Source of the DNA: Polyangiaceae bacterium | Lineage (GTDB): Bacteria; Myxococcota_A; Polyangia; Polyangiales; Polyangiaceae | DNA length: 64,000 bases | Direction of reading: 5' to 3' | NCBI GenBank assembly: GCA_025353725.1 | Contig: JANXOF010000051.1 | Span: 1-64,000, forward strand | Part shown: positions 1-64,000 of the stretch, piece by piece | Position numbering within the stretch: the first letter of the stretch is position 1 | How the letters are laid out: the number at the start of each line of letters is the position of its first letter | Made by a program: the position numbers and the translations under genes | The notes under the pieces: model-generated | The model's input: the letters and a program-made list of their open reading frames with translations, nothing else | The model's database searches: none | Told to the model about the DNA's origin: nothing

Positions 1-1
1 G

Positions 2-139
2 ATGGTCATCGAGCTTGAGCGACGCGCCCTCATCAGCCGCGTCCCTCATCAGGCTCGAAGTATTGCGGTTTGCGTATCCGAGGAAGAAATTCCCCGGCTA
101 CGCCCGCAATCGATCGAAATCACTGTGCCCCGGTACTAG
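2..139 (+). CDS. Possible 3' end of a gene entering from the left edge (partial)
   Basis: A forward frame is open from the left edge of the window to a TAG at 137-139, giving about 45 residues that end in IEITVPRY. Codon third positions are mostly G or C, as in the neighbouring genes, but the stretch is too short to identify and other frames are closed by stops. If real it is the C-terminus of a gene lying mostly outside the window. Nothing else recognisable is seen between 140 and 274. Confidence 0.2.
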   Translation: MVIELERRALISRVPHQARSIAVCVSEEEIPRLRPQSIEITVPRY

Positions 140-274
140 TGTGAGGCCCTGGCGCGTGCGCCGGAGGCTGAGACCGGGCGCTCTGTAGGATCGGAGATTG
201 GGCGGTCGAGAGCGGGAGAATAAAACGAGCGAGCGCGCGAGCGACCAGAGCGAATCGCGCGGCGAACCCGCGGT

Positions 275-667
275 TCAGGCGGCTATGTACGCCTTCACCG
301 CAGGGTCCGTGAGGACCCGGAACGACCGCACGTTCATGTACACGCTTGCGGCGGACGCGCCTGCGCACAGCGCGCCGTCAAGCGACCAGGTGTGGAAAAA
401 CGTCCATCCCATTCGGGCGACGGCGATCGAGCCAAGTACGCTGAAAAGTCCGGTGCAACCCACCAGCAACGCGCGCGTCAGCGACCCTTTGGCAAGAAGA
501 CGGCGACCGAGAAACCAGACGCCGAACACGTTGAACCCGAGCCACGTTACCGCGCCGATGAGAGAAAAGAATCCGAAGCCTCGAAGCCAAAGCGACAGGA
601 CTGCGCCAAACACGGCGTACCTGTACCAGCTGTTCGTGAGCCCCTCGATTTTATGCCTTGCAGTCAT
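275..667 (-). CDS. Small integral membrane protein of unknown function
   Basis: The product is 130 residues with about four hydrophobic stretches (roughly residues 15-35, 38-55, 63-85 and 92-112), so it is probably a small polytopic inner-membrane protein. The ATG at 665-667 is preceded by a perfect GAGGAGG ribosome binding site five bases upstream, which makes the start and the reality of the gene convincing. No family is recognised. It is the last gene of a run on the minus strand behind a short helical protein and two histidine kinases, but the gaps of about 90 bp do not require a single operon. Confidence 0.65.
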   Translation of the reverse strand: MTARHKIEGLTNSWYRYAVFGAVLSLWLRGFGFFSLIGAVTWLGFNVFGVWFLGRRLLAKGSLTRALLVGCTGLFSVLGSIAVARMGWTFFHTWSLDGALCAGASAASVYMNVRSFRVLTDPAVKAYIAA

Positions 668-672
668 TCGTG

Positions 673-679
673 CCTCCTC
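673..679 (-). promoter_or_regulatory. Strong ribosome binding site of the 275-667 gene
   Basis: On the minus strand this reads GAGGAGG and lies five bases before the ATG at 667. It is one of the best Shine-Dalgarno matches in the window and fixes the start of the small membrane protein. Confidence 0.7.
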
Positions 680-755
680 GCAGAACTTGCCCGCTTCAAT
701 CTACAGCGCTCGCTCCTCGGTGCCACCGTGATGAGCCGTCGGCTTGACGCCCTTC

Positions 756-1070
756 TCACGGAACACGTTCTTTCGCTTTTAGCTCGGCAGCGGCCGCCTT
801 TCTTGCGATCTCCTCGGCCTTCAGCTTGGCAAAAGGGTCGGGTCTTTCACGTGCACCTCCAGGTTCAGGTTCGCCGAAGAGCGCGGCTTCGAGCTGCTTG
901 CCCGCATAATCGAGCGTTTTCGCCGCTCCTTTAAGCGCCGCCTTGGCGACCGCCTTCCCTGTTCCTACCGCCGCCTCCGTGGCCTTCTTGGCCGCGCGTT
1001 TTTTTGCCTCCTCGGCGAGCTCCTGCGTCTTGTGCGTTACCCCGGAGGCCAACTCCTTCCAAAACGACAT
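756..1070 (-). CDS. Short Ala/Lys-rich helical protein, phasin-like in composition
   Basis: From the ATG at 1068-1070 the product is 104 residues, starting MSFWKELASG. Almost the whole length is an amphipathic Ala/Lys/Glu-rich sequence without predicted membrane segments, similar in composition to phasins or LEA-like proteins, but no specific family signature is visible. A longer reading from a GTG at 1127 would add 19 residues that look less protein-like, so the ATG is preferred. It follows the histidine kinase pair by about 70 bp on the same strand. The function is unknown. Confidence 0.55.
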   Translation of the reverse strand: MSFWKELASGVTHKTQELAEEAKKRAAKKATEAAVGTGKAVAKAALKGAAKTLDYAGKQLEAALFGEPEPGGARERPDPFAKLKAEEIARKAAAAELKAKERVP

Positions 1071-1142
1071 GAGAGAACGATACGACGCCCATCCCCTACG
1101 ATCGACGTCGAAGGCGATGCACGCCACTATCGGTCGACGAAT

Positions 1143-3065
1143 TCATCCACCGGGCCGCATGGGCTTGGTCGCCCGCACACGAATCGACGCGCGGTCGTTG
1201 TGCACCGGCAACAAGATGCGAAACCCCATCCCTCCACCATCGGTATGCTCGACTTCGATCGTTCCCCCGTGAATTTCAAAGATCGAACGCGCGAGCTGTA
1301 ACCCAAGCCCGAGACTCCCGTGACGGCGTGCGCTCTCTGCGCTTTTAAACGCATCGAAGATCTTCTCGCGCTCGCCCACCGGTAGCCCTTCTCCGCTTGT
1401 TTCTACCTCGATTTGGAGCCGGGTCCCGGTGTCCGGTAGCGTCGCCCGAACGGGTACGACTCCCTTGTCCGTAAAGCGCACAGCCGTCATCACGACCGCC
1501 GTGAGCGCTTGGACAATCCGCGTGCCATCGATCAAAATCGACGGCAAATCGCTCTGAATTTCGGCTTGAACCGTCACGGCGGTGCCCACGGCGAGATCGC
1601 GCGCCTCGAGCACCGACGACATGACGACATCACTCACGTTCGTCGCCGCGGCCGAAACTTCAAGTTCGCCAGCTTCGACGCGAGCGCTATCGAGAATGGT
1701 GTCGATTAACATGAGCAATTCGCGCCCGCGCTGCGCAATGATGGACAAACTTTCTTTTTGTGGGTCACTAAGCGGATTACGACCCACGAGTTCTGCAAAC
1801 CCGAGAACTGAGTTCAATGGCGCTTTGAGATCATGACTCATCGAAGCCAGCAGCAAGCCGCGCATTCGCTCTGTCGCCTCGCGGGCTTCGATCGAGCGCT
1901 CCTGCGCTCCGGCAAATTCGCGAAACACACCGCTGAGCGATCCGACCGCCTGGAGCAACGCTCGCATAGAGGTGAATCGCGCCTCGTGGAACCGCGATTC
2001 ACCCGTACCGGCCCGGCTCATTTCACGCGTCGCCAGCGCGACATCCGATTCGAACGCCCCCGCTATTTGCATACCAAGCAACGCAGCAAGCCCAATCGCA
2101 CACAGCGCAAGAACTACATAAAACGCAGTGACACGCGAAAGGTTCGGCGTGCCAAACCTTACAAGGGCCGCTCCAGACTCCATCGGGACGCGTACTTGCG
2201 TTTCGCCTTCATCACCGCGACGTACCGTCCACACCCCGCGGTAAGACGGGTCGATGTGAACGCGAAACCCTAGGGTCGCAGCCGCTTCAACGACCTCAGT
2301 GCGCCCTCGTTTATCTTCCACTATCGGCCCCGTTCGCGACGTCCCGTCGTGCGTGGCACTCTGCTCGATTGGGTCAAAAGCCGAACGCGCGAAGTCGGTG
2401 GCATCCGTGATGCGCGCGTCACGATCGAACGATCGAACGTGAGCATCGACGAGCAACGAGGCGCCGAGCGCCACGAACGCAACAGGCGCCGCAACCGAAG
2501 CCACAAAGCGCTTTCGCACTCGACCTAGCGCACCACGACCAAGACTGCGCAACGCCTCGTGTGCAGCCCGCGGCGGCGCGAGTTCGAGGGCACGCGCCAT
2601 CGAGGCGCGCATCGCGACGTACGCCGGAAGCGCCGCGGTACTCACCATCGTCACGACGAGGAGCACTAACGCGAGGGCCGTGTACGTATCGAGGACCTGC
2701 GGCCTCAGCTCGGGCAAAAGGTGCGCGCAGGCGACAACGATCGAGAAAGCTGCGCTGGCTATCGCAAGCCGCGCAGGTACGGCATAGAGCGCCAAGACGT
2801 CTGCAGGCGACGGCGAAGCCGCGTCGAGGCTCAGGCTACGGAGTGCGGGCCTGAGGCGACGCGTAATCGCAAAGGTTGCGACCACGGAAAAAAGACAACT
2901 TAGGACTCCAACCACACCGACCACGGATAACGAAGCTGACGAAGTCTCCGAATCCAGCAAAAGGACCCGAGGCGCAAACGCTGCCGTGAGCGAAAAAGTG
3001 ACGGAGTGAACGGCGACCTGCAGAGCCACGAGACGCAAAATAAGGGTTAAAGAAGCGCGTTTCAT
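1143..3065 (-). CDS. Membrane sensor histidine kinase (second of a coupled pair)
   Basis: The 640-residue protein has about six hydrophobic segments (near residues 8-34, 46-66, 98-116, 128-150, 188-206 and 313-335). A long extracytoplasmic loop lies between the last two, at about 207-310. Next come a HisKA domain with the phosphoacceptor H411 in SHDLKAPLNSVLGFAEL and a HATPase_c domain ending in GSLGLGLQLARSIFEIHGG. It should autophosphorylate and pass phosphate to an unlinked response regulator, because none is encoded nearby. Its ATG overlaps the stop of the upstream kinase gene as ATGA, so the two are translationally coupled and may act together. The first glycine of the expected GTGLGL G2 box is replaced (GSLGLGL), and the N box lacks the usual Asn pair (TAVVMTAVRFT). 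Kinase activity may therefore be weak. Confidence 0.9.
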   Translation of the reverse strand: MKRASLTLILRLVALQVAVHSVTFSLTAAFAPRVLLLDSETSSASLSVVGVVGVLSCLFSVVATFAITRRLRPALRSLSLDAASPSPADVLALYAVPARLAIASAAFSIVVACAHLLPELRPQVLDTYTALALVLLVVTMVSTAALPAYVAMRASMARALELAPPRAAHEALRSLGRGALGRVRKRFVASVAAPVAFVALGASLLVDAHVRSFDRDARITDATDFARSAFDPIEQSATHDGTSRTGPIVEDKRGRTEVVEAAATLGFRVHIDPSYRGVWTVRRGDEGETQVRVPMESGAALVRFGTPNLSRVTAFYVVLALCAIGLAALLGMQIAGAFESDVALATREMSRAGTGESRFHEARFTSMRALLQAVGSLSGVFREFAGAQERSIEAREATERMRGLLLASMSHDLKAPLNSVLGFAELVGRNPLSDPQKESLSIIAQRGRELLMLIDTILDSARVEAGELEVSAAATNVSDVVMSSVLEARDLAVGTAVTVQAEIQSDLPSILIDGTRIVQALTAVVMTAVRFTDKGVVPVRATLPDTGTRLQIEVETSGEGLPVGEREKIFDAFKSAESARRHGSLGLGLQLARSIFEIHGGTIEVEHTDGGGMGFRILLPVHNDRASIRVRATKPMRPGG

Positions 3066-4594
3066 GGCGGGCCTCTTCGCCCGAGACTCACGCCGAAACC
3101 AAGATGAGTGGCCCGCAGCGAGGGTGCGGCGGCCAGGTCGCCAAGCGGAAGAAGAACCTTAAATCGCGAACCGCACCCCACCTCGCTCTCTACCCCGATA
3201 GCACCCTTGTGAAGCGTAACGAGGCGGCGCGCGATGGCGAGGCCGAGGCCGGTCCCGCGGCGTCTGGCTCGCTCGCTGTCGGCTTGCTTATACTCATCAA
3301 AGATAGAAGCACGTTCTTGGGCGGAAATGCCGGGGCCCGTGTCGCTGACGACGATCGCGGCCTGCAACCCCTCGCGAGTCACGCGAACGACAACCTCGCC
3401 GTGCTGGGTAAACTTGACTGCGTTGTTGACTAAGTTGCCTAAGATCTGTCTGACGCGCCGACCATCCACACGTGCGACCAGCACGGCCTCGCCCTCCACG
3501 CGAAGCGTAACGGGCTTGTCACCCACGAGGACTCGCGCTTCGCGCACGACCTCCTGAGCGAGGCTCGTGAGGTCAACGCGATCGCGCGCGAGCCTGAGTT
3601 GCCCGCTTTCGAGCGCAGAAAATTCGAGAATATCGTTGATAAGAGTGAGAAGGTGAGCGCCAGAGCCACGAATCTGTTCGACCTCTTCACGTGCAGACGT
3701 CGACAGCGGACCATCGACCTCCTCCATGAGAATATCCGCAAATCCTAAAATGGCATTAAGAGGACTGCGAAGCTCGTGGCTCACCGCGGCAAGAAATGCT
3801 GCGCGTTCGCAGTCGGCGGAGCTGGCGCGGAGAAGGTCGCGCCGGTAGTCCTTTTCGGCCTTAACGAACCGACCCACGAGTTTGTTGAATGCCGTCGTGA
3901 GAAGCCCGACCTCGTCCATAGTGCGCACGGGAATAAGCTCGCCTGTCGGTTCGGCTCGAACATGTGCCATCCCCGCGACGCGGCGAGTGACGAAGGCGAC
4001 ATCGCGCATCACATCGCGCGACACTGCGTGGGCGACGAAAAGCGCGACTCCAAGAAGGATAGTGGCAAGCGCCAGGAGCGCACCGACGAGCCCCGAAGTT
4101 CCTTGAGGAACGGGCGGTTCCGCGATGAAGACAATCACGCGCGGCGCATCCTCCGCACCTCCTATGGGTCGAACCGCGAACCTCGCCTTTCCCAGGCGAA
4201 GAACGGCCGCTCCAGTCTCCTCCATGATCATCGCTACGAGCGCGGCTCGGTCTGGCGCGCCTAGCGTGACATCGTGCACGACGCGCGCATCAGGCGTCAC
4301 AACGAGAATCCCGGCACCGGTCCTTCGCGCGGCGAGTTCGACAGCACCCAGACGTTGCGAAGGCGGGAGCCGGGAAAGGCGCGCGGCAATCGTCAAAGAA
4401 AGAAGCGAGGCACGCGCGCGCGCATGCTCATCCCGCGCGCGCGTCAGGCGATCGAGTCCTACGAGACCGATGCCAAATGCGACCGCGATCCCCACCAAGA
4501 GCACAACAAGGGGGGCGAGTGGCACAAAAGACCACCCGCGACGAATGACGTGTGCGTGAACGGAACTGGAGGTGCGAGGGGGCCGCGGCGACAT
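3062..4594 (-). CDS. Membrane sensor histidine kinase with HAMP (first of a coupled pair)
   Basis: From the ATG at 4594 the product is 510 residues; a TTG at 4606 would add four, and residue numbers here follow that 514-residue reading. An N-terminal transmembrane helix (about 28-50), a short extracytoplasmic sensor region, a second helix (about 173-195) and a HAMP linker are followed by HisKA with H277 in SHELRSPLNAILGFADIL. HATPase_c has N395, DTGPG at 422-426 and GTGLGL at 451-456. All catalytic boxes are intact, unlike its partner. It starts a two-kinase operon with no response regulator, which is common for myxobacterial orphan kinases. The signal is unknown. Confidence 0.92.
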   Translation of the reverse strand: MSPRPPRTSSSVHAHVIRRGWSFVPLAPLVVLLVGIAVAFGIGLVGLDRLTRARDEHARARASLLSLTIAARLSRLPPSQRLGAVELAARRTGAGILVVTPDARVVHDVTLGAPDRAALVAMIMEETGAAVLRLGKARFAVRPIGGAEDAPRVIVFIAEPPVPQGTSGLVGALLALATILLGVALFVAHAVSRDVMRDVAFVTRRVAGMAHVRAEPTGELIPVRTMDEVGLLTTAFNKLVGRFVKAEKDYRRDLLRASSADCERAAFLAAVSHELRSPLNAILGFADILMEEVDGPLSTSAREEVEQIRGSGAHLLTLINDILEFSALESGQLRLARDRVDLTSLAQEVVREARVLVGDKPVTLRVEGEAVLVARVDGRRVRQILGNLVNNAVKFTQHGEVVVRVTREGLQAAIVVSDTGPGISAQERASIFDEYKQADSERARRRGTGLGLAIARRLVTLHKGAIGVESEVGCGSRFKVLLPLGDLAAAPSLRATHLGFGVSLGRRGPP

Positions 4595-4819
4595 CGAAAG
4601 GGGCAACGGCGTTCTCGAGCGTGTTTAGGCTACACGAAGCGATCAACGGCGACGATGCGGAAATACGCTCTTGGCGCAGGCGACCGGCCCACGAAGGGAA
4701 AGGAACGCGAAGAACAGGAAGAGCCGAGTAGCACTCTAATACGACGCGCCGCGCCATACGATTTTAGCGTTCGGTGCTTGTGGTCTGCACCGATATGGCT
4801 CACAAAGAATGCAGTTGAA

Positions 4820-5206
4820 ATGCGCATCGGAAGGCAACAACACGTACGGTCTATAGCTGAAATGCACGGGGTACATCTGGCACCTACGCTACCCACATTG
4901 TGTACACCCGCTTCCCCCGCGTTCGCGGTCGCGAGCGCACCCGAATCGGGTTCGCGCGAGCTGTCAACAGCACCAGCGCTCGATGAGAGCTCTGAAGCGG
5001 GCGTTACGCTCTTCGTGTTCGGGTGGGAGAACGTCGAACCGGGGCCTCTCTCGTGGGCATTTCCAAGCGCCCCAGCAGCGCTCGCGGCCGTACGCGCGAT
5101 GCCTAACGCTGTTGCGTGGTCGATCTACGTCGGGGCGCCCTGGGCTAGCGTTGACGCGGCGCGAGCGAGCGGTGCTTTGCTGGTTGAGCAAAGTCAAACG
5201 GCGTGA
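4820..5206 (+). CDS. Short hypothetical protein
   Basis: The frame is open far upstream, but its first 330 bases are antisense to the histidine kinase. The plausible starts are the ATG at 4820 (128 residues) or the one at 4862 (114 residues). The C-terminal half (LFVFGWENVEPGPLSWAF onward) is well composed with hydrophobic and turn residues and reads like a folded domain, while the N-terminal part is low in structure. No family is recognised. It lies alone, divergent from the kinase pair. The interval 4595-4819 has no other gene and probably holds divergent promoters. Confidence 0.45.
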   Translation: MRIGRQQHVRSIAEMHGVHLAPTLPTLCTPASPAFAVASAPESGSRELSTAPALDESSEAGVTLFVFGWENVEPGPLSWAFPSAPAALAAVRAMPNAVAWSIYVGAPWASVDAARASGALLVEQSQTA

Positions 5207-5240
5207 CAAGGAGCTAGAGTAGCGCTTTCTGGCCTATCCT

Positions 5241-5771
5241 TCACGGCGCTTTGACGGCCAGAAGCGCGCGTACCGCCTCAACGTCCGGTCGCGGCTCATC
5301 TTCGATACGGTCTACACGAGTGAAGGACATGTCCGCCTCAAGCCGATAGGTTCCCTCGAAACACTGCGGCTGCGGCCGGATCCATTCTTCAGGGGCCATC
5401 AGGGAGAACCAGCGTTCCCCATCCTCCTTCAAGTACAGGTGATAAACGCCCCCCGCCTTCTTTTCAAAGCGACACTGTGCGCGGTGGAGAACGGCGTCGC
5501 GCTGCGCACGTTCGAGCATCCGTCGGGCTTGGTCTTGAAGATGCCGAATTTGTTCTGCGATGACCGAGAGCTTCCCGCCCGTGACCGTCGCAAGCATGGA
5601 ATCAGCCTTTTCGATCTCGAACGCGACGTCGACGAGAGCGAACGACGGAGCCATCCGACTCAACGCATACGGAGCCGAATGCGAAGGCCCCTGGTATCGC
5701 CCTACATCGGGAAGAGCCGGCGGGTGTGCAAGAGGTTTCGGAGCGTCTGCGTCGTCGCGGCTTTCAACCAT
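5241..5771 (-). CDS. DUF2452 family protein
   Basis: The 176-residue product matches, from memory, the DUF2452 family: a start around LPDVGRYQG and SAPYALSRMAPSFALVD, then a helical segment (KLSVIAEQIRHLQDQARRML), the conserved HRAQCRFEKKAGGVYHLY, FSLMAPEEW, and a terminal EGTYRLEADMSFT. The family has no assigned biochemical role; it is cytosolic and about this length in other bacteria, so the gene appears complete. It is on the minus strand between the short hypothetical and the MaoC gene. Confidence 0.8.
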   Translation of the reverse strand: MVESRDDADAPKPLAHPPALPDVGRYQGPSHSAPYALSRMAPSFALVDVAFEIEKADSMLATVTGGKLSVIAEQIRHLQDQARRMLERAQRDAVLHRAQCRFEKKAGGVYHLYLKEDGERWFSLMAPEEWIRPQPQCFEGTYRLEADMSFTRVDRIEDEPRPDVEAVRALLAVKAP

Positions 5772-5885
5772 AGGGCCGGTTTCTTAGATCCGCTTGAGAA
5801 CGACCGCCAGACCCTCCGCACGACGAAAACTCAATGGGTAGCGAAGTCGCGGCCATTGAGACGCCCAAGCTCTTAACACGAAGCG

Positions 5886-6740
5886 CTAAGAAAATTCCGT
5901 GATCGTCGCCCACGCACTTCCGATGACGACCTCGTCACGCTCTTTCACACTTACCTGGAGCGCGACCTTGCCCGGCGCAACCTTCCAACCTTCCGTCACG
6001 AGTGTGTCGCCTGGCCAAACCGGCTTGGTGAACTTGCACGCAAAACCTGTCACCCTCATCGCGTCGCCGTCCGCCGCGCCTTTGGCGACATGGCGCACCA
6101 TGAAGCCGTAGGAGCAAAGCCCGTGAAGGATAGGCCCCTGTGCGAACCCGACTTTCGCCGCGAACTCAGGATCGGCGTGGAGGGGATTCTCGTCTCCCGA
6201 AAGACGGTAAAGGAGCGCCTGTTCGCGCGAGGTCGTCTCCTCGATACGGAAGTCAGCAGGCTCGCCCTTTGGAATTTCGGCAACCTTCGGCTCCTTCGGC
6301 GGCGGTTCGCCTCCCCACCCGCCCTCACCGCGAAAGATGATTTGCGATGTCGCGTCGAAAAGAACAGTCCCGCTCGCGTCCTTCGTCTCGGTGTTCACCA
6401 ACACCACCGCCAGGCGACGAAGGTCGTAGATACCCGTGATTTTTGCTCTAGTCAGCAAGATACCTTCAGGTTTCAGGGCCGCGCAGAGACGGACGCGCTG
6501 CCCACCGTGAACCACTTTCGTGAGGTCTCCGCCGGTCTTCGCCACGAGCTCGAACATCGGGTTGAACATCGGGACCACAGCGAAACTCGGAAACACCTTC
6601 GGACCTCGACCCTCGTAAAGGTAGTCGAGTTCGTCGCGCTTGGCTCCGATGCCAAGCGCATATCGAACGACGTCTTGCCAGGCATAGGTGAATGTGGCGG
6701 GAGATGATTCTTTGCCAACCAGCGAGAGGTCAAGAGCCAT
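5886..6740 (-). CDS. MaoC-like enoyl-CoA hydratase (two-domain, HSD17B4 type)
   Basis: The 284-residue protein (from the ATG at 6740, reading MALDLSLVGKESS) has a degenerate N-terminal hot-dog domain. Its catalytic C-terminal hot-dog domain carries the hydratase-2 motif: LSGDENPLHADPEFA followed by GPILHGLCSYGF. The Asp and His of this motif are the expected catalytic pair for (R)-specific hydration of trans-2-enoyl-CoA. A longer start at 6779 adds 13 residues and is less like the family N-terminus, which normally begins near MALDL. It probably works in fatty-acid or branched-chain acyl-CoA metabolism. It is divergent from the FliR-like gene. Confidence 0.88.
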   Translation of the reverse strand: MALDLSLVGKESSPATFTYAWQDVVRYALGIGAKRDELDYLYEGRGPKVFPSFAVVPMFNPMFELVAKTGGDLTKVVHGGQRVRLCAALKPEGILLTRAKITGIYDLRRLAVVLVNTETKDASGTVLFDATSQIIFRGEGGWGGEPPPKEPKVAEIPKGEPADFRIEETTSREQALLYRLSGDENPLHADPEFAAKVGFAQGPILHGLCSYGFMVRHVAKGAADGDAMRVTGFACKFTKPVWPGDTLVTEGWKVAPGKVALQVSVKERDEVVIGSAWATITEFS

Positions 6741-6853
6741 ACCGCGGGTATGCCCAGAGGCCAGAGGCACGTCAACCATAGTCGCGCGAGGGCTCGCGTG
6801 CTTTCGATCCGTGACGCGTTGACTGCGCGCGCGAAAGTGGTGACGTTGCCGGC

Positions 6854-7564
6854 GTGAGCCTTCCCGTTGACGACCTCGCGGGCGTAGGGCTCGCGTGGGC
6901 GCGTTTTATTCCGACGCTCGCCCTCGTTCCAGCGTTTGGTCTGCGTGCATTGCCCGCGCCCGCGCGAGCCGTTTTGGGACTCGCGCTCGCCGCGTCCGTT
7001 TATCCATCGGTCATGCCCGTTGCGCACTTGGATCGAACCACGCCGTGGCTTTATCTCGTCGCCTCGCAGGTCGCGATCGGTGTGCCCGTCGCACTTGCTG
7101 CGGCCATTCCGCTTTGGTCCGCGACCATGGCTGGGGGGCTCGTCGACACGCTGCGCGGTTCGCCTTCGAGCGCTGATGTTCCTACGGTTCCAGACCCTAC
7201 GTCGAGCTTCGGAGTGCTTCTTTCACTCTTCGCGAGTGTCGTCTTTCTTGCGACGGGCGGGGCCGCGCGGGCTGCGGCTTCGCTCGCTCGGGACGACATG
7301 CCAGCACACCCTCTCCTTCTCGCAGCGCACGACATCGTTAGCGGCATTGGGCTCGCCGTCGCCATCGGCGGACCACTGCTCGCGGCAGCTATCGTGCTCG
7401 ACCTTACGTCGGCGCTCGTCGCGCGCGCGGCTTCGCCGGCCCACGTCCACACATTCCTCGCTCCTCTTAAAGCGCTCGGACTGCTCGTTCTCTTTGCGCT
7501 GGCTCTCGAACGGCTTGCGACCTTGATCGGGGCAGCCACGCGCGATTCGCTCCGTCCGCTCTAA
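6854..7564 (+). CDS. Orphan FliR/SctT family export-apparatus membrane protein
   Basis: The 236-residue polytopic protein starts at a GTG and has about six transmembrane helices. The order of hydrophobic segments, the N-terminal WARFIPTLALVPAFG, the early GLALAASVYP, and the loop with TMAGGLVDTLRG resemble the FliR/FlhB-side component of flagellar and type III export gates (FliR, SctT). In those systems it forms the channel cap with FliP and FliQ. None of the usual partners (FliP/SctR, FliQ/SctS, FlhB/SctU, FlhA/SctV) is present in this window. The identification rests on pattern rather than a key catalytic motif, and an unlinked type III system elsewhere is possible. Confidence 0.7.
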   Translation: MSLPVDDLAGVGLAWARFIPTLALVPAFGLRALPAPARAVLGLALAASVYPSVMPVAHLDRTTPWLYLVASQVAIGVPVALAAAIPLWSATMAGGLVDTLRGSPSSADVPTVPDPTSSFGVLLSLFASVVFLATGGAARAAASLARDDMPAHPLLLAAHDIVSGIGLAVAIGGPLLAAAIVLDLTSALVARAASPAHVHTFLAPLKALGLLVLFALALERLATLIGAATRDSLRPL

Positions 7565-7586
7565 GTTAAAAAGGCAATCGGGATAT

Positions 7587-8393
7587 CTAAAAAGGGAGTC
7601 GATAGCCTATCGTGAGGCCGAACTCGAGAGCGAAGGCTGTACCGCTTAGAGTCGCGCAATCACCGATTGAGGAGCATCGCGGGGTCGACGGGAGAATCCA
7701 GTGATACGCACGCAAGTTCGTACCAAGCACCCAATTCTCATTGACGTAATAACTGCCACCTACCTGCGCCCCCGCGGCGAATCCTTCTGTGCGAACCGTG
7801 ACCTCCTTTGTTCCGAGAATCGGCGCGACTGATTCGCCTGAATCCGTTGTAAACCGGTCGGCCACGATCAAAGCGCCCACCGAAAACCCAACCCACGCCT
7901 CGAAGAATCGATAGTGCAGCGGGACGTAGCGACCCTCACCACCGATGAAAAAATAACTACGGGTGTGCGTGCGGGGCAACGAGCGTAAGCCGCCGTACTC
8001 GGGATCAGACGTGGGCAGTGGCGCGAACAGGACGCCCGCGCCGACGGCGAAACGTCGCTCCCATCGGTAGAGAACGTGCAAGCCCGTCTGAAGCGTCGCG
8101 TCGCCGCGTCCGATCGTCCCGAACGGCGTGTCGCCACCGCGTTGGCCTGGCGAGATGGGCGCGGTTGGCAGCGCGATAATCCCAGCCTCGAATTCGGCAA
8201 TCGTATGCGGGCGATCGATAAATCGAGAAAGAGCGCTTTCGGTGGCGGTAGTCACTGTCGACTTCGCGGCAACGTGGGCGGCTGACGCCGTTGGCTCGGT
8301 GCCCGTGCCTGCCGCGAACGCTTCGGGTGGCGTCTCGGATGCCCACTCGAGCCCAACCAACGCGACGCTCGACAGCGTGCGCTTTACATCCAT
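7587..8393 (-). CDS. Predicted outer-membrane beta-barrel protein
   Basis: The 268-residue product has a poorly defined N-terminus without a textbook signal peptide. From about residue 65 it shows alternating amphipathic strands rich in Gly and aromatic residues (for example ATLQTGLHVLYRWERRF and FEAWVGFSVGALIVAD), and it ends in GLTIGYRLPF, with the terminal Phe typical of outer-membrane barrels. The ATG lies inside the end of the upstream kinase gene (10-bp overlap), so the two are translated together. The weak secretion signal is odd; an internal start or an unusual leader is possible. The role is unknown. Confidence 0.6.
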   Translation of the reverse strand: MDVKRTLSSVALVGLEWASETPPEAFAAGTGTEPTASAAHVAAKSTVTTATESALSRFIDRPHTIAEFEAGIIALPTAPISPGQRGGDTPFGTIGRGDATLQTGLHVLYRWERRFAVGAGVLFAPLPTSDPEYGGLRSLPRTHTRSYFFIGGEGRYVPLHYRFFEAWVGFSVGALIVADRFTTDSGESVAPILGTKEVTVRTEGFAAGAQVGGSYYVNENWVLGTNLRAYHWILPSTPRCSSIGDCATLSGTAFALEFGLTIGYRLPF

Positions 8394-10426
8394 TTCACGC
8401 TCGCGGCACCGCTGGGCACGGAGGATGCGGTAGGTGCGGTGGGCACGGTAGGTGCGGTGGGCACGGTGGGTGACGGTGTCGCTGGAGCCCCCTGCTTTGC
8501 GCGGACGACGGGAGCCGGCAAGGCCTTCCCGAGCGGCGACACGCCGGGCGATGAAACGGACGCAAGCTCGAGGTCGTATTGATCAACGAGCTGCTTCGCG
8601 GACGTGCTTTCGGGGTCGAGCTCGCTCGCCGCGCGTGCCAAACGCAAAGCCTCTGCGGTGTCGCCGCTCGATCGCTGCGATAACGCCCGCGTCACGAGCG
8701 CGGTCGCTGCGCGCCTGCGTAGGTCGCGGAGGCGAGCGTTACCGGGCCACTTCCTCAGGCCCTCGTCTGTGATCTCCCGAACGTTCTCGCCGTTTGGAGC
8801 AAGAAAGGAGCCTCTATAGAGCGCCTCCGTCGCGCGAAGTACGTGCCTCTCATCGTCTGTCTCATGCGTTCCAAGCTTGCCCCCCCGCCATGACCATGCG
8901 GCCGCGACGACCACACCTAAAACGAAACAGAGACCGACGAACCAAGCGCCGCGCGGCGAACGGTGCGCAACATCCTGCGTTCCATTCGTTGTGCTGGCGA
9001 CGTGCGTCGATGGCGAGGGGTCGAGAACGATAGTCTCCAATGCGGGAGCGGCGTAGTGCGTGATCTCACCACGCGGTGCGCCGTCGCTCGTAAATGTGTG
9101 TCGTACCTCGTCGATTCCCGCAGGTCGTTCGAGGTCACCCTCGCGAAGCCGTTCACGGATATGAACTCTTTGCCTGGCTTCAAGGTTCGCGTCATTCATC
9201 GTGACGTCGACGCCGGAGGCTCGCTCCTGGTCGACGCCGGAGGCTCGCTTTGATGCGGACGCGGATGCGAGCTCTGGGATCAAGTCGAAGTGCAGCGGCT
9301 TCGTGCGCGCGGTCGGCGGCAGCTGCATCGCGCTCGGCTGTCGTCGGAGAAGAGGCCGTGAGATGTCGTCGGGCGCGAGCCCGGATTGTTTCGCGGCGTC
9401 GATAATCGCGTGTCCAAGCGCACGAGCGTCCTGCTCACGACGCGCCGGATCTTTCGCGAGATTAGCCATAATCACTTCGGAGATCGGGCCTGGTACGTAG
9501 GCCGCGCGCGGAATGGAAGCAAGGCGCGGCGGAGCGTCGTGGATCTGCTGTACGAGCAACGCCACCGCCTGGTCGCCATCAAACGGCGTTCGGCCTGCGA
9601 GCATTTGGTAGAGGAGCGTGGCTATCGCATAAACGTCGCCGGACGGTCCAACCGCTTGGCCCTGCGCACCTTCGGGCGAGATGTACCGAGCGGTCCCAAA
9701 AATGAGCCCCGCTGCCGTCGCTATCGACGCCTCTCCCCAGTCGATGCGCGCGATGCCGAAGTCGAGCACCTTCACGAAATCCGGGTCGGTCCCGCGCCGA
9801 ACCAGCATCACATTCTCAGGCTTCAAGTCGCGATGGACCACCCCGACAGAGTGCGCCTCACCCGAAGCCTCACAGAGCTGCAGCGCGATGTGCAAGGCGC
9901 GAGGCAACGGCAGCGCACCGCCTGAAGCCGCAAGAGCGCTCTGCAGTGAGAGCCCTTCAAGGTGCTCCATGACCATGTAAAGCGCGCGGTCTTGGAGCTG
10001 ACCCGCCAAGAACACTTGGACCACATTCGGGTGCTGCAGACGCGAAGCTACCTTGGCCTCCCGCGTAAAACGCGACACGAGCGAGGCGTTGGAACTGAGC
10101 TCGCGATGGAGAACTTTCACGGCGACGTCGCGGTCAATTCCCTTTTGAAACGCACGGTAGACGCGCCCCATCGCACCGACTCCGATGAGCTGCCGAATCT
10201 CGATGTGACCAGCGATCTCCTGACCGACGTAACGATCCTCCTCAACGTCGGCCTCAAGCCCGAGCCTGGCTCCACGACCCGTCTCTTGATTAAAACCAAG
10301 ACCTCGTCCAGCCAACGCGGGGCTTTGCAGCGGCATCCCATCGAACGGGCAATAGAGTGCGTCGCTCGGGTAGCGCGCGCTGCATGCGCCGCACACTTTC
10401 GACAGGGCGGCGGTCGCCTCGTTCAC
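8384..10426 (-). CDS. Membrane-anchored Ser/Thr protein kinase with N-terminal zinc-ribbon remnant
   Basis: The 680-residue protein begins with CGAC and a third Cys in YCPFDG (C12, C15, C26), a zinc-ribbon motif missing its fourth Cys. The Hanks-type kinase domain (about 74-350) has the G-loop GVGAMGRVY, Lys104 in VAVKVL, HRDLKPEN at 198-205, DFG at 222-224 and the APE-equivalent SPEGAQG; all catalytic residues are present. A long polar linker, one transmembrane helix near residue 490 (WFVGLCFVLGVVVAAAW) and an extracytoplasmic tail with helical repeats and a Pro/Thr/Ala-rich end follow. It should phosphorylate unknown substrates. It is followed, with overlap, by a beta-barrel gene. Confidence 0.93.
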   Translation of the reverse strand: MNEATAALSKVCGACSARYPSDALYCPFDGMPLQSPALAGRGLGFNQETGRGARLGLEADVEEDRYVGQEIAGHIEIRQLIGVGAMGRVYRAFQKGIDRDVAVKVLHRELSSNASLVSRFTREAKVASRLQHPNVVQVFLAGQLQDRALYMVMEHLEGLSLQSALAASGGALPLPRALHIALQLCEASGEAHSVGVVHRDLKPENVMLVRRGTDPDFVKVLDFGIARIDWGEASIATAAGLIFGTARYISPEGAQGQAVGPSGDVYAIATLLYQMLAGRTPFDGDQAVALLVQQIHDAPPRLASIPRAAYVPGPISEVIMANLAKDPARREQDARALGHAIIDAAKQSGLAPDDISRPLLRRQPSAMQLPPTARTKPLHFDLIPELASASASKRASGVDQERASGVDVTMNDANLEARQRVHIRERLREGDLERPAGIDEVRHTFTSDGAPRGEITHYAAPALETIVLDPSPSTHVASTTNGTQDVAHRSPRGAWFVGLCFVLGVVVAAAWSWRGGKLGTHETDDERHVLRATEALYRGSFLAPNGENVREITDEGLRKWPGNARLRDLRRRAATALVTRALSQRSSGDTAEALRLARAASELDPESTSAKQLVDQYDLELASVSSPGVSPLGKALPAPVVRAKQGAPATPSPTVPTAPTVPTAPTASSVPSGAASVKWM
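8429..8470 (+). repeat. 18-bp tandem repeat coding VPTAPT in the kinase tail
   Basis: Two full copies and one partial copy of GGTAGGTGCGGTGGGCAC lie head to tail. Read on the minus strand they encode VPTAPT repeats just before the kinase C-terminus. Being a multiple of three, copy number can change without a frameshift. Confidence 0.8.
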
Positions 10427-10567
10427 CAGCGCGATGCTAGCTCAAAAACGCCGACGACCATCGCTCTGCGTAAGTCGCATGGGGAAAGCGGCACGGACGG
10501 AAGCTAGCAGGAAGTTCACGGGCTCCGAGAGTGCCTCTTGAAGCCGCGGCGAGGGTCCTCTAAGGCT

Positions 10568-10572
10568 GGAGG
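10568..10572 (+). promoter_or_regulatory. Ribosome binding site of scpA
   Basis: GGAGG lies three bases before the GTG at 10576 and fifteen before a second in-frame GTG at 10588. The first spacing is short and the second long, so the exact start of scpA remains open between the two. Confidence 0.45.
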
Positions 10573-10575
10573 CCT

Positions 10576-11591
<1,016 letters not shown>

Positions 11592-11595
<4 letters not shown>

Positions 11596-12689
11596 GCAAG
11601 CGGAAGCAGCCAAAGGGCGCGCGGGACGCCAACCTGTTCGTCGGCCACCTCGAAACGCCGACGGTAACCGACGACGATTCGGCGGACCGTGCCGCTGAGG
11701 CAGAATTACCAAAGCCTTTGGACGCGGATCAGGGCCTCGCTTCGTTCGCGCCGTCTCCGCCGAGCACGGAAGGGCGGGACGACGTGGCGGGCGACGAAGA
11801 TGCGGCAGAGAGCCGCGTTCGCTCCGAATTCGATGCGGCGGGACTTCTGATCGACACGGAGGATTTCGACTCCGCGATGACGGTAAACCTCGTCGGCGGG
11901 CTGCCGCTAAGCGATCGCGAACATCGAGACCAGCGCGACGCCCCGACCGTTAGCGCGTCCGCCGAAACGATGATGGAGGTCGACAACCTCCTCGCCCAAC
12001 GCAAGCACCTTCGTGGTCTCGTCGAGGCGCTCGTCTTCGCGTCGGACAGTCCGATCACGCTTGCGGAACTAGCGAAGCTCGCATCGGCCCAGCAAAAACA
12101 GGTACGGGCGCACCTAGCGGAGCTGAAAGTCGACTACGAACCGCGCGGGATTCACCTCGACGAAGTCGCTGGCGGCTGGGTCTTCCGGACGAGTCCTGAG
12201 TACGCGCCGTTCGTGCGTGATCTTACCAAACAGAAGCCCGTGCGCCTCACGCGCGCGCAGGTCGAGACACTCGCGATTATCGCTTACCGTCAGCCCATTA
12301 CGCGTCCCGAAGTCGATGATGTGCGCGGCGTCGACAGCGGACCTGTGGTGAAGTTGCTGCTAGAGCGCGACTTGGTGCGCATCTTGGGTAAGCGTGATGA
12401 GCCCGGGAGACCGCTGATTTACGGAACAACGGTTCAGTTTCTCGAATTCTTCGGGCTGAAATCACTGAAAGACTTACCGACGCTTCGCGAGTTTACCGAG
12501 CTGAGCGAGGAGTCGCGCGAGGCCTTCGAAGAAGAGCTCGGCGAGCCCGCCGCAGGAGCTGCCGCGCGGGCTGCGGGAGACGGCGACGAAATCGAAGGAC
12601 TGAATGAAGAGCTCGAGGGTGGCGCGTTTGGCAAAGAGGAGTCGCCTTCCGAACGTTTGATGGAGCCGACCTCCGAAGAGCTCGATTAG
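11592..12689 (+). CDS. scpB: Segregation and condensation protein B
   Basis: The 365-residue protein begins at a GTG overlapping the scpA stop. About 125 polar residues precede the conserved ScpB core: LVEALVFASDSPITLAELAKL, then the second winged helix with QVETLAIIAYRQPITRPEVDDVRGVDSG and LGKRDEPGRPLIYGTT. An acidic, presumably disordered C-terminus follows. ScpB dimers bind ScpA and modulate SMC ATPase. The long N-terminal extension and acidic tail make this protein clearly larger than the 180-200-residue family norm, a trait I regard as lineage-specific. Confidence 0.95.
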
Positions 12690-12720
12690 TCGATCCGCTA
12701 CGCCTGCAACCGTACGTGAG

Positions 12721-12741
12721 CGACGGTCTCCTTGTCCGTCG
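12721..12741 (+). terminator. Hairpin after scpB
   Basis: CGACGG and CCGTCG form a six-base-pair stem with a nine-base loop about 30 bases after the scpB stop. No T-run follows, so termination is only a possibility. Confidence 0.3.
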
Positions 12742-12832
12742 ACAGGCGACTTCAGTCCGTCCAAGGGTTCTTCACGCGCCGGTCACACCCGTTTGGCCCT
12801 CTGGCTACCGACCGAGCAAACTGCCTAAACCA

Positions 12833-12848
12833 CAGACAAATCTGTCTG
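12833..12848. promoter_or_regulatory. Inverted repeat between scpB and the SNG-repeat gene
   Basis: CAGACA-AATC-TGTCTG is a perfect six-base inverted repeat in the 321-bp gap 12690-13010. Its position, about 160 bases before the lipoprotein start, fits an operator or a weak terminator. Nothing else recognisable is seen in the gap apart from the hairpin at 12721. Confidence 0.3.
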
Positions 12849-12997
12849 GCCGACGACCGCACAAGGCGAGTTACCAGCGGTGCTGAGCCGGTCGAAACTC
12901 CACTGTTCCAGCACAAAACGTAGGTTTGAGCTTCGCTACGCGGAGTGGCCCGCAGCGTGCAGGGAACTCTAGTGTCCGCGAGCATCGACGCCGTTTC

Positions 12998-13005
12998 AGG
13001 AGGAG
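12998..13005 (+). promoter_or_regulatory. Ribosome binding site that selects a TTG start
   Basis: AGGAGGAG stands five bases before an in-frame TTG at 13011. The upstream candidate start at 12945 and the ATG at 13053 have no comparable site, so this site argues for initiation at the TTG. Confidence 0.65.
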
Positions 13006-13010
13006 CTCAC

Positions 13011-14204
13011 TTGCCCAAGCATCACCACACCCTTGCGTCTTCGTCTCTTGTCATGCCGCAGCGGCAAACGCCCGCGTCGTTGGCGACTCGGCTCGCCGCG
13101 CTCGCGTTCGGAGCGCTCGGCTGCTCCTTCGTCGTCGGCTGTTCCACGGTCGGAGCTGACGAGCAGGCCGCAGAGCATGTGGCTTCACTTTCGGCGGCTC
13201 TGACCAGTGATAACGGCCTCCAGGTCAGCAACGGCGCCATGAGCAACGGACTGCCCGCTGTCAACGGCATTCGCCTCTTGAACGGCGTTGCTTCCAACGG
13301 CGTTGCCTCCAACGGCGTTGCCTCCAACGGCATCATGTCGAACAGCCTGACCATCACGGCGGGCCAGCCCTTTGACCAATGGCTAAGTGTCGACACGGCA
13401 AACCGACGCAAGGTGCTGCAGTACACGGTCCAGTGTGCGCTCCCGAGTACCAGTAAGGTTATCTACACGTGGGGAGGCGTGACGACGACCCTTACAGGCG
13501 CTTTCGGTCTCGGGCCTTCTTGGCTTACCGGAATGACCTCGGCAGACCAGGAATCGGTCAGCGCGTGTCTTATGGCGCGGATCAACGCACGAGGCGCTTC
13601 GGTCACACTCGACCTCATTGGTCAGTTCCACCCGATTCTCAACACGCCTCCGGCGACGGGATACAAAGCTGAAGTCGCGGTTTGGGGAAACCTTTACGGC
13701 GGCACGGGCTTAACAAACCTCTGTACGTTTTCTGATGGTGTTACCCCGGTCATCGACTCGTACCTAACGCGAGCGCTGGGTGCAGGATACAACGCCACAA
13801 CGGGCCAATACGTTTCGCCGGCGACCTATTACCCTTATACGGTTTGGAATAATCCCTGGGATATTGCAAAGATGGGCTTCGCCCAGCATGGCCCCATCAT
13901 GCTCAAGAACGGCTGTAAAGATGTCTGCGACTACGGCTACGTCGGCGATCGCCTCGTGCCGGTACGTTGCAGCGAAATGAAGGCTACCACGGTCGCCACA
14001 GCCGACGGCCCTGCCGGTTCATCGCTTCAGCGTGGGCTTCCGCGCATCTATACCAAGGTCGCGCTCGCCTATACCGCAGGCACGAAACCCCTCGGCGCTG
14101 CGTGCTCTCAGCCGTACGAATGCGCAAGCCGTAGCTGCAACCCGGACGGCGCCTACGACGGATACGCAATCGGCCAATGCGCCCCGAATACGACCATGGA
14201 GTGA
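13011..14204 (+). CDS. Secreted SNG-repeat lipoprotein of unknown function
   Basis: From the TTG at 13011 the product is 397 residues. It has a signal peptide with lipobox-like cysteines (LAALAFGALGCSFVVGCS), then a low-complexity segment built on NG steps (VSNGAMSNG, then three VASNG units, then IMSN). A Cys-containing globular domain of about 300 residues follows, with conserved-looking motifs such as VQCALPS, WGNLYGGTGL and the C-terminal CSQPYECASRSCNPDG. I recognise no enzyme. The protein is probably surface-exposed or secreted. Similar SNG-repeat proteins occur in Polyangiales in my recollection, without an assigned role. It stands alone between scpB and a convergent HTH gene. Confidence 0.75.
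   Translation: MPKHHHTLASSSLVMPQRQTPASLATRLAALAFGALGCSFVVGCSTVGADEQAAEHVASLSAALTSDNGLQVSNGAMSNGLPAVNGIRLLNGVASNGVASNGVASNGIMSNSLTITAGQPFDQWLSVDTANRRKVLQYTVQCALPSTSKVIYTWGGVTTTLTGAFGLGPSWLTGMTSADQESVSACLMARINARGASVTLDLIGQFHPILNTPPATGYKAEVAVWGNLYGGTGLTNLCTFSDGVTPVIDSYLTRALGAGYNATTGQYVSPATYYPYTVWNNPWDIAKMGFAQHGPIMLKNGCKDVCDYGYVGDRLVPVRCSEMKATTVATADGPAGSSLQRGLPRIYTKVALAYTAGTKPLGAACSQPYECASRSCNPDGAYDGYAIGQCAPNTTME
13287..13331 (+). repeat. 15-bp tandem repeat coding VASNG
   Basis: Three consecutive copies of GTTGCYTCCAACGGC encode VASNG three times. The second and third copies are identical and the first differs by one silent base, suggesting recent expansion by slippage. Looser NG units flank it. 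Confidence 0.85.
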
Positions 14205-14223
14205 TTGAGAATCTGACAGCAGG

Positions 14224-14276
14224 CGACTCGCCCACGGGAGGTATATCGACCTCCCGCGCCTAACTGCCGCGAGTCG
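14224..14276. terminator. Nested inverted repeats between convergent genes
   Basis: An inner stem of eight base pairs (CGGGAGGT/ACCTCCCG at 14235-14256, loop ATATCG) sits within an outer seven-base-pair repeat (CGACTCG at 14224-14230 and CGAGTCG at 14270-14276). It lies in the 98-bp gap between the ends of the lipoprotein and HTH genes and can serve as a bidirectional terminator. No T-run is present. Confidence 0.5.
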
Positions 14277-14302
14277 AAGGTCCGATGCCTCGCGAGTCAG
14301 GA

Positions 14303-14638
14303 TTATGCCAGCGGCTCCGAAGCGGGATCCGCATATGCCGAAGCCAACTTCGTAACCTCGTCGCGCAACTTCTTGTGTGCGATGAGCTTGCGAAGGAGTT
14401 CCCAAAGCGCAGGATCGGCGAGCACCTTCATAGGCTCAGCGCCCCTCGCCTTCCTCGGTAAGGCGGTCGGTCCGCGAGCGCGGAGGACGGCGACCTTCTC
14501 GACGAACGCCCTCGTCGGGAAAAGGTCGCCTTTTTCCCATGCAAGCACCGTCGCTTGCTCAATCCCGAGTGCCTGAGCGAGCTCTTTCGCCGTGCACGCG
14601 AGCTCCTTGCGCGCCGCTTTCAGTTCGTCGGGAGTCAC
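14303..14638 (-). CDS. HTH (XRE/Cro-type) DNA-binding protein
   Basis: The 111-residue protein, from a GTG start, has an N-terminal helix-turn-helix of the XRE class: LKAARKELACTAKELAQALG followed by IEQATVLAWEKGDLFPTR. About 60 residues follow, including a helical segment DPALWELLRKLIAHKKLRDEV that may dimerise. It should be a small transcriptional regulator. It lies 25 bp downstream of pmbA on the same strand, so the two are probably cotranscribed, which is not a pairing I know. No ligand domain is present. Confidence 0.8.
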   Translation of the reverse strand: MTPDELKAARKELACTAKELAQALGIEQATVLAWEKGDLFPTRAFVEKVAVLRARGPTALPRKARGAEPMKVLADPALWELLRKLIAHKKLRDEVTKLASAYADPASEPLA

Positions 14639-14663
14639 GACTTCGCTCTCGCTTCGCGTTCGA

Positions 14664-16076
14664 TCAGGTTGGTGCGAGGCCGCCCGCGATGGTCATCTTC
14701 GCGACGCGGAACGTGGGAGATGCCGTCGCGGTGCGAAGGTCGAGGTCCGACCCGACGGCGTCAATTCGCTTCCAGAGCTCGTCGACGTTGAGCGAAATGG
14801 TGACCTCGCTCACGGGGTAAGTAAGCTCGCCGTTCTCAATCCAGAAACCGCCGGCGCCGCGAGAGAAGTCCCCCGTGACCGCATTGAACCCGAAGCCCAT
14901 CATCTCGGTGACGTAAAGCCCTCGCTTCGTGCCCCTGATGATGTCAGCGTTCGAATCCGTTCCGGGCGAAAGGATAAAGTTCGACGTGCTGCATGAAACG
15001 CCCGCAGAGCCACCGCGCGCGGCGTTGCCGGTGCTCTCGCGCGAAAGCTTTCGCGCGGAATAGCTGTCACACAGGTAGGTGCGCAGGACGCCTTTATCGA
15101 CCACTATATTTTTGCGACTGGTGAGGCCCTCGCCGTCGTACGGCCGCGAGCCCGGCGCGCGCGGTAAAAGCGGGTCGTCGACAATCGTAACAAGGTCACT
15201 CGCGATACGCGTCCCTTCCCGATCGAGTAGGTAACTTGATTTGCGCCAAATCGAACTCCCCATCACGCAACCCGCGAGCATGCCAAGAATGGCTCGCGCG
15301 GCGTCAGGATCAAACACCACGGGGAATTCGCCCGTCGCCACGGACTTCGCGCCAAGCTTCCGTAGCGTGCGCCGCGCGGCCTCTTCGCCGACGCGTTTCG
15401 GGTCCTCGAGATCGTCCAAAAAGCGTTTCGCGGTCCAGTAGTAGCCGCGTCGCTTCTTGCCTCCCTCGTCTTCGGCCAGTGGCACGACGCTCAGCGACTG
15501 GTACGACCCCTTGTACGCACCACGGAAGCCGCTCGACAGAACGATCGCGGCTCCCCCGGACGTTCGACTGAACGTCGCGCCGTCGCTGTTCGAGATGCGC
15601 GCATCGAACTCGCGCGCGGCACGCTCGGCGACGCGCGCGATAGCGATAGCCTGCGCCGCGTCGACATTGCCTCCCTTGGGATCAAAGAGGTCGAGTTCGG
15701 GCGCGGAGCTCGCATCGATGAGCCCCAAGGGGTCGGCGGGGCCTGCAAAAGGGTCGGGCTGTGAAAGTTCGACCAACTCGAGGGCGTCGGCGACGAAACG
15801 CTGAATTCCAGCTTCAGTGAGGTCGCTTGTCGACGTCGTTGCGACTTGCTTCCCCTTCATGACGCGCAACCCCGCCGAGCGGTGCGCGGCTTCCTCCACT
15901 AGCTCGGGCTTGTCGAGTCGCACGCGCGCCGAGAGCTCGGCCCCCGAACGAAGCATGCATTCGGCGACGGTGATCCCGCCAGCTCCCGACGCGGACGAAG
16001 AACGGGTAGCGAGCGCGATGATGCGATCGCCGAGAGCGAGCAGCTCTTCGAGCTCGGAGTCGACACGGGACGTCAT
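14664..16076 (-). CDS. pmbA: TldE/PmbA-type component of a TldD/TldE metalloprotease
   Basis: The 470-residue protein (ATG at 16076; a GTG at 16094 would add six residues) matches the PmbA/TldE subfamily. It has the N-terminal VRLDKPELVEEAAHRSAGLRVMKG-type segment, the central FPVVFDPDAARAILGML, the DREGTRIASDLVTIVDDPLL region, and SRKNIVVDKGVLRTYLCDSY. It lacks the HExxxH zinc motif, which in this system belongs to TldD. The TldD/TldE heterodimer degrades peptides inside the cell, for example in RiPP maturation. No tldD is present in the window, so the partner must be elsewhere. Confidence 0.9.
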   Translation of the reverse strand: MTSRVDSELEELLALGDRIIALATRSSSASGAGGITVAECMLRSGAELSARVRLDKPELVEEAAHRSAGLRVMKGKQVATTSTSDLTEAGIQRFVADALELVELSQPDPFAGPADPLGLIDASSAPELDLFDPKGGNVDAAQAIAIARVAERAAREFDARISNSDGATFSRTSGGAAIVLSSGFRGAYKGSYQSLSVVPLAEDEGGKKRRGYYWTAKRFLDDLEDPKRVGEEAARRTLRKLGAKSVATGEFPVVFDPDAARAILGMLAGCVMGSSIWRKSSYLLDREGTRIASDLVTIVDDPLLPRAPGSRPYDGEGLTSRKNIVVDKGVLRTYLCDSYSARKLSRESTGNAARGGSAGVSCSTSNFILSPGTDSNADIIRGTKRGLYVTEMMGFGFNAVTGDFSRGAGGFWIENGELTYPVSEVTISLNVDELWKRIDAVGSDLDLRTATASPTFRVAKMTIAGGLAPT

Positions 16077-16121
16077 AGTTCGAGACCGTATCACACCAAA
16101 CGGCGCGTCTTGCCCACACGG

Positions 16122-17207
16122 TTACAGCGTCGCGAGGTACTCCGCAATTTCGCCGAGTGGCAGAACCTTTTGCGGGATGCCCGCGCGCACCGCCGCACCC
16201 GGCATCCCAAAGACCACGGCCGTTTCCTGCGACTCAGCAATCACGAGGCCTCCCGCGTCACGAATCGCACGCGCGCCCTCCACGCCGTCGTCGCCCATCC
16301 CCGTGAGAATCACTCCTACCGCGCGCGCACCGCACGCCGCAGCGACACTCTTGAGCAGTCGATCGGCACTCGGTACGTAGCGATCGTCCGGCAATTTCGG
16401 CGCGCCAACACGGATGCGAAGTTCGACGCCGTGGACATGAACCTCCATGCAGTGGCGACCGGGACACACGAACCCCGTGAGCTTACCCAAGCGATCTCCA
16501 TCCACCGCCTCGGTCGTGCGGACCGCGCCGCGCTTATCGAGACGCTCGGCAAACGTTCGCGTGAACTTGTCCGGCATATGCTGCGCGACGACGATCCCCG
16601 CGGTAGCGGTAAGCGAAATCTTACCGAAGATTTCCAGCAGCGCGGAGGGGCCGCCGGTCGAACTCGCGATCGCAATCACGTGCTTTGGCGCTAGGTAAGG
16701 GCTCGCGGCGCGCATCGATGCGGAGTCGGGAAAAGCCGTTTTGCTCTCGAAGCCGAAGTGGCCACTCACCTGTCGCCGCGACATCGGAGGCGGCGTAAAG
16801 TTCGACCGCAACTGGCGAACGAGAAGCACCTTTTCGAGAATTTGCTCACGAAGGTCCGTCGCATCAGGAGAGATCTGCGCAGCCGGCTTCGCTACGAAGT
16901 CGAGCGCGCCGAGCTCGAGGGCTTTGAAGACGTTCTCCTTTTGGGAATACGAAGATACGACGATGACCGGCGTCGGTTGGCGGGACATCAGAATGCGCAG
17001 GAACGTGAAGCCGTCCATCCGCGGCATCTCGAGATCCAGCGTGATGACGTCTGGCTTGAGTAGGGACGCCAGCCGCAACGCTTCTTCCCCGTCAGCGGCT
17101 TTCCCGACGACCTCGACTTCGGGGTACGTCGCGAACACGTCGGCGATGTTTCGGCGGTTGTACGCCGAGTCATCCACCACAAGCAGGCGTATCGGAGGTT
17201 TAGTCAC
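16122..17207 (-). CDS. cheB: Chemotaxis protein-glutamate methylesterase
   Basis: The 361-residue CheB has a receiver domain with D58 (TLDLEMPRMDG) and a C-terminal methylesterase domain with the nucleophile Ser in ASSTGGPSALLEIF (about 183). Other catalytic-site motifs are H210 in AQHMPDKF and the conserved LTGMGDDGVEG. It removes methyl groups from receptor glutamates when phosphorylated by CheA, giving adaptation together with CheR. It starts at a GTG overlapping the cheR stop by four bases and is the last gene of the operon. No receptor substrate is encoded here. Confidence 0.96.
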   Translation of the reverse strand: MTKPPIRLLVVDDSAYNRRNIADVFATYPEVEVVGKAADGEEALRLASLLKPDVITLDLEMPRMDGFTFLRILMSRQPTPVIVVSSYSQKENVFKALELGALDFVAKPAAQISPDATDLREQILEKVLLVRQLRSNFTPPPMSRRQVSGHFGFESKTAFPDSASMRAASPYLAPKHVIAIASSTGGPSALLEIFGKISLTATAGIVVAQHMPDKFTRTFAERLDKRGAVRTTEAVDGDRLGKLTGFVCPGRHCMEVHVHGVELRIRVGAPKLPDDRYVPSADRLLKSVAAACGARAVGVILTGMGDDGVEGARAIRDAGGLVIAESQETAVVFGMPGAAVRAGIPQKVLPLGEIAEYLATL

Positions 17208-18118
17208 GGTTCGCTTCCGGTCCCCGCGGTCGTTGGTTTGCGGTACACGAGGTCTCCACGCAAGTGTAACAGCTCAAAGGCCGTGGAGACGTTCAACAGC
17301 GACTCGGCGTGACCAAGCAAGAGAATTCCGCCTGGAACGAGGCGCTCGTGAAACATCTCAATCACGCGCTTTCGACTTGGCGCGTCAAAGTAGATCATGA
17401 CGTTGCGGCAAAAAATAAGGTCGCAACGACCTACAAGGTACGTGCGCTCCTTATCAAGTAAGTTCATCTGCGCGAAGTGACACAAAGCTCGAACGGCCGG
17501 GGCAACGCCGTGCGAAACGGCGGTACCGGGATCCCCCTCACGCTCGCCTACGGGTCGAAACCAAAGGCGCTTTGCAGCCTCGTCCGTGACGCGAAACGAG
17601 GTCGGGCCGTAGGCTCCGCGGCGCGCGGAAGCGATGCATTTTTTTGATAGATCTGACCCATAAATACGGACCTCCCATCCGTCAAAAAGGCCGCTTTCAA
17701 GCACGAGCATCGCGATGGTGTAGGTCTCTTCTCCCGTCGAGCACCCCGCGCTCCATATATGCAGGCGCTTTCGTTGGCGGTTGCGTTCGGCCACCAGCGG
17801 GAGCAGTTCATTTTTGAAGGCACGGAGCTGGTAGTCCTCGCGAAAGAAGTAGGTCTCGTGTGTCGTGAGAACCTCCGAGGCCTCTTCCCACTCCTCCGCG
17901 GCGAAGGGACTAAACTTCAACAGGTGATAATAGTCACTGTACGACGTGAGTCCGCGGACAGTGAGGCGTTCACGAAGACGGCGCTCGAGCGAGAGGCGCG
18001 ATTCCGGACCGAACCAGATACCGAGTCGCTCACTGACCAAGTCGCGCAGCAACCGATATTCGTCCGCGCGGAGAACGGCTTCGCCAACTCCGGCGCCGAA
18101 CAAGCGACGCGTCATCAC
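17204..18118 (-). CDS. cheR: Chemotaxis protein methyltransferase
   Basis: The 304-residue protein has the CheR N-terminal helical domain (LLRDLVSERLGIWFGPES) and a SAM-dependent methyltransferase fold with HIWSAGCSTGEETYTIAM. The family TTHETYFFRE and RCDLIFCRNVMIYFD motifs are present. It methylates receptor glutamates. There is no C-terminal pentapeptide-binding extension beyond the usual length. It begins at a GTG four bases into the HEAT gene stop and ends overlapping cheB, so the three are translationally coupled. Confidence 0.96.
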   Translation of the reverse strand: MMTRRLFGAGVGEAVLRADEYRLLRDLVSERLGIWFGPESRLSLERRLRERLTVRGLTSYSDYYHLLKFSPFAAEEWEEASEVLTTHETYFFREDYQLRAFKNELLPLVAERNRQRKRLHIWSAGCSTGEETYTIAMLVLESGLFDGWEVRIYGSDLSKKCIASARRGAYGPTSFRVTDEAAKRLWFRPVGEREGDPGTAVSHGVAPAVRALCHFAQMNLLDKERTYLVGRCDLIFCRNVMIYFDAPSRKRVIEMFHERLVPGGILLLGHAESLLNVSTAFELLHLRGDLVYRKPTTAGTGSEP

Positions 18119-20205
18119 GCGAGAGTCTCGACGTCAGGACGCGACGACAGCGCGGCCATGATAGCCGTTCGCACCTCGGCACTGCGTTCGCGGTCCAAAC
18201 GCGCGCGCAGCATGCCCTCGGCTTCGGCGCCGCCCTCCTGACCAAGGAGCTCGGCGGCATACCGTCGTACCGCTTCGGCCCCGTGTTCGATCGCCCGCGC
18301 AAGCGAAGCCAGCGCGCGTTCGTCCCCCGTGTTGGCGAGCTGGGCAAGCGCAAGTTTGACGACTTCATGGTTGGGGTGTTCGGCGGCTCCCATGAGGGCC
18401 TCGATGCGTGCGTCGACAGGAATAGAGCCGATTACGTCGACGGCGGCGGCGGCGACGGCGGCCTCCTTCGATCGCAGCAGCGGACGTGCGGCGGCGAAAG
18501 CACGCGCGGGGTCGGCGTCGCGGAGGGCGCGGAGCAATGGCGCAAGTCGAATCGGGTCGCGCGTCGCGGCGACAAGCATGGCGAGCTGCTCTGCCCGACC
18601 GAGTCGACCGAGCGCGCGGATAGCCGCGTTTGCGACGACCGGCTCTTCGTCGGCAAGAGAGAACGTGACGCCCAACGCGGCCTCCTCGCCGCCTAGCACC
18701 GCGAGCGCTTCGACGGCCGCGCGGCGTACGGCCGCCTCGCGATGAGAGAGGGCGCTCGCGAGGAACTCGGCATCCTCGGGACGACTCGACCCCGCACGAG
18801 CCAACGCATCGAGGAGAAGCGTCGCCGCCAAAGCGCCGTCGCCGCGAGGGTCAACGCGCGTCGCCGCTAAGCGCGCAGCGTCGACGTTCCGCGCGGCAAT
18901 GGCGAGGAGCGCTCCCTGCGCCGCGCCCGCGACCCTGGGCTCCGAGCTGGTCAAGTGGTGCGCCACAGCCGGAATGTCTGCGGCACCGCCGACGAAGGCA
19001 AGACTCTTCAGCGCGGGAGCTACCACCTCCGCTGAGACGTCTCCGAGCGCCTCACGAACGGCTGCGAGATGCGCAGGCCCTTCTTCGCCTGCCCCTGCAC
19101 CTGTCGGTGAGAGCGTGAGCTGGGGCAACATCGAGAGAGCGGCTCCGCGAAGTGAAGGCACTGCGGTGCGTCCGGCAACGAGGAGAGGTTCGACCGCATC
19201 GCATCCAAAAAGAAGGAGCGCAGCCTCTGCGTGATCGGCGACGGCATCGTCCGCGAGCGCATCGGCAATGAGCGCGACGTCGTCCGGATCACGTATAAGC
19301 CCCAAGGCGAGAATGGCCGCACCGCGTGCGCGCGAGTCAACGTTGCCTGCCTTCGCGAGGGCGCGCAGGCGACCGCGCGCGGCCGGTGAAGCGCGAAGTG
19401 TTTTCGCCGCGACCTCGAGCAAGTCGTCGTCTCCCCAACCGGCCTCGAGACTTTGACCGAGCGCGAACACAGCTTCAAAAGAGTTCGTCGCACTTGAATC
19501 GGCGCATGCTTCAGCCAGCGCCAGCACCGCGCGCGGCGTCGTGTTTCCTCCGGTTGCCGCGATGGCCGGACGCCGAAGCCATGCATCGGCAAACAGAGGC
19601 TCAAGGACGGCCCACGGCAGTCCGTCACCGAGCGCGCGGAGTGACTCAAGCGACGCGAGCCGTGCGGGCGTGGCGCCTGACGCCAGGACCTCCGTGAGCT
19701 TCATCAAAGCGAGTTCGCGCGCCTCGTCTCCAGCGAGATGTGCACGGCCCAATCCTTCGGCCGCGGCCGTGACAACGTTCGAGTCGACGTCGGACAGGGC
19801 GCGCGCAAGGGCTCGCATTCCAGCAAGGGTTGGCGCTCCTGCGAGCACCTCGACCGCGAGCTTGCGACCATCGGCATCGAGGCGCGTGAGGGCGTCACAC
19901 GCACCGGCCACGGCGTCCGGGCCTATCGATACCAACGCTTCGACAGCCGCGTTGCGGAGTCCCGTGTCGTCACGTTCACCGAGCGCTCGCGCCAGCGCGA
20001 AGACGACGGCGGTACGCGGCTCAATCCGCGCCGCTACATTCGCCGCCTCTTTACGAACGCGCCAGTCGGGATCGCCAAGCGCGACGAGGAGCAAGTCGCA
20101 CGATTCTGGTGCCGGTAGCTCGGGGAGGTTCTGCGTCGCGAGACGCCGGGTCTCAGACTCAGAATCGCTCAGCCCGGCAAGCACCCGCGTGAGTCGGGGG
20201 CTCAT
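18115..20205 (-). CDS. HEAT-repeat protein embedded in the Che operon
   Basis: The 696-residue protein consists almost entirely of repeated helical pairs of about 31 residues with the HEAT/PBS-lyase consensus (for example DPDWRVRKEAANVAARI, REAAVRRAAVEALAVLGG, EEPVVANAAIRALGRLG). No enzymatic motif, signal peptide or membrane segment is seen, so it is a cytosolic scaffold. It overlaps cheW upstream and cheR downstream by four bases each, so it is coupled to the Che proteins. In Myxococcus xanthus a HEAT-repeat protein (Cpc7) is known in one Che cluster, where it acts as an output partner; a similar role here is inferred, not shown. Confidence 0.9.
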   Translation of the reverse strand: MSPRLTRVLAGLSDSESETRRLATQNLPELPAPESCDLLLVALGDPDWRVRKEAANVAARIEPRTAVVFALARALGERDDTGLRNAAVEALVSIGPDAVAGACDALTRLDADGRKLAVEVLAGAPTLAGMRALARALSDVDSNVVTAAAEGLGRAHLAGDEARELALMKLTEVLASGATPARLASLESLRALGDGLPWAVLEPLFADAWLRRPAIAATGGNTTPRAVLALAEACADSSATNSFEAVFALGQSLEAGWGDDDLLEVAAKTLRASPAARGRLRALAKAGNVDSRARGAAILALGLIRDPDDVALIADALADDAVADHAEAALLLFGCDAVEPLLVAGRTAVPSLRGAALSMLPQLTLSPTGAGAGEEGPAHLAAVREALGDVSAEVVAPALKSLAFVGGAADIPAVAHHLTSSEPRVAGAAQGALLAIAARNVDAARLAATRVDPRGDGALAATLLLDALARAGSSRPEDAEFLASALSHREAAVRRAAVEALAVLGGEEAALGVTFSLADEEPVVANAAIRALGRLGRAEQLAMLVAATRDPIRLAPLLRALRDADPARAFAAARPLLRSKEAAVAAAAVDVIGSIPVDARIEALMGAAEHPNHEVVKLALAQLANTGDERALASLARAIEHGAEAVRRYAAELLGQEGGAEAEGMLRARLDRERSAEVRTAIMAALSSRPDVETLA

Positions 20206-20828
20206 GAAACTCCGAGCGGCGACGTGGGCAGTTTAGGAATTCCACCCGCAACGGCGTCTGCAAGGGCTCCGAAAAGGCGCACATCGAGCACGAAGACGAG
20301 GCCCCCAGGACCTGCGTACGGCGCCACCCCTTCTATTCCTCGCACCTCGTCCCCGACGCCGAGGGACGGAGCCGGCTGAATCTCAGCACCGCCGGTGCCG
20401 AAGACCTCGGTCACCGAATCGACCACCAAGGCAACGTAGCGAGCCGCGCTCGGCGGTGGCGCGGAGTCACGTGTGAGAAGCTTGCTGCGCGGCGTCACGT
20501 CGACAACAAGCCATTTGTTTTTACGTGACGGAGCGAACGGAGGAAGCGCAAATCGCTCGCGAAGGTCGATGACGGGAACGATCTCACCGCGAATTGACGC
20601 CACCCCGCGAACCGCCTTCGGGGCACGAGGCAATTCAACGACCTCGAGCGGGTTTACGATCTCCCGAACCGTTTCGATGCGGACTGCATAAGCCACTTCG
20701 CCCACCATGAAGCCGACAAGGTTCTTCGTGGGGTCGTGGCGTTGCCTAGGCATGATGAATCCGCTTCGTACATAGGGTGAAAGGTGTGAGCGAACTACGC
20801 GGCGCACGAAACGAGCTAGCGAGTTCAC
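20202..20828 (-). CDS. cheW: CheW-like coupling protein
   Basis: The 208-residue protein has a CheW domain (LVGFMVGEVAYAVRIETVREIV to the end) with RGVASIRGEIVPVIDLRERF and, near the C-terminus, GVAPYAGPGGLVFVLDVRLF. CheW links receptors to CheA. It starts at a GTG overlapping the previous cheW stop; an ATG at 20753 would start 25 residues later, close to the family N-terminus, so the extra segment may not be translated or may be a lineage extension. It is the second of two tandem cheW genes that are only moderately alike and could bind different receptors or CheA surfaces. Confidence 0.93.
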   Translation of the reverse strand: MNSLARFVRRVVRSHLSPYVRSGFIMPRQRHDPTKNLVGFMVGEVAYAVRIETVREIVNPLEVVELPRAPKAVRGVASIRGEIVPVIDLRERFALPPFAPSRKNKWLVVDVTPRSKLLTRDSAPPPSAARYVALVVDSVTEVFGTGGAEIQPAPSLGVGDEVRGIEGVAPYAGPGGLVFVLDVRLFGALADAVAGGIPKLPTSPLGVS

Positions 20829-21313
20829 ACTGCAAAAAGAGGTGCGAGGTCGAGAAGTAGAAGGACCGCGCCTCCCGGTGGCCTTCCAAGGCCGACGACG
20901 TGCGGCGGTTGTTCCGTACCGAGAACATGCGGGGGCTCAATCTCGCTCTGGGCGAGACGATAGACCTGAAGAACCTCGTCGACGAGCAACCCGACGAGCT
21001 CGCCACCTGCGTCGATCAGAAGGATCCGACTTTTCTTGTCCATCGTAAAGCTGCGCGTCAGTCGAAAGCGCCGCTTCAAGTCGACGACGGTAACGAGTCG
21101 CCCACGCACGCTCATCACGCCGACGACCTCGGCGTCCGCGCGCGGGACTTCCGTAATGGGCAGCGGCTTCAAGATCTCTACGACATTTCCGATGAGAATC
21201 GCGTAGGCCTCGGTCCCAAGCATGAAGGCGAGGTACTCCGCTCGCTTTCCGAGTTCGTCGGCCCGCTGAAGCGCCGAGCGACCTTCGCCGCGGCGCGCGA
21301 GGAGCGCCTTCAT
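20825..21313 (-). CDS. cheW: CheW-like coupling protein (first copy)
   Basis: The 162-residue CheW domain protein begins MKALLARRGEGRSALQ. It contains LAFMLGTEAYAILIGNVVEI, the VVGVMSVRGRLVTVVDLKRRF core, and the LVGLLVDEVLQVYRL segment. Length and motifs are normal for CheW. Its ATG overlaps the cheA stop by four bases (ATGA) and its stop overlaps the next cheW. Having two CheW proteins beside one CheA suggests two receptor inputs or a hexagonal-array and a soluble use, but the receptors are not in the window. Confidence 0.94.
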   Translation of the reverse strand: MKALLARRGEGRSALQRADELGKRAEYLAFMLGTEAYAILIGNVVEILKPLPITEVPRADAEVVGVMSVRGRLVTVVDLKRRFRLTRSFTMDKKSRILLIDAGGELVGLLVDEVLQVYRLAQSEIEPPHVLGTEQPPHVVGLGRPPGGAVLLLLDLAPLFAV

Positions 21314-23754
21314 GGAGGCCCGCCCTCACCGAGCGACCGCATGGACGTAAGCTGCCGAAGTCCGTCATGCTGGCCTGCGCTACGCCCGTCGGAGGAACTC
21401 GCAAGGACCTCGCCAATCAACGCAGCGGCGTCGAGGACCAAACCGACCCGCTGATCGCCGAGCTCGGTCGCTCCCGCGAGACCACGTGTTTTCTTGAGCG
21501 ATTTGCCAAGCGCTTTGATCACGATGTCCTGCTGACCTACCAGCTTATCGACGATGAACCCGACGCGGCGGTCTCCAACCGCGGCTACGATGCAGTAGCT
21601 TTTAGCTTTGCGCCCGGGCCGCACCTCCGGCGGTTTGGGGGTGCGCGCGGATTCGTTGATCCACACGCCTGGACGCCAACCCTCGAGCTGAAACAGCTTC
21701 GCGAGTCGCACGATCGGAAGCGTCGCGCCTCGCTGGGTCATCACCTCACGGCCTTCGAATGTTTTGATCATCGAATCGTCGAAGACGATGGCCTCTTCCA
21801 CACTCGCGAGCGGCATGCAAAACATGCGACCCGCGACTTCGAGCATCAGCACACTGATGATCGCGAGCGTAATCGGCAGCGTGATCGTCATCTTCGTTCC
21901 GATGCCGACCTCGCTCGAGATATCCACAACCCCGCCGAGTTTGCTGATGTTCGTCTTGACGATGTCCATGCCGACGCCGCGGCCAGAAAGGGCTGTCACG
22001 TCGTCACGCGTGGTGAAACCCGGCTGAAATACGAGCGCTAGGATCTCCTTCACGCTCATCTCACGTGCCTCAGACTCGTGAATAAGACCGCGCCGAAGCG
22101 CCGCCGCGACGATGACTTCCGGCGACATCCCCTTGCCGTCGTCTTCGATCTCGAGAACGACGTGATTTCCCTTTTGAAACGCATTGAGCGCGATCGTGCC
22201 GACAGGCGGCTTTCCGACGCGCATGCGCGTGTCCTTATCCTCAATGCCATGATCAATCGCGTTGCGGATCATGTGCATCAACGGGTCGGAGAGCTCTTCG
22301 ACGATGAGTTTGTCGATCTCCGTTTCGCCGCCGGTCACGACGAGGTTCACCTGCTTACCGTGCTCGCGAGAGATCTGCCTTACGATGCGCGCCAACTTGT
22401 CGAAGACTTGGCCCAACGGGACCATGCGCACTTCCAGAATGCCGTTCTGCATCTGCGCAAGATGGCGGTCGAACGACCGGTGAAGCCGATGGAGCTCCGG
22501 CGCGATCTCTTTGAGGCCCGGGTCAAGCCTGACGCGCTCCGACAGGCGCGCGACGACGCCGCGGACAATCGCGAGTTCGCCTACGATGTTCATCAAATGA
22601 TCGAGCTTGCGAATGTCGACGCGAACGGTTTGCGTCACGCTCCGTAGAGTAAGTTCGCGGCTCCCGGCATTCGCGGTGGACGCGCCGCCGATGTGGCTCC
22701 CGGCAAGGCCCTGATCGACCCCCACGCGCGCTCGCTCGGGTGGATACGTTCCTGCTTGTGGCGACACCGAGAGCGCGGCGGCAGGAGGCAGCGACGTTCG
22801 CGTCGTGCCCGCAAACGCGTCGAGATCGTTCGCGTCGATGGGGGCTGTCGTGCCCGTGATTGGCCCGCCGCTCAGGGACGCCCCCATCACGGGGAGCGAG
22901 AACCGGCCGCGCGCGGCCTCGTCGTTGAGCGGCGGCGGAGACATGCTGGCGACCGGCGTGGGTGCGCCATCGCGACGACGTACCTCCTCGACCGTGATGT
23001 TAGGGCCTGCGACCGCACCGCTCAGGACGGCGAGGCTTTCGCGACTCGCGACGAGGATTTCGAGTTCGACGCTTTCCGCGTCCCCGCCTTCGCCCGTCGG
23101 CAGAAACGTAATGATTTCACCATGTGGGCGGGTCTTCGACTTGAGGTCGTCGAGCGCCGAGTCAATGGTCGCAAGACGAAACTGGACGCGCAGACGGTAG
23201 AGGAGGAGGCCTGCCTGCAGGTTCGTCCGAAGCCGATGCTCCTCGTATTCGGTAAGAACACCGAGGAGCCCCGGATCGAGCTCGTACTGCGCTACGACGC
23301 TGCCGCCACCGCCGCCTCGTTGCTGGGCGACTTGGCCGAGCGAGGCGAGCAGCGCCTTCACTTCTTGCGCGGGCTCGGCCGCATCACCTTTTGCGGCGGC
23401 GAGGATGCGGCCGTACAGCTCGACGGACTCGAAGAGGAGGTCTAGGACCTGCGAGGTCAGCTCAATGCGGCCAAGGCGGAGGTCGTCAAGGAGGTTCTCG
23501 AGCTCGTGGGAGAGCCCGCTCATCATCGCCGCCCCAAAGAGACCGGAAAGTCCTTTGAGCGTGTGAACCGCCCGGAACACGTCATTCACGAGTTCGGCAT
23601 CACTGCCCCCTCGCCGTGACATGTCGTCCAGCGCAAGGAGGTCCCGGCTCAGACCATCGACGATTTCCTGAGCCTCCGAGAAGAACTCCTCGCGTGCCTT
23701 GTCCCCTGCGCTCTCCCCGCGGCTTCCGCCTCCACCACCGGAGTGCTCAGGCAC
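21310..23754 (-). CDS. cheA: Chemotaxis sensor histidine kinase
   Basis: The 814-residue CheA has an Hpt domain with H64 in VHTLKGLSGLFGA, a linker with polyglycine, and a dimerisation helix pair (HLMNIVGELAIVRG). The ATPase domain carries the N box MHMIRNAIDHGIED and G1 DDGKGMSP, and the C-terminal CheW-like domain has FIVDKLVGQQDIVIKAL. It autophosphorylates H64 and transfers phosphate to CheY and CheB. There is no attached receiver domain, so this is a standard rather than hybrid CheA. It starts at a GTG eight bases before the cheY stop and overlaps the next gene, forming the core of the operon. Confidence 0.97.
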   Translation of the reverse strand: MPEHSGGGGGSRGESAGDKAREEFFSEAQEIVDGLSRDLLALDDMSRRGGSDAELVNDVFRAVHTLKGLSGLFGAAMMSGLSHELENLLDDLRLGRIELTSQVLDLLFESVELYGRILAAAKGDAAEPAQEVKALLASLGQVAQQRGGGGGSVVAQYELDPGLLGVLTEYEEHRLRTNLQAGLLLYRLRVQFRLATIDSALDDLKSKTRPHGEIITFLPTGEGGDAESVELEILVASRESLAVLSGAVAGPNITVEEVRRRDGAPTPVASMSPPPLNDEAARGRFSLPVMGASLSGGPITGTTAPIDANDLDAFAGTTRTSLPPAAALSVSPQAGTYPPERARVGVDQGLAGSHIGGASTANAGSRELTLRSVTQTVRVDIRKLDHLMNIVGELAIVRGVVARLSERVRLDPGLKEIAPELHRLHRSFDRHLAQMQNGILEVRMVPLGQVFDKLARIVRQISREHGKQVNLVVTGGETEIDKLIVEELSDPLMHMIRNAIDHGIEDKDTRMRVGKPPVGTIALNAFQKGNHVVLEIEDDGKGMSPEVIVAAALRRGLIHESEAREMSVKEILALVFQPGFTTRDDVTALSGRGVGMDIVKTNISKLGGVVDISSEVGIGTKMTITLPITLAIISVLMLEVAGRMFCMPLASVEEAIVFDDSMIKTFEGREVMTQRGATLPIVRLAKLFQLEGWRPGVWINESARTPKPPEVRPGRKAKSYCIVAAVGDRRVGFIVDKLVGQQDIVIKALGKSLKKTRGLAGATELGDQRVGLVLDAAALIGEVLASSSDGRSAGQHDGLRQLTSMRSLGEGGPP

Positions 23755-24142
23755 GACCGGCCCCTAGCAGGCGTGCGCACGTCTCGCGCATACTCTCCGG
23801 CGAAAACGGCTTCGGTACGTACGCATCGGCCCCGACTTTTCGGCCCCGTTCGACGTCGCGCTCCGTCGCTTGCGTCGACATGATGATGAGCGGAGTCGTT
23901 CGGTACTGTTCTGACTTCCGAATGAAGTGGATAAGCTCGAGCCCGTTGACGTCGGGCATATTGATGTCGGTGATGACGAGGTCGTAGGGCGTTCGCGGCA
24001 AGAGCCGCATGGCGTCGAAACCGCCTTGAGCCTCCGAAACCTCCAACGAGCCCATCATCCCTGCAGACTTGGGGTCTTCGAGGATCGCGCGGAGGTACGA
24101 GCGCGTCGACGCGGAGTCTTCCACCACGAGGATACGTCGCAC
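23747..24142 (-). CDS. cheY: Single-domain response regulator
   Basis: The 131-residue receiver domain starts at a GTG and reads MRRILVVEDSAST. It has the acidic pair E8/D9, phosphoacceptor D59 in VITDINMPDVNGLEL and a Lys in YVPKPFS. No output domain is present. It is the first gene of the chemosensory operon and should be phosphorylated by the CheA encoded next. Its target is not a flagellar motor, as no flagellar genes are near; the HEAT protein is a candidate partner by linkage only. Confidence 0.95.
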   Translation of the reverse strand: MRRILVVEDSASTRSYLRAILEDPKSAGMMGSLEVSEAQGGFDAMRLLPRTPYDLVITDINMPDVNGLELIHFIRKSEQYRTTPLIIMSTQATERDVERGRKVGADAYVPKPFSPESMRETCARLLGAGRA

Positions 24143-24214
24143 CGCTCTACGCTATCAGGCTGCGGGACAACGCCGTGAGATTTGCGGGCAGGGACACGCT
24201 AGGCTTGAGAAGCG

Positions 24215-25042
24215 ATGGCTCTTCCTGCTCTCCCTTTGCCTGCATCTCTTCCTGCTTCCCTACCTGCCTCCCTACCCGCTTCCCTGCCTGCTCCCCAGAC
24301 TGCGGCAGCCCTAGTGATTGGCAACGAGTTGCTCTCCGGTAAGGTAGCGGAGGCCAACGTCCACGGGCTCGCACGGGCCCTCCGAGGGCTTGGCGTCGAG
24401 TTCCGCCGCGTCGTCGTCATTCTCGATGAAGTCGACGAGATTGCGCGTGAGGTCGAAAGCCTGGCGAAAGCGCACGACTGGCTTTTCACGTCAGGAGGGG
24501 TGGGACCCACGCACGACGACGTCACTGTCGTGGGGGTAGCGAAGGCGTTCGGCGTCGAGGCAGTCATAGACCCCACCCTCGCGAAAATGCTCCGGGATCA
24601 CTACAAAGACCGATGTACAGACGGCCATCTGCGGATGGCGCTGGTACCCAAGGGCGCACAGCTCGAGTCGACGGCTGACGTCCGATGGCCCACCCTTCGC
24701 TTTCGGAATGTGTGGCTGATGCCCGGCGTCCCCGAAATTTTTCGGATGAAGCTCCCCGTCGTCATCGAGAAAATCGAGCACACAAGCAGAAGCGCGCGCT
24801 ACGTCTCACGCTCCGTTTTCACGAAAATGGACGAAGGCGACCTCAAGCCGCTTCTTGACGCTGTGGTGGCTCGTTTTGCAGATGTCGGCGTCGGCTCGTA
24901 CCCGAAATGGCAGGACCCTACCTATCGCACGAAATTAACGTTTGATGGCCGCGACGGTGCCCGCGTCACGGAGGCGCACGACGCGTTCGTAGCGCTCCTC
25001 CCGCCGGGTGAACCGCAGGCGCTCGAAGAGTCCCAAGACTGA
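24215..25042 (+). CDS. CinA-type MoCF-binding domain protein
   Basis: The 275-residue protein starts at an ATG and has a repetitive N-terminal leader (four PASL units followed by PAPQTA). The MoCF_biosynth fold follows: AAALVIGNELLSGKVAEAN, SGGVGPTHDDVT and the C-terminal WLMPGVPEIFRMKL. It matches the N-terminal domain of CinA and of eukaryotic-type FAD synthase, but lacks the CinA C-terminal nicotinamide-nucleotide deamidase domain. A nucleotide pyrophosphatase role is possible. It is divergent from the Che operon and stands alone; the following gap 25043-25292 shows nothing recognisable. Confidence 0.85.
   Translation: MALPALPLPASLPASLPASLPASLPAPQTAAALVIGNELLSGKVAEANVHGLARALRGLGVEFRRVVVILDEVDEIAREVESLAKAHDWLFTSGGVGPTHDDVTVVGVAKAFGVEAVIDPTLAKMLRDHYKDRCTDGHLRMALVPKGAQLESTADVRWPTLRFRNVWLMPGVPEIFRMKLPVVIEKIEHTSRSARYVSRSVFTKMDEGDLKPLLDAVVARFADVGVGSYPKWQDPTYRTKLTFDGRDGARVTEAHDAFVALLPPGEPQALEESQD
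24239..24290 (+). repeat. Imperfect 12-bp minisatellite coding PASL
   Basis: Imperfect copies of a CTTCCTGCTTCC-like 12-bp unit encode PASL four times at the start of the CinA-domain protein. The repeats are pyrimidine-rich on the forward strand and could change copy number without a frameshift. Confidence 0.7.
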
Positions 25043-25292
25043 TGGTGTCGCACCTCAGCGTAGGCGAGACCGGCGCGCCACGAAGGCCAGACGTCTGATT
25101 CTGTTTCTCGGTCGCCGCTGGAAGGGGATTGCTTTCGAGACCCACGCCTCGTTATCCTGCAGAGGCTTGAGCTGTTGGAATCGAACCGCGTAGCCCGTGG
25201 GCGACAGGGTGACCCGGACATGCACGATCTCAACCTCAATAGACCGGTCGAACTAAACGAAACTTCGGAAACCCTCTGAGCGCACTGCGACC

Positions 25293-26912
25293 ATGTGGAA
25301 GCTGGTCATCGAGGACGACGCGGGTAAACGCACGAACGTCCCACTAACGCGTGACGACTACACGCTCGGTCGTCGGGAGGGGAACACGATCCGCCTGACG
25401 GAGCGCAACGTCTCACGTGAGCACGGGTGCGTCAGGCGCGGGTCTCCAGGTCGACCGGCCGACACCGCGGGGGGCGAATCCGGCGCGGAGGAGGAATTTT
25501 TCCTCGAAGATCGCTCGAGCTACAATGGGCTTTTTGTCAATGGCGTCCGTGTCGTGGAGTCGCAGGTCCTCCAGCATGGCGACCTTATCCAAATCGGCGA
25601 CTACCGTATCGTCCTGCAAAACGACGCGGCGTTAGCGAGTGACGCGGCCGCCATTCCGGTTACCTCGACCGACCCTGGCTACGACGCCAAAGCGACAATT
25701 CCGATGGCCGCCGGGTTCCGCGGCCAAAGCCTCACGGAGCGGCCGAGTCGGTTTGTCATGCTCGTCGGGCCTACCCCCGGAGTCGAGTACCCGCTCGATC
25801 GCGAGCGCCTAACGATAGGTCGGGCTGAAGAGTCGACAATTTCAGTGAATCACAACTCCGTGTCACGTTTGCACTGCGAGGTGCACGCGCTCGGGGATGG
25901 TCGCTACGAAATCGTAGACAAGGGGTCCTCAAACGGCGTCCGCGTCAATGCGGTCGAACTGAAGCGAAGCATCATCGAGGCCGGCGACGTCATCGAGCTG
26001 GGTGACGTCCGCTTCAAGTTCGTCGGCGCTGGTCAAGTTTTCGTACCAGGTCCGAACGAAAGCCAGCAGCTCACGGCCATAAGCGATCGCGAAGCGGAGC
26101 TCGCTGACGGAAGACAGAGAGAGTGGGGGGGCTATGCGCTCCCGATCCTCAGCGCCGGCATTGTGGGTGCACTTATCATTCTTGTTTTCATGTACGTCCT
26201 CCGGGGCCGGATCGGGGCCGATACAGAAATTCCGCTGGCGGCGCCCGCGGATGTCGAGCAACTGGCTCTCCTCGACGCCAAACGGGCGTGCACCGCGGAG
26301 GAGTGCGAGGCTTACCAGGACCTTCTCGCAAGGGTCCCCGTCAAATCACCATGGCGCTCGCACGCCGATTTCAAACTGGTTGAAAACCTCTGGGCCGAGT
26401 CGATGCTGAAGAAAGCGTCAGCTGCGCCCGACATCACCACGAAGCGTGCGCTCCTCACACGAATCGCAACCGCCGGAACACTTGACGAGATAAGGCGCGC
26501 CGAACTCGCACTCGCGATAAGCGAGCTCGACCAAGCCGTTACGGCAACAATTCCGATGTCGTCGAGTCCTGCTACCGTATTCGCCGTCGCGCCCACAGGT
26601 ACGGCTGCCTCCCCCGCAACGGTTCGAAGCTCCCAGACTGCGCACGCGGCGGCCTCCGCGGCACCGGTCGTCGCGACGTCAACGTCGGTGGCGACCCCCA
26701 CGACGCCAGCCCCGAAGTCCACGGGGCCGACCGCTCTCGAAAAAGCGAAGGAGGCCGCATTAGAAGGCCGTTCCTCGGAGGTCCGGCGCTTACTCGAGAC
26801 AAGAGTACGCGGCGGGCACGCGTCTCCCGAAGAGGTGCAGCTCGTCCGCAAAGCGTGTTCTGTGCCTTTCGATAAGGCCTGCGTCGAAGACGTAAAAAGT
26901 AAGTATCCCTAG
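25293..26912 (+). CDS. Membrane protein with two FHA domains
   Basis: The 539-residue protein carries two N-terminal FHA domains that bind phosphothreonine. The first has LGRREGNTIRL and NVSREH; the second has IGRAEESTISV, SVSRLHCEV and DKGSSNGVRVN. A transmembrane helix (LPILSAGIVGALIILVFMYV, about 287-306) follows, then a Cys-containing helical region and a Thr/Ala/Pro-rich stretch before a short C-terminal helical domain. Both FHA domains keep the Arg, Ser and His of the binding site. It probably reads Ser/Thr kinase output, such as that of the kinase at 8.4-10.4 kb. It is monocistronic. Confidence 0.9.
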   Translation: MWKLVIEDDAGKRTNVPLTRDDYTLGRREGNTIRLTERNVSREHGCVRRGSPGRPADTAGGESGAEEEFFLEDRSSYNGLFVNGVRVVESQVLQHGDLIQIGDYRIVLQNDAALASDAAAIPVTSTDPGYDAKATIPMAAGFRGQSLTERPSRFVMLVGPTPGVEYPLDRERLTIGRAEESTISVNHNSVSRLHCEVHALGDGRYEIVDKGSSNGVRVNAVELKRSIIEAGDVIELGDVRFKFVGAGQVFVPGPNESQQLTAISDREAELADGRQREWGGYALPILSAGIVGALIILVFMYVLRGRIGADTEIPLAAPADVEQLALLDAKRACTAEECEAYQDLLARVPVKSPWRSHADFKLVENLWAESMLKKASAAPDITTKRALLTRIATAGTLDEIRRAELALAISELDQAVTATIPMSSSPATVFAVAPTGTAASPATVRSSQTAHAAASAAPVVATSTSVATPTTPAPKSTGPTALEKAKEAALEGRSSEVRRLLETRVRGGHASPEEVQLVRKACSVPFDKACVEDVKSKYP

Positions 26913-26951
26913 CCGCGACTCACGCGCGAGCGCACACCGGGCTCCTCGCCT

Positions 26952-27482
26952 ATGGTTGGAGTCATGTTTGAAGGCATTGCTCTCCCCCCTCTCGCTCGCG
27001 GAACTCTTCTACCCGTACCCGAGCGTCTCGCTCGGCTCGATGAGGCGCTTCCGCAGATACGTGCGGTCCTCGACGGCGAACAGGATGCAATAGCGGTCCA
27101 ATCGACGCTCGCCTGCCTCCTTTGGCAGACGCTCGCCCAAACGAATTGGTGCGGGTTCTACCGTCGGATTAGTGAGCGCACGCTCGCGGTCGGCCCCTAC
27201 CAAGGAGCTATGGGGTGCCTTCGTATCGACCTCGCACGCGGCGTCTGCGGCGCTTGTGCAACGACCCAACAAGTCCAGCGAGTGCCTGACGTGTCGCTTT
27301 TCCCAGGCCACATTGCGTGTGATAGCCGCACGCGGTCGGAACTCGTCGTACCGATTGTCCAAGGAGGCCGTGTGCACGCCGTGCTCGATCTCGATTCCCC
27401 CGAACTCGACGCCTTTTCTCGTGAAGAGGCCACGAGGCTCGTCGCACTGGTCTTCGATGTTTTTGCGAATGTGACCTTCTAA
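26952..27482 (+). CDS. msrC: Free methionine-(R)-sulfoxide reductase
   Basis: The 176-residue GAF-domain protein carries the fRMsr signature: WCGFYRR, LAVGPYQGAMGCLRID, GVCGACATT, VPDVSLFPGHIACDSRTRSELVVPI and AVLDLDSPELDAF. The three conserved cysteines in GC, GVCG and HIAC are all present, so catalysis should be thioredoxin-dependent reduction of free methionine-(R)-sulfoxide, protecting against oxidation. A start at the ATG at 26964 would shorten it by four residues. Its stop is one base from the convergent transporter gene end, leaving no space for a terminator. Confidence 0.93.
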   Translation: MVGVMFEGIALPPLARGTLLPVPERLARLDEALPQIRAVLDGEQDAIAVQSTLACLLWQTLAQTNWCGFYRRISERTLAVGPYQGAMGCLRIDLARGVCGACATTQQVQRVPDVSLFPGHIACDSRTRSELVVPIVQGGRVHAVLDLDSPELDAFSREEATRLVALVFDVFANVTF

Positions 27483-27483
27483 G

Positions 27484-30171
27484 TCAGTGAACTTGCTTCG
27501 TGCGCAGGAGCACGTGCAAAAGCGACGGCAGGAAGAGAAGCGCCGTAATCGTACACGCAAGTTCACCCCACATGGCGAGGCGCCCAAACGACTGCAACGC
27601 TTGATTGTCTGAGAACAGCATCGACCCGTACCCAATCACCGTTGTGTAGCTACAGAGAGCCACAGCGCCGCCGGACCGCGCCACGGCCGCAGCCACGTCA
27701 CCGCTCAAAAGTCGTGTCCTATCGAAGATATTGAACGGGTATTCGCACCCGATACCAAACGTGATCGGAAGTGCGATGAAGTTGAAAAAATTCAGTCTCG
27801 TATCTGTATAGGCCGCGAGTCCGACGAGTGAGGCGACGCCCATGAGCAGAGCGAGCAAGACGGAAAACGTACCGACTTTTGACCGCGTTGCGACAATGAC
27901 GACGATCATGACCGCGACGAACGAGGCGCCCGTCGCGAGCGGTCCGTCGCGCTCCATCGATCGGATAATCTCCGCGAAAATCGTAGAGCGACTTGCCGTC
28001 TGCACGAGTGTCCCATCGCCTAGTTTGACGTTGTCCGTCGTTTTCGCCATTCGGAGCAAGGTGCGGCCGTCTGAGTAGCTCACTCCGAATTTGTACCGGA
28101 TGTACATCCGCGTGCCGAGCACTCCGTTGTTCTCTTCAAACCGGCGGCGAATGAGCGGCGGTAGGTCTTTTGGGAGTGTGAGCGCAAGATCGTCCGGCGG
28201 TCTCATCTCCTCGAGACGCACGCGCTCGGCTTCCGAAACCTCGTTGAGCACCCGCTGCGTGAGTCGGTCGCGCATCCGTTCGAGAACTTCGAGTTTTCGT
28301 GTTTGTTCCTCGATCGTTCCCGGCAAAAAATGTTGAGCCGTCACGATCTCATCGATTAACTGGCCTTGTGGGTCGGCCTTGTCATTCGCAAGGATCTGAG
28401 CCTCGAGAACAGGTACCTGTTCGGGAATGTCTGCGAGGATAAGCGTGCCCGAGATGTTTTGCTTTCCTTGAAAGACTTCGTCGGCCTTATTCGTCCACTC
28501 CCCCGCACCGCCCACTTTTGAGGAGCGCGACCCGAGATGCGAGAAATTGTATTCCCACGGATCGCGGAGGTACGCGGGCAGCTTCGTGAGAAAAAAGGCC
28601 GTCACGAGAAGTGGGACGACAATAAAGAAGGCGGGCCATCGTTGCGTAACGCGCGCGACGAATCGAACGATGGGGCCACTCGAGCCGTCGCTGCGCGGGC
28701 GCCGTTCGGGCATCAGTTCGAGAAGCGCGAAGACGCCCGTAAACGTCAGAAGCAAGGGGAGGCGAACCCATAGCGGTCTCTCCTCGAACCACTCCGTGGC
28801 GACGATAAGTGCGGGCACAACCGGGACGATGGCGACCCAGACGAGCAGCATGCCCACGAACCCGATCGTCCCGAATTGACTAAAACCCCGAAATTGCGTG
28901 ATGGTTAGCGACCCGTACGCAATGCTCGCCACCGAAGCGCCTACGAGTTCTGCGCGAAATGCGTTGAGGACCGCCTCACGGCGCGCCTCCTCTTTTGGCA
29001 TCCCACGCGCGCGAAACTCTCGGTAGCGAGAGAGAAGTACGATCGGATAGTTGATCCCGTTGCCGACGATAATCGCGCCGAGGAATGCGCCGGGCGTGTT
29101 GACGAATCCGAAGACCGCCGTGGCAAACGCATAGGCGGCGCCGACCCCCATAATCGCAGGTATAGCGACGATAAAGAGGGCCCAAGGGGAGCGAAAGTAA
29201 ACGACGATACCCGCAAGGATCAGCAAAAACGCCGCGCCGGACGCCCAGACGGCTTCGCTGACCGTTGACTCTTTTTCAGCGACGGCGTTGGGAATGTCGC
29301 CTGCAAAACCGATCTTCATCGCGGGGTGGTAAACGCGTTTGTAATCCAGGGCGTCGACGCGTTTCGTCATGTCGGCAAGGAAGAGGTCTCCGCTGTAACC
29401 TCCGGTGCCTGACGCGTTCGAGACGATGCGAATCACCATCAGCGTACCGGGCCCGTTCGCAAAGTAACCCGTTGGAAAATCGTTATGTTTTTTCGCGGCG
29501 GTTTTCCAGCGGTCGTAAAACTTCCCCATGCCGAGCGTGGGCTCTGTAGGCGGCGCAGGCTGCACCAACGTTGGTAACCGAAGCACGCTCGACGATGGAG
29601 ACGGCAGAACGCCCTTCGAGATCGGCCTTTTCGCTATGTCGGGCTCGGGCGCCTCGAGATCGTCGACCATCCCGCTTTTAATAGCGATTTGGTGGTCAAG
29701 CGTGTCGTCAGCCTCCAGGAGATCGGGCAAGGAGGCGTAGAGCCACTGGCGGTGATCAAAAAACGCCTGCAGGTCCTTCGTGCCGCTTTCGACGTAGGAG
29801 ATAAAGTCGGGGCCACACGTCGGCTTGCAAGCGTCGTTGGAACACGCTTTTACGCATGTGGCGCGCGTCGCCGCTTGCTGATGAAGCGCTCCGCCGAGGT
29901 CATCGACAAATCGCTCGTTCGCGGCGCGATCGGGAGACTCGACCACCACAAGAAAACTGGACTCACCGCCGACCCGACCGAGCTGATGCTCGAACGCCTT
30001 GAAGCCGGCACTGTCGCGAGGAAGCAGTTCGAGAAAGTCGGACCGAAGTTCGAGCTTTCGCGCGTAGCCCCAAGACCCGAGCGTAAAGGCGAGCGATACA
30101 AGCAACACGAGCAGAGCCCGACGGCCTGCCGCGTCCACCAAGCCGCCCACGATCTTCCTGAACATGCGCAT
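27484..30171 (-). CDS. MMPL/RND superfamily transporter
   Basis: From the ATG at 30171 the product is 895 residues (an upstream start at 30273 adds 34 charged residues and runs into the divergent gene). It has the RND layout of about 12 transmembrane helices in two halves. The first helix is followed by a large periplasmic domain beginning LRSDFLELLPRDSAGFKAFE; a second large loop follows the seventh helix. The motif GIVVYFRSPWALFIVAIPAIMG and the VGNGINYPIVLLSRYRE region match MMPL proteins that export lipids or hopanoids. Substrate is unknown. It is convergent to msrC and divergent to the hemerythrin gene. Confidence 0.9.
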   Translation of the reverse strand: MRMFRKIVGGLVDAAGRRALLVLLVSLAFTLGSWGYARKLELRSDFLELLPRDSAGFKAFEHQLGRVGGESSFLVVVESPDRAANERFVDDLGGALHQQAATRATCVKACSNDACKPTCGPDFISYVESGTKDLQAFFDHRQWLYASLPDLLEADDTLDHQIAIKSGMVDDLEAPEPDIAKRPISKGVLPSPSSSVLRLPTLVQPAPPTEPTLGMGKFYDRWKTAAKKHNDFPTGYFANGPGTLMVIRIVSNASGTGGYSGDLFLADMTKRVDALDYKRVYHPAMKIGFAGDIPNAVAEKESTVSEAVWASGAAFLLILAGIVVYFRSPWALFIVAIPAIMGVGAAYAFATAVFGFVNTPGAFLGAIIVGNGINYPIVLLSRYREFRARGMPKEEARREAVLNAFRAELVGASVASIAYGSLTITQFRGFSQFGTIGFVGMLLVWVAIVPVVPALIVATEWFEERPLWVRLPLLLTFTGVFALLELMPERRPRSDGSSGPIVRFVARVTQRWPAFFIVVPLLVTAFFLTKLPAYLRDPWEYNFSHLGSRSSKVGGAGEWTNKADEVFQGKQNISGTLILADIPEQVPVLEAQILANDKADPQGQLIDEIVTAQHFLPGTIEEQTRKLEVLERMRDRLTQRVLNEVSEAERVRLEEMRPPDDLALTLPKDLPPLIRRRFEENNGVLGTRMYIRYKFGVSYSDGRTLLRMAKTTDNVKLGDGTLVQTASRSTIFAEIIRSMERDGPLATGASFVAVMIVVIVATRSKVGTFSVLLALLMGVASLVGLAAYTDTRLNFFNFIALPITFGIGCEYPFNIFDRTRLLSGDVAAAVARSGGAVALCSYTTVIGYGSMLFSDNQALQSFGRLAMWGELACTITALLFLPSLLHVLLRTKQVH

Positions 30172-30286
30172 GTCTCGTAGCGAAAAAAAGAAAGCTACCC
30201 GGCGGCGTTGCCGGAGAGAAAGTACCACAGACGCTCGAGCGCGCGCGCTGTTGACATTGACGGCAACCGTCACCCGCGATCATGAC

Positions 30287-30835
30287 GTGGAAGTGATTCA
30301 AGACCCGTTCGTCCAGCTCACACGCTCCCATCGCCGCCTTGAGGAGCGCCTCGAAGACTTACGATGGGCGGCGCGCGGGGCACGCGGCGCAGCGGTCGAC
30401 GTCGACGCGGTTCGCGACGTCGCGTCTTTTTTTTCACGCGCTGTGCGGCGCCACGAGGAAGACGAAGAGCTTTCGTTATTTCCTCGGCTTCAGAACAACA
30501 GCACGCTTGCCCCTTTGCTCGCGCGTCTCGCGCTGGAGCACCGCGAGCACCTCACGCTCCAGTGTCAACTCGACAAGCTCATCGAAACCCTACACAAAAC
30601 CCCTGACGATGAAACGGCTATCGAGGAGCTCGCGGCCTTGTCCGAGGCACTAATCCTTGCATATCGCAAGCACCTGGACGCGGAAGAGGGCGTCCTTTTT
30701 CCCGGAGCGCGTGCGGTTCTCGATGCCGAAGCGCTCGACGCGATGGCCACAGAGATGAGTGAGCGTCGCAGTGGCGGTGGTGGCGGCGGTGGCGGTGGCG
30801 GTGGCAGGTCGACCGCCACTCCTTCGTCCAGCTAA
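30287..30835 (+). CDS. Hemerythrin HHE-domain protein
   Basis: The likely start is the GTG at 30287 (182 residues), since an earlier ATG at 30164 would overlap the divergent transporter gene and encode a lysine/arginine-rich leader. The core has iron-ligand-type histidines: LTRSHRRLEERL, FFSRAVRRHEEDEELSLFPRL, LALEHREHLTLQ and YRKHLDAEEGVLFP, as in HHE cation-binding proteins. It may sense or bind oxygen or nitric oxide, or store iron. The C-terminus is 11 consecutive Gly, encoded by GGT/GGC repeats, followed by RSTATPSSS. The start is uncertain. Confidence 0.85.
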   Translation: MEVIQDPFVQLTRSHRRLEERLEDLRWAARGARGAAVDVDAVRDVASFFSRAVRRHEEDEELSLFPRLQNNSTLAPLLARLALEHREHLTLQCQLDKLIETLHKTPDDETAIEELAALSEALILAYRKHLDAEEGVLFPGARAVLDAEALDAMATEMSERRSGGGGGGGGGGGRSTATPSSS

Positions 30836-30843
30836 CTCGTGAC

Positions 30844-30877
30844 CAGGCGGCCTGCCCCGCTTTTGGCGAGCCGCCTG
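30844..30877. terminator. Hairpin between convergent genes
   Basis: CAGGCGGC at 30844-30851 pairs with GCCGCCTG at 30870-30877 around an 18-base loop. It lies between the hemerythrin gene end and the end of the convergent repeat protein, so it may terminate both. There is no T-run. Confidence 0.4.
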
Positions 30878-30942
30878 CATTCACGAGTCCGTCCGTCCCT
30901 CGCCGATGAAAGCCGCGTGTGCCCGCGGCGGTCGCGCGATTC

Positions 30943-32229
30943 CTAGTTGTTGAGGAACAGTCGCCACACGGCTACCGCTGCTGCGGCAAGCACCGCGAGC
31001 ACGACGTAGGTGCCGCTGTTGCTCTTCTCCTGAGGCTTCGTGACGATAGCTGCCGAGGCTTCCGCGTCAGCGCCCTTAGCTGGGCTAGCCGCAGCCTGCT
31101 TCTTGCCGCCAGTCTTCTTGGCTTCCTCCGCCTTCTTGGCTTCGTCCGCCTTCTTGGCTTCGTCCGCCTTCTTGGCTTCGTCCGCCTTCTTGGCTTCGTC
31201 CGCCTTCTTGGCTTCCTCCGCCTTCTTGGCTTCCTCCGCCTTCTTGGCTTCCTCCGCCTTCTTGGCTTCCTCCGCCTTCTTGGCTTCTGCGGCAGCGAGG
31301 GTCGCGCTGCTCGAGCTCTCAAGATTCGCAAGCATCGAGTCTTGTGAGTCTGGACGCCGCGCGGGGGCGGACACAGCGACGACGGGCTTCACGGCTGCGG
31401 CGGCTTCACCCAGCGGACCACTCATGACCCAGCGCTCGTACGTGGGAAGCGAAACACGACGCTCACCCACGGCGATATCGAACGGTCCTTGCGAGACTTT
31501 TCGAGCCTCACCGAACAGGGGAACCTCGACGCGACGGTCACTCGTCTCGGCCAGCTTGCTTGCGATTTCACCAGCAAGTTTCGTGTACTTCTCGCCATCG
31601 GCGAGGAGCGCCGCAAGAGCCTTTTCGAAGGCTTCTAGGTCGAGATCGACCATGCCAGAGCCATCGGCTGCCGCGCGCGGAAGCAGCGCCGCGAGTTCAA
31701 CGGTGAGCTCGCTCACGCGGTCCTTCGAAAGCGCCCGTAAAATCCGGTCGGGAAGGCCGTCCAACACACGTTCGATGGCCGCGTTATCGGCGCGGTCTCC
31801 CAACATCGCACCGACAGATTGAACGAGGTCTCCCTCGACGCGGATCTGAGCTTCTCCGCCGCCTTCAGCGAGGTAGTAGAAGCTACTGGTCACCCGGTCG
31901 ACGCCCACCGTATGCACATGTACGCCGAGTTCGACGAGCTTCGGCACGAGCTTACTGGCGACGGCGAGAAGCGGACTTTTCAACGCCGCCTTCACCGTCA
32001 GCGGCATACGCGCTGTCGGAATTTGCTCGCTCGGAGTGACTAACTTCGTCGCACGCCGGACGTCCTCGGTGAGCGCATCGCGCCCAACGAAGGACATTTC
32101 GGTCGACCAACCAAGAATGCCACGTGGAACGTGCCAGCCGGCAGCGGGACCCGTATGCGCGACCGTTCGAGCGCGGGCGTCTTCGCCCACGAAAAGCACG
32201 CCCGGCAAGACCAGAGGAGAACTAGCCAT
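30943..32229 (-). CDS. Tail-anchored protein with KKAEEA repeats
   Basis: From the ATG at 32229 (MASSPLVLPGVLF) the product is 428 residues; a longer start at 32391 adds 54 residues in a poor context. The N-terminal 290 residues are soluble and mixed, followed by SSSATLAAAEAKKAEEAKKA. There are nine KKAEEA/KKADEA hexapeptides, giving a long, regularly charged single helix. A C-terminal hydrophobic segment, TYVVLAVLAAAAVAVWRLF, then ends the protein, suggesting a tail anchor. No family is recognised. It is divergent from manA across a 190-bp region with no clear other signal. Confidence 0.75.
   Translation of the reverse strand: MASSPLVLPGVLFVGEDARARTVAHTGPAAGWHVPRGILGWSTEMSFVGRDALTEDVRRATKLVTPSEQIPTARMPLTVKAALKSPLLAVASKLVPKLVELGVHVHTVGVDRVTSSFYYLAEGGGEAQIRVEGDLVQSVGAMLGDRADNAAIERVLDGLPDRILRALSKDRVSELTVELAALLPRAAADGSGMVDLDLEAFEKALAALLADGEKYTKLAGEIASKLAETSDRRVEVPLFGEARKVSQGPFDIAVGERRVSLPTYERWVMSGPLGEAAAAVKPVVAVSAPARRPDSQDSMLANLESSSSATLAAAEAKKAEEAKKAEEAKKAEEAKKAEEAKKADEAKKADEAKKADEAKKADEAKKAEEAKKTGGKKQAAASPAKGADAEASAAIVTKPQEKSNSGTYVVLAVLAAAAVAVWRLFLNN
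31114..31293 (+). repeat. 18-bp tandem repeat coding AKKAEE units
   Basis: Nine 18-bp units of CTTCTTGGCTTCCTCCGC or CTTCTTGGCTTCGTCCGC run from 31114 to 31275, with a degenerate tenth ending at 31293. In protein order the block reads four E-type, four D-type and one E-type units, so the single C-to-G variant (Glu to Asp) is clustered. Confidence 0.9.
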
Positions 32230-32419
32230 CGAGTTGAGCAGGCTATCAGGGAACGTTGCCCTCGTGCCTAGTTCCCGGAGATCGGCACGGCGGTCCGGCG
32301 TTTTGAGCGACCGATGTGGCATCCTCGGTGCCGAAGTCGTTCCCAAACAAAAAAGGGACCGCCTGCGCGGGACAGCGGTGAGCGGCCACATTGGCTAGCG
32401 CATCGGCTAGCGTCGGGCG

Positions 32420-33673
32420 ATGGTCGATAGGCTCCGAACAGTGGTCATGCCTTACGCGTGGGGGTCGCGAACCGCGATAGCCGAGCTCACGGGGCGCGCA
32501 TCACCCACCAGCTCCCCGGAGGCAGAACTTTGGATGGGAGCCCACCCGATGGCGCCATCTCGGGTCTCGCGCGGCGGAGAGGAGCAAAGCCTCGCGGAGA
32601 TCATCGCGCAATGTCCTGCGCGCGAGCTTGGCGCTGAGGTCGTTGGCTCCTACGGCGCGAGGCTGCCGTTCTTGCTCAAGGTCCTCGCGGCGGCACAACC
32701 TCTGTCACTGCAGGCGCACCCCGACTCGGAGCGCGCGAAGATTGGTTTCGACGACGAGAATCGGCGCGGTATTCCAAAAGACGCGACCGTGCGCAGCTAT
32801 CGGGACAGCTCCCACAAGCCGGAGCTGCTCTGCGCGCTAGGCCCAGTCGACGCGCTTTGCGGCTTCCGGCGGATAGCCGACACGCTCCGACTCGTAGGCG
32901 AGCTCGGCGTGAAACAGCTTAACGCGCACCTCGCGCCCCTCCGCGCGTCACCGAACAGCGCGGGGCTTGCGAACGTTTTTTCGACCCTCATGACGTTGGC
33001 TCCAGCGGAAGCGGCACCGCTTGCCCACGCAACCGCCTCGGCGGCGGCCGGGTTGGTTGCGGCCCAAGGGCCAAAGACCCGTACGCGCGCCTCGATGTTC
33101 CTACGCGAGTACGCTTGGGTCGTGCGCCTCAACGAGCTCTACCCGGGCGACATCGGTGTGGTGAGCGCTCTCCTCCTCAACCTCGTCCACCTCGAGGTCG
33201 GCGAAGCGCTCTACTTGGGCCCGGGTAACTTACACGCCTATCTCGACGGCGTCGGAATCGAGATTATGGCCAGTTCCGACAATGTGCTACGCGGCGGCTT
33301 AACTAAAAAGCATGTGGACGTAGCCGAGCTTGTGCGAGTGCTCGACTTTGCCGCGGGCCCAGCTTCTCCCATCGTTGCCCGCGAGCGAGGCGACCACGAG
33401 CGCGTTTGGGACACACCGGCGCATGAATTTCAGCTCTCGGCCATCGATCTCCTGCCAGGCGAAAGCGTTCGGCGCAACGTCCGCGGGCCGGAGATTCTCA
33501 TGTGCAGCGCGGGCGACGCGACCATCTTTCCTGACGACGGCACCAAGGCGGTCGCTCTCGAGAGAGGAAGCTCCGCTTTCGTTCCGGCGTCGACCGCAAG
33601 GTACGAAGTGCGCAACGAGAGCGAAAAAGGGAACCCGATGTGCCTCTACCGCGCGACGGTGAACTTCACGTAA
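32420..33673 (+). CDS. manA: Mannose-6-phosphate isomerase, class I
   Basis: The 417-residue protein is a type I phosphomannose isomerase, interconverting mannose-6-phosphate and fructose-6-phosphate. Visible zinc-site motifs are PLSLQAHPD (Q98 and H100), the Glu in HKPELLCAL and the His in YLGPGNLHAYL; GVGIEIMASSDNVLRGGLTKK is the family signature loop. It feeds mannose units to polysaccharide or glycoconjugate synthesis. It is monocistronic, ending 11 bases before the start of the PrsW gene, which could be cotranscribed. Confidence 0.95.
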   Translation: MVDRLRTVVMPYAWGSRTAIAELTGRASPTSSPEAELWMGAHPMAPSRVSRGGEEQSLAEIIAQCPARELGAEVVGSYGARLPFLLKVLAAAQPLSLQAHPDSERAKIGFDDENRRGIPKDATVRSYRDSSHKPELLCALGPVDALCGFRRIADTLRLVGELGVKQLNAHLAPLRASPNSAGLANVFSTLMTLAPAEAAPLAHATASAAAGLVAAQGPKTRTRASMFLREYAWVVRLNELYPGDIGVVSALLLNLVHLEVGEALYLGPGNLHAYLDGVGIEIMASSDNVLRGGLTKKHVDVAELVRVLDFAAGPASPIVARERGDHERVWDTPAHEFQLSAIDLLPGESVRRNVRGPEILMCSAGDATIFPDDGTKAVALERGSSAFVPASTARYEVRNESEKGNPMCLYRATVNFT

Positions 33674-33684
33674 CCTCGTGACCG

Positions 33685-34938
33685 ATGCACATGGCTCACG
33701 CCGCGCGGCGTTCCGATCCGGAGGCCACCCGCAAGATCGTCGGCGCACTTCTCTATGCGCTCGGCATGGTGGGTGGAGCGCTACTCCTGCTCATCGTGTT
33801 CATCGTCCCCGCATTCCTGTCGAAGAATGCGAATGCGGAAGTAGGCGCGATGCTCACGGGGGCACTTCTCGCGCTCCCTCCCCTCGCCGTTTACTTGTGG
33901 ATGCCATGGGTCATCGATCGCTACGACCCCGAACCTTGGTGGTGCCTCCTGATGGCGCTCTCGTGGGGCGGAGTCGCAGCGTGCGGATTCTCAGCGCTCA
34001 TCAATACCGGAGTGCACCTCGCGGGCAGCGAGTTCGGCGGCGAAGCCTTCGGAAATGCGCTCGGCGCTTGCGTGAGCGCGCCTGTCGTCGAGGAGTTCTT
34101 CAAGGGTCTCGCTGTTTTCGGCGTGTTCTTCTTTTTGCGACGCGAGTTCGACGGCGTTGTCGACGGCGTTATTTACGCGACGTTTGCGGCGCTCGGCTTC
34201 GCCGCCGTCGAGAACATTATCTATTATGGCAACGCCGCGCGCGAAGAAGCGCTTCTGGGGCACGAGGGCGTACTAGCCACCACGGTCTTTGTCCGCGGCG
34301 TGCTCGGCCCGTGGGGTCATCCGCTCTATACGTCGATGACAGGGCTCGGATTCGGCATCGCACGCGAGACAAATAGAACCTGGTTGAAGTGGCTTGCGCC
34401 GCTAGGCGGCTACCTGTTTGCGGCGTTCTTGCATTCCGTCTGGAACACCGCGGCGACGCTCTCGAACACTCTGGTCCTCGTGATGCTACCGCTATGGTTT
34501 TTGTTCGTTATGGCCTTCTTTATTCTCGTAATTTGGCTCGTAAAGCGAAAAGGGAAGATCATCCGAGATCATTTGCGCGACGAGGTGCTCATGGGCAATC
34601 TCACGCCCTGGGAGCTTGAGCTCGTGACTTCACCCATCGGTCGGCTCAAAGCGACATTTTCTTATGGGGGCGGATGGGGTCGAAAGTTCATTGACGCGGC
34701 GGCTCGACTCGCGCTGAGCAAGTGGCATACCGGGCGCGCGACTCAGGGACGTAAAATGACCGTGAGCGCCGACATGATCTACCCGCTTCGGCAAGACCTC
34801 TTTCGCCTCCGCGGCGAGGTGGCAAAAGCGATGGGAAAGCCCGTCCAACAACCGCAAGCCTGGACGGCTCATCCGCCGAGCGGCTACGCGCCTGCGCCCC
34901 CCGTCAACTACGTTCCTCCGCAAAGGTACCGCTCGTAG
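33685..34938 (+). CDS. PrsW-family intramembrane metalloprotease
   Basis: The 417-residue protein starts at an ATG (an alternative ATG is six bases on) and has about eight transmembrane helices. The PrsW active-site pattern is present: the first Glu pair in APVVEEFFKGLAVFG, the Glu in LGFAAVENIIYYG, and a His in AAFLHSVWNTA. These are the conserved metal-binding or catalytic sites in the PrsW/CPBP-like proteases. A C-terminal cytoplasmic tail of about 120 residues ends in Pro-rich sequence. PrsW proteases release membrane-bound regulators such as anti-sigma factors; the substrate here is unknown. Confidence 0.9.
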   Translation: MHMAHAARRSDPEATRKIVGALLYALGMVGGALLLLIVFIVPAFLSKNANAEVGAMLTGALLALPPLAVYLWMPWVIDRYDPEPWWCLLMALSWGGVAACGFSALINTGVHLAGSEFGGEAFGNALGACVSAPVVEEFFKGLAVFGVFFFLRREFDGVVDGVIYATFAALGFAAVENIIYYGNAAREEALLGHEGVLATTVFVRGVLGPWGHPLYTSMTGLGFGIARETNRTWLKWLAPLGGYLFAAFLHSVWNTAATLSNTLVLVMLPLWFLFVMAFFILVIWLVKRKGKIIRDHLRDEVLMGNLTPWELELVTSPIGRLKATFSYGGGWGRKFIDAAARLALSKWHTGRATQGRKMTVSADMIYPLRQDLFRLRGEVAKAMGKPVQQPQAWTAHPPSGYAPAPPVNYVPPQRYRS

Positions 34939-34997
34939 GCGCCTGCGCCAACGCGCCAAGCCTGCGGCCTTCGCTATCGTCTAGGTTCGGCGGCACT

Positions 34998-35882
34998 ATG
35001 AGCTTGAGCGATCTTACACGCGATCATTTCTACGAATGCGGCTTAGTCGCCTTGGGCGGGCTGACCGTCGGCATCCTGGCCATACGAGTCGTCGACTTGC
35101 TTCCCGCACAATACGGGGTTTCTCTCGTCGAACACCGGACCCACGGACGCGCGCGGACACGACGAAACCTTGCACTTCTATTCCTGAATCCGATGCTAGC
35201 CGCGTGGCTCGCGGTTGTATTCGTCGCCCGAAGCCACGCCGACGTCGAACAAGCGAGTGTCGACCTCGCCGTCGACGTGCTCCTTGGCGCTGCATTGATG
35301 GCGGCGGCATGCATCGATTTTGAGCACATGATCCTCCCTAACGAGATCACCCTCGGCGGTACCGCCCTCGCGCTCGCAACGTCGTGCGCGAGAGAGATCG
35401 GATTTCATAAGTCGCTGATCGGCGCCTTCGTCGGAGTTGCCCTTACGTACGTCCCTTCTGTACTTTACAAGTATCTACGCGGGCGAAGCGGAATGGGGCT
35501 TGGTGATGCCAAGCTCGCACTTCTTGCCGGCGCATGGCTTGGGCCTGAGGGTGCCGGTTTTGTTGTACTTGCAAGTGCGGTACAGTCCGCCGTCTGCGGT
35601 ATGGTGATGCACCTTTCGGGAGCAACGTACGAAGTCCCCGCCTCTGTCGAGGCCGAGATCGCGGGTCTTCGTGCGAAATCCGACGCTGGGGACGAAGACG
35701 CACGCGCTCTGCTCGCCGATGACCCGATGGCCTTCGACGTCGACGCAGCGGGCGAGACCTCGCGACGCCTTGCGACCATGCGCCTTCCAATGGGGCCGTT
35801 TTTGGTCGCGTCATGCCTCGAATTCTTGGTGGCGCGCGGACCACTTTTGAGCGCAGTCGCGAGCTATTTTTCGCCGCGCTGA
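34998..35882 (+). CDS. A24-type prepilin peptidase
   Basis: The 294-residue membrane protein has the aspartyl-protease pair of the A24 family: the Asp in ACIDFEHMILPNEITLGG and the GxGD motif in GMGLGDAKLALLAGAW. The N-terminal zinc-cysteine motif (CxxC pairs) of PilD-type methyltransferase domains is absent, so it is a shortened version that cleaves leader peptides without methylating. About eight transmembrane segments are present. Substrates would be type IV pilin-like or pseudopilin proteins, none of which is encoded here. It is separated by 59 bp from prsW on the same strand. Confidence 0.88.
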   Translation: MSLSDLTRDHFYECGLVALGGLTVGILAIRVVDLLPAQYGVSLVEHRTHGRARTRRNLALLFLNPMLAAWLAVVFVARSHADVEQASVDLAVDVLLGAALMAAACIDFEHMILPNEITLGGTALALATSCAREIGFHKSLIGAFVGVALTYVPSVLYKYLRGRSGMGLGDAKLALLAGAWLGPEGAGFVVLASAVQSAVCGMVMHLSGATYEVPASVEAEIAGLRAKSDAGDEDARALLADDPMAFDVDAAGETSRRLATMRLPMGPFLVASCLEFLVARGPLLSAVASYFSPR

Positions 35883-36000
35883 GGGTTCGTTACGTTTCTG
35901 TTGGCGCGACCCCGACGAGGCTGCGTCTGGTCCAAAGTGGGACACGAGATGCTTGCGCACGCACGGACCGCGGCGGTGTACCTTTGAGACCTCGCTCTAG

Positions 36001-36005
36001 AGGAG
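36001..36005 (+). promoter_or_regulatory. Ribosome binding site supporting the GTG start at 36013
   Basis: AGGAG at 36001-36005 is seven bases before the GTG, and no competing start is as well placed. Confidence 0.6.
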
Positions 36006-36012
36006 TCAGCGC

Positions 36013-37380
36013 GTGGCCAAACCGAAAAACGATCGCAACCTAGCGGTGTCGAAATTCTGTCTCGCGATGGAATGCCACCGCCGTTCCGAGGCGGGGCGAG
36101 TCCGCACGGCGAAAGAATTCGTCGCCCACTTTTTCCCCTACGATGAGAAAAGCGCGACGGATCGACTCTTCTGCTTCATGCCGAACGACGTCCGCGGTCC
36201 CGTTCTCGCAACGTGGGGCATCCGAGGCGCAAAAGCTGCTCTCAAAGACGACGATACAAAGGTGAAGCTCGTTGTCCACGACTCCCTCCTCTCGGGCGAC
36301 CTTGACGAGGCGGCGTTCGAAGGCGGCGTCGAGTCCTCAATCTTGATCGACTGGATTGCACTCGATGCATGGTGGACTTTCTGGCGTCAGGGAACGCTGT
36401 CCGGAGTCGCGGTTCAAAAGGCGCTCGCCACAGCCCGAGAACTCGAGCTCATCGACGACGCCTGGTTTCTCCTGAACGTGCAGGGGCGCGGTGGCAAGTT
36501 GAAGGGCACAGACGTCCTCTGCGACACGCTGAGTAAAGAGCAAATCGTAGCCTGGGTGCGGAAGCTGCACGAGAACGGTGACGGTTCTCCCGCCGGAATC
36601 GTAGCCGCGATCGGTTGGGATACGCTTCTCTCGAAAACCGCCCAAGAGGCGCTACTTTTTGCCCTCGACCGCTTTGCAGACAAGGCGGGCCTGACGACGA
36701 CGGCGAACGAAGCCGCGAGTTCCGCTTCGGCTCGGCAAAAGCAAGATCCTAACGCCGAGGTCCGCGAGAGCGCCTCGGTCCGCAACCTCACTTCGCCTCC
36801 GCTCGCCTCGGCGGGGTCAAACGCGTTTGCAAAGACCGAGAATCCACAGTTCGAGCCCTCGACGACGCGCCATCAAAAACTCGCCGAGACTCACCCCACG
36901 ATGAGCGCGCCGAGCCACGCGGTCGCGATGGCAGAAGCCGAAGCCCTCGCGCAGTCGCCTCGCGTGGGAGGCTTCGCTTTAGATGCGGCCGAGATCCCCG
37001 TCATCGAAAGCAACGACTACGAAACGAGCGAGCACCCCGCGCTGAGAGATCCCATCACTTCTACGGCGTATCCTCAACAGGAGGAGAGCGCCAAGCTCGT
37101 CGAAGCGAGGGCCGCCATGATGCTCACGCTTATGGCAAGCAGCGCCCCGGATGCCGCGAAACGAGAGCCCTGGGACGATTCGGAGGTGCCGGCCAAACCC
37201 TCGTCGCTCGAGTGGTCCTCGCCTCTGTCGATTCCGGAAGACGAAGCTGCGCTCGACTCGAGCGACGAAATCGATTCCAGCGAGGGAAGCGAGCCTCCAA
37301 ACGAGCGCGCGCAAAAAGAGCCATCCCGGAGTCCGCCGCCGGTTCCGAAGAGGCCAGGAAGTTTTCCGCGCGGACGCTGA
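36013..37380 (+). CDS. Hypothetical protein with acidic disordered tail
   Basis: The 455-residue protein begins at a GTG with AGGAG seven bases upstream. Residues 1-230 form a mixed alpha/beta region with several Trp-rich stretches (AWWTFWRQG, WDTLLSKTAQEALLFALDRF). From about 235 on the sequence is Ser/Glu/Ala-rich and disordered. I recognise no family and no active site. There is no signal peptide or membrane segment, so it is cytosolic. Its stop is six bases from the stop of the convergent dehydrogenase gene. Nothing in the neighbours suggests a function. Confidence 0.7.
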   Translation: MAKPKNDRNLAVSKFCLAMECHRRSEAGRVRTAKEFVAHFFPYDEKSATDRLFCFMPNDVRGPVLATWGIRGAKAALKDDDTKVKLVVHDSLLSGDLDEAAFEGGVESSILIDWIALDAWWTFWRQGTLSGVAVQKALATARELELIDDAWFLLNVQGRGGKLKGTDVLCDTLSKEQIVAWVRKLHENGDGSPAGIVAAIGWDTLLSKTAQEALLFALDRFADKAGLTTTANEAASSASARQKQDPNAEVRESASVRNLTSPPLASAGSNAFAKTENPQFEPSTTRHQKLAETHPTMSAPSHAVAMAEAEALAQSPRVGGFALDAAEIPVIESNDYETSEHPALRDPITSTAYPQQEESAKLVEARAAMMLTLMASSAPDAAKREPWDDSEVPAKPSSLEWSSPLSIPEDEAALDSSDEIDSSEGSEPPNERAQKEPSRSPPPVPKRPGSFPRGR

Positions 37381-37386
37381 GGTAAC

Positions 37387-39564
37387 TTACGGGCACGTAA
37401 GCGGCAGGCTGCGCACCCAGGCTTCGACCGCGGCGGCGCCTACGTCGTCGACCAGGTGCGTCGCGATTGGCGGCATGCGAGTCGTCGGGTCGAGCGTGCG
37501 CATGCGCGCTAAGAGGATTGAACGTGCGGGATCACCAGGAACCACGAGCCGCGCGCCTCCAATGCCGAGACTTCCACCTTGCGGCAAAACGTTGCAGGTT
37601 TTCGTCTCGCGAAACGCGCGGTCAATTCTCAAGTCGAGCGTTGCCGCGCCAGCACCTGAGCCCTCTCGGTGACAGCTCGAACAATTCGCATGAAGGTAAC
37701 CGCGCGCACGTTCCTCCACGGTCGCGAGGGGCGAGTCAGCCGCGCTCAGCGGCGACAACAAGCCAGGCGTGACCGGCAACTCGAGCCTCGAAGCGAACTT
37801 GTCGAGCTGGCTTTTGCGGTCGTCGCTTGGGTCCGAACGATCGAGCTGCCGCACCTCGAGCCCGAGGGTGAAGCCTGCCACGGATGTGTGACACGTGGCG
37901 CACTCGGCGCGCGACGGGAACGTCCACATCGCGCCGCTGCCGAGGTCTTTGGTTTTTCCCGCGCGAAGCAAAACGGCATCGCTCTGTTCGTCGTTCCACT
38001 CGTACGAATACCCTGCCCAGGAATCGTCTTCGTAACGTGCGAAGAGCCGGGTCTCGATCTTCTTACCCCCACGCGAGAACGTTTTTACCGCCACGCTGCC
38101 CCGCGGAAGGTCAAAGTCTCCGTCCGAACGCACGCCGATTTTCGCGTTCGCGGGCACATAAACCCAGCGATCCTTCGTTGCTCCATCGGACCATAACGGA
38201 CTATTAACGACATACCCAATCATCCCCAGCGGCGGCTGAGAGGCATGGGCAGGGTCGAGGCAGCCAGTCTCCGTAAGCTTTGTACCAAAGCCCACGTCCG
38301 CGTCTGCCTGTGGCTCAGGTCCGGCAACAAACTGCTGCAGCTTGCCGGTAGCATAGTCCATCACATAGACCTCTCCGTCGGCGTCCTGCGCAAAAGAGGA
38401 TATTTTGAGGTTGGTCTCCGCGAGCAGCTCCGAGCGAAACGTGCCGTTCGCAGCTTTCGTGACCGCCCAGATTCGCCCGCTGACAAAGTCACCATAGACG
38501 TATCGACCGACCAGCGCCGGCACCTTGCTCCCGCGATACACGTACCCGCCAGTGATGGAGGCCCCCTCAGAGTGATCATACTCGACGACCGGATCGACGA
38601 AGCCCTCTGCAGCGCACGTCGTGTCCTCGAAACAGTGAAGTCCCTCGCGCGTGTTCCAACCATAATTTCCACCCAGCACGATGCGGTCGACTTCCTCGTA
38701 GCGCCCCTGCCCGACGTCACCCGCCCAGATGTCTCCCGTCAACGTATCGAAACTAAATTTCCATGTATTGCGCAGCCCATAGGCAAAGATCTCGGGCCGG
38801 CCGCCCCCGGTTGCAAACGGATTCGAGGGCGGAATCGCGTAAGGTTCGCCCTTCGGGTCGATCCGTAAGATCTTGCCGAGGAGCGTATTTTTGTTTTGGC
38901 CGTTCCCCATCGGGTCGCCGCCCGAACCGCCATCGCCGAGGGCGATATAGAGGAGCCCGTCGGGGCCCACGGCGATCTTGCCTCCGTTGTGATTAGCAAA
39001 CGGTTGATCGACGACGAGCAGGCGCTTTTCACTTGCCGCGTCGAACGTGAGGCCGCCGTCGCTCGAATGAAAACGAGCAATCACAGATTGGAAGACGACT
39101 CCCGGTAACGGAGTCACTTGAGCCGTGAAGTAGACGTACACGAAACCGTTGTCTGAAAACGCTCGATCGAATGCGAGGCCCAGCAGGCCGGCCTCTCCGC
39201 CCGCGATGATTTTTGGCGAGATGTCGAGCGCCGTACTGACGCCGCTCCCAGCGGCGTCGACAACCCGAATGGCACCCTTTTGTTCGACGACGTAAAAGCG
39301 ACGTGAGGGGCCGGCGACCACCTCGACAGGGAGTGCAAAGACTTGGTCCCCGAGAGCCCGCGCCAACGTCACCGTGGCTTTCGTGGCCCGCGGCGGTGGA
39401 ACGCATGGCTTAGTTACGCTAGCCGGGCCCCCGGCCTCAGGCACGACGACAGGAGCGCTCGCAGGAATGGACTCTTCACCGCACGCCGCAGCACTCAGCA
39501 CGAGTGGAACGGTAAGCGCCAAAACCGGAAGTAGAGCGGACCCCGCGACGCGAAGCGAAAGCAT
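37387..39564 (-). CDS. Glucose/sorbosone dehydrogenase-like lipoprotein fused to di-heme c domain
   Basis: From the ATG at 39564 the product is 725 residues (an upstream start at 39609 adds 15). A signal peptide ends in LSAAAC, a lipobox. The N-terminal half is a beta-propeller of the soluble-type PQQ sugar dehydrogenase family: DISPKIIAGGEAGLLGLAFDR, PFANHNGGKIAVGPDGLLYI and GDGGSGGDPMGNGQNKNTLLGK, then WDVG-type motifs. The C-terminal part has two c-type heme sites, CATCH (near residue 555) and CSSCHREG (near 627). It should oxidise a sugar or related substrate and pass electrons through its own hemes. It is followed by a convergent unknown gene. Confidence 0.9.
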   Translation of the reverse strand: MLSLRVAGSALLPVLALTVPLVLSAAACGEESIPASAPVVVPEAGGPASVTKPCVPPPRATKATVTLARALGDQVFALPVEVVAGPSRRFYVVEQKGAIRVVDAAGSGVSTALDISPKIIAGGEAGLLGLAFDRAFSDNGFVYVYFTAQVTPLPGVVFQSVIARFHSSDGGLTFDAASEKRLLVVDQPFANHNGGKIAVGPDGLLYIALGDGGSGGDPMGNGQNKNTLLGKILRIDPKGEPYAIPPSNPFATGGGRPEIFAYGLRNTWKFSFDTLTGDIWAGDVGQGRYEEVDRIVLGGNYGWNTREGLHCFEDTTCAAEGFVDPVVEYDHSEGASITGGYVYRGSKVPALVGRYVYGDFVSGRIWAVTKAANGTFRSELLAETNLKISSFAQDADGEVYVMDYATGKLQQFVAGPEPQADADVGFGTKLTETGCLDPAHASQPPLGMIGYVVNSPLWSDGATKDRWVYVPANAKIGVRSDGDFDLPRGSVAVKTFSRGGKKIETRLFARYEDDSWAGYSYEWNDEQSDAVLLRAGKTKDLGSGAMWTFPSRAECATCHTSVAGFTLGLEVRQLDRSDPSDDRKSQLDKFASRLELPVTPGLLSPLSAADSPLATVEERARGYLHANCSSCHREGSGAGAATLDLRIDRAFRETKTCNVLPQGGSLGIGGARLVVPGDPARSILLARMRTLDPTTRMPPIATHLVDDVGAAAVEAWVRSLPLTCP

Positions 39565-39615
39565 TTCCAAAGTCTGACGCGACTGGCGACGAAGGTGAAG
39601 CCCAGTCAACGCAAG

Positions 39616-39732
39616 ATGGCGCTTCGCTCACACGTCAAGTGGCCAACCTACAAGCTCGCTCACTTCAATCAATACGAGCGCGATCGCGTGTTCGGCGAGC
39701 TGAATGAGGCCGCTGGCGCGATCGATTTTTGA
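39616..39732 (+). CDS. Possible 38-residue small protein
   Basis: An ATG-led frame, opposite in direction to its neighbours, encodes 38 residues ending in RVFGELNEAAGAIDF with aromatic and charged residues and about 70% GC at third positions. It fills the gap between the dehydrogenase and the ALDH gene. No ribosome binding site stands out, and it is not a recognised family. It may be a remnant or a genuine small ORF. Confidence 0.3.
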   Translation: MALRSHVKWPTYKLAHFNQYERDRVFGELNEAAGAIDF

Positions 39733-39736
39733 CTGC

Positions 39737-41254
39737 TCATCCAAATGTAATGCCCTGGGCAAGCAGGAGTTCGCCCGAGTAGTTCACAGTGTTCGTTGCA
39801 CGGCGCATGTAGTTTTTCCATGCGTCCGAGCCGGATTCACGGCCGCCTCCGGTCTCTTTCTCGCCACCGAACGCACCGCCGATTTCGGCTCCGCTCGGAC
39901 CAATGTTCACGTTCGCAATGCCGCAGTCGGAACCCTCACAGGAGAGAAAGCGTTCCGCCTCGCGGAGATCATTCGTGAAAATGCACGACGAAAGGCCCTG
40001 CGGAACATCGTTTTGCATACTCACGGCCTCTCCGAACTCGCGGTAGCTCATGACGTAAAGGATCGGGGCGAACGTCTCCTCACGCACGATAAGGTCTTGC
40101 TTCGGCATGCGGACCACGGCCGGGCGAACGTAATACCCCTCTTCGCAGCCCCTTACCGAAACGCGCTCGCCGCCGGTGACGCTTCCACCCGACGCGCTTG
40201 CTCTCTCGAGTGCCGCGCACATCGCGTCAAACGAAGCTTTGTCGATAAGAGGCCCCACCAACGTCGCGGTGTCGCGAGGTTCGCCGACGTTCACTTGCGC
40301 GTACGCTCTTTCGACGCGATCCGTGAGTTCAGCACAAACGCTTTCGTGGGCAATGAGGCGCCGAAGCGATGTACAGCGCTGACCACATGTCCCCACGGCG
40401 CTAAAGACGATCGCGCGAACCGCGAGGTCGAGATCAGCCGATGGAGTCACGATCATGGCGTTGTTGCCACCTAGTTCAAGGAGGCTACGCCCGAATCGAG
40501 CCGCGACGCGCGGGCCGATGGCGCGCCCCATACGTGTCGAGCCCGTTGCGCTGACCAGACGCACCCGGGCGTCGTCCACGAGGCGTTCGCCGACCTCGGC
40601 GTTGCCGACCAGAATCTCTGAGAGACCTTCGGGTGCAGCGGACCCCGAGAGGGCGAAGCGTACACACGCACGGTGGAAAATCGACTGACACGCAAGTGCG
40701 GTAAGCGGCGTCTTTTCCGAGGGTTTCCAAACGACCGAATCACCACAAACGAGAGCCAAAGCGAAGTTCCACGCCCAGACGGCGACGGGAAAATTGAACG
40801 CGCTAATTACCCCGACGACACCTAGCGGATGCCAAGTTTCGGCCATCCGATGTCCGGGCCGTTCAGAGGCGATAGCAAGTCCGTAGAGCTGGCGCGAAAG
40901 GCCGCACGCAAAGTCGCAGATATCAATCATTTCCTGAACTTCACCGCGCGCCTCTTGCACAATCTTTCCGGCTTCGAGGGTGACCAGCTCCGCGAGCGCA
41001 TCTTTGCTCGTGCGAAGCTCCTCGCCGAGCAGTCGAACGAGCTCGCCGCGCCTCGGGCCCGGCACTGACTTCCACGCCGTGAAACCGACCTGCGCGCGCT
41101 CGATGGCGCGGTCGACGGCCTCCGCGTCGTGCGTGTTCAGGCGTGCGACCACCGCACCATCCACAGGAGACCGCACCGCAAGGGCGCCGCTGTTTGAGGG
41201 TTCGAAACCCTTGGGATCGAGACCGCAGGCTCGTAGCTCGCGCGAGATGTCCAT
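39737..41254 (-). CDS. Aldehyde dehydrogenase of the ALDH7 (antiquitin/AmaB) type
   Basis: The 505-residue enzyme carries LSRQLYGLAIASERPGHR, ETWHPLGVVGVISAFNFPVAVW, the cofactor segment VSATGSTRMGRAIG, the catalytic Glu260 in ELGGNN, and Cys294 in CGQRCTS. The overall pattern matches ALDH7, which oxidises alpha-aminoadipic semialdehyde (piperideine-6-carboxylate) to aminoadipate with NAD in lysine degradation. It is the best candidate but other semialdehydes are possible. No lysine aminotransferase gene is adjacent. It is monocistronic on the minus strand. Confidence 0.9.
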   Translation of the reverse strand: MDISRELRACGLDPKGFEPSNSGALAVRSPVDGAVVARLNTHDAEAVDRAIERAQVGFTAWKSVPGPRRGELVRLLGEELRTSKDALAELVTLEAGKIVQEARGEVQEMIDICDFACGLSRQLYGLAIASERPGHRMAETWHPLGVVGVISAFNFPVAVWAWNFALALVCGDSVVWKPSEKTPLTALACQSIFHRACVRFALSGSAAPEGLSEILVGNAEVGERLVDDARVRLVSATGSTRMGRAIGPRVAARFGRSLLELGGNNAMIVTPSADLDLAVRAIVFSAVGTCGQRCTSLRRLIAHESVCAELTDRVERAYAQVNVGEPRDTATLVGPLIDKASFDAMCAALERASASGGSVTGGERVSVRGCEEGYYVRPAVVRMPKQDLIVREETFAPILYVMSYREFGEAVSMQNDVPQGLSSCIFTNDLREAERFLSCEGSDCGIANVNIGPSGAEIGGAFGGEKETGGGRESGSDAWKNYMRRATNTVNYSGELLLAQGITFG

Positions 41255-41325
41255 ACGCGGTGTCTTAGCGCGAACATCGCCGCGTCGTCGAGGAAGCTAT
41301 CGGACCCTCGCGGAGGCGTCAAAAA

Positions 41326-42603
41326 TCAAAAGGTAGCCATGCGTGGGTTCGCGCTTTTCGCTCGAATAACGCCTCCATCTGCGGCGCCGCCCTGAAGCTG
41401 CTTCACGAGATTGTCGATATTGAAGTTCGCACCGAGATAAACACGCATATCTTGATAGCGCGCAAAGAAAGGGTTTCCGTAAGTCCCATCACTGTCGAGC
41501 ACGGAACGAAAGAGTGAATATCCAACTTCTGCTGTAAGCCAAGAGTTCGCGTTGTAATCGAGCCACGCGCTGAAGTATGAAGACTGTCGCACGTTGGTGG
41601 GCTCGAACCCCTGAGCGGACTCGACAGGCGTGCCGTCAACCGGATTCGTCGGCGTTTTTCCCTGGTAGGCCCATTGGCTCGCACCGAGGTAGAAAAGCGC
41701 AGGGCTCCACTTGCCCCATTCGCCTGCAACGAGAAGCGAATACGACAGCGAGTCGGAGGGATTGAAGCTGCCGCTTACCTGGTCCTGACACGTAGTACCG
41801 CCGGCACATGAAAACGCGTAGGGCGCGCTGTCGCGCCTTGACGGAGTGACGCTTTGATAAAGCGGATGTGTGTACGTGGTGCTGGCAAGAAATGTGAGCT
41901 CGCCCCCCAGCACGTGCTCCACCGCTTTCGTCAACTGAAGCGTAGCGCCAGGCGCGACGACCATGGTGCGTGCTCGCGATTCAGGCGAAGTAGGAATCCC
42001 GAGGTTCAGCGCGACCATTGGCTTAATACCGCCAAGAATCTCCGGAATTTTTCGGTAGAAAAGCTGAAGTGCCGTGTCACTGAACCGCGGTTCGTTCCGC
42101 GTTGTCGTCGTATCGCTGTTGGTTAATTCATAGTTAAAAACAAGGCGCCCGCGGAGTTGAAACGCTTCGCTGAGCGCGTAGCGAGGTTGAAGAAACAGCG
42201 CCGTGTCGATAGTAGGGTTCGAGGATTGCTGCTGACCCTTGAACACTGTCGCGGTCGACATACTCGTCTGGGCAAAGATCTGACTGCCCGCGAAAGGTCG
42301 CGCTTTCGGGCTCGCAGACGTCGCCTCGGTCGACGCCGAAACCCGATCAGCAACCGGCGCCCCCAACCCAATCGCAAGGCTTGGCGGCGCCGGCGGCGTA
42401 GGCATGGGCTCCGGGACGGCGGCGGGCGCCAAAGGCTCAATCGCCTGCGGCTCCCTCGCCGTGTCCTGTTCAGATGACGGTACTTGGACTTCCTCGGGCG
42501 CGACAACGGCAGGCTGCGAGCCGGGTGGATCGTCCGCTGCCATCGACGCCTTCGTCAGCATGAGGCCCAGGATCGACGTCGCAAAACACAAAGAAAGCTT
42601 CAT
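41326..42603 (-). CDS. Secreted/outer-membrane protein of unknown function
   Basis: From the ATG at 42603 the product is 425 residues, with a signal peptide (LCFATSILGLMLTKASMAAD). An upstream reading to 42717 is unlikely because the signal peptide would be internal. A Pro/Glu-rich stretch is followed by beta-strand-rich, Gly/aromatic-containing sequence, and the protein ends near NPRMATF with a terminal Phe. It therefore looks like an outer-membrane barrel, possibly of the phenol-degradation MetA-like group. A GGAG sits eight bases before the ATG. The 217-bp region upstream holds its promoter and possibly the FadL gene terminator. Confidence 0.65.
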   Translation of the reverse strand: MKLSLCFATSILGLMLTKASMAADDPPGSQPAVVAPEEVQVPSSEQDTAREPQAIEPLAPAAVPEPMPTPPAPPSLAIGLGAPVADRVSASTEATSASPKARPFAGSQIFAQTSMSTATVFKGQQQSSNPTIDTALFLQPRYALSEAFQLRGRLVFNYELTNSDTTTTRNEPRFSDTALQLFYRKIPEILGGIKPMVALNLGIPTSPESRARTMVVAPGATLQLTKAVEHVLGGELTFLASTTYTHPLYQSVTPSRRDSAPYAFSCAGGTTCQDQVSGSFNPSDSLSYSLLVAGEWGKWSPALFYLGASQWAYQGKTPTNPVDGTPVESAQGFEPTNVRQSSYFSAWLDYNANSWLTAEVGYSLFRSVLDSDGTYGNPFFARYQDMRVYLGANFNIDNLVKQLQGGAADGGVIRAKSANPRMATF

Positions 42604-42783
42604 GCGGGAGCTCCGGAGGGCAGAAGCGGCTAAGATAAAGGGAACGCGAGCCCTGCCACTCTCGACGATGCAAAGGACGAGCGAGGGCAAGCAATGCCCG
42701 ACGCAAGCAACTAACATGCCCAGTCGCCGACTCGGCTAAACATCGGAATAGCTTCACTTTATTGCGCGCTTAACTTCGGGAAA

Positions 42784-42799
42784 CGTCAAATTGTTGACG
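42784..42799 (-). terminator. Hairpin downstream of the FadL-like gene
   Basis: CGTCAA-ATTG-TTGACG is a perfect six-base inverted repeat 22 bases after the stop of the FadL-like gene. On the minus strand it is followed by TTTCCC, so a weak terminator is plausible. Confidence 0.35.
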
Positions 42800-42820
42800 C
42801 TGCGCCCTGAGTGCAAGCGC

Positions 42821-44533
42821 CTACCACTCCGAGTCCTGACGACGCTCCTGTTTCTTGACGACGGGCTCTCCGGTCGTCCTCGGCCCCTTTGCGTCATCGC
42901 GCGCGTTGGTGCTGGACGACGAGCCCGGCTCGACGTAGCCCCGCTCGTAGGAATTGCCGAAGTAAAACGGCCGCGGCGCGCCAAAGAGCTCGTCGAACGT
43001 AACCGAGAGACCGACCGAAACGATGTGTGTGAAGCCTTTGTAAACACCTTCATTCACGGCAGGGTATGGCGTGCCATCGCTGCCTATCGGGAGCCCAGCA
43101 TTGGCAAGATTGATCGGCCTGACCTTGCCTTCGCCAATGGCTACGGTACGCGACACCGAGGCCACGGCAGCGTACCCGACATCGAACGCTAAACCGCCCG
43201 CTTTGTACCCCAGGCCGAGCGTACCCGCGACCTTCGCCAGAGTATCGACATCGAGCCTCGTGTACGCGGGAGATGTCGCCGACGAATCGAAGAACGCGCC
43301 CCCTCGCGTAGAGACGACACCCTTGAAGAGCGCAAAATTGTACGCGCCACCCGCCCGAATACTGAACGTATCCGCATAGCCGTGAGCGACAAGAACGTCG
43401 ATATTCTTCAGCGCTCCGAGCGATGGGATACGAAGATGCGGACCGTCCCCTTGAGCTGCGTTCCATGCCTCGAACGTCGCATCGAGCTCGATGTCGTAAA
43501 CCTCGAAGTCGTCGTCCATCGATACGTACCGGGCGCCTGCTCGGACCACCAGCGGGAGTCGCGTCAGAAACGACGCCTGCCCGGGCGCGAGCTCGGACGC
43601 GATTTTGGGGATCTGCGGAACGAACGTGCCCTGCGCTTCCAGTGTTACGGGCATTCGCAGCGCTACGCCGACCGAAACGTCGGATCGCGGACGAAGGAGC
43701 GCCCCCACGGTTCCTCCAAACGATGTCGCGCTCGCGACAAAGTCACCTCGCGAATCGCAAGGCTCGTATTCGACGTTTTTGCACTGCCCGGTATCGACAG
43801 ACGAGACGCTCGTTTGATCAAATTTGGCCAGGACGAGGTGCCCAGAGAATCCAAGGTCAAGCCATGGCGTCACACGATAGGCGAGTGACGCAGTCGGAAA
43901 AACCATCGACGATTGCGACTGAATAAAGTCGTACCGAGAAGACGCAGGCTTATCGCTCGTCGAGATTGGAAACGTCCGATTACCGACGACGGGAGGCCCG
44001 AATGCGGCAATGGCGACGCTGAGTCGGTCAAAGAAGGCAAAGTCGGTCGACAAAGCGATGAACGGCGTAAAAAAGGGGCCCCCCGAATTGCTCACCTGCG
44101 GAAAAGGTCGGCCCCCCCACGGGGCCGTGGCCGTATCGTTGGGACTATCGGGAAAGAGCCCGGATCGACGAAACGCGTAGCTCCCGAGAAAAAGGCTTGC
44201 TCCTCCGTAGAGCCGCGTGCCGCGCTGGCGAGCAAGACCCGCCGGGTTCCAGTAAATCGCGGAACCGTCGTCGGCCTTCGCCACGAAAGCGCCACCTCGA
44301 CCCAGCGCCTGCGCGCCGTTGTCGGGGATGTCGAATCCCCCCGCGTAGGCGTTCCGCTCGAGAAGTATCGAGAGCACGACGAGCGACGCTCGTGCCGCGA
44401 GGCGCGCAGGAGTCAGAACCGTCTTCAACCGCGTCAAGGATAGCCCCCCCGCGCCGGGAGACTCATCGGGCGTTCCCTCACGCGCGAAGCGTGCAAGACC
44501 TGGGGATAGCTCGGTTTTGACATCGGCGGGCAA
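42821..44533 (-). CDS. FadL/OmpP1-family outer-membrane transport protein
   Basis: The 570-residue protein contains the FadL signature near the mature N-terminus: GGFDIPDNGAQALGRGGAFVAKADDGSAIYWNPAGLARQRG, which is the hatch region. Many amphipathic strands follow for the 14-strand barrel. The family imports long-chain fatty acids or hydrophobic compounds. The frame opens at 44533, but a TTG at 44437 would begin just before a clean signal peptide (LKTVLTPARLAARASLVVLSILL, then AYA), and I think that is the more likely start. The C-terminal tail is Ser/Lys-rich rather than ending in the usual Phe. Confidence 0.85.
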   Translation of the reverse strand: MPADVKTELSPGLARFAREGTPDESPGAGGLSLTRLKTVLTPARLAARASLVVLSILLERNAYAGGFDIPDNGAQALGRGGAFVAKADDGSAIYWNPAGLARQRGTRLYGGASLFLGSYAFRRSGLFPDSPNDTATAPWGGRPFPQVSNSGGPFFTPFIALSTDFAFFDRLSVAIAAFGPPVVGNRTFPISTSDKPASSRYDFIQSQSSMVFPTASLAYRVTPWLDLGFSGHLVLAKFDQTSVSSVDTGQCKNVEYEPCDSRGDFVASATSFGGTVGALLRPRSDVSVGVALRMPVTLEAQGTFVPQIPKIASELAPGQASFLTRLPLVVRAGARYVSMDDDFEVYDIELDATFEAWNAAQGDGPHLRIPSLGALKNIDVLVAHGYADTFSIRAGGAYNFALFKGVVSTRGGAFFDSSATSPAYTRLDVDTLAKVAGTLGLGYKAGGLAFDVGYAAVASVSRTVAIGEGKVRPINLANAGLPIGSDGTPYPAVNEGVYKGFTHIVSVGLSVTFDELFGAPRPFYFGNSYERGYVEPGSSSSTNARDDAKGPRTTGEPVVKKQERRQDSEW

Positions 44534-44564
44534 GGCGCACGGTCCGGTTGAGCACGTCGGTAAC

Positions 44565-45059
44565 TCAGAACCGAACGTTGGCGCGGAGCACGACGCTATC
44601 GCGATGAGCCGTGGGGGTCACGAAGAGTGGGTGCTGCGTCGAGATACCTCGAGACAACAGGTCCACAGCCCAAGCGAACGCTAACCCCGCGACCGTCCCG
44701 ATCGCATCCCAAGCGAGGTCTTTCCACGAGGGATCTCCGGCGCCAGCGAGGTCGAGGAGCTCCTTCGTAGCCCCCGCCCCGAACGCCACCGCACCCCCGA
44801 AAAGGAGAGCGTGCCCGCGGGCATCGAGGAATAAAGCCCCCGCCAGATACCCCCCCGAAGCGAGGCCGGCTGACACGCCAAAGTGTTTGGCCTTATCCAC
44901 ACCGAGCCAATCGTCGCCCCGCCCTTGCGCCAGCGCGCTTGCAGGAAGAACGAGGAGCGAAGTCACGAGGCCGAGCCTGAGCAAGCACAGAGTAAAGAAC
45001 GCCCGAGAGCCCAGAAGCTGAGCTCGAGGCCCCCGGCACGGCCTGAGAGATGGCGACAC
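44565..45059 (-). CDS. DUF2279/YfiM-like secreted protein
   Basis: The 164-residue protein has an N-terminal signal sequence (LCLLRLGLVTSLLVLPASALAQG) and the motif DKAKHFGVSAGLASGGYLAGAL. It is followed by GAGATKELLDLAGAGDPSWKDLAWDAIGTVAGL, which is the conserved core of the DUF2279/YfiM family. The function of the family is unknown; it is presumed to be an envelope protein. It is near two outer-membrane proteins on the same strand but does not overlap them. The intergenic region 45060-45243 is shared with the divergent membrane gene. Confidence 0.75.
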   Translation of the reverse strand: MSPSLRPCRGPRAQLLGSRAFFTLCLLRLGLVTSLLVLPASALAQGRGDDWLGVDKAKHFGVSAGLASGGYLAGALFLDARGHALLFGGAVAFGAGATKELLDLAGAGDPSWKDLAWDAIGTVAGLAFAWAVDLLSRGISTQHPLFVTPTAHRDSVVLRANVRF

Positions 45060-45243
45060 GCGATCAAGCGTTATGCGCGACGAGCGAGCCGGAGCGCAAG
45101 ACCTGAATCAAGACGGCAAGCCCGACCCGTCCGCCCGCCGGAGTGCGCTTCAAAAACACTCCCTGATGTCCGTGACGGCGATTCGTCGCGTCAGGGACCA
45201 CAGGTTCTTAACCCAAGATAGCGGTGCTAGCTTCCGCGTCCGA

Positions 45244-47586
45244 ATGCCTCCCGAGCAAGCCGACGCGAGCACCGAAGCGCCGACCCGCACGCGCGGTGGT
45301 TGGCGGCGCGCGGTGGCGCTAGCGCTTCCGACGCTCTATGTGGGAGGCGTTGCCGTGTACCGAGGCGAGGCGTCGCCACTTCAGTGGATATGCCTTTCTC
45401 TAGGGCTAAGCGTCTCGCTGCTCGGGTCGCTCTCACGCGCTTTCGATACGCCCGCGGAGGCACGCGCGCGGCGATGGACCGCGAGTGCACTCGCGCTCGC
45501 GCTCGCGAGCGCAGCCCTAACGCCACGTTCGGCGTGGGTCGCTTTCACGCGCGAAATTGCACTCACGGGCGCGACGCTCGCAGCGGTGCGCGCACTCGCG
45601 ACTATCGACCGCGACCCCGGACTCGCGGCGTTGGCGACCGACGCTTTCGCCGCACGATCGATTCGGCTCGCCACCCTCGAACGAAGCGCACGGGCCGTCG
45701 TCATCGCAGCTTGGGGATCCGCGGCTTTGGTCGAGGGTCTTGTCTGGTCTGGCATCGCGCCGCGCATGGCCGACACGGCCGCGGTCGCGTCGGCGATCGG
45801 CGGCTCGGCGTCGCTCTTTGCGATCGGGGCGTTCGCCTTGCTGATCGAGCGTGCGAGGCGGTTCGAGCTTGGAGCTAGCCCCCGCGCACTTGCGTGCTCG
45901 ACAGCCGCGGGGTTCGCTCTCGTCGTTTCGCTCGCCCTTACCCTGGCGAGCTCCGTCCAACCCGACGCCGCCGCCGCGCTTGGGAGCGCCATAGCGGCTC
46001 CTGTAGCCGTCGCCCTCGCGCGAACGCGTGACGCCCTTGGACTCGCTCGGCGCAGGCGTCGGTTACTCACGCTCACGCTCTTCGGTGGTCCCGTGGCTGC
46101 ACTCGCGCTCATCGCAGGCGAGAGTCACTCAGCGAACAGCGGCATCCTCACGATGGCGATAGCCCTCGCCACGCTGGGCCTAGGCGCGGCCGTATCCAAG
46201 CTAGAACGCAACTTTTTACCTGCAAAAGGCTTACTCCTCGACGCATTGGCGGTCGCCACCCAAAGCGCGCGGGAAAGCGAGGGTCGTACAGCCATGGCCA
46301 AGGCACTCGTTCACCTGCGCGACGCGACCGGACACGGGGCGTCGTCACCCGAACTTTGGACCCTGCATCCTACACGCGTTTGCACCGTTGATGCCGCCGG
46401 TTACCTCGACGAGAAGCCGGCCGAACTGCCATCACAGCTCATCGACATCGCACGAGGTGAGCCTGGCGGCGCGTTACGGGTCGAGATTCTTCGCGCACTC
46501 GAGGTTCGCCGTGCCGATTTGCGTCCGCTCCTTCGTTGGCTTGAAGACCGTGGAGCTCTTTTCGCCGTGCTTGTCGCTGAATCCGACGAAGCAGACGGCG
46601 TCATCATCGTTCCCGCGGGAACACGTACGGAGCCGCTCTCGATCGAAGAGCTTCACGCCGCGAAGCTATTTGCGGACTCTTTCATTGCAGTATGTCAGTC
46701 GCGCAGCGCACGCTCGCGCCACTTGGAACGCGAGAAAGTTCTCAGCGATCGCGCTTCCAAGACGGAAAGGGAGAACACCGCCCTTCGGCGCGCGTCTGCA
46801 CTCGACGACGCGCGCCACCGGCTCGCGACGCTGCATCTTGCGCGCCGAGCGACGGTGGGGGTCTACTCGTCTACCACGCGCCTCGCAGAAGGCGCGCTTG
46901 ACCGGCAGTTCCAGAACGACGCTCCGGTTGTCGTGGTCGCTCGGACAGGCATTGATGCCATAGCGCCAATGGCACGCGCACATCTTACCGGCCCACGCGA
47001 CAACCGACCGTTCGTCGTCGTCGACGCCACGTCATCCCGCGAGCACGACTTGGAGTACTGGCGCGACCCGGCCACATCCCCGATGGCGCTCGCCGAAGGA
47101 GGTCGGCTCGTACTGGTCGATGGCTGCGCGTTGCCACGCGAGATTCAGAGGCTCATCGCGACGGCGCTCCAACAGCGAAGGTCACCTTGGCAACCCTCCG
47201 CGCCCATAGACATTGCTCTCGCCTTCACGGCGACCGTAACCCCCGCCAAGCTCCTTCAAGATAACTTGCTCGATGCGGAGCTTTTTGCTCACTTCGACCA
47301 GGTAACGCCTGTCGCGCTCGCAGGTTTACGGGAGCGCGGCGAAGACCTTTTCGCGATCGTCGCGGATCGGCTCGCGCGCGAAGGCCTTCGGGTGCGCGGC
47401 ACCCCCATCGGCATCGAAGCCGCTGCGTTCGCCCGATTCGTCGAATATCCCTTCGAGGGTGAAGATCACGAGCTCGCCGCCCTCGTCACCCGGCTCGTCT
47501 TGCACGGCAACGGAGACGTTGTGCGAGTCGCAGACATGGATGCGATAGGACTTCGGGCGGGCCCAGAGGTCACTAAAGCGTATTGA
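45244..47586 (+). CDS. Polytopic membrane protein with a degenerate sigma-54-activator-like AAA domain
   Basis: From the ATG at 45244 the product is 780 residues; the frame opens at 45073 but only 13 bases from the divergent gene start. About nine to ten transmembrane helices (residues 15-320) are followed by a GAF-like region, a short coiled coil, and a C-terminal region of about 220 residues. That region follows the order of an enhancer-binding AAA domain: VVVVARTGIDAIAPMARAHL, NRPFVVVDATS, LAEGGRLVLVDG, LPREIQRLIATALQQRR and GLRERGEDLFAIVADRL. The Walker A GxxxxGK, the GAFTGA loop and the Walker B Glu are lacking, so ATP hydrolysis and sigma-54 remodelling are unlikely. No DNA-binding helix is seen. 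It may be a signalling adaptor. Confidence 0.65.
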   Translation: MPPEQADASTEAPTRTRGGWRRAVALALPTLYVGGVAVYRGEASPLQWICLSLGLSVSLLGSLSRAFDTPAEARARRWTASALALALASAALTPRSAWVAFTREIALTGATLAAVRALATIDRDPGLAALATDAFAARSIRLATLERSARAVVIAAWGSAALVEGLVWSGIAPRMADTAAVASAIGGSASLFAIGAFALLIERARRFELGASPRALACSTAAGFALVVSLALTLASSVQPDAAAALGSAIAAPVAVALARTRDALGLARRRRRLLTLTLFGGPVAALALIAGESHSANSGILTMAIALATLGLGAAVSKLERNFLPAKGLLLDALAVATQSARESEGRTAMAKALVHLRDATGHGASSPELWTLHPTRVCTVDAAGYLDEKPAELPSQLIDIARGEPGGALRVEILRALEVRRADLRPLLRWLEDRGALFAVLVAESDEADGVIIVPAGTRTEPLSIEELHAAKLFADSFIAVCQSRSARSRHLEREKVLSDRASKTERENTALRRASALDDARHRLATLHLARRATVGVYSSTTRLAEGALDRQFQNDAPVVVVARTGIDAIAPMARAHLTGPRDNRPFVVVDATSSREHDLEYWRDPATSPMALAEGGRLVLVDGCALPREIQRLIATALQQRRSPWQPSAPIDIALAFTATVTPAKLLQDNLLDAELFAHFDQVTPVALAGLRERGEDLFAIVADRLAREGLRVRGTPIGIEAAAFARFVEYPFEGEDHELAALVTRLVLHGNGDVVRVADMDAIGLRAGPEVTKAY

Positions 47587-48463
47587 CGGTGTCTTTGTTC
47601 GCTTGCTCCAACAAGTCTTGGGCGGCTTTTGTACTTGCGTCGTGTTTTTCGGGTATCGACGCTTTCGCCTGCGCATCAGGCTTGAGCGCGCGTTCCGGCT
47701 TTATTGTCGCCTCTAATTTTGACGCGGACACGCGCGGCGCAACGGGCGAACTCGGGCGAATGGCCGCCGAGGAGCGACGCGCAAAGGCTTGTGGCTTCGC
47801 GACTTTCCCCGGCATGGCGGGTGCAGCAGCTTGCAAAGCCGCAGGTTCCGCACCCGCGGTACCGGCGCTATCGGAAGGGGTTGCCTTCGATCCGTGGCTC
47901 ACCGGGTCTACCCATGAGCGCGACGTTTGTCCCAAGACAAGTGCCACCGGCGCTGGCGCCCGCGCGGAAGTGACCGAAACTGCGGATGCGATGCGGCTGA
48001 CGTCCACACTTTTCGCCGCGCGATGGACACGGGTACGCGCATCCATCGCAAGGCCGAGGGCTCCGCCGAGGAGCGCGCCGGTCAGCGCGATCATCGCGCC
48101 CCACCTGAGCGAAGGCCGCTTCTCTCGAATCATCACGGTGCCCACCGAGCGATGGCTGCCTGTCGCTGCGAGGCGACGGTCCGACCCGTACGCCATGGGC
48201 GCAAACGACGACGGTGACGAAGGAAGCGCGTGCGCAGCAGGCGTCTCGCGTGGCTGCTGAGGGAAGGCGGCGCGGGGAACCGTCTTCGCATGCCTCGCGA
48301 AGGCCGACGCCGAGCCCGAAGTCGCAAGCGCCGGGTCTCGCGGCTTGACGGCAATCGCTTCGAACTCACCAGAATGAAGAACGTACTCCTCGGGCGGAGG
48401 AGGGCGCTTCGAGAAGGGCAGCACGTTCGGAGGTGGTGCAGAAGTCGCGCCACGACGGGTCAT
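47573..48463 (-). CDS. Single-pass membrane protein of unknown function
   Basis: From the ATG at 48463 the product is 296 residues; the frame extends to 48520. A polar N-terminus (about 115 residues) is followed by one hydrophobic segment, MIALTGALLGGALGLAMDA. The remaining long Ala/Pro/Ser/Lys-rich stretch is probably extracytoplasmic and unstructured, ending with EQANKDTVNTL. No family is recognised. Its end overlaps the convergent membrane gene by 14 bp, an unusual convergence. Confidence 0.5.
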   Translation of the reverse strand: MTRRGATSAPPPNVLPFSKRPPPPEEYVLHSGEFEAIAVKPRDPALATSGSASAFARHAKTVPRAAFPQQPRETPAAHALPSSPSSFAPMAYGSDRRLAATGSHRSVGTVMIREKRPSLRWGAMIALTGALLGGALGLAMDARTRVHRAAKSVDVSRIASAVSVTSARAPAPVALVLGQTSRSWVDPVSHGSKATPSDSAGTAGAEPAALQAAAPAMPGKVAKPQAFARRSSAAIRPSSPVAPRVSASKLEATIKPERALKPDAQAKASIPEKHDASTKAAQDLLEQANKDTVNTL

Positions 48464-48600
48464 GACGGGGAGACTGAAACGCGAGCGGGTTTGCCTTCCT
48501 TTGGAGCCCGAACGGCACACCTACGGCGGTCCATTGATCCAGTCTGCCGAAGACATACAGCGCACACTTTTCGTGCTGAAGACGACGCGGAACGGTCGAC

Positions 48601-49530
48601 TTAGCTCGAAGGCCGCGGAAACGCCTTACGGTATGCGCGCATCGCCCCCATTTCGTCGATGGTGTGCGCGAAGCCTGTAGCCTTCCGGAATGCGCCGCCG
48701 TCCACAGTGACGGGATACTTAATGTGCGCGAGCGCTCCAGCGGGCAATTTTGGCAGCCCGAAACGACCGAGCATGTTGGAAAAAACGAATCCAGGGATCG
48801 GAACGTTCGTCCGCCCCGTCTCGCGAATGACCATCGATAAGGGCACCGGCTGAGGCCCCGCGACATTGAACACCCCACGCGGTCGCTGGTCGAGCGTCGT
48901 GACGAGGGCGTTCACGACATCGTGCTCATGCATAAAATGAAAGAGGGGATCAAAGCCGAGCAGTGTCGGCACACGGCGGCCACGCAAAAACGTAGCGAGT
49001 GTTCCGTGACCTGTCGGACCGAGCGTGTAGACCATCCGAAGTACGGAGGTCACAAAACTTGGATATCGCCACAATGCGGACCCCGCATACAAATCGGCCG
49101 CGACGAGATCCGCCAACTCGGGAAACGACGCGAGGCCCATCGGTGGCTCATCTTCGTTGTGAAACAGCGGAGAGTCGGCCGCGGCGCCATAGTAGGTATG
49201 ACGCCCAACGAAGGTAACGTGCTCCACGCCATAAGTACTCGAATGCTCGAACACGGCTCGAGTACCGCCAAGGTTGATGCGATAGCGATCTTCGCTTTGC
49301 ATGATGAGATGCGTGACGGTCGCCATGTGGATAACCGCGTGCGGGCGCACCTTTCGAAAGACGTCTTCGGCGCCGCGCTTTCGGATATCGACCTCAAACA
49401 TCGAAACGCCGGCGGGCGCCTCTCGGAACGGTCGACGGTCAATACCAATGACGTCATGCCCTTTTTCGAGCAAACGGGTAGCGAGAAGCTTACCGAGTCT
49501 CCCCGCGATCCCAGGAACTAGGACTCTCAC
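48601..49530 (-). CDS. NAD-dependent epimerase/dehydratase (SDR)
   Basis: The 309-residue protein has an atypical Rossmann start ([25 protein letters not shown]) and an extended-SDR order: [15 protein letters not shown], then [16 protein letters not shown], with NAGs from RIN-type motifs. The usual YxxxK catalytic pair is not clear (YYGAAADS is near the expected site), so it may bind nucleotide without catalysis. It starts at a GTG that overlaps the stop of the acyltransferase gene by four bases, so the two are translated together, suggesting a shared envelope lipid or polysaccharide role. Confidence 0.8.
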
Positions 49531-50360
49531 GGGACCACCGAAGCGACGACATGCTCCCCTGTACGTCGCTTGCGTCCGAGGTCAATCAACGCGGCAATGC
49601 GCTGTTTCACCTTCTCGACGTTCGCACTCACGACGTCATCGTCCTCAGCTCCCGTCCCTTCGAAGAACATCGGTTCTGAATAATGAATTTCGAGTTTCAC
49701 CGGAAGTGGTAGAGCGACAAGCCAAGGAGTGACCGGAACATAGGGTACGCCGAACATCTTTCCGACAGAAACAGCATTTGAGATGGTGGGTATAGCCTCC
49801 CCGCCACCGAGAAACGCAAAAGGCACGATTGGAGTCTTCATCTTCATCGCGAGCCGCGCAAATCCGGATCCAAAATGAACGAGCGAGTACCTGTCTCTAT
49901 AGAGTTTCGCGGTTCCACGCGCCCCCTCGGGAAAAACGATAATCATGCGTTCGTCCGCAAGGAGGCGCTCGGCATGCTCAGGAAGCCCAGTCAGGTGACC
50001 GCACCGGTTCGCGACAGGTGACGCGAATGGAATCTTGTTGAGAAACTTCTCCGCCATGCCTTGAGCCAACCGCGGCGGATTCATCTCGAAGAATTGCGAC
50101 GCGTGCACCATGGCGCCATCGACCGCTACGCCCCCCGAATGGTTGCCAACGAGCATGACGCGGCCACGGGGAGAAACGTGTTCGATGCCGTAGGAATCTA
50201 CGGAGAAGTAGTGTTTGAAAAAAAATTTCAAGGCCGTTAAGACCGGGCCGAGATAAGCCTTCGACACTCCGTACGGATCAACGCCGTAGGTGTTGAAAGG
50301 GATCTCGAGGCGCTCGAGCCGTTCGCGGACCTCGGTATCAACGGGGAGGGAGAATCGCAT
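49527..50360 (-). CDS. 1-acyl-glycerol-3-phosphate acyltransferase-like protein
   Basis: The 277-residue protein belongs to the PlsC-like LPLAT family. The HX4D-like site appears as [16 protein letters not shown] (His and Asp spaced four apart) and the substrate motif as [21 protein letters not shown]. No signal or multi-pass membrane region is evident, as in membrane-associated acyltransferases. It is the first gene of a two-gene operon, overlapping the SDR gene at GTGA. The acceptor lipid is unknown. It is divergent from the metallopeptidase gene. Confidence 0.88.
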
Positions 50361-50429
50361 CTTCGTAGGCGCCTCGCGCCGAAGCGTACCAGTTGACGCT
50401 CACCGCGCCGCGCGCGAAAACCCGGTCCC

Positions 50430-52592
50430 ATGAAATTGACCGTCCGTTCGCCCTTGGTCGCCGCTTGCATCGCGGGCGCGCTTCCTTTCGTTGCCTTATC
50501 CTCGGGCGGATTAGCCGGCAGCGTGCTCGCTTTGGGCATGTCAGGCTGTGAAAGTCCAACCGAGCCGAAGGCTCCCTCACAAGCAAGGCCGCGGTCGAAG
50601 TCGAGCGCGACCACCTCTGCCGACACGAGCGCAGCCCTCACGGCGAGCCAAGAGCGCAGCGTGAGAGTCGACCCACTCTCCCGTGGCGACTTCAACCGCC
50701 TTGCGTCCGAGCTCGCGCTTCCGCTCTTTTGGACAGCTGACTCAAACAAGAACGGCGCTATCGATCCTGACGAGCTCGCAGTTTATTGGGGCCTCGTGGC
50801 GGACGTCACGCTCGGCGACTATGTGGCGAAGGGCGGTTTCACAACGCGAGCCATCGAAGCCATCGAGCGAGTGAAAAGTGAAGGAAACGCGATTCCCTCC
50901 AGGGACCAAGCACCGCCGGAGCTCGCGCGGCGAGCCGCCATTAAAAAAGAGCTTTCTCAGGCGCGCATCACGCTCGTCGAAACAGATCTCTCCCGCGCGA
51001 CGGCCAACGAGAAACGATTTGTGGAGCTTATCACGCATGCAGCCGAGCTCGTCGAGCGACTCTACGCCAAGCAGCTCGGGACACTCGACTTACGCGCAAA
51101 AGTCGCGCCCGGTGACACCGCGAGCACGTTCGCGTTCTTTCGCAACCAGAGCCCGAAGTGTGTAGCTCCTCAAACCCAAAGCAGCGAAGTGTGCACAGCC
51201 GTTGCCGAGGCTCCGAAAGGAAAGCTTTCCGGTCTCTATCCCGCCTCACTTTTAGAGAAGCCAAAGTTTTGCGACGAGATAAGCGCAGCCGGGAAGACGG
51301 ACCCCGCAATCGTCGACCCGTTCTCTGTGGTCACCTTCGCCGATGCAAAAGCCAGAACGTTCAAGGCCGTGCCCTACCACGAAGCATTCGCGACTGACGT
51401 GGCAGCAATCAGCAAAGACTTGACCGCAGCTGCCGTCGCGCTCGGCGAAACCGAGTCTGCACTCAAGGCTTATTTGCGTGCGGCAGCGACGGCTTTCCTA
51501 GACGATCAATGGTGGCCTTCCGATGAGGCCTGGGCGAAAATGGATGCAAAGAATTCGAAGTTCTATCTTCGAATAGGTCCCGATGAGATGTATCGAGAAC
51601 CCTGCGCATCAAAGGCCATGTACCATGTGAGCTTTGGTCTTATCAATCAAGGCTCGCTCGAGTGGCAAACTAAACTCGACCCGCTCAAGAGCGAGATGGA
51701 AAAAGCCCTCGCGGAGTTGGCGGGCGCTCCATACAAGGCGCGCCAGGTAAGCTTCAAGATTCCCGACTTTGTGGACATTGCGATCAACGCTGGCGACTCA
51801 CGACCGCCGGATGGCGCGACGATTGGACAATCACTCCCGAACTTTGGGCCCGTGGCCAATGAAGGTCGCGGTCGCACTGCGGCAATGGTTAACTTCTACA
51901 CGGATCCCGACAGCGTTGAGGCACTTCGAGGCACGACGATGTCGCTCTTCTGCAAAGACTCTATGGCACACTACACGACCTCAAGAGAGCCGCTGCTTAT
52001 GAGCACCGTACTCCATGAAGCCGCTCATAATCTGGGCCCTGCACATCAATACAAGACGAACGGCAAAGACGATCGCGCAACCTTCGGAGGTTCTTTGGCT
52101 GCTACTCTCGAAGAGCTAAAGGCGCAAACTGCCGCGCTCTACTTTACAAAGTGGCTTGCCAATAAGAACCAGATCACTACGGAGCAAGCGGATAGGGCAC
52201 ATATCAGTGATGTCGTCTGGAGTTTTGGTCATCTCTCGCGCGGAATGTACGACGAGGAGCAGAAGCCGAAAAACTACAGCCAGCTCGCCGCCATCCAGCT
52301 CGGATGGCTGATGCAAAAGGGCGCCATCGCTTGGCACCCCGACGAGGCTGCCGCCAACGGCAAGGACAAAGGCTGCTTCGCCCTCGCCCTTGAGAAGTTC
52401 GGACCAGCCATCAAGACGCTCATGACCGAAGTGGCTCAGATCAAGGGTCGCGGCGACAGAGCCCGTGCCGAACAACTCGTCAGGAACTTTGTCGACGTTA
52501 CGGGTGACAAGAAAAAGCTTCACGAAATCATTACAGAGCGCGTGCTTCGCTCTCCGAAACCAAGCTTCGTCTACGCCATCAAATTTGACTAG
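50430..52592 (+). CDS. M49-like metallopeptidase lipoprotein with EF-hand
   Basis: The 720-residue protein has a lipoprotein-type signal ending at C40 (LGMSGC). A complete EF-hand loop of 12 residues, D104 to E115, reads DSNKNGAIDPDE. Near the C-terminus the zinc motif H529-E-A-A-H533 is followed by TLEELKAQTAALYF with E561/E562, which matches the order of the DPP III (M49) HExxGH...EExR pattern. The first motif here is one residue shorter (HExxH). It should be a secreted or surface zinc peptidase, possibly calcium-regulated. The overall family relation is inferred from these motifs, and the rest of the protein is not recognised. Confidence 0.7.
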   Translation: MKLTVRSPLVAACIAGALPFVALSSGGLAGSVLALGMSGCESPTEPKAPSQARPRSKSSATTSADTSAALTASQERSVRVDPLSRGDFNRLASELALPLFWTADSNKNGAIDPDELAVYWGLVADVTLGDYVAKGGFTTRAIEAIERVKSEGNAIPSRDQAPPELARRAAIKKELSQARITLVETDLSRATANEKRFVELITHAAELVERLYAKQLGTLDLRAKVAPGDTASTFAFFRNQSPKCVAPQTQSSEVCTAVAEAPKGKLSGLYPASLLEKPKFCDEISAAGKTDPAIVDPFSVVTFADAKARTFKAVPYHEAFATDVAAISKDLTAAAVALGETESALKAYLRAAATAFLDDQWWPSDEAWAKMDAKNSKFYLRIGPDEMYREPCASKAMYHVSFGLINQGSLEWQTKLDPLKSEMEKALAELAGAPYKARQVSFKIPDFVDIAINAGDSRPPDGATIGQSLPNFGPVANEGRGRTAAMVNFYTDPDSVEALRGTTMSLFCKDSMAHYTTSREPLLMSTVLHEAAHNLGPAHQYKTNGKDDRATFGGSLAATLEELKAQTAALYFTKWLANKNQITTEQADRAHISDVVWSFGHLSRGMYDEEQKPKNYSQLAAIQLGWLMQKGAIAWHPDEAAANGKDKGCFALALEKFGPAIKTLMTEVAQIKGRGDRARAEQLVRNFVDVTGDKKKLHEIITERVLRSPKPSFVYAIKFD

Positions 52593-52594
52593 CG

Positions 52595-53299
52595 ATGCCT
52601 CCCTTTCCTCCCATCGAGCCGCCCGCGACTTGCGTGCGCTTTCCAAACCCGGGCCGACCTCGTGCCCCTGAAGTACTCGCCACGGGAATCGACTTTCGAC
52701 CAGGGACGGTGCTCTCCGCGTATCGCAGCGGCATCTTTCCGTGGCCTCACGGCGACACGAACGACGGCGAAGTGCCCGTCGTTTTATGGTTTTCGCCCAA
52801 TCCTCGGGCGGTCTTTTCACTCGACGAGCCGCCACACTGGTCGCGCAGTTTAAGGCGCACGCTGCGGGGCCACCCCTACGAGATCACGATCGACTGTGCC
52901 TTTTCGCAGGTCATGCAACTCTGCGGTAAAACGCGACCCGAAGGTACATGGATTATCCCTGAACTTGTCGAAGGCTACGCCAGCCTTCACGAGCTCGGGT
53001 GGGCCCACAGCGTCGAAGTTTGGGAATCCACGGCGAATTCGCGCGTTCTGGTGGGCGGGATCTACGGACTCGCCGTCGGCGGGATGTTTGCGGGCGAGTC
53101 GATGTTCCACCTCCGCACCGACGCGTCGAAAATCGCCTTTGCCGTGCTCGTGGAGAAGCTTCGAGCCGCAGGCTTCACACTTTTTGACGTCCAGGTACAA
53201 AACCCACATCTCGAATCGCTGGGCTGCCATGAGGTCTCACGGCGCGAGTACCTCGAGCGACTGAAGGTGGCAGTTTTGATCCCAGCTCGCCTTACCTAA
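52595..53299 (+). CDS. aat: Leucyl/phenylalanyl-tRNA-protein transferase
   Basis: The 234-residue protein shows the family pattern: LATGIDFRPGTVLSAYRSGIFPW, VLWFSPNPRAVF, CGKTRPEGTWIIPELVEGYASLHELG, SVEVWE, VGGIYGLAVGGMFAGESMF and FDVQVQNPHLESLG. It attaches Leu or Phe to proteins with N-terminal Arg or Lys, marking them for ClpS/ClpAP degradation in the N-end rule pathway. It is complete and begins two bases after the preceding stop, so it is likely cotranscribed with the metallopeptidase. Confidence 0.96.
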   Translation: MPPFPPIEPPATCVRFPNPGRPRAPEVLATGIDFRPGTVLSAYRSGIFPWPHGDTNDGEVPVVLWFSPNPRAVFSLDEPPHWSRSLRRTLRGHPYEITIDCAFSQVMQLCGKTRPEGTWIIPELVEGYASLHELGWAHSVEVWESTANSRVLVGGIYGLAVGGMFAGESMFHLRTDASKIAFAVLVEKLRAAGFTLFDVQVQNPHLESLGCHEVSRREYLERLKVAVLIPARLT

Positions 53300-53607
53300 C
53301 GACAAGCGCAAGGTACTGACAATCGGAAGGCGGCGAGGATCTCCACATGATCACGTTTGGCTCGCCTTCAGGCCGAGACTTCCTGACTTTGGCCGAAGGG
53401 CGGAGAATGTGCCACACTCCCTCGTCCGCGAAATTGATGCGCTCTTCCGCGATTTTTACTGGTGAGTTGACGCGAACGAGCGAGACTGCATGGGGTACTC
53501 TGAATCTTCAGCAGTCGTCACACGGCGCAGGAGGCTCCTCGGAAGTTCCGGAAGATCGGGTGCGTTGGTCAAACGTGCTTAAAGAAGTTTTTGCTGGAGC
53601 CATTGTC
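53300..53607 (+). other. Non-coding leader between aat and the sigma-factor gene
   Basis: The frame of the sigma factor is open back to 53347, but this part encodes a low-structure sequence and lacks family similarity, and a much better start is present at 53608. I regard it as an untranslated or regulatory region carrying the sigma-gene promoter. No clear -35/-10 pair with standard spacing could be defined by eye. Confidence 0.5.
53596..53599 (+). promoter_or_regulatory. Ribosome binding site selecting a TTG start for the sigma factor
   Basis: GGAG lies eight bases before the in-frame TTG at 53608, which begins the sequence [13 protein letters not shown]. The upstream in-frame starts have no comparable site. 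Confidence 0.6.
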
Positions 53608-54987
53608 TTGAAAAAGTCTTCTACTCCGTCTGCGACACCATCGAAGCCCGAGCGCGTAAGCCTCGCAAAGGCTCCGATTACTGCCCCAACCTCGCCGGCT
53701 CTCGCGGAAGAGGCGGTCGATATGTACTTCCGCAAGATGGCGCAGGTGTCCCTCCTGACGCGCGAAGGCGAGGTTGAGCTAGCGCAGAAAATCGAGGAAG
53801 GCGAGCGCCGTATTATCGGTGCGATCGTTGACTCCGCGTTCGCAGCTGCTGAGCTCGACCACATCAGCCGCCTGCTCTACAAGGGACGCCTGAAGGTTCG
53901 CGACGTAGTGCGCAACGTCGACGACGAGGACGCCTTCGACGAGGCCACGATGCTTCGGATTGGCCGACTGCTCGAGCGGCCTCTCAAGGAGCTTCACGCA
54001 GAAAAGCCGTCAAAGCCCGCGAAAGTACCTGAGGCTCCTGAGTCTTCGAACGCGAAGGGGGCAAAGAAGGTTGTTCGCAAAACGAAGCTAGAGCTTGCGC
54101 GTGATGCCATTGTTCTGACGCTCGAGGAACTTCGTCTCGACCGAAGCGTCATTGACCGCATTGAGAAGAGGTTGCGCGCGATCCAGCGCGAGATGCCCGT
54201 GGCCAAAAAGCAAACGGCGTCGACGTTGCAGGCGATCTCCGAAGGGCGCCGCCTTGCCGATCGCGCGAAATCGGCTCTCGTCGAGGCAAACCTAAGGCTC
54301 GTGGTCTCGCTCGCGAAAAAGCACGTCAACCGCGGCCTTCAGCTACTCGACCTCATCCAAGAGGGAAACATCGGCCTGATGCGGGCCGTCGACAAGTTCG
54401 ACTACAAACGCGGCTACAAGTTCTCGACCTACGCGACGTGGTGGGTGCGGCAGTCGATTTCGAGGGCGATCGCAGACCAGGGGCGGACCATCCGCGTGCC
54501 GGTGCACATGTATGAGAGCCTCCAAAAGCTTACGCGCATGAGCCGTTCCCTACTCCAAGAGTATGGGCGTGAAGCAACGCCCGAGGAGCTGGCAGAGTCG
54601 ACAGGTATTCCTGTTGAAAAGGTGCGCGCCGTGATGAAGATCGCGCGCGAGCCGATAAGCCTGGAGACGCCCGTCGGTAGCGACGGCGAGTCTCATGTCG
54701 GAGAGTTCATTCCTGACGACTCGGGCCTTCCTCCAGACGAGGCCTACGCCCAGATGCGGTTCAACGACCAAACGCGGCAGTTGCTGAAAACTCTCACTCC
54801 ACGGGAGGAGAAAATCCTTCGAATGCGCTTCGGGATTGATGAGCCGCGAGATCACACCCTCGAAGAAGTCGGAGAAAGTTTCTCGCTAACGCGCGAGCGC
54901 ATTCGTCAAATCGAAACGAAGGCGCTTCGAAAGCTTCGCCTACCCTCCCAACATCGCAAGCTCAAGACCTACATCGGAGGCCAGTGA
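53608..54987 (+). CDS. RpoD-family sigma-70 factor
   Basis: From the TTG the product is 459 residues. It has region 1.2 ([30 protein letters not shown]), region 2 near residues 225-300 ([31 protein letters not shown], then [21 protein letters not shown] and the -10-reading [16 protein letters not shown]), region 3, and region 4 near 390-446 ([28 protein letters not shown], then [14 protein letters not shown]). There is no region 1.1, so it resembles a primary-like or group 2 sigma factor, not ECF. It is shorter than the large RpoD of Myxococcus, so its exact rank is open. It overlaps the start of bolA. Confidence 0.92.
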
Positions 54988-55340
54988 GCAACACGAAGGT
55001 CGCGCGGGTGAGTCGCCTCGTGAGCGTCGAAGCTAAACTTCGAGCGAAGCTGGAGCCGCACCACCTGGAGGTCATCAATGAGAGCCACATGCACGCTGGC
55101 GGCTCGGGCGCCGAAACGCACCTGAAAGTAGTGGTGGTATCAAAAGCGTTTGAGGGAATGTCGTCGGTGAGGCGACACCAACTCATCTACGAAGCGCTCG
55201 CGGAGGAATTAGGAAAGAAGCCCGCTCAGGGCGGCATCCACGCGCTGGCCATCACGTCGCGTACGCCTTCAGAATGGTTGGTGAGTCCTGGAGCGAACAC
55301 ATCTCCGCTGTGCGCATCGAAGGCGACTCGGATCGCATAA
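54984..55340 (+). CDS. bolA: BolA-family protein
   Basis: The 118-residue protein begins at a GTG that overlaps the sigma-factor stop. The BolA core is recognisable: [57 protein letters not shown] and [14 protein letters not shown]. BolA proteins pair with monothiol glutaredoxins and handle Fe-S clusters, and some act as transcription regulators. The C-terminal 25 residues go beyond the usual end. Coupling to a sigma factor is a link worth noting but has no known mechanism. Confidence 0.9.
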
Positions 55341-55381
55341 CGCTCAGGTCGTGCCCCTCGCGTGGGCTAGACTCATACTCG

Positions 55382-55747
55382 TCAGTTGAAGGCTTCCACT
55401 CCCTTGAGCGCGGTTGAGGATTGAAGGTCGGCTGCGCCTTGGTCGCGCGCAACGCGGACGGCCCGCTCGCTCGCTCGTTCCCACTTGAGAATATCTTCGA
55501 GCGCATCAACCATGGACATGGCTGCGCCGAGCGGCTCAATCTCACGTCGCTCACGTCGCTCGTCCCCATCCGATCGGGCGTGGGCGAACTCGTCGGCACT
55601 GGCGAATTCGTTGCGGTTCAAGTCGGCGACTCCTCCCACGGGTGCACCGCTGGCCCGCTTGCCAGCCCCGCCGCACATCTCCGCTACGAGGTCGACTTCT
55701 CCGAATTCGCCCACGCTTTTCAAGTCTTGCTTCGTAGGACTTTTCAT
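55382..55747 (-). CDS. Small charged hypothetical protein
   Basis: The 121-residue product, from the ATG at 55747, has a GGGAGG ribosome binding site (minus strand, 55760-55765) twelve bases upstream. The frame extends four codons further to an ATG at 55759 directly next to that site. It is rich in charged and Ala residues with a helical C-terminal third (MSMVDALEDILKWERASERAVRVA). No family is recognised. The overlapping forward-strand frames look less like coding sequence. Confidence 0.5.
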   Translation of the reverse strand: MKSPTKQDLKSVGEFGEVDLVAEMCGGAGKRASGAPVGGVADLNRNEFASADEFAHARSDGDERRERREIEPLGAAMSMVDALEDILKWERASERAVRVARDQGAADLQSSTALKGVEAFN

Positions 55748-55843
55748 AGAACTTCGCATCCTCCCAGTGTGCCGCGACGCCGCTCCAACAGCCTAGAATT
55801 AAGCGAACGATCCGCCACCTGAATGTTCGATGGAGAGGAAGTA

Positions 55844-56677
55844 TTAGAGGAAGTAGTCCGGGAAGAGCTCCGAGTCAGGCATTCCGGGTGTCATCGCGTA
55901 CGCCGAAAGGTCCTCCAAGCCGGCCTCACGCATGACGACCTCGTCGATGCAGAAGTTGCCGGTAAACTCTGAACTTGCCCGTGTGAGGATGGCGTACGCC
56001 GCATCAGACATAATGTCGGGTTTGCGGCTACCCCGAATGCTCGCATCGCCACCAAGGAGGTTTTGCACGGCTGCCGTGGCAATCACCGTCTTCGGCCATA
56101 GCGCGTTCACGGCTATCCGTTGACTTCTCAGCTCTTCAGCCATGCCGAGCACGCACATGCTCATCCCGAACTTCGCCATCGTGTAGGCGACATGCGGAGC
56201 AAACCATCTCGCTTCCATGTTGAGCGGCGGCGAGATGTTGAGGATGTGGGCATTCGTGCTCTTCGCAAGGTACGGCAGACACGCCTGCGAGCAAGCGAAC
56301 GTACCGCGCGTGTTGATGCCATGCATCAAGTCAAAACGCTTTAGCGGAGTCTCTGCGGTTCCTGTTAGGCTGATTGCACTCGCGTTATTCACGAGAATAT
56401 CGATGCCGCCGAAGGCAGATACAGCTTGTTTCACTGCGTCTTGGATTTGCTCCTCGAAACGCACATCGACGATGCACGCGAGAGCTCTCCCGCCAGCGGC
56501 CTCTATCTCCTCTTTCGCGGAGTAGATCGTCCCGGGCAGCTTCGGGTTAGGGTCGGCGGTCTTTGCGGCAATGACAATGTTCGCGCCGTCGCGAGCGGCG
56601 CGAAGCCCAATGGCTTTGCCGATGCCACGACTTGCGCCGGTGATGAAGATCGTTTTGCCTTTGAGAGTCGCTTGCAT
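55844..56677 (-). CDS. Short-chain dehydrogenase (HSDL2-like)
   Basis: The 277-residue SDR has the cofactor motif TGASRGIG, the NAD-stabilising NNASAISLTG, a Ser in LNISPPLN and YTMAKFGMSMC, with Tyr and Lys as the catalytic pair. The sequence IVIAAKTADPNPKLPGTIYS and the C-terminal ITRASSEFTGNFCIDE are typical of the HSDL2/hydroxysteroid-dehydrogenase-like branch, usually linked to fatty-acid metabolism. It appears complete and monocistronic. The substrate is not known. Confidence 0.9.
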   Translation of the reverse strand: MQATLKGKTIFITGASRGIGKAIGLRAARDGANIVIAAKTADPNPKLPGTIYSAKEEIEAAGGRALACIVDVRFEEQIQDAVKQAVSAFGGIDILVNNASAISLTGTAETPLKRFDLMHGINTRGTFACSQACLPYLAKSTNAHILNISPPLNMEARWFAPHVAYTMAKFGMSMCVLGMAEELRSQRIAVNALWPKTVIATAAVQNLLGGDASIRGSRKPDIMSDAAYAILTRASSEFTGNFCIDEVVMREAGLEDLSAYAMTPGMPDSELFPDYFL

Positions 56678-56807
56678 GGGGTACCTCTGGAGTACGACCC
56701 GGCGCGTTTTAGGTCAATGAAAACACTCGCTCGCGCTCGGGAGAGATCGACGCGCTAAGTCGCCCGTTGCAGGCGCGCTTCACGAAACGAAAGGAACCCC
56801 GAAAAAA

Positions 56808-58259
56808 ATGTCGCGCCGTCTGGCTACCTCTCTGGTTTTTATCGCTGCCGCCGGAACTGCCTGCGTGACGCGCGAGCGCGTCATCATCGTCAAAGAGTCC
56901 CCCAGTGAAAACAAGCCGCGCCCAGAAAGCGCGACGAACGACCCACCAACGATGACCGTGGGCGACAAGGTGCGGTCGACGGAGACCGATGGTGACTCGA
57001 GCGACTCGGAATGGGGTATCAAAACTCCGACTGACCGTGAGGAGTACGCGCGCGTGGTCGGAAAAGTCGCTACGATGGTCAACGATTCCGACCTCGCGCG
57101 ACGCGTCCAGCGCCGAAACCTCTCACTCGTCAACGTCGCGTGGGAGGATACGGGACGTGCAGTGGGGTCATCCATCGGTCCTAACATCTCCGATCTGTCG
57201 CTCCAAGTACGCCGATCGAACCGCAATGGTGGCTTCGAGTCTTCGATCATGCCTGTCATTCGACCGCCGAATTTCGTGGATCGCACGGGCGACATTCCAG
57301 CCGACCGATTCTTCGTTCGCGTAGGTAACGAGCATGGTCAGTCCCTTCGAAGTCTGCCGCTTATCGACGTCCTGAAAGACCTTCGGGCCTACGCCTCGAA
57401 GCCGGACTCAATCGGCGGCAGCGGGAACGTATTCGCTGCGCGGGATTCGCATTTTCTGGTAAGCGCACAGGCTGTATTCCTCCCCATTCCGAGGAGCGGA
57501 AAAGCGCAATTCAATCCCGTCGTCTTCAACTATCAATCCGCGCCTGGAGCGCCGGCCGTGTTAACCATTCTTGTGACCCGTCAGGGAACGAGCATGCAGG
57601 TCATCGAAAACCAGAGCGAAGACGCCACCGCGGCGGGGTGGGGCCAAGAGCTCTACTTCAACAACAAAGCGCAGCGCGCGCCGTTCACTGCCGAGCGAAA
57701 AAGCGACGTCGTGGAGCGCATCGAGGCCCAGGGCGGACCGAGAGACGAGGACGACAAGACAGCGATTCAAAAGGGTGCAGACGTCTTGTTTCTTATTCAA
57801 GTACCGCTAAAACATGCCCAACGTCGCCACCACGGAATCGGTGCAACCTCTGACAGTGCCGGTAGTCTCGGCGGGTACGCATCCGCTCCGAGCGCCGCAG
57901 CAGCGCCCAAGGGGCAGGCCATGAAACCGTCGAAAAGTTCTGAGGCTTACGAGTCGAGTCGGGCGTCGAGCGACGTGGAGCAGGCCGTACTCGGTCACGG
58001 ACCTAACGTCGGTCCGTTCAACGAAGGCCATCGACTCACCCTCGAGCGTGACGCGGCGTTTCCTATCCGCGTGACGGTCCAATTCTACAAAGCGACGAGC
58101 AACGGAATCGTCAGCGACATCGACCTCGACGGGCTCTCGAAGTCGATTGGGGGTGTCTACGAGCATGCCGATGCCGTCGGCTCCTTGGTGATGCCCGACG
58201 GCGACCCGCGCCGACCGACCGCTTGGCAGCGAGTGCCACACGGCTGGTTCCCCTGGTGA
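56808..58259 (+). CDS. Secreted lipoprotein of unknown function
   Basis: The 483-residue protein starts at an ATG with AAGGA about 12 bases upstream. A signal peptide ending in GTAC19 is followed by a Ser/Asp/Glu-rich linker. The large mixed region has several beta-strand stretches (for example VSAQAVFLPIPRSGKAQFNPVVFNY) and a low-complexity Ser/Ala region after residue 345. It ends in PHGWFPW. I recognise no domain. It is monocistronic, with a hairpin immediately after its stop. Confidence 0.7.
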   Translation: MSRRLATSLVFIAAAGTACVTRERVIIVKESPSENKPRPESATNDPPTMTVGDKVRSTETDGDSSDSEWGIKTPTDREEYARVVGKVATMVNDSDLARRVQRRNLSLVNVAWEDTGRAVGSSIGPNISDLSLQVRRSNRNGGFESSIMPVIRPPNFVDRTGDIPADRFFVRVGNEHGQSLRSLPLIDVLKDLRAYASKPDSIGGSGNVFAARDSHFLVSAQAVFLPIPRSGKAQFNPVVFNYQSAPGAPAVLTILVTRQGTSMQVIENQSEDATAAGWGQELYFNNKAQRAPFTAERKSDVVERIEAQGGPRDEDDKTAIQKGADVLFLIQVPLKHAQRRHHGIGATSDSAGSLGGYASAPSAAAAPKGQAMKPSKSSEAYESSRASSDVEQAVLGHGPNVGPFNEGHRLTLERDAAFPIRVTVQFYKATSNGIVSDIDLDGLSKSIGGVYEHADAVGSLVMPDGDPRRPTAWQRVPHGWFPW

Positions 58260-58275
58260 GCCTACAAGCGTAGGC
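58260..58275 (+). terminator. Hairpin directly after the lipoprotein stop
   Basis: GCCTAC-AAGC-GTAGGC forms a perfect six-base stem with a four-base loop that begins on the base after the TGA. No T-run follows, so it may be a weak terminator or a mRNA 3' stabiliser. The rest of the gap to 58415 has no recognised feature. Confidence 0.4.
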
Positions 58276-58415
58276 CGACACGGAGAGCATTCTTCGTCAG
58301 TCGCGAAGCGGCTTTGGCGTGCCGCGTACGAACATGGCGACGGCGACGCCGACGCCGTGTCTCGACTCACCACAAAGCCGCGCGCCGTTGCGGGTGGCCC
58401 GCGAGTCCCGCTAGT

Positions 58416-59270
58416 TTAGGGCGCGAACATCACATGTCGGTCGCCGGCAAGTGAGGAGCCTGCGGGGAGTACGTCGGCCGCTTTGGCTGCAACGTAGAGT
58501 TCAGTAAAGTCGGGCGACGTGAGTTCCCGAAGTTGTTCGAAGCTCTCGATAACAAAGTAGGTTTGCTGGTAGGCGTCAATCTCGTACGAAGTTCGCATAC
58601 AACGAACGATATCGAGCATAATTCGATTTGGCTGAGCGCTTTGAACACTGTGCCGAAGTTCACCAGGACTGCTCAAGATTCCTGCGCCGTAAGCTCGCAC
58701 ACCACCTTTTGCTTTCATGAGGCCAAACTCGATCGTAAACCAGTAGAGGCGTGAGAGTTGTTCGCACGCATCGACGGCGTGCGCCTTGAGCGCGCCCTTT
58801 CCGTAAGCTTCCATGTAGTCAGCGTACGGCTGATTAAAAAGTTGAGGGACGTGCCCGAACAAGTCGTGAAAGATATCAGGTTCGACGACGTAGTCGAACT
58901 CGCTCTCTTTGCGAATCCAGTCCGTCACTGGGAACTTCTTGTTCGCAAGAAGCGTGAAAAACGGAACTTCAGGAATCAACCCGGGGACGGCAACAATTTG
59001 CCATCCGGTTGCGTCCATCAGCCGTTTACTTGTCGTTTCGAGACGAGGGATTTTCGAGTGATGTCCGAGATGAGGCAATGCGGCCACAAATTCGTCGCTC
59101 GCGCGACCATCGAGAAGCGCCAGCTGCCGCTCGCACAAGCGTGCGTAGCGAGCGTGCTCTTCAGCGGAATACTCGGAGTTTTGTTCGCATGTGTAGTCTT
59201 CGTGCGCTCGGGCGTAGTCACCACGAGGCGGGCGCTTTGAAGATCCATAAACGACGGGCTCAACGGCCAT
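58416..59270 (-). CDS. phhA: Phenylalanine 4-monooxygenase
   Basis: The 284-residue enzyme keeps the iron ligands H135 and H140 in PDIFHDLFGHVPQLFNQPYADYM and E181 in YWFTIEFGLM, and the pterin-site VPGLIPEVPFFTLLANKKFPVTDW. It hydroxylates phenylalanine to tyrosine with tetrahydropterin and O2. No phhB (pterin-4a-carbinolamine dehydratase) is seen next to it. It starts at an ATG and has an AAGAG-like site about nine bases before. The 196-bp gap 59271-59466 upstream shows no further gene. Confidence 0.96.
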   Translation of the reverse strand: MAVEPVVYGSSKRPPRGDYARAHEDYTCEQNSEYSAEEHARYARLCERQLALLDGRASDEFVAALPHLGHHSKIPRLETTSKRLMDATGWQIVAVPGLIPEVPFFTLLANKKFPVTDWIRKESEFDYVVEPDIFHDLFGHVPQLFNQPYADYMEAYGKGALKAHAVDACEQLSRLYWFTIEFGLMKAKGGVRAYGAGILSSPGELRHSVQSAQPNRIMLDIVRCMRTSYEIDAYQQTYFVIESFEQLRELTSPDFTELYVAAKAADVLPAGSSLAGDRHVMFAP

Positions 59271-59466
59271 AACGGTTACTCTTTCTAAGTCCGGCGGGGG
59301 ATTCGTGCCTGGCTCGGTGGGTCATGCGGGATCGTGGTCCCTGTCCAGTAGAGTCCTCGATCGATGCAAGGAACGCGAGGGCTAGATTCAATCGATGGTG
59401 GACGAATAGGTTCGTAACCGACGAATCTCGCTCACGCGCGGACCGCCACCAGAGCTTCGCGTGAGG

Positions 59467-60579
59467 CTAGCGGCGCCCCGACCGCCTAAGGGCAACCACG
59501 CCGCCTACCGGGGACGGATCGGGGTCGAGAGGGGGAAGCGCGAGAACAAGGCGCTCGATTCGAGGAAGCGACTCCTGCGCGGCACGTTCCGCACGAAGTT
59601 CGTCGAACGCGCCCTCGAAGACCAAGCAAAGGAGGTAGATCGACGAAAATGAGAGCACCAAGCAGTTGGCTTCACCGCGGGCGACGTGCCGCAGGTGGCG
59701 GCCTTTGCGCAAGAGGTCGAGCGAGGGAAGCTGGCGAACAAGCTCGATCGCGCGACGGGTTGCCTCCGGCTCCTCGCTCAAATTCATGAGGTTATCTGGC
59801 GCGGCACTCTCGCCGGCATCGCTCTCAGTCTCATCGGTGTCACGAGCGACGCCCGGATTCGACGATGTCGCAGAAAGCGTGAGTGCAGACTCCTGGGGCG
59901 GCGGTGCGACGCGCAAGACGCCCGTAGGCGCAGTCGGTCGTCTCACCCCGTTGGTTCGCACTGCGGCGTCAGATCCCGGAGGGAAAGCGGCATCGTCGGA
60001 GGACCCGTAGGACTCGGAGGAGGGCGTGGGAAGCGCTGGCACAGCCCTCAGGCCGCCCGAAGGAGCCGCAGGCTCTGCGCGGGCAAGAAGCTCGCGATCG
60101 GAGACGTCGCGGAGGAGCGTTTCAAAGCTTCCAACAAAACGCGACGACGCCGACGCGGAGCCCCACACGACCGGGGAGTCTCCGTCGATCACCACGGCGT
60201 CGGTGGCCATCGAACGATGAACGAGAGCTTTCAGTTCATCCTGAAGCGAAACGAGCGGCGGTGGCCGGCTTCGCATTCGGTTCGACGGCGGCGCATCAAA
60301 CGCGTCGGCGAACGTCGTCGCCAGCATCGCAAGCCGACGGGCGAGGGCCTCACCGTTGGTGGGCGAGCTCGAGAAGCTCGCGACCACGTGACGACCATCA
60401 CGCAGGCGAGCCACAACGACGTTGGGGGCATCGGGCGGCAAGTCTCCGCGCGCGAGCAGTCGCACGTGGTCTGCCGACAGCTCTCGCTGCGCAAGCAAGA
60501 GAAAACGCTCGTTGACGTCATCCATGGAACAGCTTTGGAGCTGTAGCACGGAATCGAAGCATCGGGTCGCTTCGGCCAT
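59467..60579 (-). CDS. Hypothetical protein with a possible split Roadblock/LC7 domain
   Basis: The 370-residue protein (a start at 60525 would shorten it by 18 residues) has an N-terminal mixed region. A roadblock-like first half (LKALVHRSMATDAVVIDGDSPVVWGSAS) is followed by a Pro/Ser-rich disordered insert of about 130 residues and the second half (HLRHVARGEANCLVLSFSSIYLLCLVFEG). Roadblock proteins regulate small GTPases such as MglA in myxobacteria, but no GTPase gene is adjacent. The assignment is tentative. It is divergent from the ABC1 kinase gene, with 39 bp between them. Confidence 0.55.
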   Translation of the reverse strand: MAEATRCFDSVLQLQSCSMDDVNERFLLLAQRELSADHVRLLARGDLPPDAPNVVVARLRDGRHVVASFSSSPTNGEALARRLAMLATTFADAFDAPPSNRMRSRPPPLVSLQDELKALVHRSMATDAVVIDGDSPVVWGSASASSRFVGSFETLLRDVSDRELLARAEPAAPSGGLRAVPALPTPSSESYGSSDDAAFPPGSDAAVRTNGVRRPTAPTGVLRVAPPPQESALTLSATSSNPGVARDTDETESDAGESAAPDNLMNLSEEPEATRRAIELVRQLPSLDLLRKGRHLRHVARGEANCLVLSFSSIYLLCLVFEGAFDELRAERAAQESLPRIERLVLALPPLDPDPSPVGGVVALRRSGRR

Positions 60580-60618
60580 AGTCGGAACGACTCTTCAGCA
60601 CTAAGACCAGGTCCTGGC

Positions 60619-61905
60619 ATGGAAAAGAACGTACCCGCGGGCCGGCTCGGTCGAATGGCACGCCTTGCTGCGCTCGGTCTGAAAACGGGGGCTTCCACGG
60701 TGCTTGGTCGCGGCGATGACGCTGGGAAAGCCGCCGCTGACCGCGCGGCAGAGGTCCTCGGAACGATGCGCGGTCTAGCGGCCAAGGTCGGGCAGATGGC
60801 AAGCTACGTCGACGGGCTCGTTCCCGAAGGTCAGCGAAGCGCTTTCGAGGCATCGCTGAAGGTGCTGCGATCTCAAGCACCACGGTCCCATCCGTCTCAA
60901 ATTCGTGCCGTGGTCGAGAACGAGCTCGGGGGGCCGATCGACCGACTTTTCGAGAGTTTTGACGACGTGCCGTTGGCCAGCGCATCGATAGGGCAGGTTC
61001 ATCGCGCGCGGCTTCCGGAAGGCCTCATGGGCGGCATGGAGGTGGCCGTGAAGGTCCAACATCCGGGCATTCGAAAGGCCGTCGAAAGTGACCTCGCCAA
61101 CGCGGGAATTCTCGAGTCGATGGGCGCGATGCTCGGCTCGCGTCGGTTTGACTCCAAAACGCACCTCGACGTCTTTCGCGAGCGCTTCCGAGAGGAGCTC
61201 GACTACGCGCTCGAAGGAACGCGCCTCGTCGCTTTTAGGCGCCTTCACGACGGCGACCCGACCATCCGTGTTCCCGAGCTTGTGTCGACTCGCTCTTCCG
61301 CGAGTGTGCTCACCACGGAGCTTGTCCACGGCCGATCACTCGAGGATGTAATTCGTGAGAGCGAAATCGAACGGAGGCGTTGGGCGGAAACGCTCTGGCG
61401 GTTCGTTTTTAAGGGAAACCTTCTCGGCGGCATGTTCAATGCGGATCCCCACCCCGGTAACTACATGTTCCAGGAGGACGGATGCATTGCGTTTCTCGAC
61501 TATGGTTGCGTGCAAGTCATCCCGGAGCGGCGACGCCCGGACTCTCATGCTCTTCATCGTGCGGCGGTAGCGCGCGACGAAACGGGATTCAATGAGGCGG
61601 TCTCGCGTCTTATCGACGCGAAGCCTGGCGCTCTCGAAACGCTTGCTCGGCGGTACTCAAGGCTATGCTTTGAGCCTCTGTTCGGATCGCCGTATCACGT
61701 CACACGGAACTACGCGGCGAGCCTCGTCGACGAGATGAAGAGTATGGCGATGGCCACGCGAAAGCTTCCTGATGCCGAGGTCTTCACGATGCCTGGAGAA
61801 ATGCTCTTTATGAACCGACTACAGTTCGGATTCTACTCGGTCCTTGCGCGTCTCGATGTCGAAGTGGACTACGCCGCCGTAGAAAACCACTTTCTCACGA
61901 CGTGA
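60619..61905 (+). CDS. ABC1/UbiB-family atypical kinase-like protein
   Basis: The 428-residue protein shows the ABC1 pattern. It has the N-terminal KxGQ region (KVGQMASYVDGLVPEGQRSAFEASLKVL), the Ala-rich loop ASASIGQVHRARLPEG, VAVKVQHPGI with the Lys, the ELDYALEG motif, and DPHPGNYMF and FLDYGCVQVI with the metal-binding Asp. Such proteins support ubiquinone or other lipid biosynthesis or transport. No membrane segment is seen. It begins at an ATG and ends seven bases before the next gene, so the two are probably cotranscribed. Confidence 0.93.
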   Translation: MEKNVPAGRLGRMARLAALGLKTGASTVLGRGDDAGKAAADRAAEVLGTMRGLAAKVGQMASYVDGLVPEGQRSAFEASLKVLRSQAPRSHPSQIRAVVENELGGPIDRLFESFDDVPLASASIGQVHRARLPEGLMGGMEVAVKVQHPGIRKAVESDLANAGILESMGAMLGSRRFDSKTHLDVFRERFREELDYALEGTRLVAFRRLHDGDPTIRVPELVSTRSSASVLTTELVHGRSLEDVIRESEIERRRWAETLWRFVFKGNLLGGMFNADPHPGNYMFQEDGCIAFLDYGCVQVIPERRRPDSHALHRAAVARDETGFNEAVSRLIDAKPGALETLARRYSRLCFEPLFGSPYHVTRNYAASLVDEMKSMAMATRKLPDAEVFTMPGEMLFMNRLQFGFYSVLARLDVEVDYAAVENHFLTT

Positions 61906-61912
61906 GAGCTCG

Positions 61913-63493
61913 ATGGATCTTCGAGGGCTACTTAGAGGCCTAAGACACTCGAGACCTTCGCGACACGCCCTCGCGCTTACCGCGCTTTTGACAGCGTCAT
62001 TTGCGTTTCGTCTGCCGCCGCTTCTAAACGCTCGCTCGACAAACTCCGATGCCGCGGTCGTTGGCTTGCAGGCAATGCACATGCTTCGTGGCGAATGGTC
62101 GCCGTTCCTCTGGGGTAGCGGCTATCAAACAGCCGCCGACTCCGTAATTGCAGCGCTTTTTTTCCGCGTACTAGGTCCCACATCGCTCGCGCTCATGCTC
62201 TCGTCTCTCTCGCTGCATGTACTTGCGACGTATTTTGTATTCGCGACACTGAGCCGACGGTTAAACCCATGGTTTTCACTGCTCCTCACCCTGCCGCTCG
62301 TCGTCAGTCCGAGCTCCGTCCATAGCTATGCGCTTTACCCGCCCCGGCAGCTCTCTCTGACACTCGCCGTGGCAGCTTTTTGGGCTATCGACAGCGCTAC
62401 CGCTCCGACTGCGGAACGTGGTTCGATTCGACGCCTTGCGTTGGGCGGAGCGCTCGCGACACTGGCCGTGTCCGCCGACCCCTACCCGCTCCTGCTTCTT
62501 CCACTCAGCACTCTCTATGCGGGGCTCGTGATTGTCGTAGCGAGAACGAGAGCGAAAAAATTTGCGGCGTTCTCTGCTGGCCTAGCTGCTGGACTTGTGC
62601 CGTTTATCGTGATGCATCGCATGGCCGGCGAAAAGAGCGGTCCTATGGGACTGTCCACCGCGCGGGTCGGTCATCACTGGCGACTTCTCGTCAACGAATG
62701 CCTGCCCTGGGCGCTCAGCTATAAAGTGTATTACGCACGCACGGTCATGGACTACGGGCCGTGGGATGCGCCGTGGTGGTTTCGCGTCATGGGAACGACG
62801 GGGGCGCTGGGGCTCGGCGCTCTCGTCGCCTTTGCGTTCGTTTCCGCCGTGCCTCGTGGACTGCCGAAAAGCTTACGAAGACTCGGTTTCGTCGGAGCGC
62901 TAACGTTTCCGCTCGCGCTCACGGCGTTCCTTCTGTCGGTCATGGTCATGGACCATTTTTCGATGCGGTACTTAGCGGTCCTCACGCTCATGACGCCTTT
63001 CGCCGTCGCGCCCGCGGCTCGCGCGCTTGGGGCGGGACGGTTCGCCCTCGTCTTCGTGCCTCACCTTCTGAGTTCTCTGGTGGGCGGCTGGGTCGGCTAC
63101 GGACCTTTTGTCCGCGGGCCCTTCCCAGTCGCTGAAACCCCCGAACTGCGTGACGACTACACGTTACTCGCGCTACTCCGAACGCGCGGCCTCAGGTATG
63201 CAACCGCGGACTATTGGACGGCCTACCGCCTCACGTTCCTCTTTCAAGAGGAGGCTATCGTCGTGCCGACCAATCTACGCGAGGACCGCTATGCACCCTA
63301 TCGACGAGCGTTCGAGGCGCAGCGCGTGTTCCTCTTCGTCTACGACCCCGCACGCTCACGCGAAGACGTGCAGGTCGCCGAACGAGCACTTCGCGCCGAC
63401 AACGAACGAGTTGAAAGACTCGAGGCCGGTGGCCTGACCGCCTTCGTGGTCACCCGAGCCATCGAAGATGCCCAGGTCGTCGCACCTCCCTAG
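61913..63493 (+). CDS. Polytopic GT39/ArnT-like membrane glycosyltransferase
   Basis: The 526-residue protein has about ten transmembrane helices and an extracytoplasmic C-terminal part (about 150 residues). The early luminal loop NSDAAVVGLQAMHMLRGEWS places an Asp where GT-C enzymes have their catalytic acidic residue. It lacks obvious family-specific markers beyond this, so a dolichol/undecaprenyl-phosphate sugar transferase is the best but unproven guess. It follows the ABC1 gene by seven bases in an operon. Confidence 0.7.
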   Translation: MDLRGLLRGLRHSRPSRHALALTALLTASFAFRLPPLLNARSTNSDAAVVGLQAMHMLRGEWSPFLWGSGYQTAADSVIAALFFRVLGPTSLALMLSSLSLHVLATYFVFATLSRRLNPWFSLLLTLPLVVSPSSVHSYALYPPRQLSLTLAVAAFWAIDSATAPTAERGSIRRLALGGALATLAVSADPYPLLLLPLSTLYAGLVIVVARTRAKKFAAFSAGLAAGLVPFIVMHRMAGEKSGPMGLSTARVGHHWRLLVNECLPWALSYKVYYARTVMDYGPWDAPWWFRVMGTTGALGLGALVAFAFVSAVPRGLPKSLRRLGFVGALTFPLALTAFLLSVMVMDHFSMRYLAVLTLMTPFAVAPAARALGAGRFALVFVPHLLSSLVGGWVGYGPFVRGPFPVAETPELRDDYTLLALLRTRGLRYATADYWTAYRLTFLFQEEAIVVPTNLREDRYAPYRRAFEAQRVFLFVYDPARSREDVQVAERALRADNERVERLEAGGLTAFVVTRAIEDAQVVAPP

Positions 63494-63553
63494 CCGAACG
63501 AAGTTTTGGGCGTGCGGGAAGGCCTAGCCATCACGAGCGGCTCCCCCCTTCGA

Positions 63554-63745
63554 CTAGTCAGTGCAAGGCACATCCGCGTACGGGTCGCACTCGTCAGGTG
63601 TGCGGTCAGCCACGACTGTCGCCTGGAGCCGAACCGCGCTTGGTCGCGGAGCCTCGGGCCTAACCTCAGCAGGCGGGCTGACGCGAGCCACGGGACCGCG
63701 CGCGACAGGTAGATGGCGCGACGCAACTTCCTTGTTGTCGAACAT
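63554..63745 (-). CDS. Possible short protein in the right-edge gap
   Basis: A minus-strand frame is open from 63554 to the edge, but the part beyond 63745 overlaps the forward HAD gene. The ATG at 63745 would give 63 residues, ending CDPYADVPCTD. Composition is coding-like but no family is recognised and no ribosome binding site stands out. The rest of 63494-63943 shows nothing recognisable. Confidence 0.25.
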   Translation of the reverse strand: MFDNKEVASRHLPVARGPVARVSPPAEVRPEAPRPSAVRLQATVVADRTPDECDPYADVPCTD

Positions 63746-63943
63746 TGCGGCCTTGCAAGCAAGCTGTGTGCCCTTTTCGGCGAAAGATACTTCGTTGCGT
63801 TTTTCCCGATTGACGCACCGCGTATGCGCAGAAGAATTCGCAGTCGACCGTGAAGGGCGTGGCGCGGCGCGCCGTGGGTGTCCGAGCCCCCGAAGGACGC
63901 CTCGGCTTGACACGGAACGGACCCCGCGGGAAAGCCTCGCGTC

Positions 63944-64000
63944 GTGGCAGCTAGCTATTTCGATGTCGATGGAACGCTTATTCGTACCAACCTCGTCCAC
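63944..64000 (+). CDS. HAD-superfamily phosphatase, N-terminus only (cut by window edge)
   Basis: A GTG at 63944 opens MAASYFDVDGTLIRTNLVH. The FDVDGTL segment is motif I of the haloacid dehalogenase superfamily, with the nucleophile Asp and the general acid Asp two residues on. HAD-IB phosphatases begin this way. Only the first 19 codons lie in the window. Confidence 0.7.
   Translation, partial: MAASYFDVDGTLIRTNLVH

Follow-up and report, generated by a model that had tools for sequence, protein, structure and literature searches.

A receptor-less Che8-type chemosensory operon of a Polyangiaceae bacterium and its most likely receptor, encoded elsewhere in the genome

Introduction

Chemosensory genes for phosphotransfer, coupling and adaptation stand together in one operon of this Polyangiaceae bacterium, and none of the seven encodes a receptor. 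The locus thus raises the questions of where the pathway takes its input, to what it sends its output, and what role is played by the HEAT-repeat protein that is encoded in its midst. The window, i.e., the whole stretch of DNA analyzed (64,000 nucleotides), lies on contig C36 of an assembly of 6.6 Mb that consists of 98 contigs and is 97.6% complete. From comparisons with related genomes we consider it quite probable that the operon specifies a complete and probably non-flagellar pathway of the Che8 type, with a receptor gene elsewhere in the genome that is most likely the one termed MCP8 here.

Organization of the Operon

On the minus strand, from position 24142 to 16122, the gene order is cheY-cheA-cheW1-cheW2-HEAT-cheR-cheB:

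23747..24142, minus strand: cheY, first gene of the operon, single-domain response regulator of 131 aa (open reading frame; Pfam Response_reg, 87 bits)
21310..23754, minus strand: cheA, 814 aa, with Hpt, dimerization, ATPase and CheW-like domains (open reading frame, Pfam, relatives across the order)
20825..21313, minus strand: cheW1, 162 aa (open reading frame; Pfam CheW, 111 bits)
20202..20828, minus strand: cheW2, 208 aa (open reading frame; Pfam CheW, 90 bits)
18115..20205, minus strand: HEAT-repeat alpha-solenoid protein, 696 aa (open reading frame; Pfam HEAT_2, 139 bits)
17204..18118, minus strand: cheR, receptor methyltransferase, 304 aa (open reading frame; Pfam CheR, 166.7 bits)
16122..17207, minus strand: cheB, response regulator and methylesterase, last gene of the operon, 361 aa (open reading frame, Pfam)

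All seven reading frames are open and Pfam agrees on each of them, which bears out the order and common direction given in the original prediction and rules out a frameshift that breaks the operon. Pfam gave no match to a receiver domain in CheA, and the operon cheR is the one CheR match of the genome. The prediction had also stated that the window lacks a receptor gene; a search of C36 with the MCPsignal profile gave zero matches, so that a receptor just outside the window is ruled out as well. Downstream of the operon stands tldE (PmbA/TldD; 14664-16094), which is kept there in several relatives, and a CinA-like gene (24215-25042) is divergent upstream, a flank that is likewise common to several relatives. 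One in-frame TGA each is present in the CheA matches G007:C312, G044:C160, G060:C12 and G038:C204.

As predicted, all six junctions overlap. The overlap is 8 nt for cheY/cheA and 4 nt for each of the remaining five, which read ATGA, GTGA, ATGA, GTGA and GTGA from cheA/cheW1 to cheR/cheB. The start assigned to cheW2 may be off by about 25 codons, and use of the internal ATG at codon 26 would abolish the overlap between cheW1 and cheW2. To place these junctions among those of relatives we surveyed 33 loci (window included, one genome represented by two pieces, loci of the fusion and loss lineages excluded). The seven-gene order is complete in 25 of these and partial in eight, each of the latter being cut by a contig end. 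The script picks the start closest to a 4-nt overlap and is therefore biased towards overlap; with this bias, and with the window counted, exact 4-nt overlaps were found at cheW2/HEAT in 26/30, at cheA/cheW1 in 20/31, at HEAT/cheR in 19/29 and at cheR/cheB in 17/29 loci, and were scarce at cheY/cheA (7/29) and cheW1/cheW2 (7/31). With exact 4-nt overlaps frequent at four junctions and infrequent at the other two, overlap at every junction is, by this survey, the upper end of a tendency and no conserved hallmark. Coupled translation and a fixed stoichiometry, both part of the original prediction, are what one may infer from the overlaps alone, two of the six being mostly unconserved.

A Candidate Receptor Encoded on Another Contig

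The genome holds four MCPsignal matches in three genes, on contigs C9, C13 and C97. One of these is the candidate receptor:

C13, 40443-42023: MCP8, orphan receptor of 526 aa (MCPsignal match)

MCP8 contains four acceptor motifs, three of them at conserved sites, and the receptors on C9 and C97 have zero matches to a relaxed form of the motif. The receptor on C9, which we take to be PilJ-like, clusters with a CheA frame of 1904 aa. The C97 cluster (L013:2547-11205, on G000:C97) encodes a long protein with a receiver (871 aa), a receiver-DUF4388 protein, a CheW, a receptor and a CheA. The receptor, of 259 aa, has neither an acceptor motif nor a predicted membrane helix; the CheA has two Hpt stretches but, at the Pfam threshold applied, no CheW domain.

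Among 95 genomes of the order, MCP8 is matched in 81 (E 1e-40), mostly at 62-78% identity, CheA in 82 (E 1e-80) and the HEAT protein in 66 (E 1e-20). Each matching genome has a single MCP8, except for G029, where a second match is weak. Diverged forms occur in G068, G053 and G055 (48-55% identity) and in G019 and G087 (33-34%), and in G061 the end of the contig leaves only a fragment. When the operon was scored by HEAT only, both partners were present in 64 genomes, the operon alone in 2, MCP8 alone in 15 and neither in 14. These counts are blurred by diverged or contig-broken HEAT genes, and CheA was therefore added to the scoring, giving 80 genomes with both, 2 with the operon alone, 1 with MCP8 alone and 12 with neither, where the presence lists were read by eye and the 80 include four jointly diverged pairs. 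Under a strict cut that drops these pairs the counts are 76, 2, 1 and 16. The genomes are related, so neither the presence counts nor the site counts given below are independent events. The discordant genomes (G085 and G088 with the operon only, G033 with MCP8 only) are all drafts, in 230 to 1380 contigs, and this fragmentation is a possible, though not a certain, cause of the missing partner. The 12 genomes with neither are spread over six families; other matches to receptors and to CheR persist in some of them (10 and 5 in G005, 7 and 5 in G080, 4 and 6 in G035).

Could the operon be fed by several receptors, with MCP8 as just one of them beside the PilJ-like receptor of C9 and the mini receptor of C97? 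Three receptor-like genes are present in this genome, and modules of Myxococcus xanthus are described as sharing receptors (PMC3945109), but we hold this to be improbable: the receptors on C9 and C97 cluster with a CheA and CheW of their own and are devoid of the acceptor motif, and in 21 of the 95 genomes MCP8 is the sole MCPsignal match. Exactly one CheR match is found in 10 of these 21 genomes; it adjoins or is fused to HEAT in nine, and in the tenth, G077, the two are on contigs that are not joined. Genomes with a single receptor match and a single CheR match, both belonging to this system, come close to the simplest chemosensory set-up that one could wish for.

MCP8 lies megabases from the operon in three complete Sorangium cellulosum genomes. 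No che gene is shared beside MCP8 in 34 loci, and its neighbors are local to subgroups (such as genes resembling trpS or TatC, identified by eye in the sequences). Across 188 sampled genomes of the phylum, MCP8 was matched in 33 (E 1e-70), only one of which is outside the class of the window's genome, so that other carriers of Che8 must use another receptor.

Taken together, MCP8 is the most likely partner receptor of the operon. That the input comes from an unlinked receptor, as had been proposed, is now very likely, with MCP8 on C13 as one strong candidate, and a membrane-anchored, unlinked partner would explain the apparent receptor gap of the operon.

Acceptor Sites of MCP8 and the Presence of CheR

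Acceptor sites were scored with the motif [ASTG]xx[EQ][EQ]xx[ASTG] in an alignment of 93 MCP8 rows from 92 genomes, and a site was kept when 50% or more of the CheR-positive rows had the motif there, a rule that retained four sites. The 65 CheR-positive rows represent 64 genomes (rows G015 and DeltaMAG336R are one genome); in these, the operon of which includes CheR, four sites are present in 49, three in 14 and two in one. In the six receptors from genomes with an operon lacking CheR, five have one site and one has none. The 22 rows in which the CheR status of the operon was left unclassified have four sites (15 rows), three (six rows) or two (one row). An earlier choice of sites by eye had given 58 CheR-positive rows with four sites and seven with three, against 0 to 1 in the CheR-less ones, and was replaced by the rule because it had followed a look at the data; the rule takes site 202 out and site 413 in, and the latter is kept in G070, G076 and G053.

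Four of the CheR-less genomes (G070, G076, G019, and G087) have no CheR match anywhere, and the other two (G068 and G053) have 9 and 8 CheR matches elsewhere despite an operon without cheR. On a CheA tree, in which the long branches of G053, G055 and G068 are flagged, the six cases represent four losses, and sites were lost along with CheR in 4/4; a sign test over the four tree pairs gives p = 0.125, the lowest value possible. Four of the six CheR-less receptors are strongly diverged (34 to 58% to the consensus), so that overall decay could have erased their sites. The pair G070 and G076 (lineage g14) is a cleaner case at 76 and 79%, and six status-unclassified rows at only 66-69% still keep three or four sites. 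By its motifs MCP8 is a predicted methyl-accepting receptor, and these motifs are kept where CheR is present. We also considered a tie between the loss of CheR and loss of the C-terminal tail of MCP8; the tail is replaced in g14, but that of G019 and G087 (lineage g3) looks kept, and G057 has a different tail and a CheR, and the link was rejected.

These observations also bear on the possibility that the pathway is free of receptors and that CheW2 or the HEAT protein serves as its input. The same gene order occurs without an MCP8 match at the locus in a Labilithrix assembly and in Sorangium cellulosum, the compared loci of the Polyangia type being without one, and cheW2 stands at the position that mcp7 has in che7 of M. 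xanthus, as judged from locus tags (PMC3945109). A pathway of this kind would leave CheR and CheB without a substrate, however, and the co-occurrence of MCP8 with the operon as well as the loss of acceptor sites with CheR make it very improbable.

Predicted Topology and Possible Origin of MCP8

In a pass over whole frames, two hydrophobic helices at most about 16 residues apart were predicted in 39 of 46 MCP8 frames, with one helix above threshold in six and one frame cut by a contig end; this pass may take in untranslated upstream sequence. A narrow pass over 93 rows, three of them truncated, found a helix pair in 48, a single helix in 17 and no helix in 25, but covers the 130 residues before the coiled coil and misses hairpins behind long linkers. 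The helices are followed by a long coiled coil of variable length. None of the 93 rows ends in an aromatic-x-x-aromatic tail such as the NWETF-like tethering pentapeptide. As the two transmembrane helices are close to each other and leave hardly any loop outside, and the coiled coil behind them is long and cytoplasmic by this reading, MCP8 probably reports an internal or membrane state and no outside ligand.

In several loci of the Nitrospirota a receptor and a CheW directly precede HEAT-cheR-cheB. In a tree of 51 signaling domains, 15 MCP8 sequences and eight receptors of Nitrospirota loci of the HEAT type are separated from 28 others (SH-aLRT 97), the latter drawn both from the order and from named genomes of Sorangium and Myxococcales; three of the 32 comparison loci (L030, L230, and L244) gave no row. 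This is most simply read as a departure of the receptor gene from the operon within the Polyangia. The tree is suggestive on this point, as its panel has no receptors from unrelated operons that match MCP8 in length class.

The HEAT Protein

The AlphaFold2 model of the HEAT protein is all helical, with a mean pLDDT of 90.1. More than half of the residues that are invariant among nine sequences fall in the N-terminal 150 residues, where the conserved repeats span residues 45-150 approximately. A Foldseek search with the model returned generic large solenoids, and the top of a sequence search consisted mainly of artificial alphaRep proteins; neither gave a functional clue.

The genomic context points in two directions. 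HEAT and cheR are adjacent in the 25 complete loci of the junction survey, and in G003 one uninterrupted frame of 712 aa, at the corresponding position of the operon, encodes both the HEAT repeats and CheR. In the loss lineages, the HEAT gene tracks cheY at the locus in 4/4 and cheR in 3/4: both cheY and HEAT are missing from the loci of G070/G076, G019/G087, and G068, of which that of G068 is left with cheA and cheW1 alone, and in G076 and G019 cheY, HEAT and cheR are jointly gone and cheB is kept. A strict tie between HEAT and CheR is weakened by the locus of G053, where cheY and HEAT are kept without cheR or cheB beside them. In g14 no close CheY is found genome-wide (best match 55 bits). 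In the g3 genomes a CheY-like gene is present away from the locus (76 and 83 bits), which renders the loss of CheY uncertain there. As for the retained cheB (L114 in G076, L116 in G019), it stands in genomes without a CheR match, and this CheB may only deamidate or be a phosphate sink.

Because the HEAT protein is fused to CheR in one genome, yet disappears along with CheY, it may serve CheR, CheY or both. It could be an output effector, i.e., bind CheY~P and pass the signal on without a special tie to CheR. The 4/4 tracking of cheY fits with this, as does the binding of CheY7 by the HEAT protein Cpc7 of M. xanthus Che7 (PMC11514114); similarly, a haloarchaeal HEAT_PBS protein encoded in a che region is described as interacting with CheD and with a CheF protein, and switching depends on it. 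The only fusion, however, is to CheR and none is to CheY, it is cheR that HEAT adjoins in the complete loci, and the g3 genomes may have retained a CheY. We regard an effector role as a tenable reading, though one that falls somewhat short of an even chance.

In the pathway that we prefer, the solenoid would be an adaptor that holds CheR and/or CheY~P. MCP8 together with CheW1 and CheW2 would control CheA; CheA would phosphorylate CheY, as the output, and CheB; and CheR and CheB would adjust MCP8 through some four acceptor sites. The sequences show the operon and its domains, the one CheR of this genome, the co-occurrence of the unlinked partners, the joint loss of acceptor sites and the single fusion of HEAT to CheR; which proteins bind each other, which way control runs, what the signal is and on what CheY~P acts are inferred. 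A bolder version is rather doubtful in our view, namely that the Polyangia have a stripped-down pathway with a single dedicated, distant receptor, which left an ancestral operon that in the Nitrospirota still includes it, and with a HEAT protein that bridges CheY~P to CheR. If this were true, the output of the pathway would determine how far the receptor is methylated, and adaptation would follow a loop that differs from those of E. coli and Bacillus. The HEAT-CheR fusion and the joint losses point to a concrete function of a helical repeat protein in chemosensory pathways, one that can be put to the test.

Output of the Pathway

The original prediction considered a flagellar motor an improbable target, and this is supported by a search of the window's whole genome, which gave no match to the FliG domain (FliG_C). 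FliG was found in 35 of the 95 genomes of the order, where flagellar genes may be commoner than expected. Since FliG is present in 28 of the 82 genomes with the system, a motor as the output might be contemplated, but it is absent from the other 54 as well as from the window's genome, and a flagellar output seems scarcely credible. A non-flagellar output is likely in this organism because of the lack of FliG.

In M. xanthus, CheA8 takes part in the phosphorylation of an orphan regulator that governs transcription of groEL; apart from this, no function of Che8 had been identified as of 2022 (PMC9040617). Together with the absence of FliG here and in most genomes with the system, this makes output to a regulator, and to no motor, plausible by analogy.

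Comparison With Known Systems

By gene order, which for M. xanthus is taken from locus tags, the operon of the window is of the Che8 type of M. xanthus. Both have the order Y-A-W-W-x-R-B in a cluster without a receptor gene. Che8 of M. xanthus (MXAN_4751-4759) reads, by locus tag, Y-A-W-W-two untabulated genes-R-B-Y, with the untabulated genes between CheW8a and CheR8 (PMC3945109), and shares with the window two CheWs, a CheA without a listed receiver, a single-domain CheY, a CheR without TPR and a CheB (PMC3945109). It differs in its second cheY after cheB, which is absent from the window locus, where tldE stands instead. In loci from other families of the order (L104, L106, L152, L156-L158, and L160-L162) a second cheY lies about 1 kb past cheB, or less in L157. 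Conservation of che8 extends to Anaeromyxobacter and Geobacter (PMC2330069).

The resemblance to Che7 of M. xanthus is more limited. This cluster (MXAN_6959-6965) reads, by locus tag, Y-A-W-receptor-one untabulated gene-R-B (PMC3945109). The HEAT protein Cpc7 belongs with Che7 (PMC9040617; PMC11514114), and the system of the window has a HEAT protein too (Pfam, AlphaFold2). In contrast, Che7 has one CheW and a cytoplasmic receptor, Mcp7, encoded in the cluster, whereas C36 is without an MCPsignal match; the window has its second CheW at the place of Mcp7, and the putative receptor is unlinked and membrane-anchored. As for a Pil-Chp system, the PilJ-type receptor and very large CheA that would mark it occupy the C9 cluster and not the operon.

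Two further parallels concern the HEAT protein. CheR-TPR fusions such as FrzF and WspC likewise join a helical repeat to CheR, as in the HEAT-CheR fusion of G003. However, their TPR is mostly C-terminal, the repeat in G003 is HEAT and N-terminal, and elsewhere in the present set HEAT is a separate gene. OE2401F (HEAT_PBS) of Halobacterium salinarum resembles the HEAT protein of the window in its repeats and in being encoded in a chemotaxis region, and is described as binding Che proteins. It differs in being archaeal and working towards the archaeal flagellum, with CheD and a CheF protein as partners.

We found no report of a Che8 receptor or a HEAT-CheR fusion in the literature searched, which does not establish their absence from print. 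The receptor-less cluster itself is already known, as Che8 of Corallococcus is stated to have no associated receptor (PMC6194562). What is new here is a conserved, unlinked candidate receptor for an operon of this type, and naming one makes the Che8-type pathway testable.
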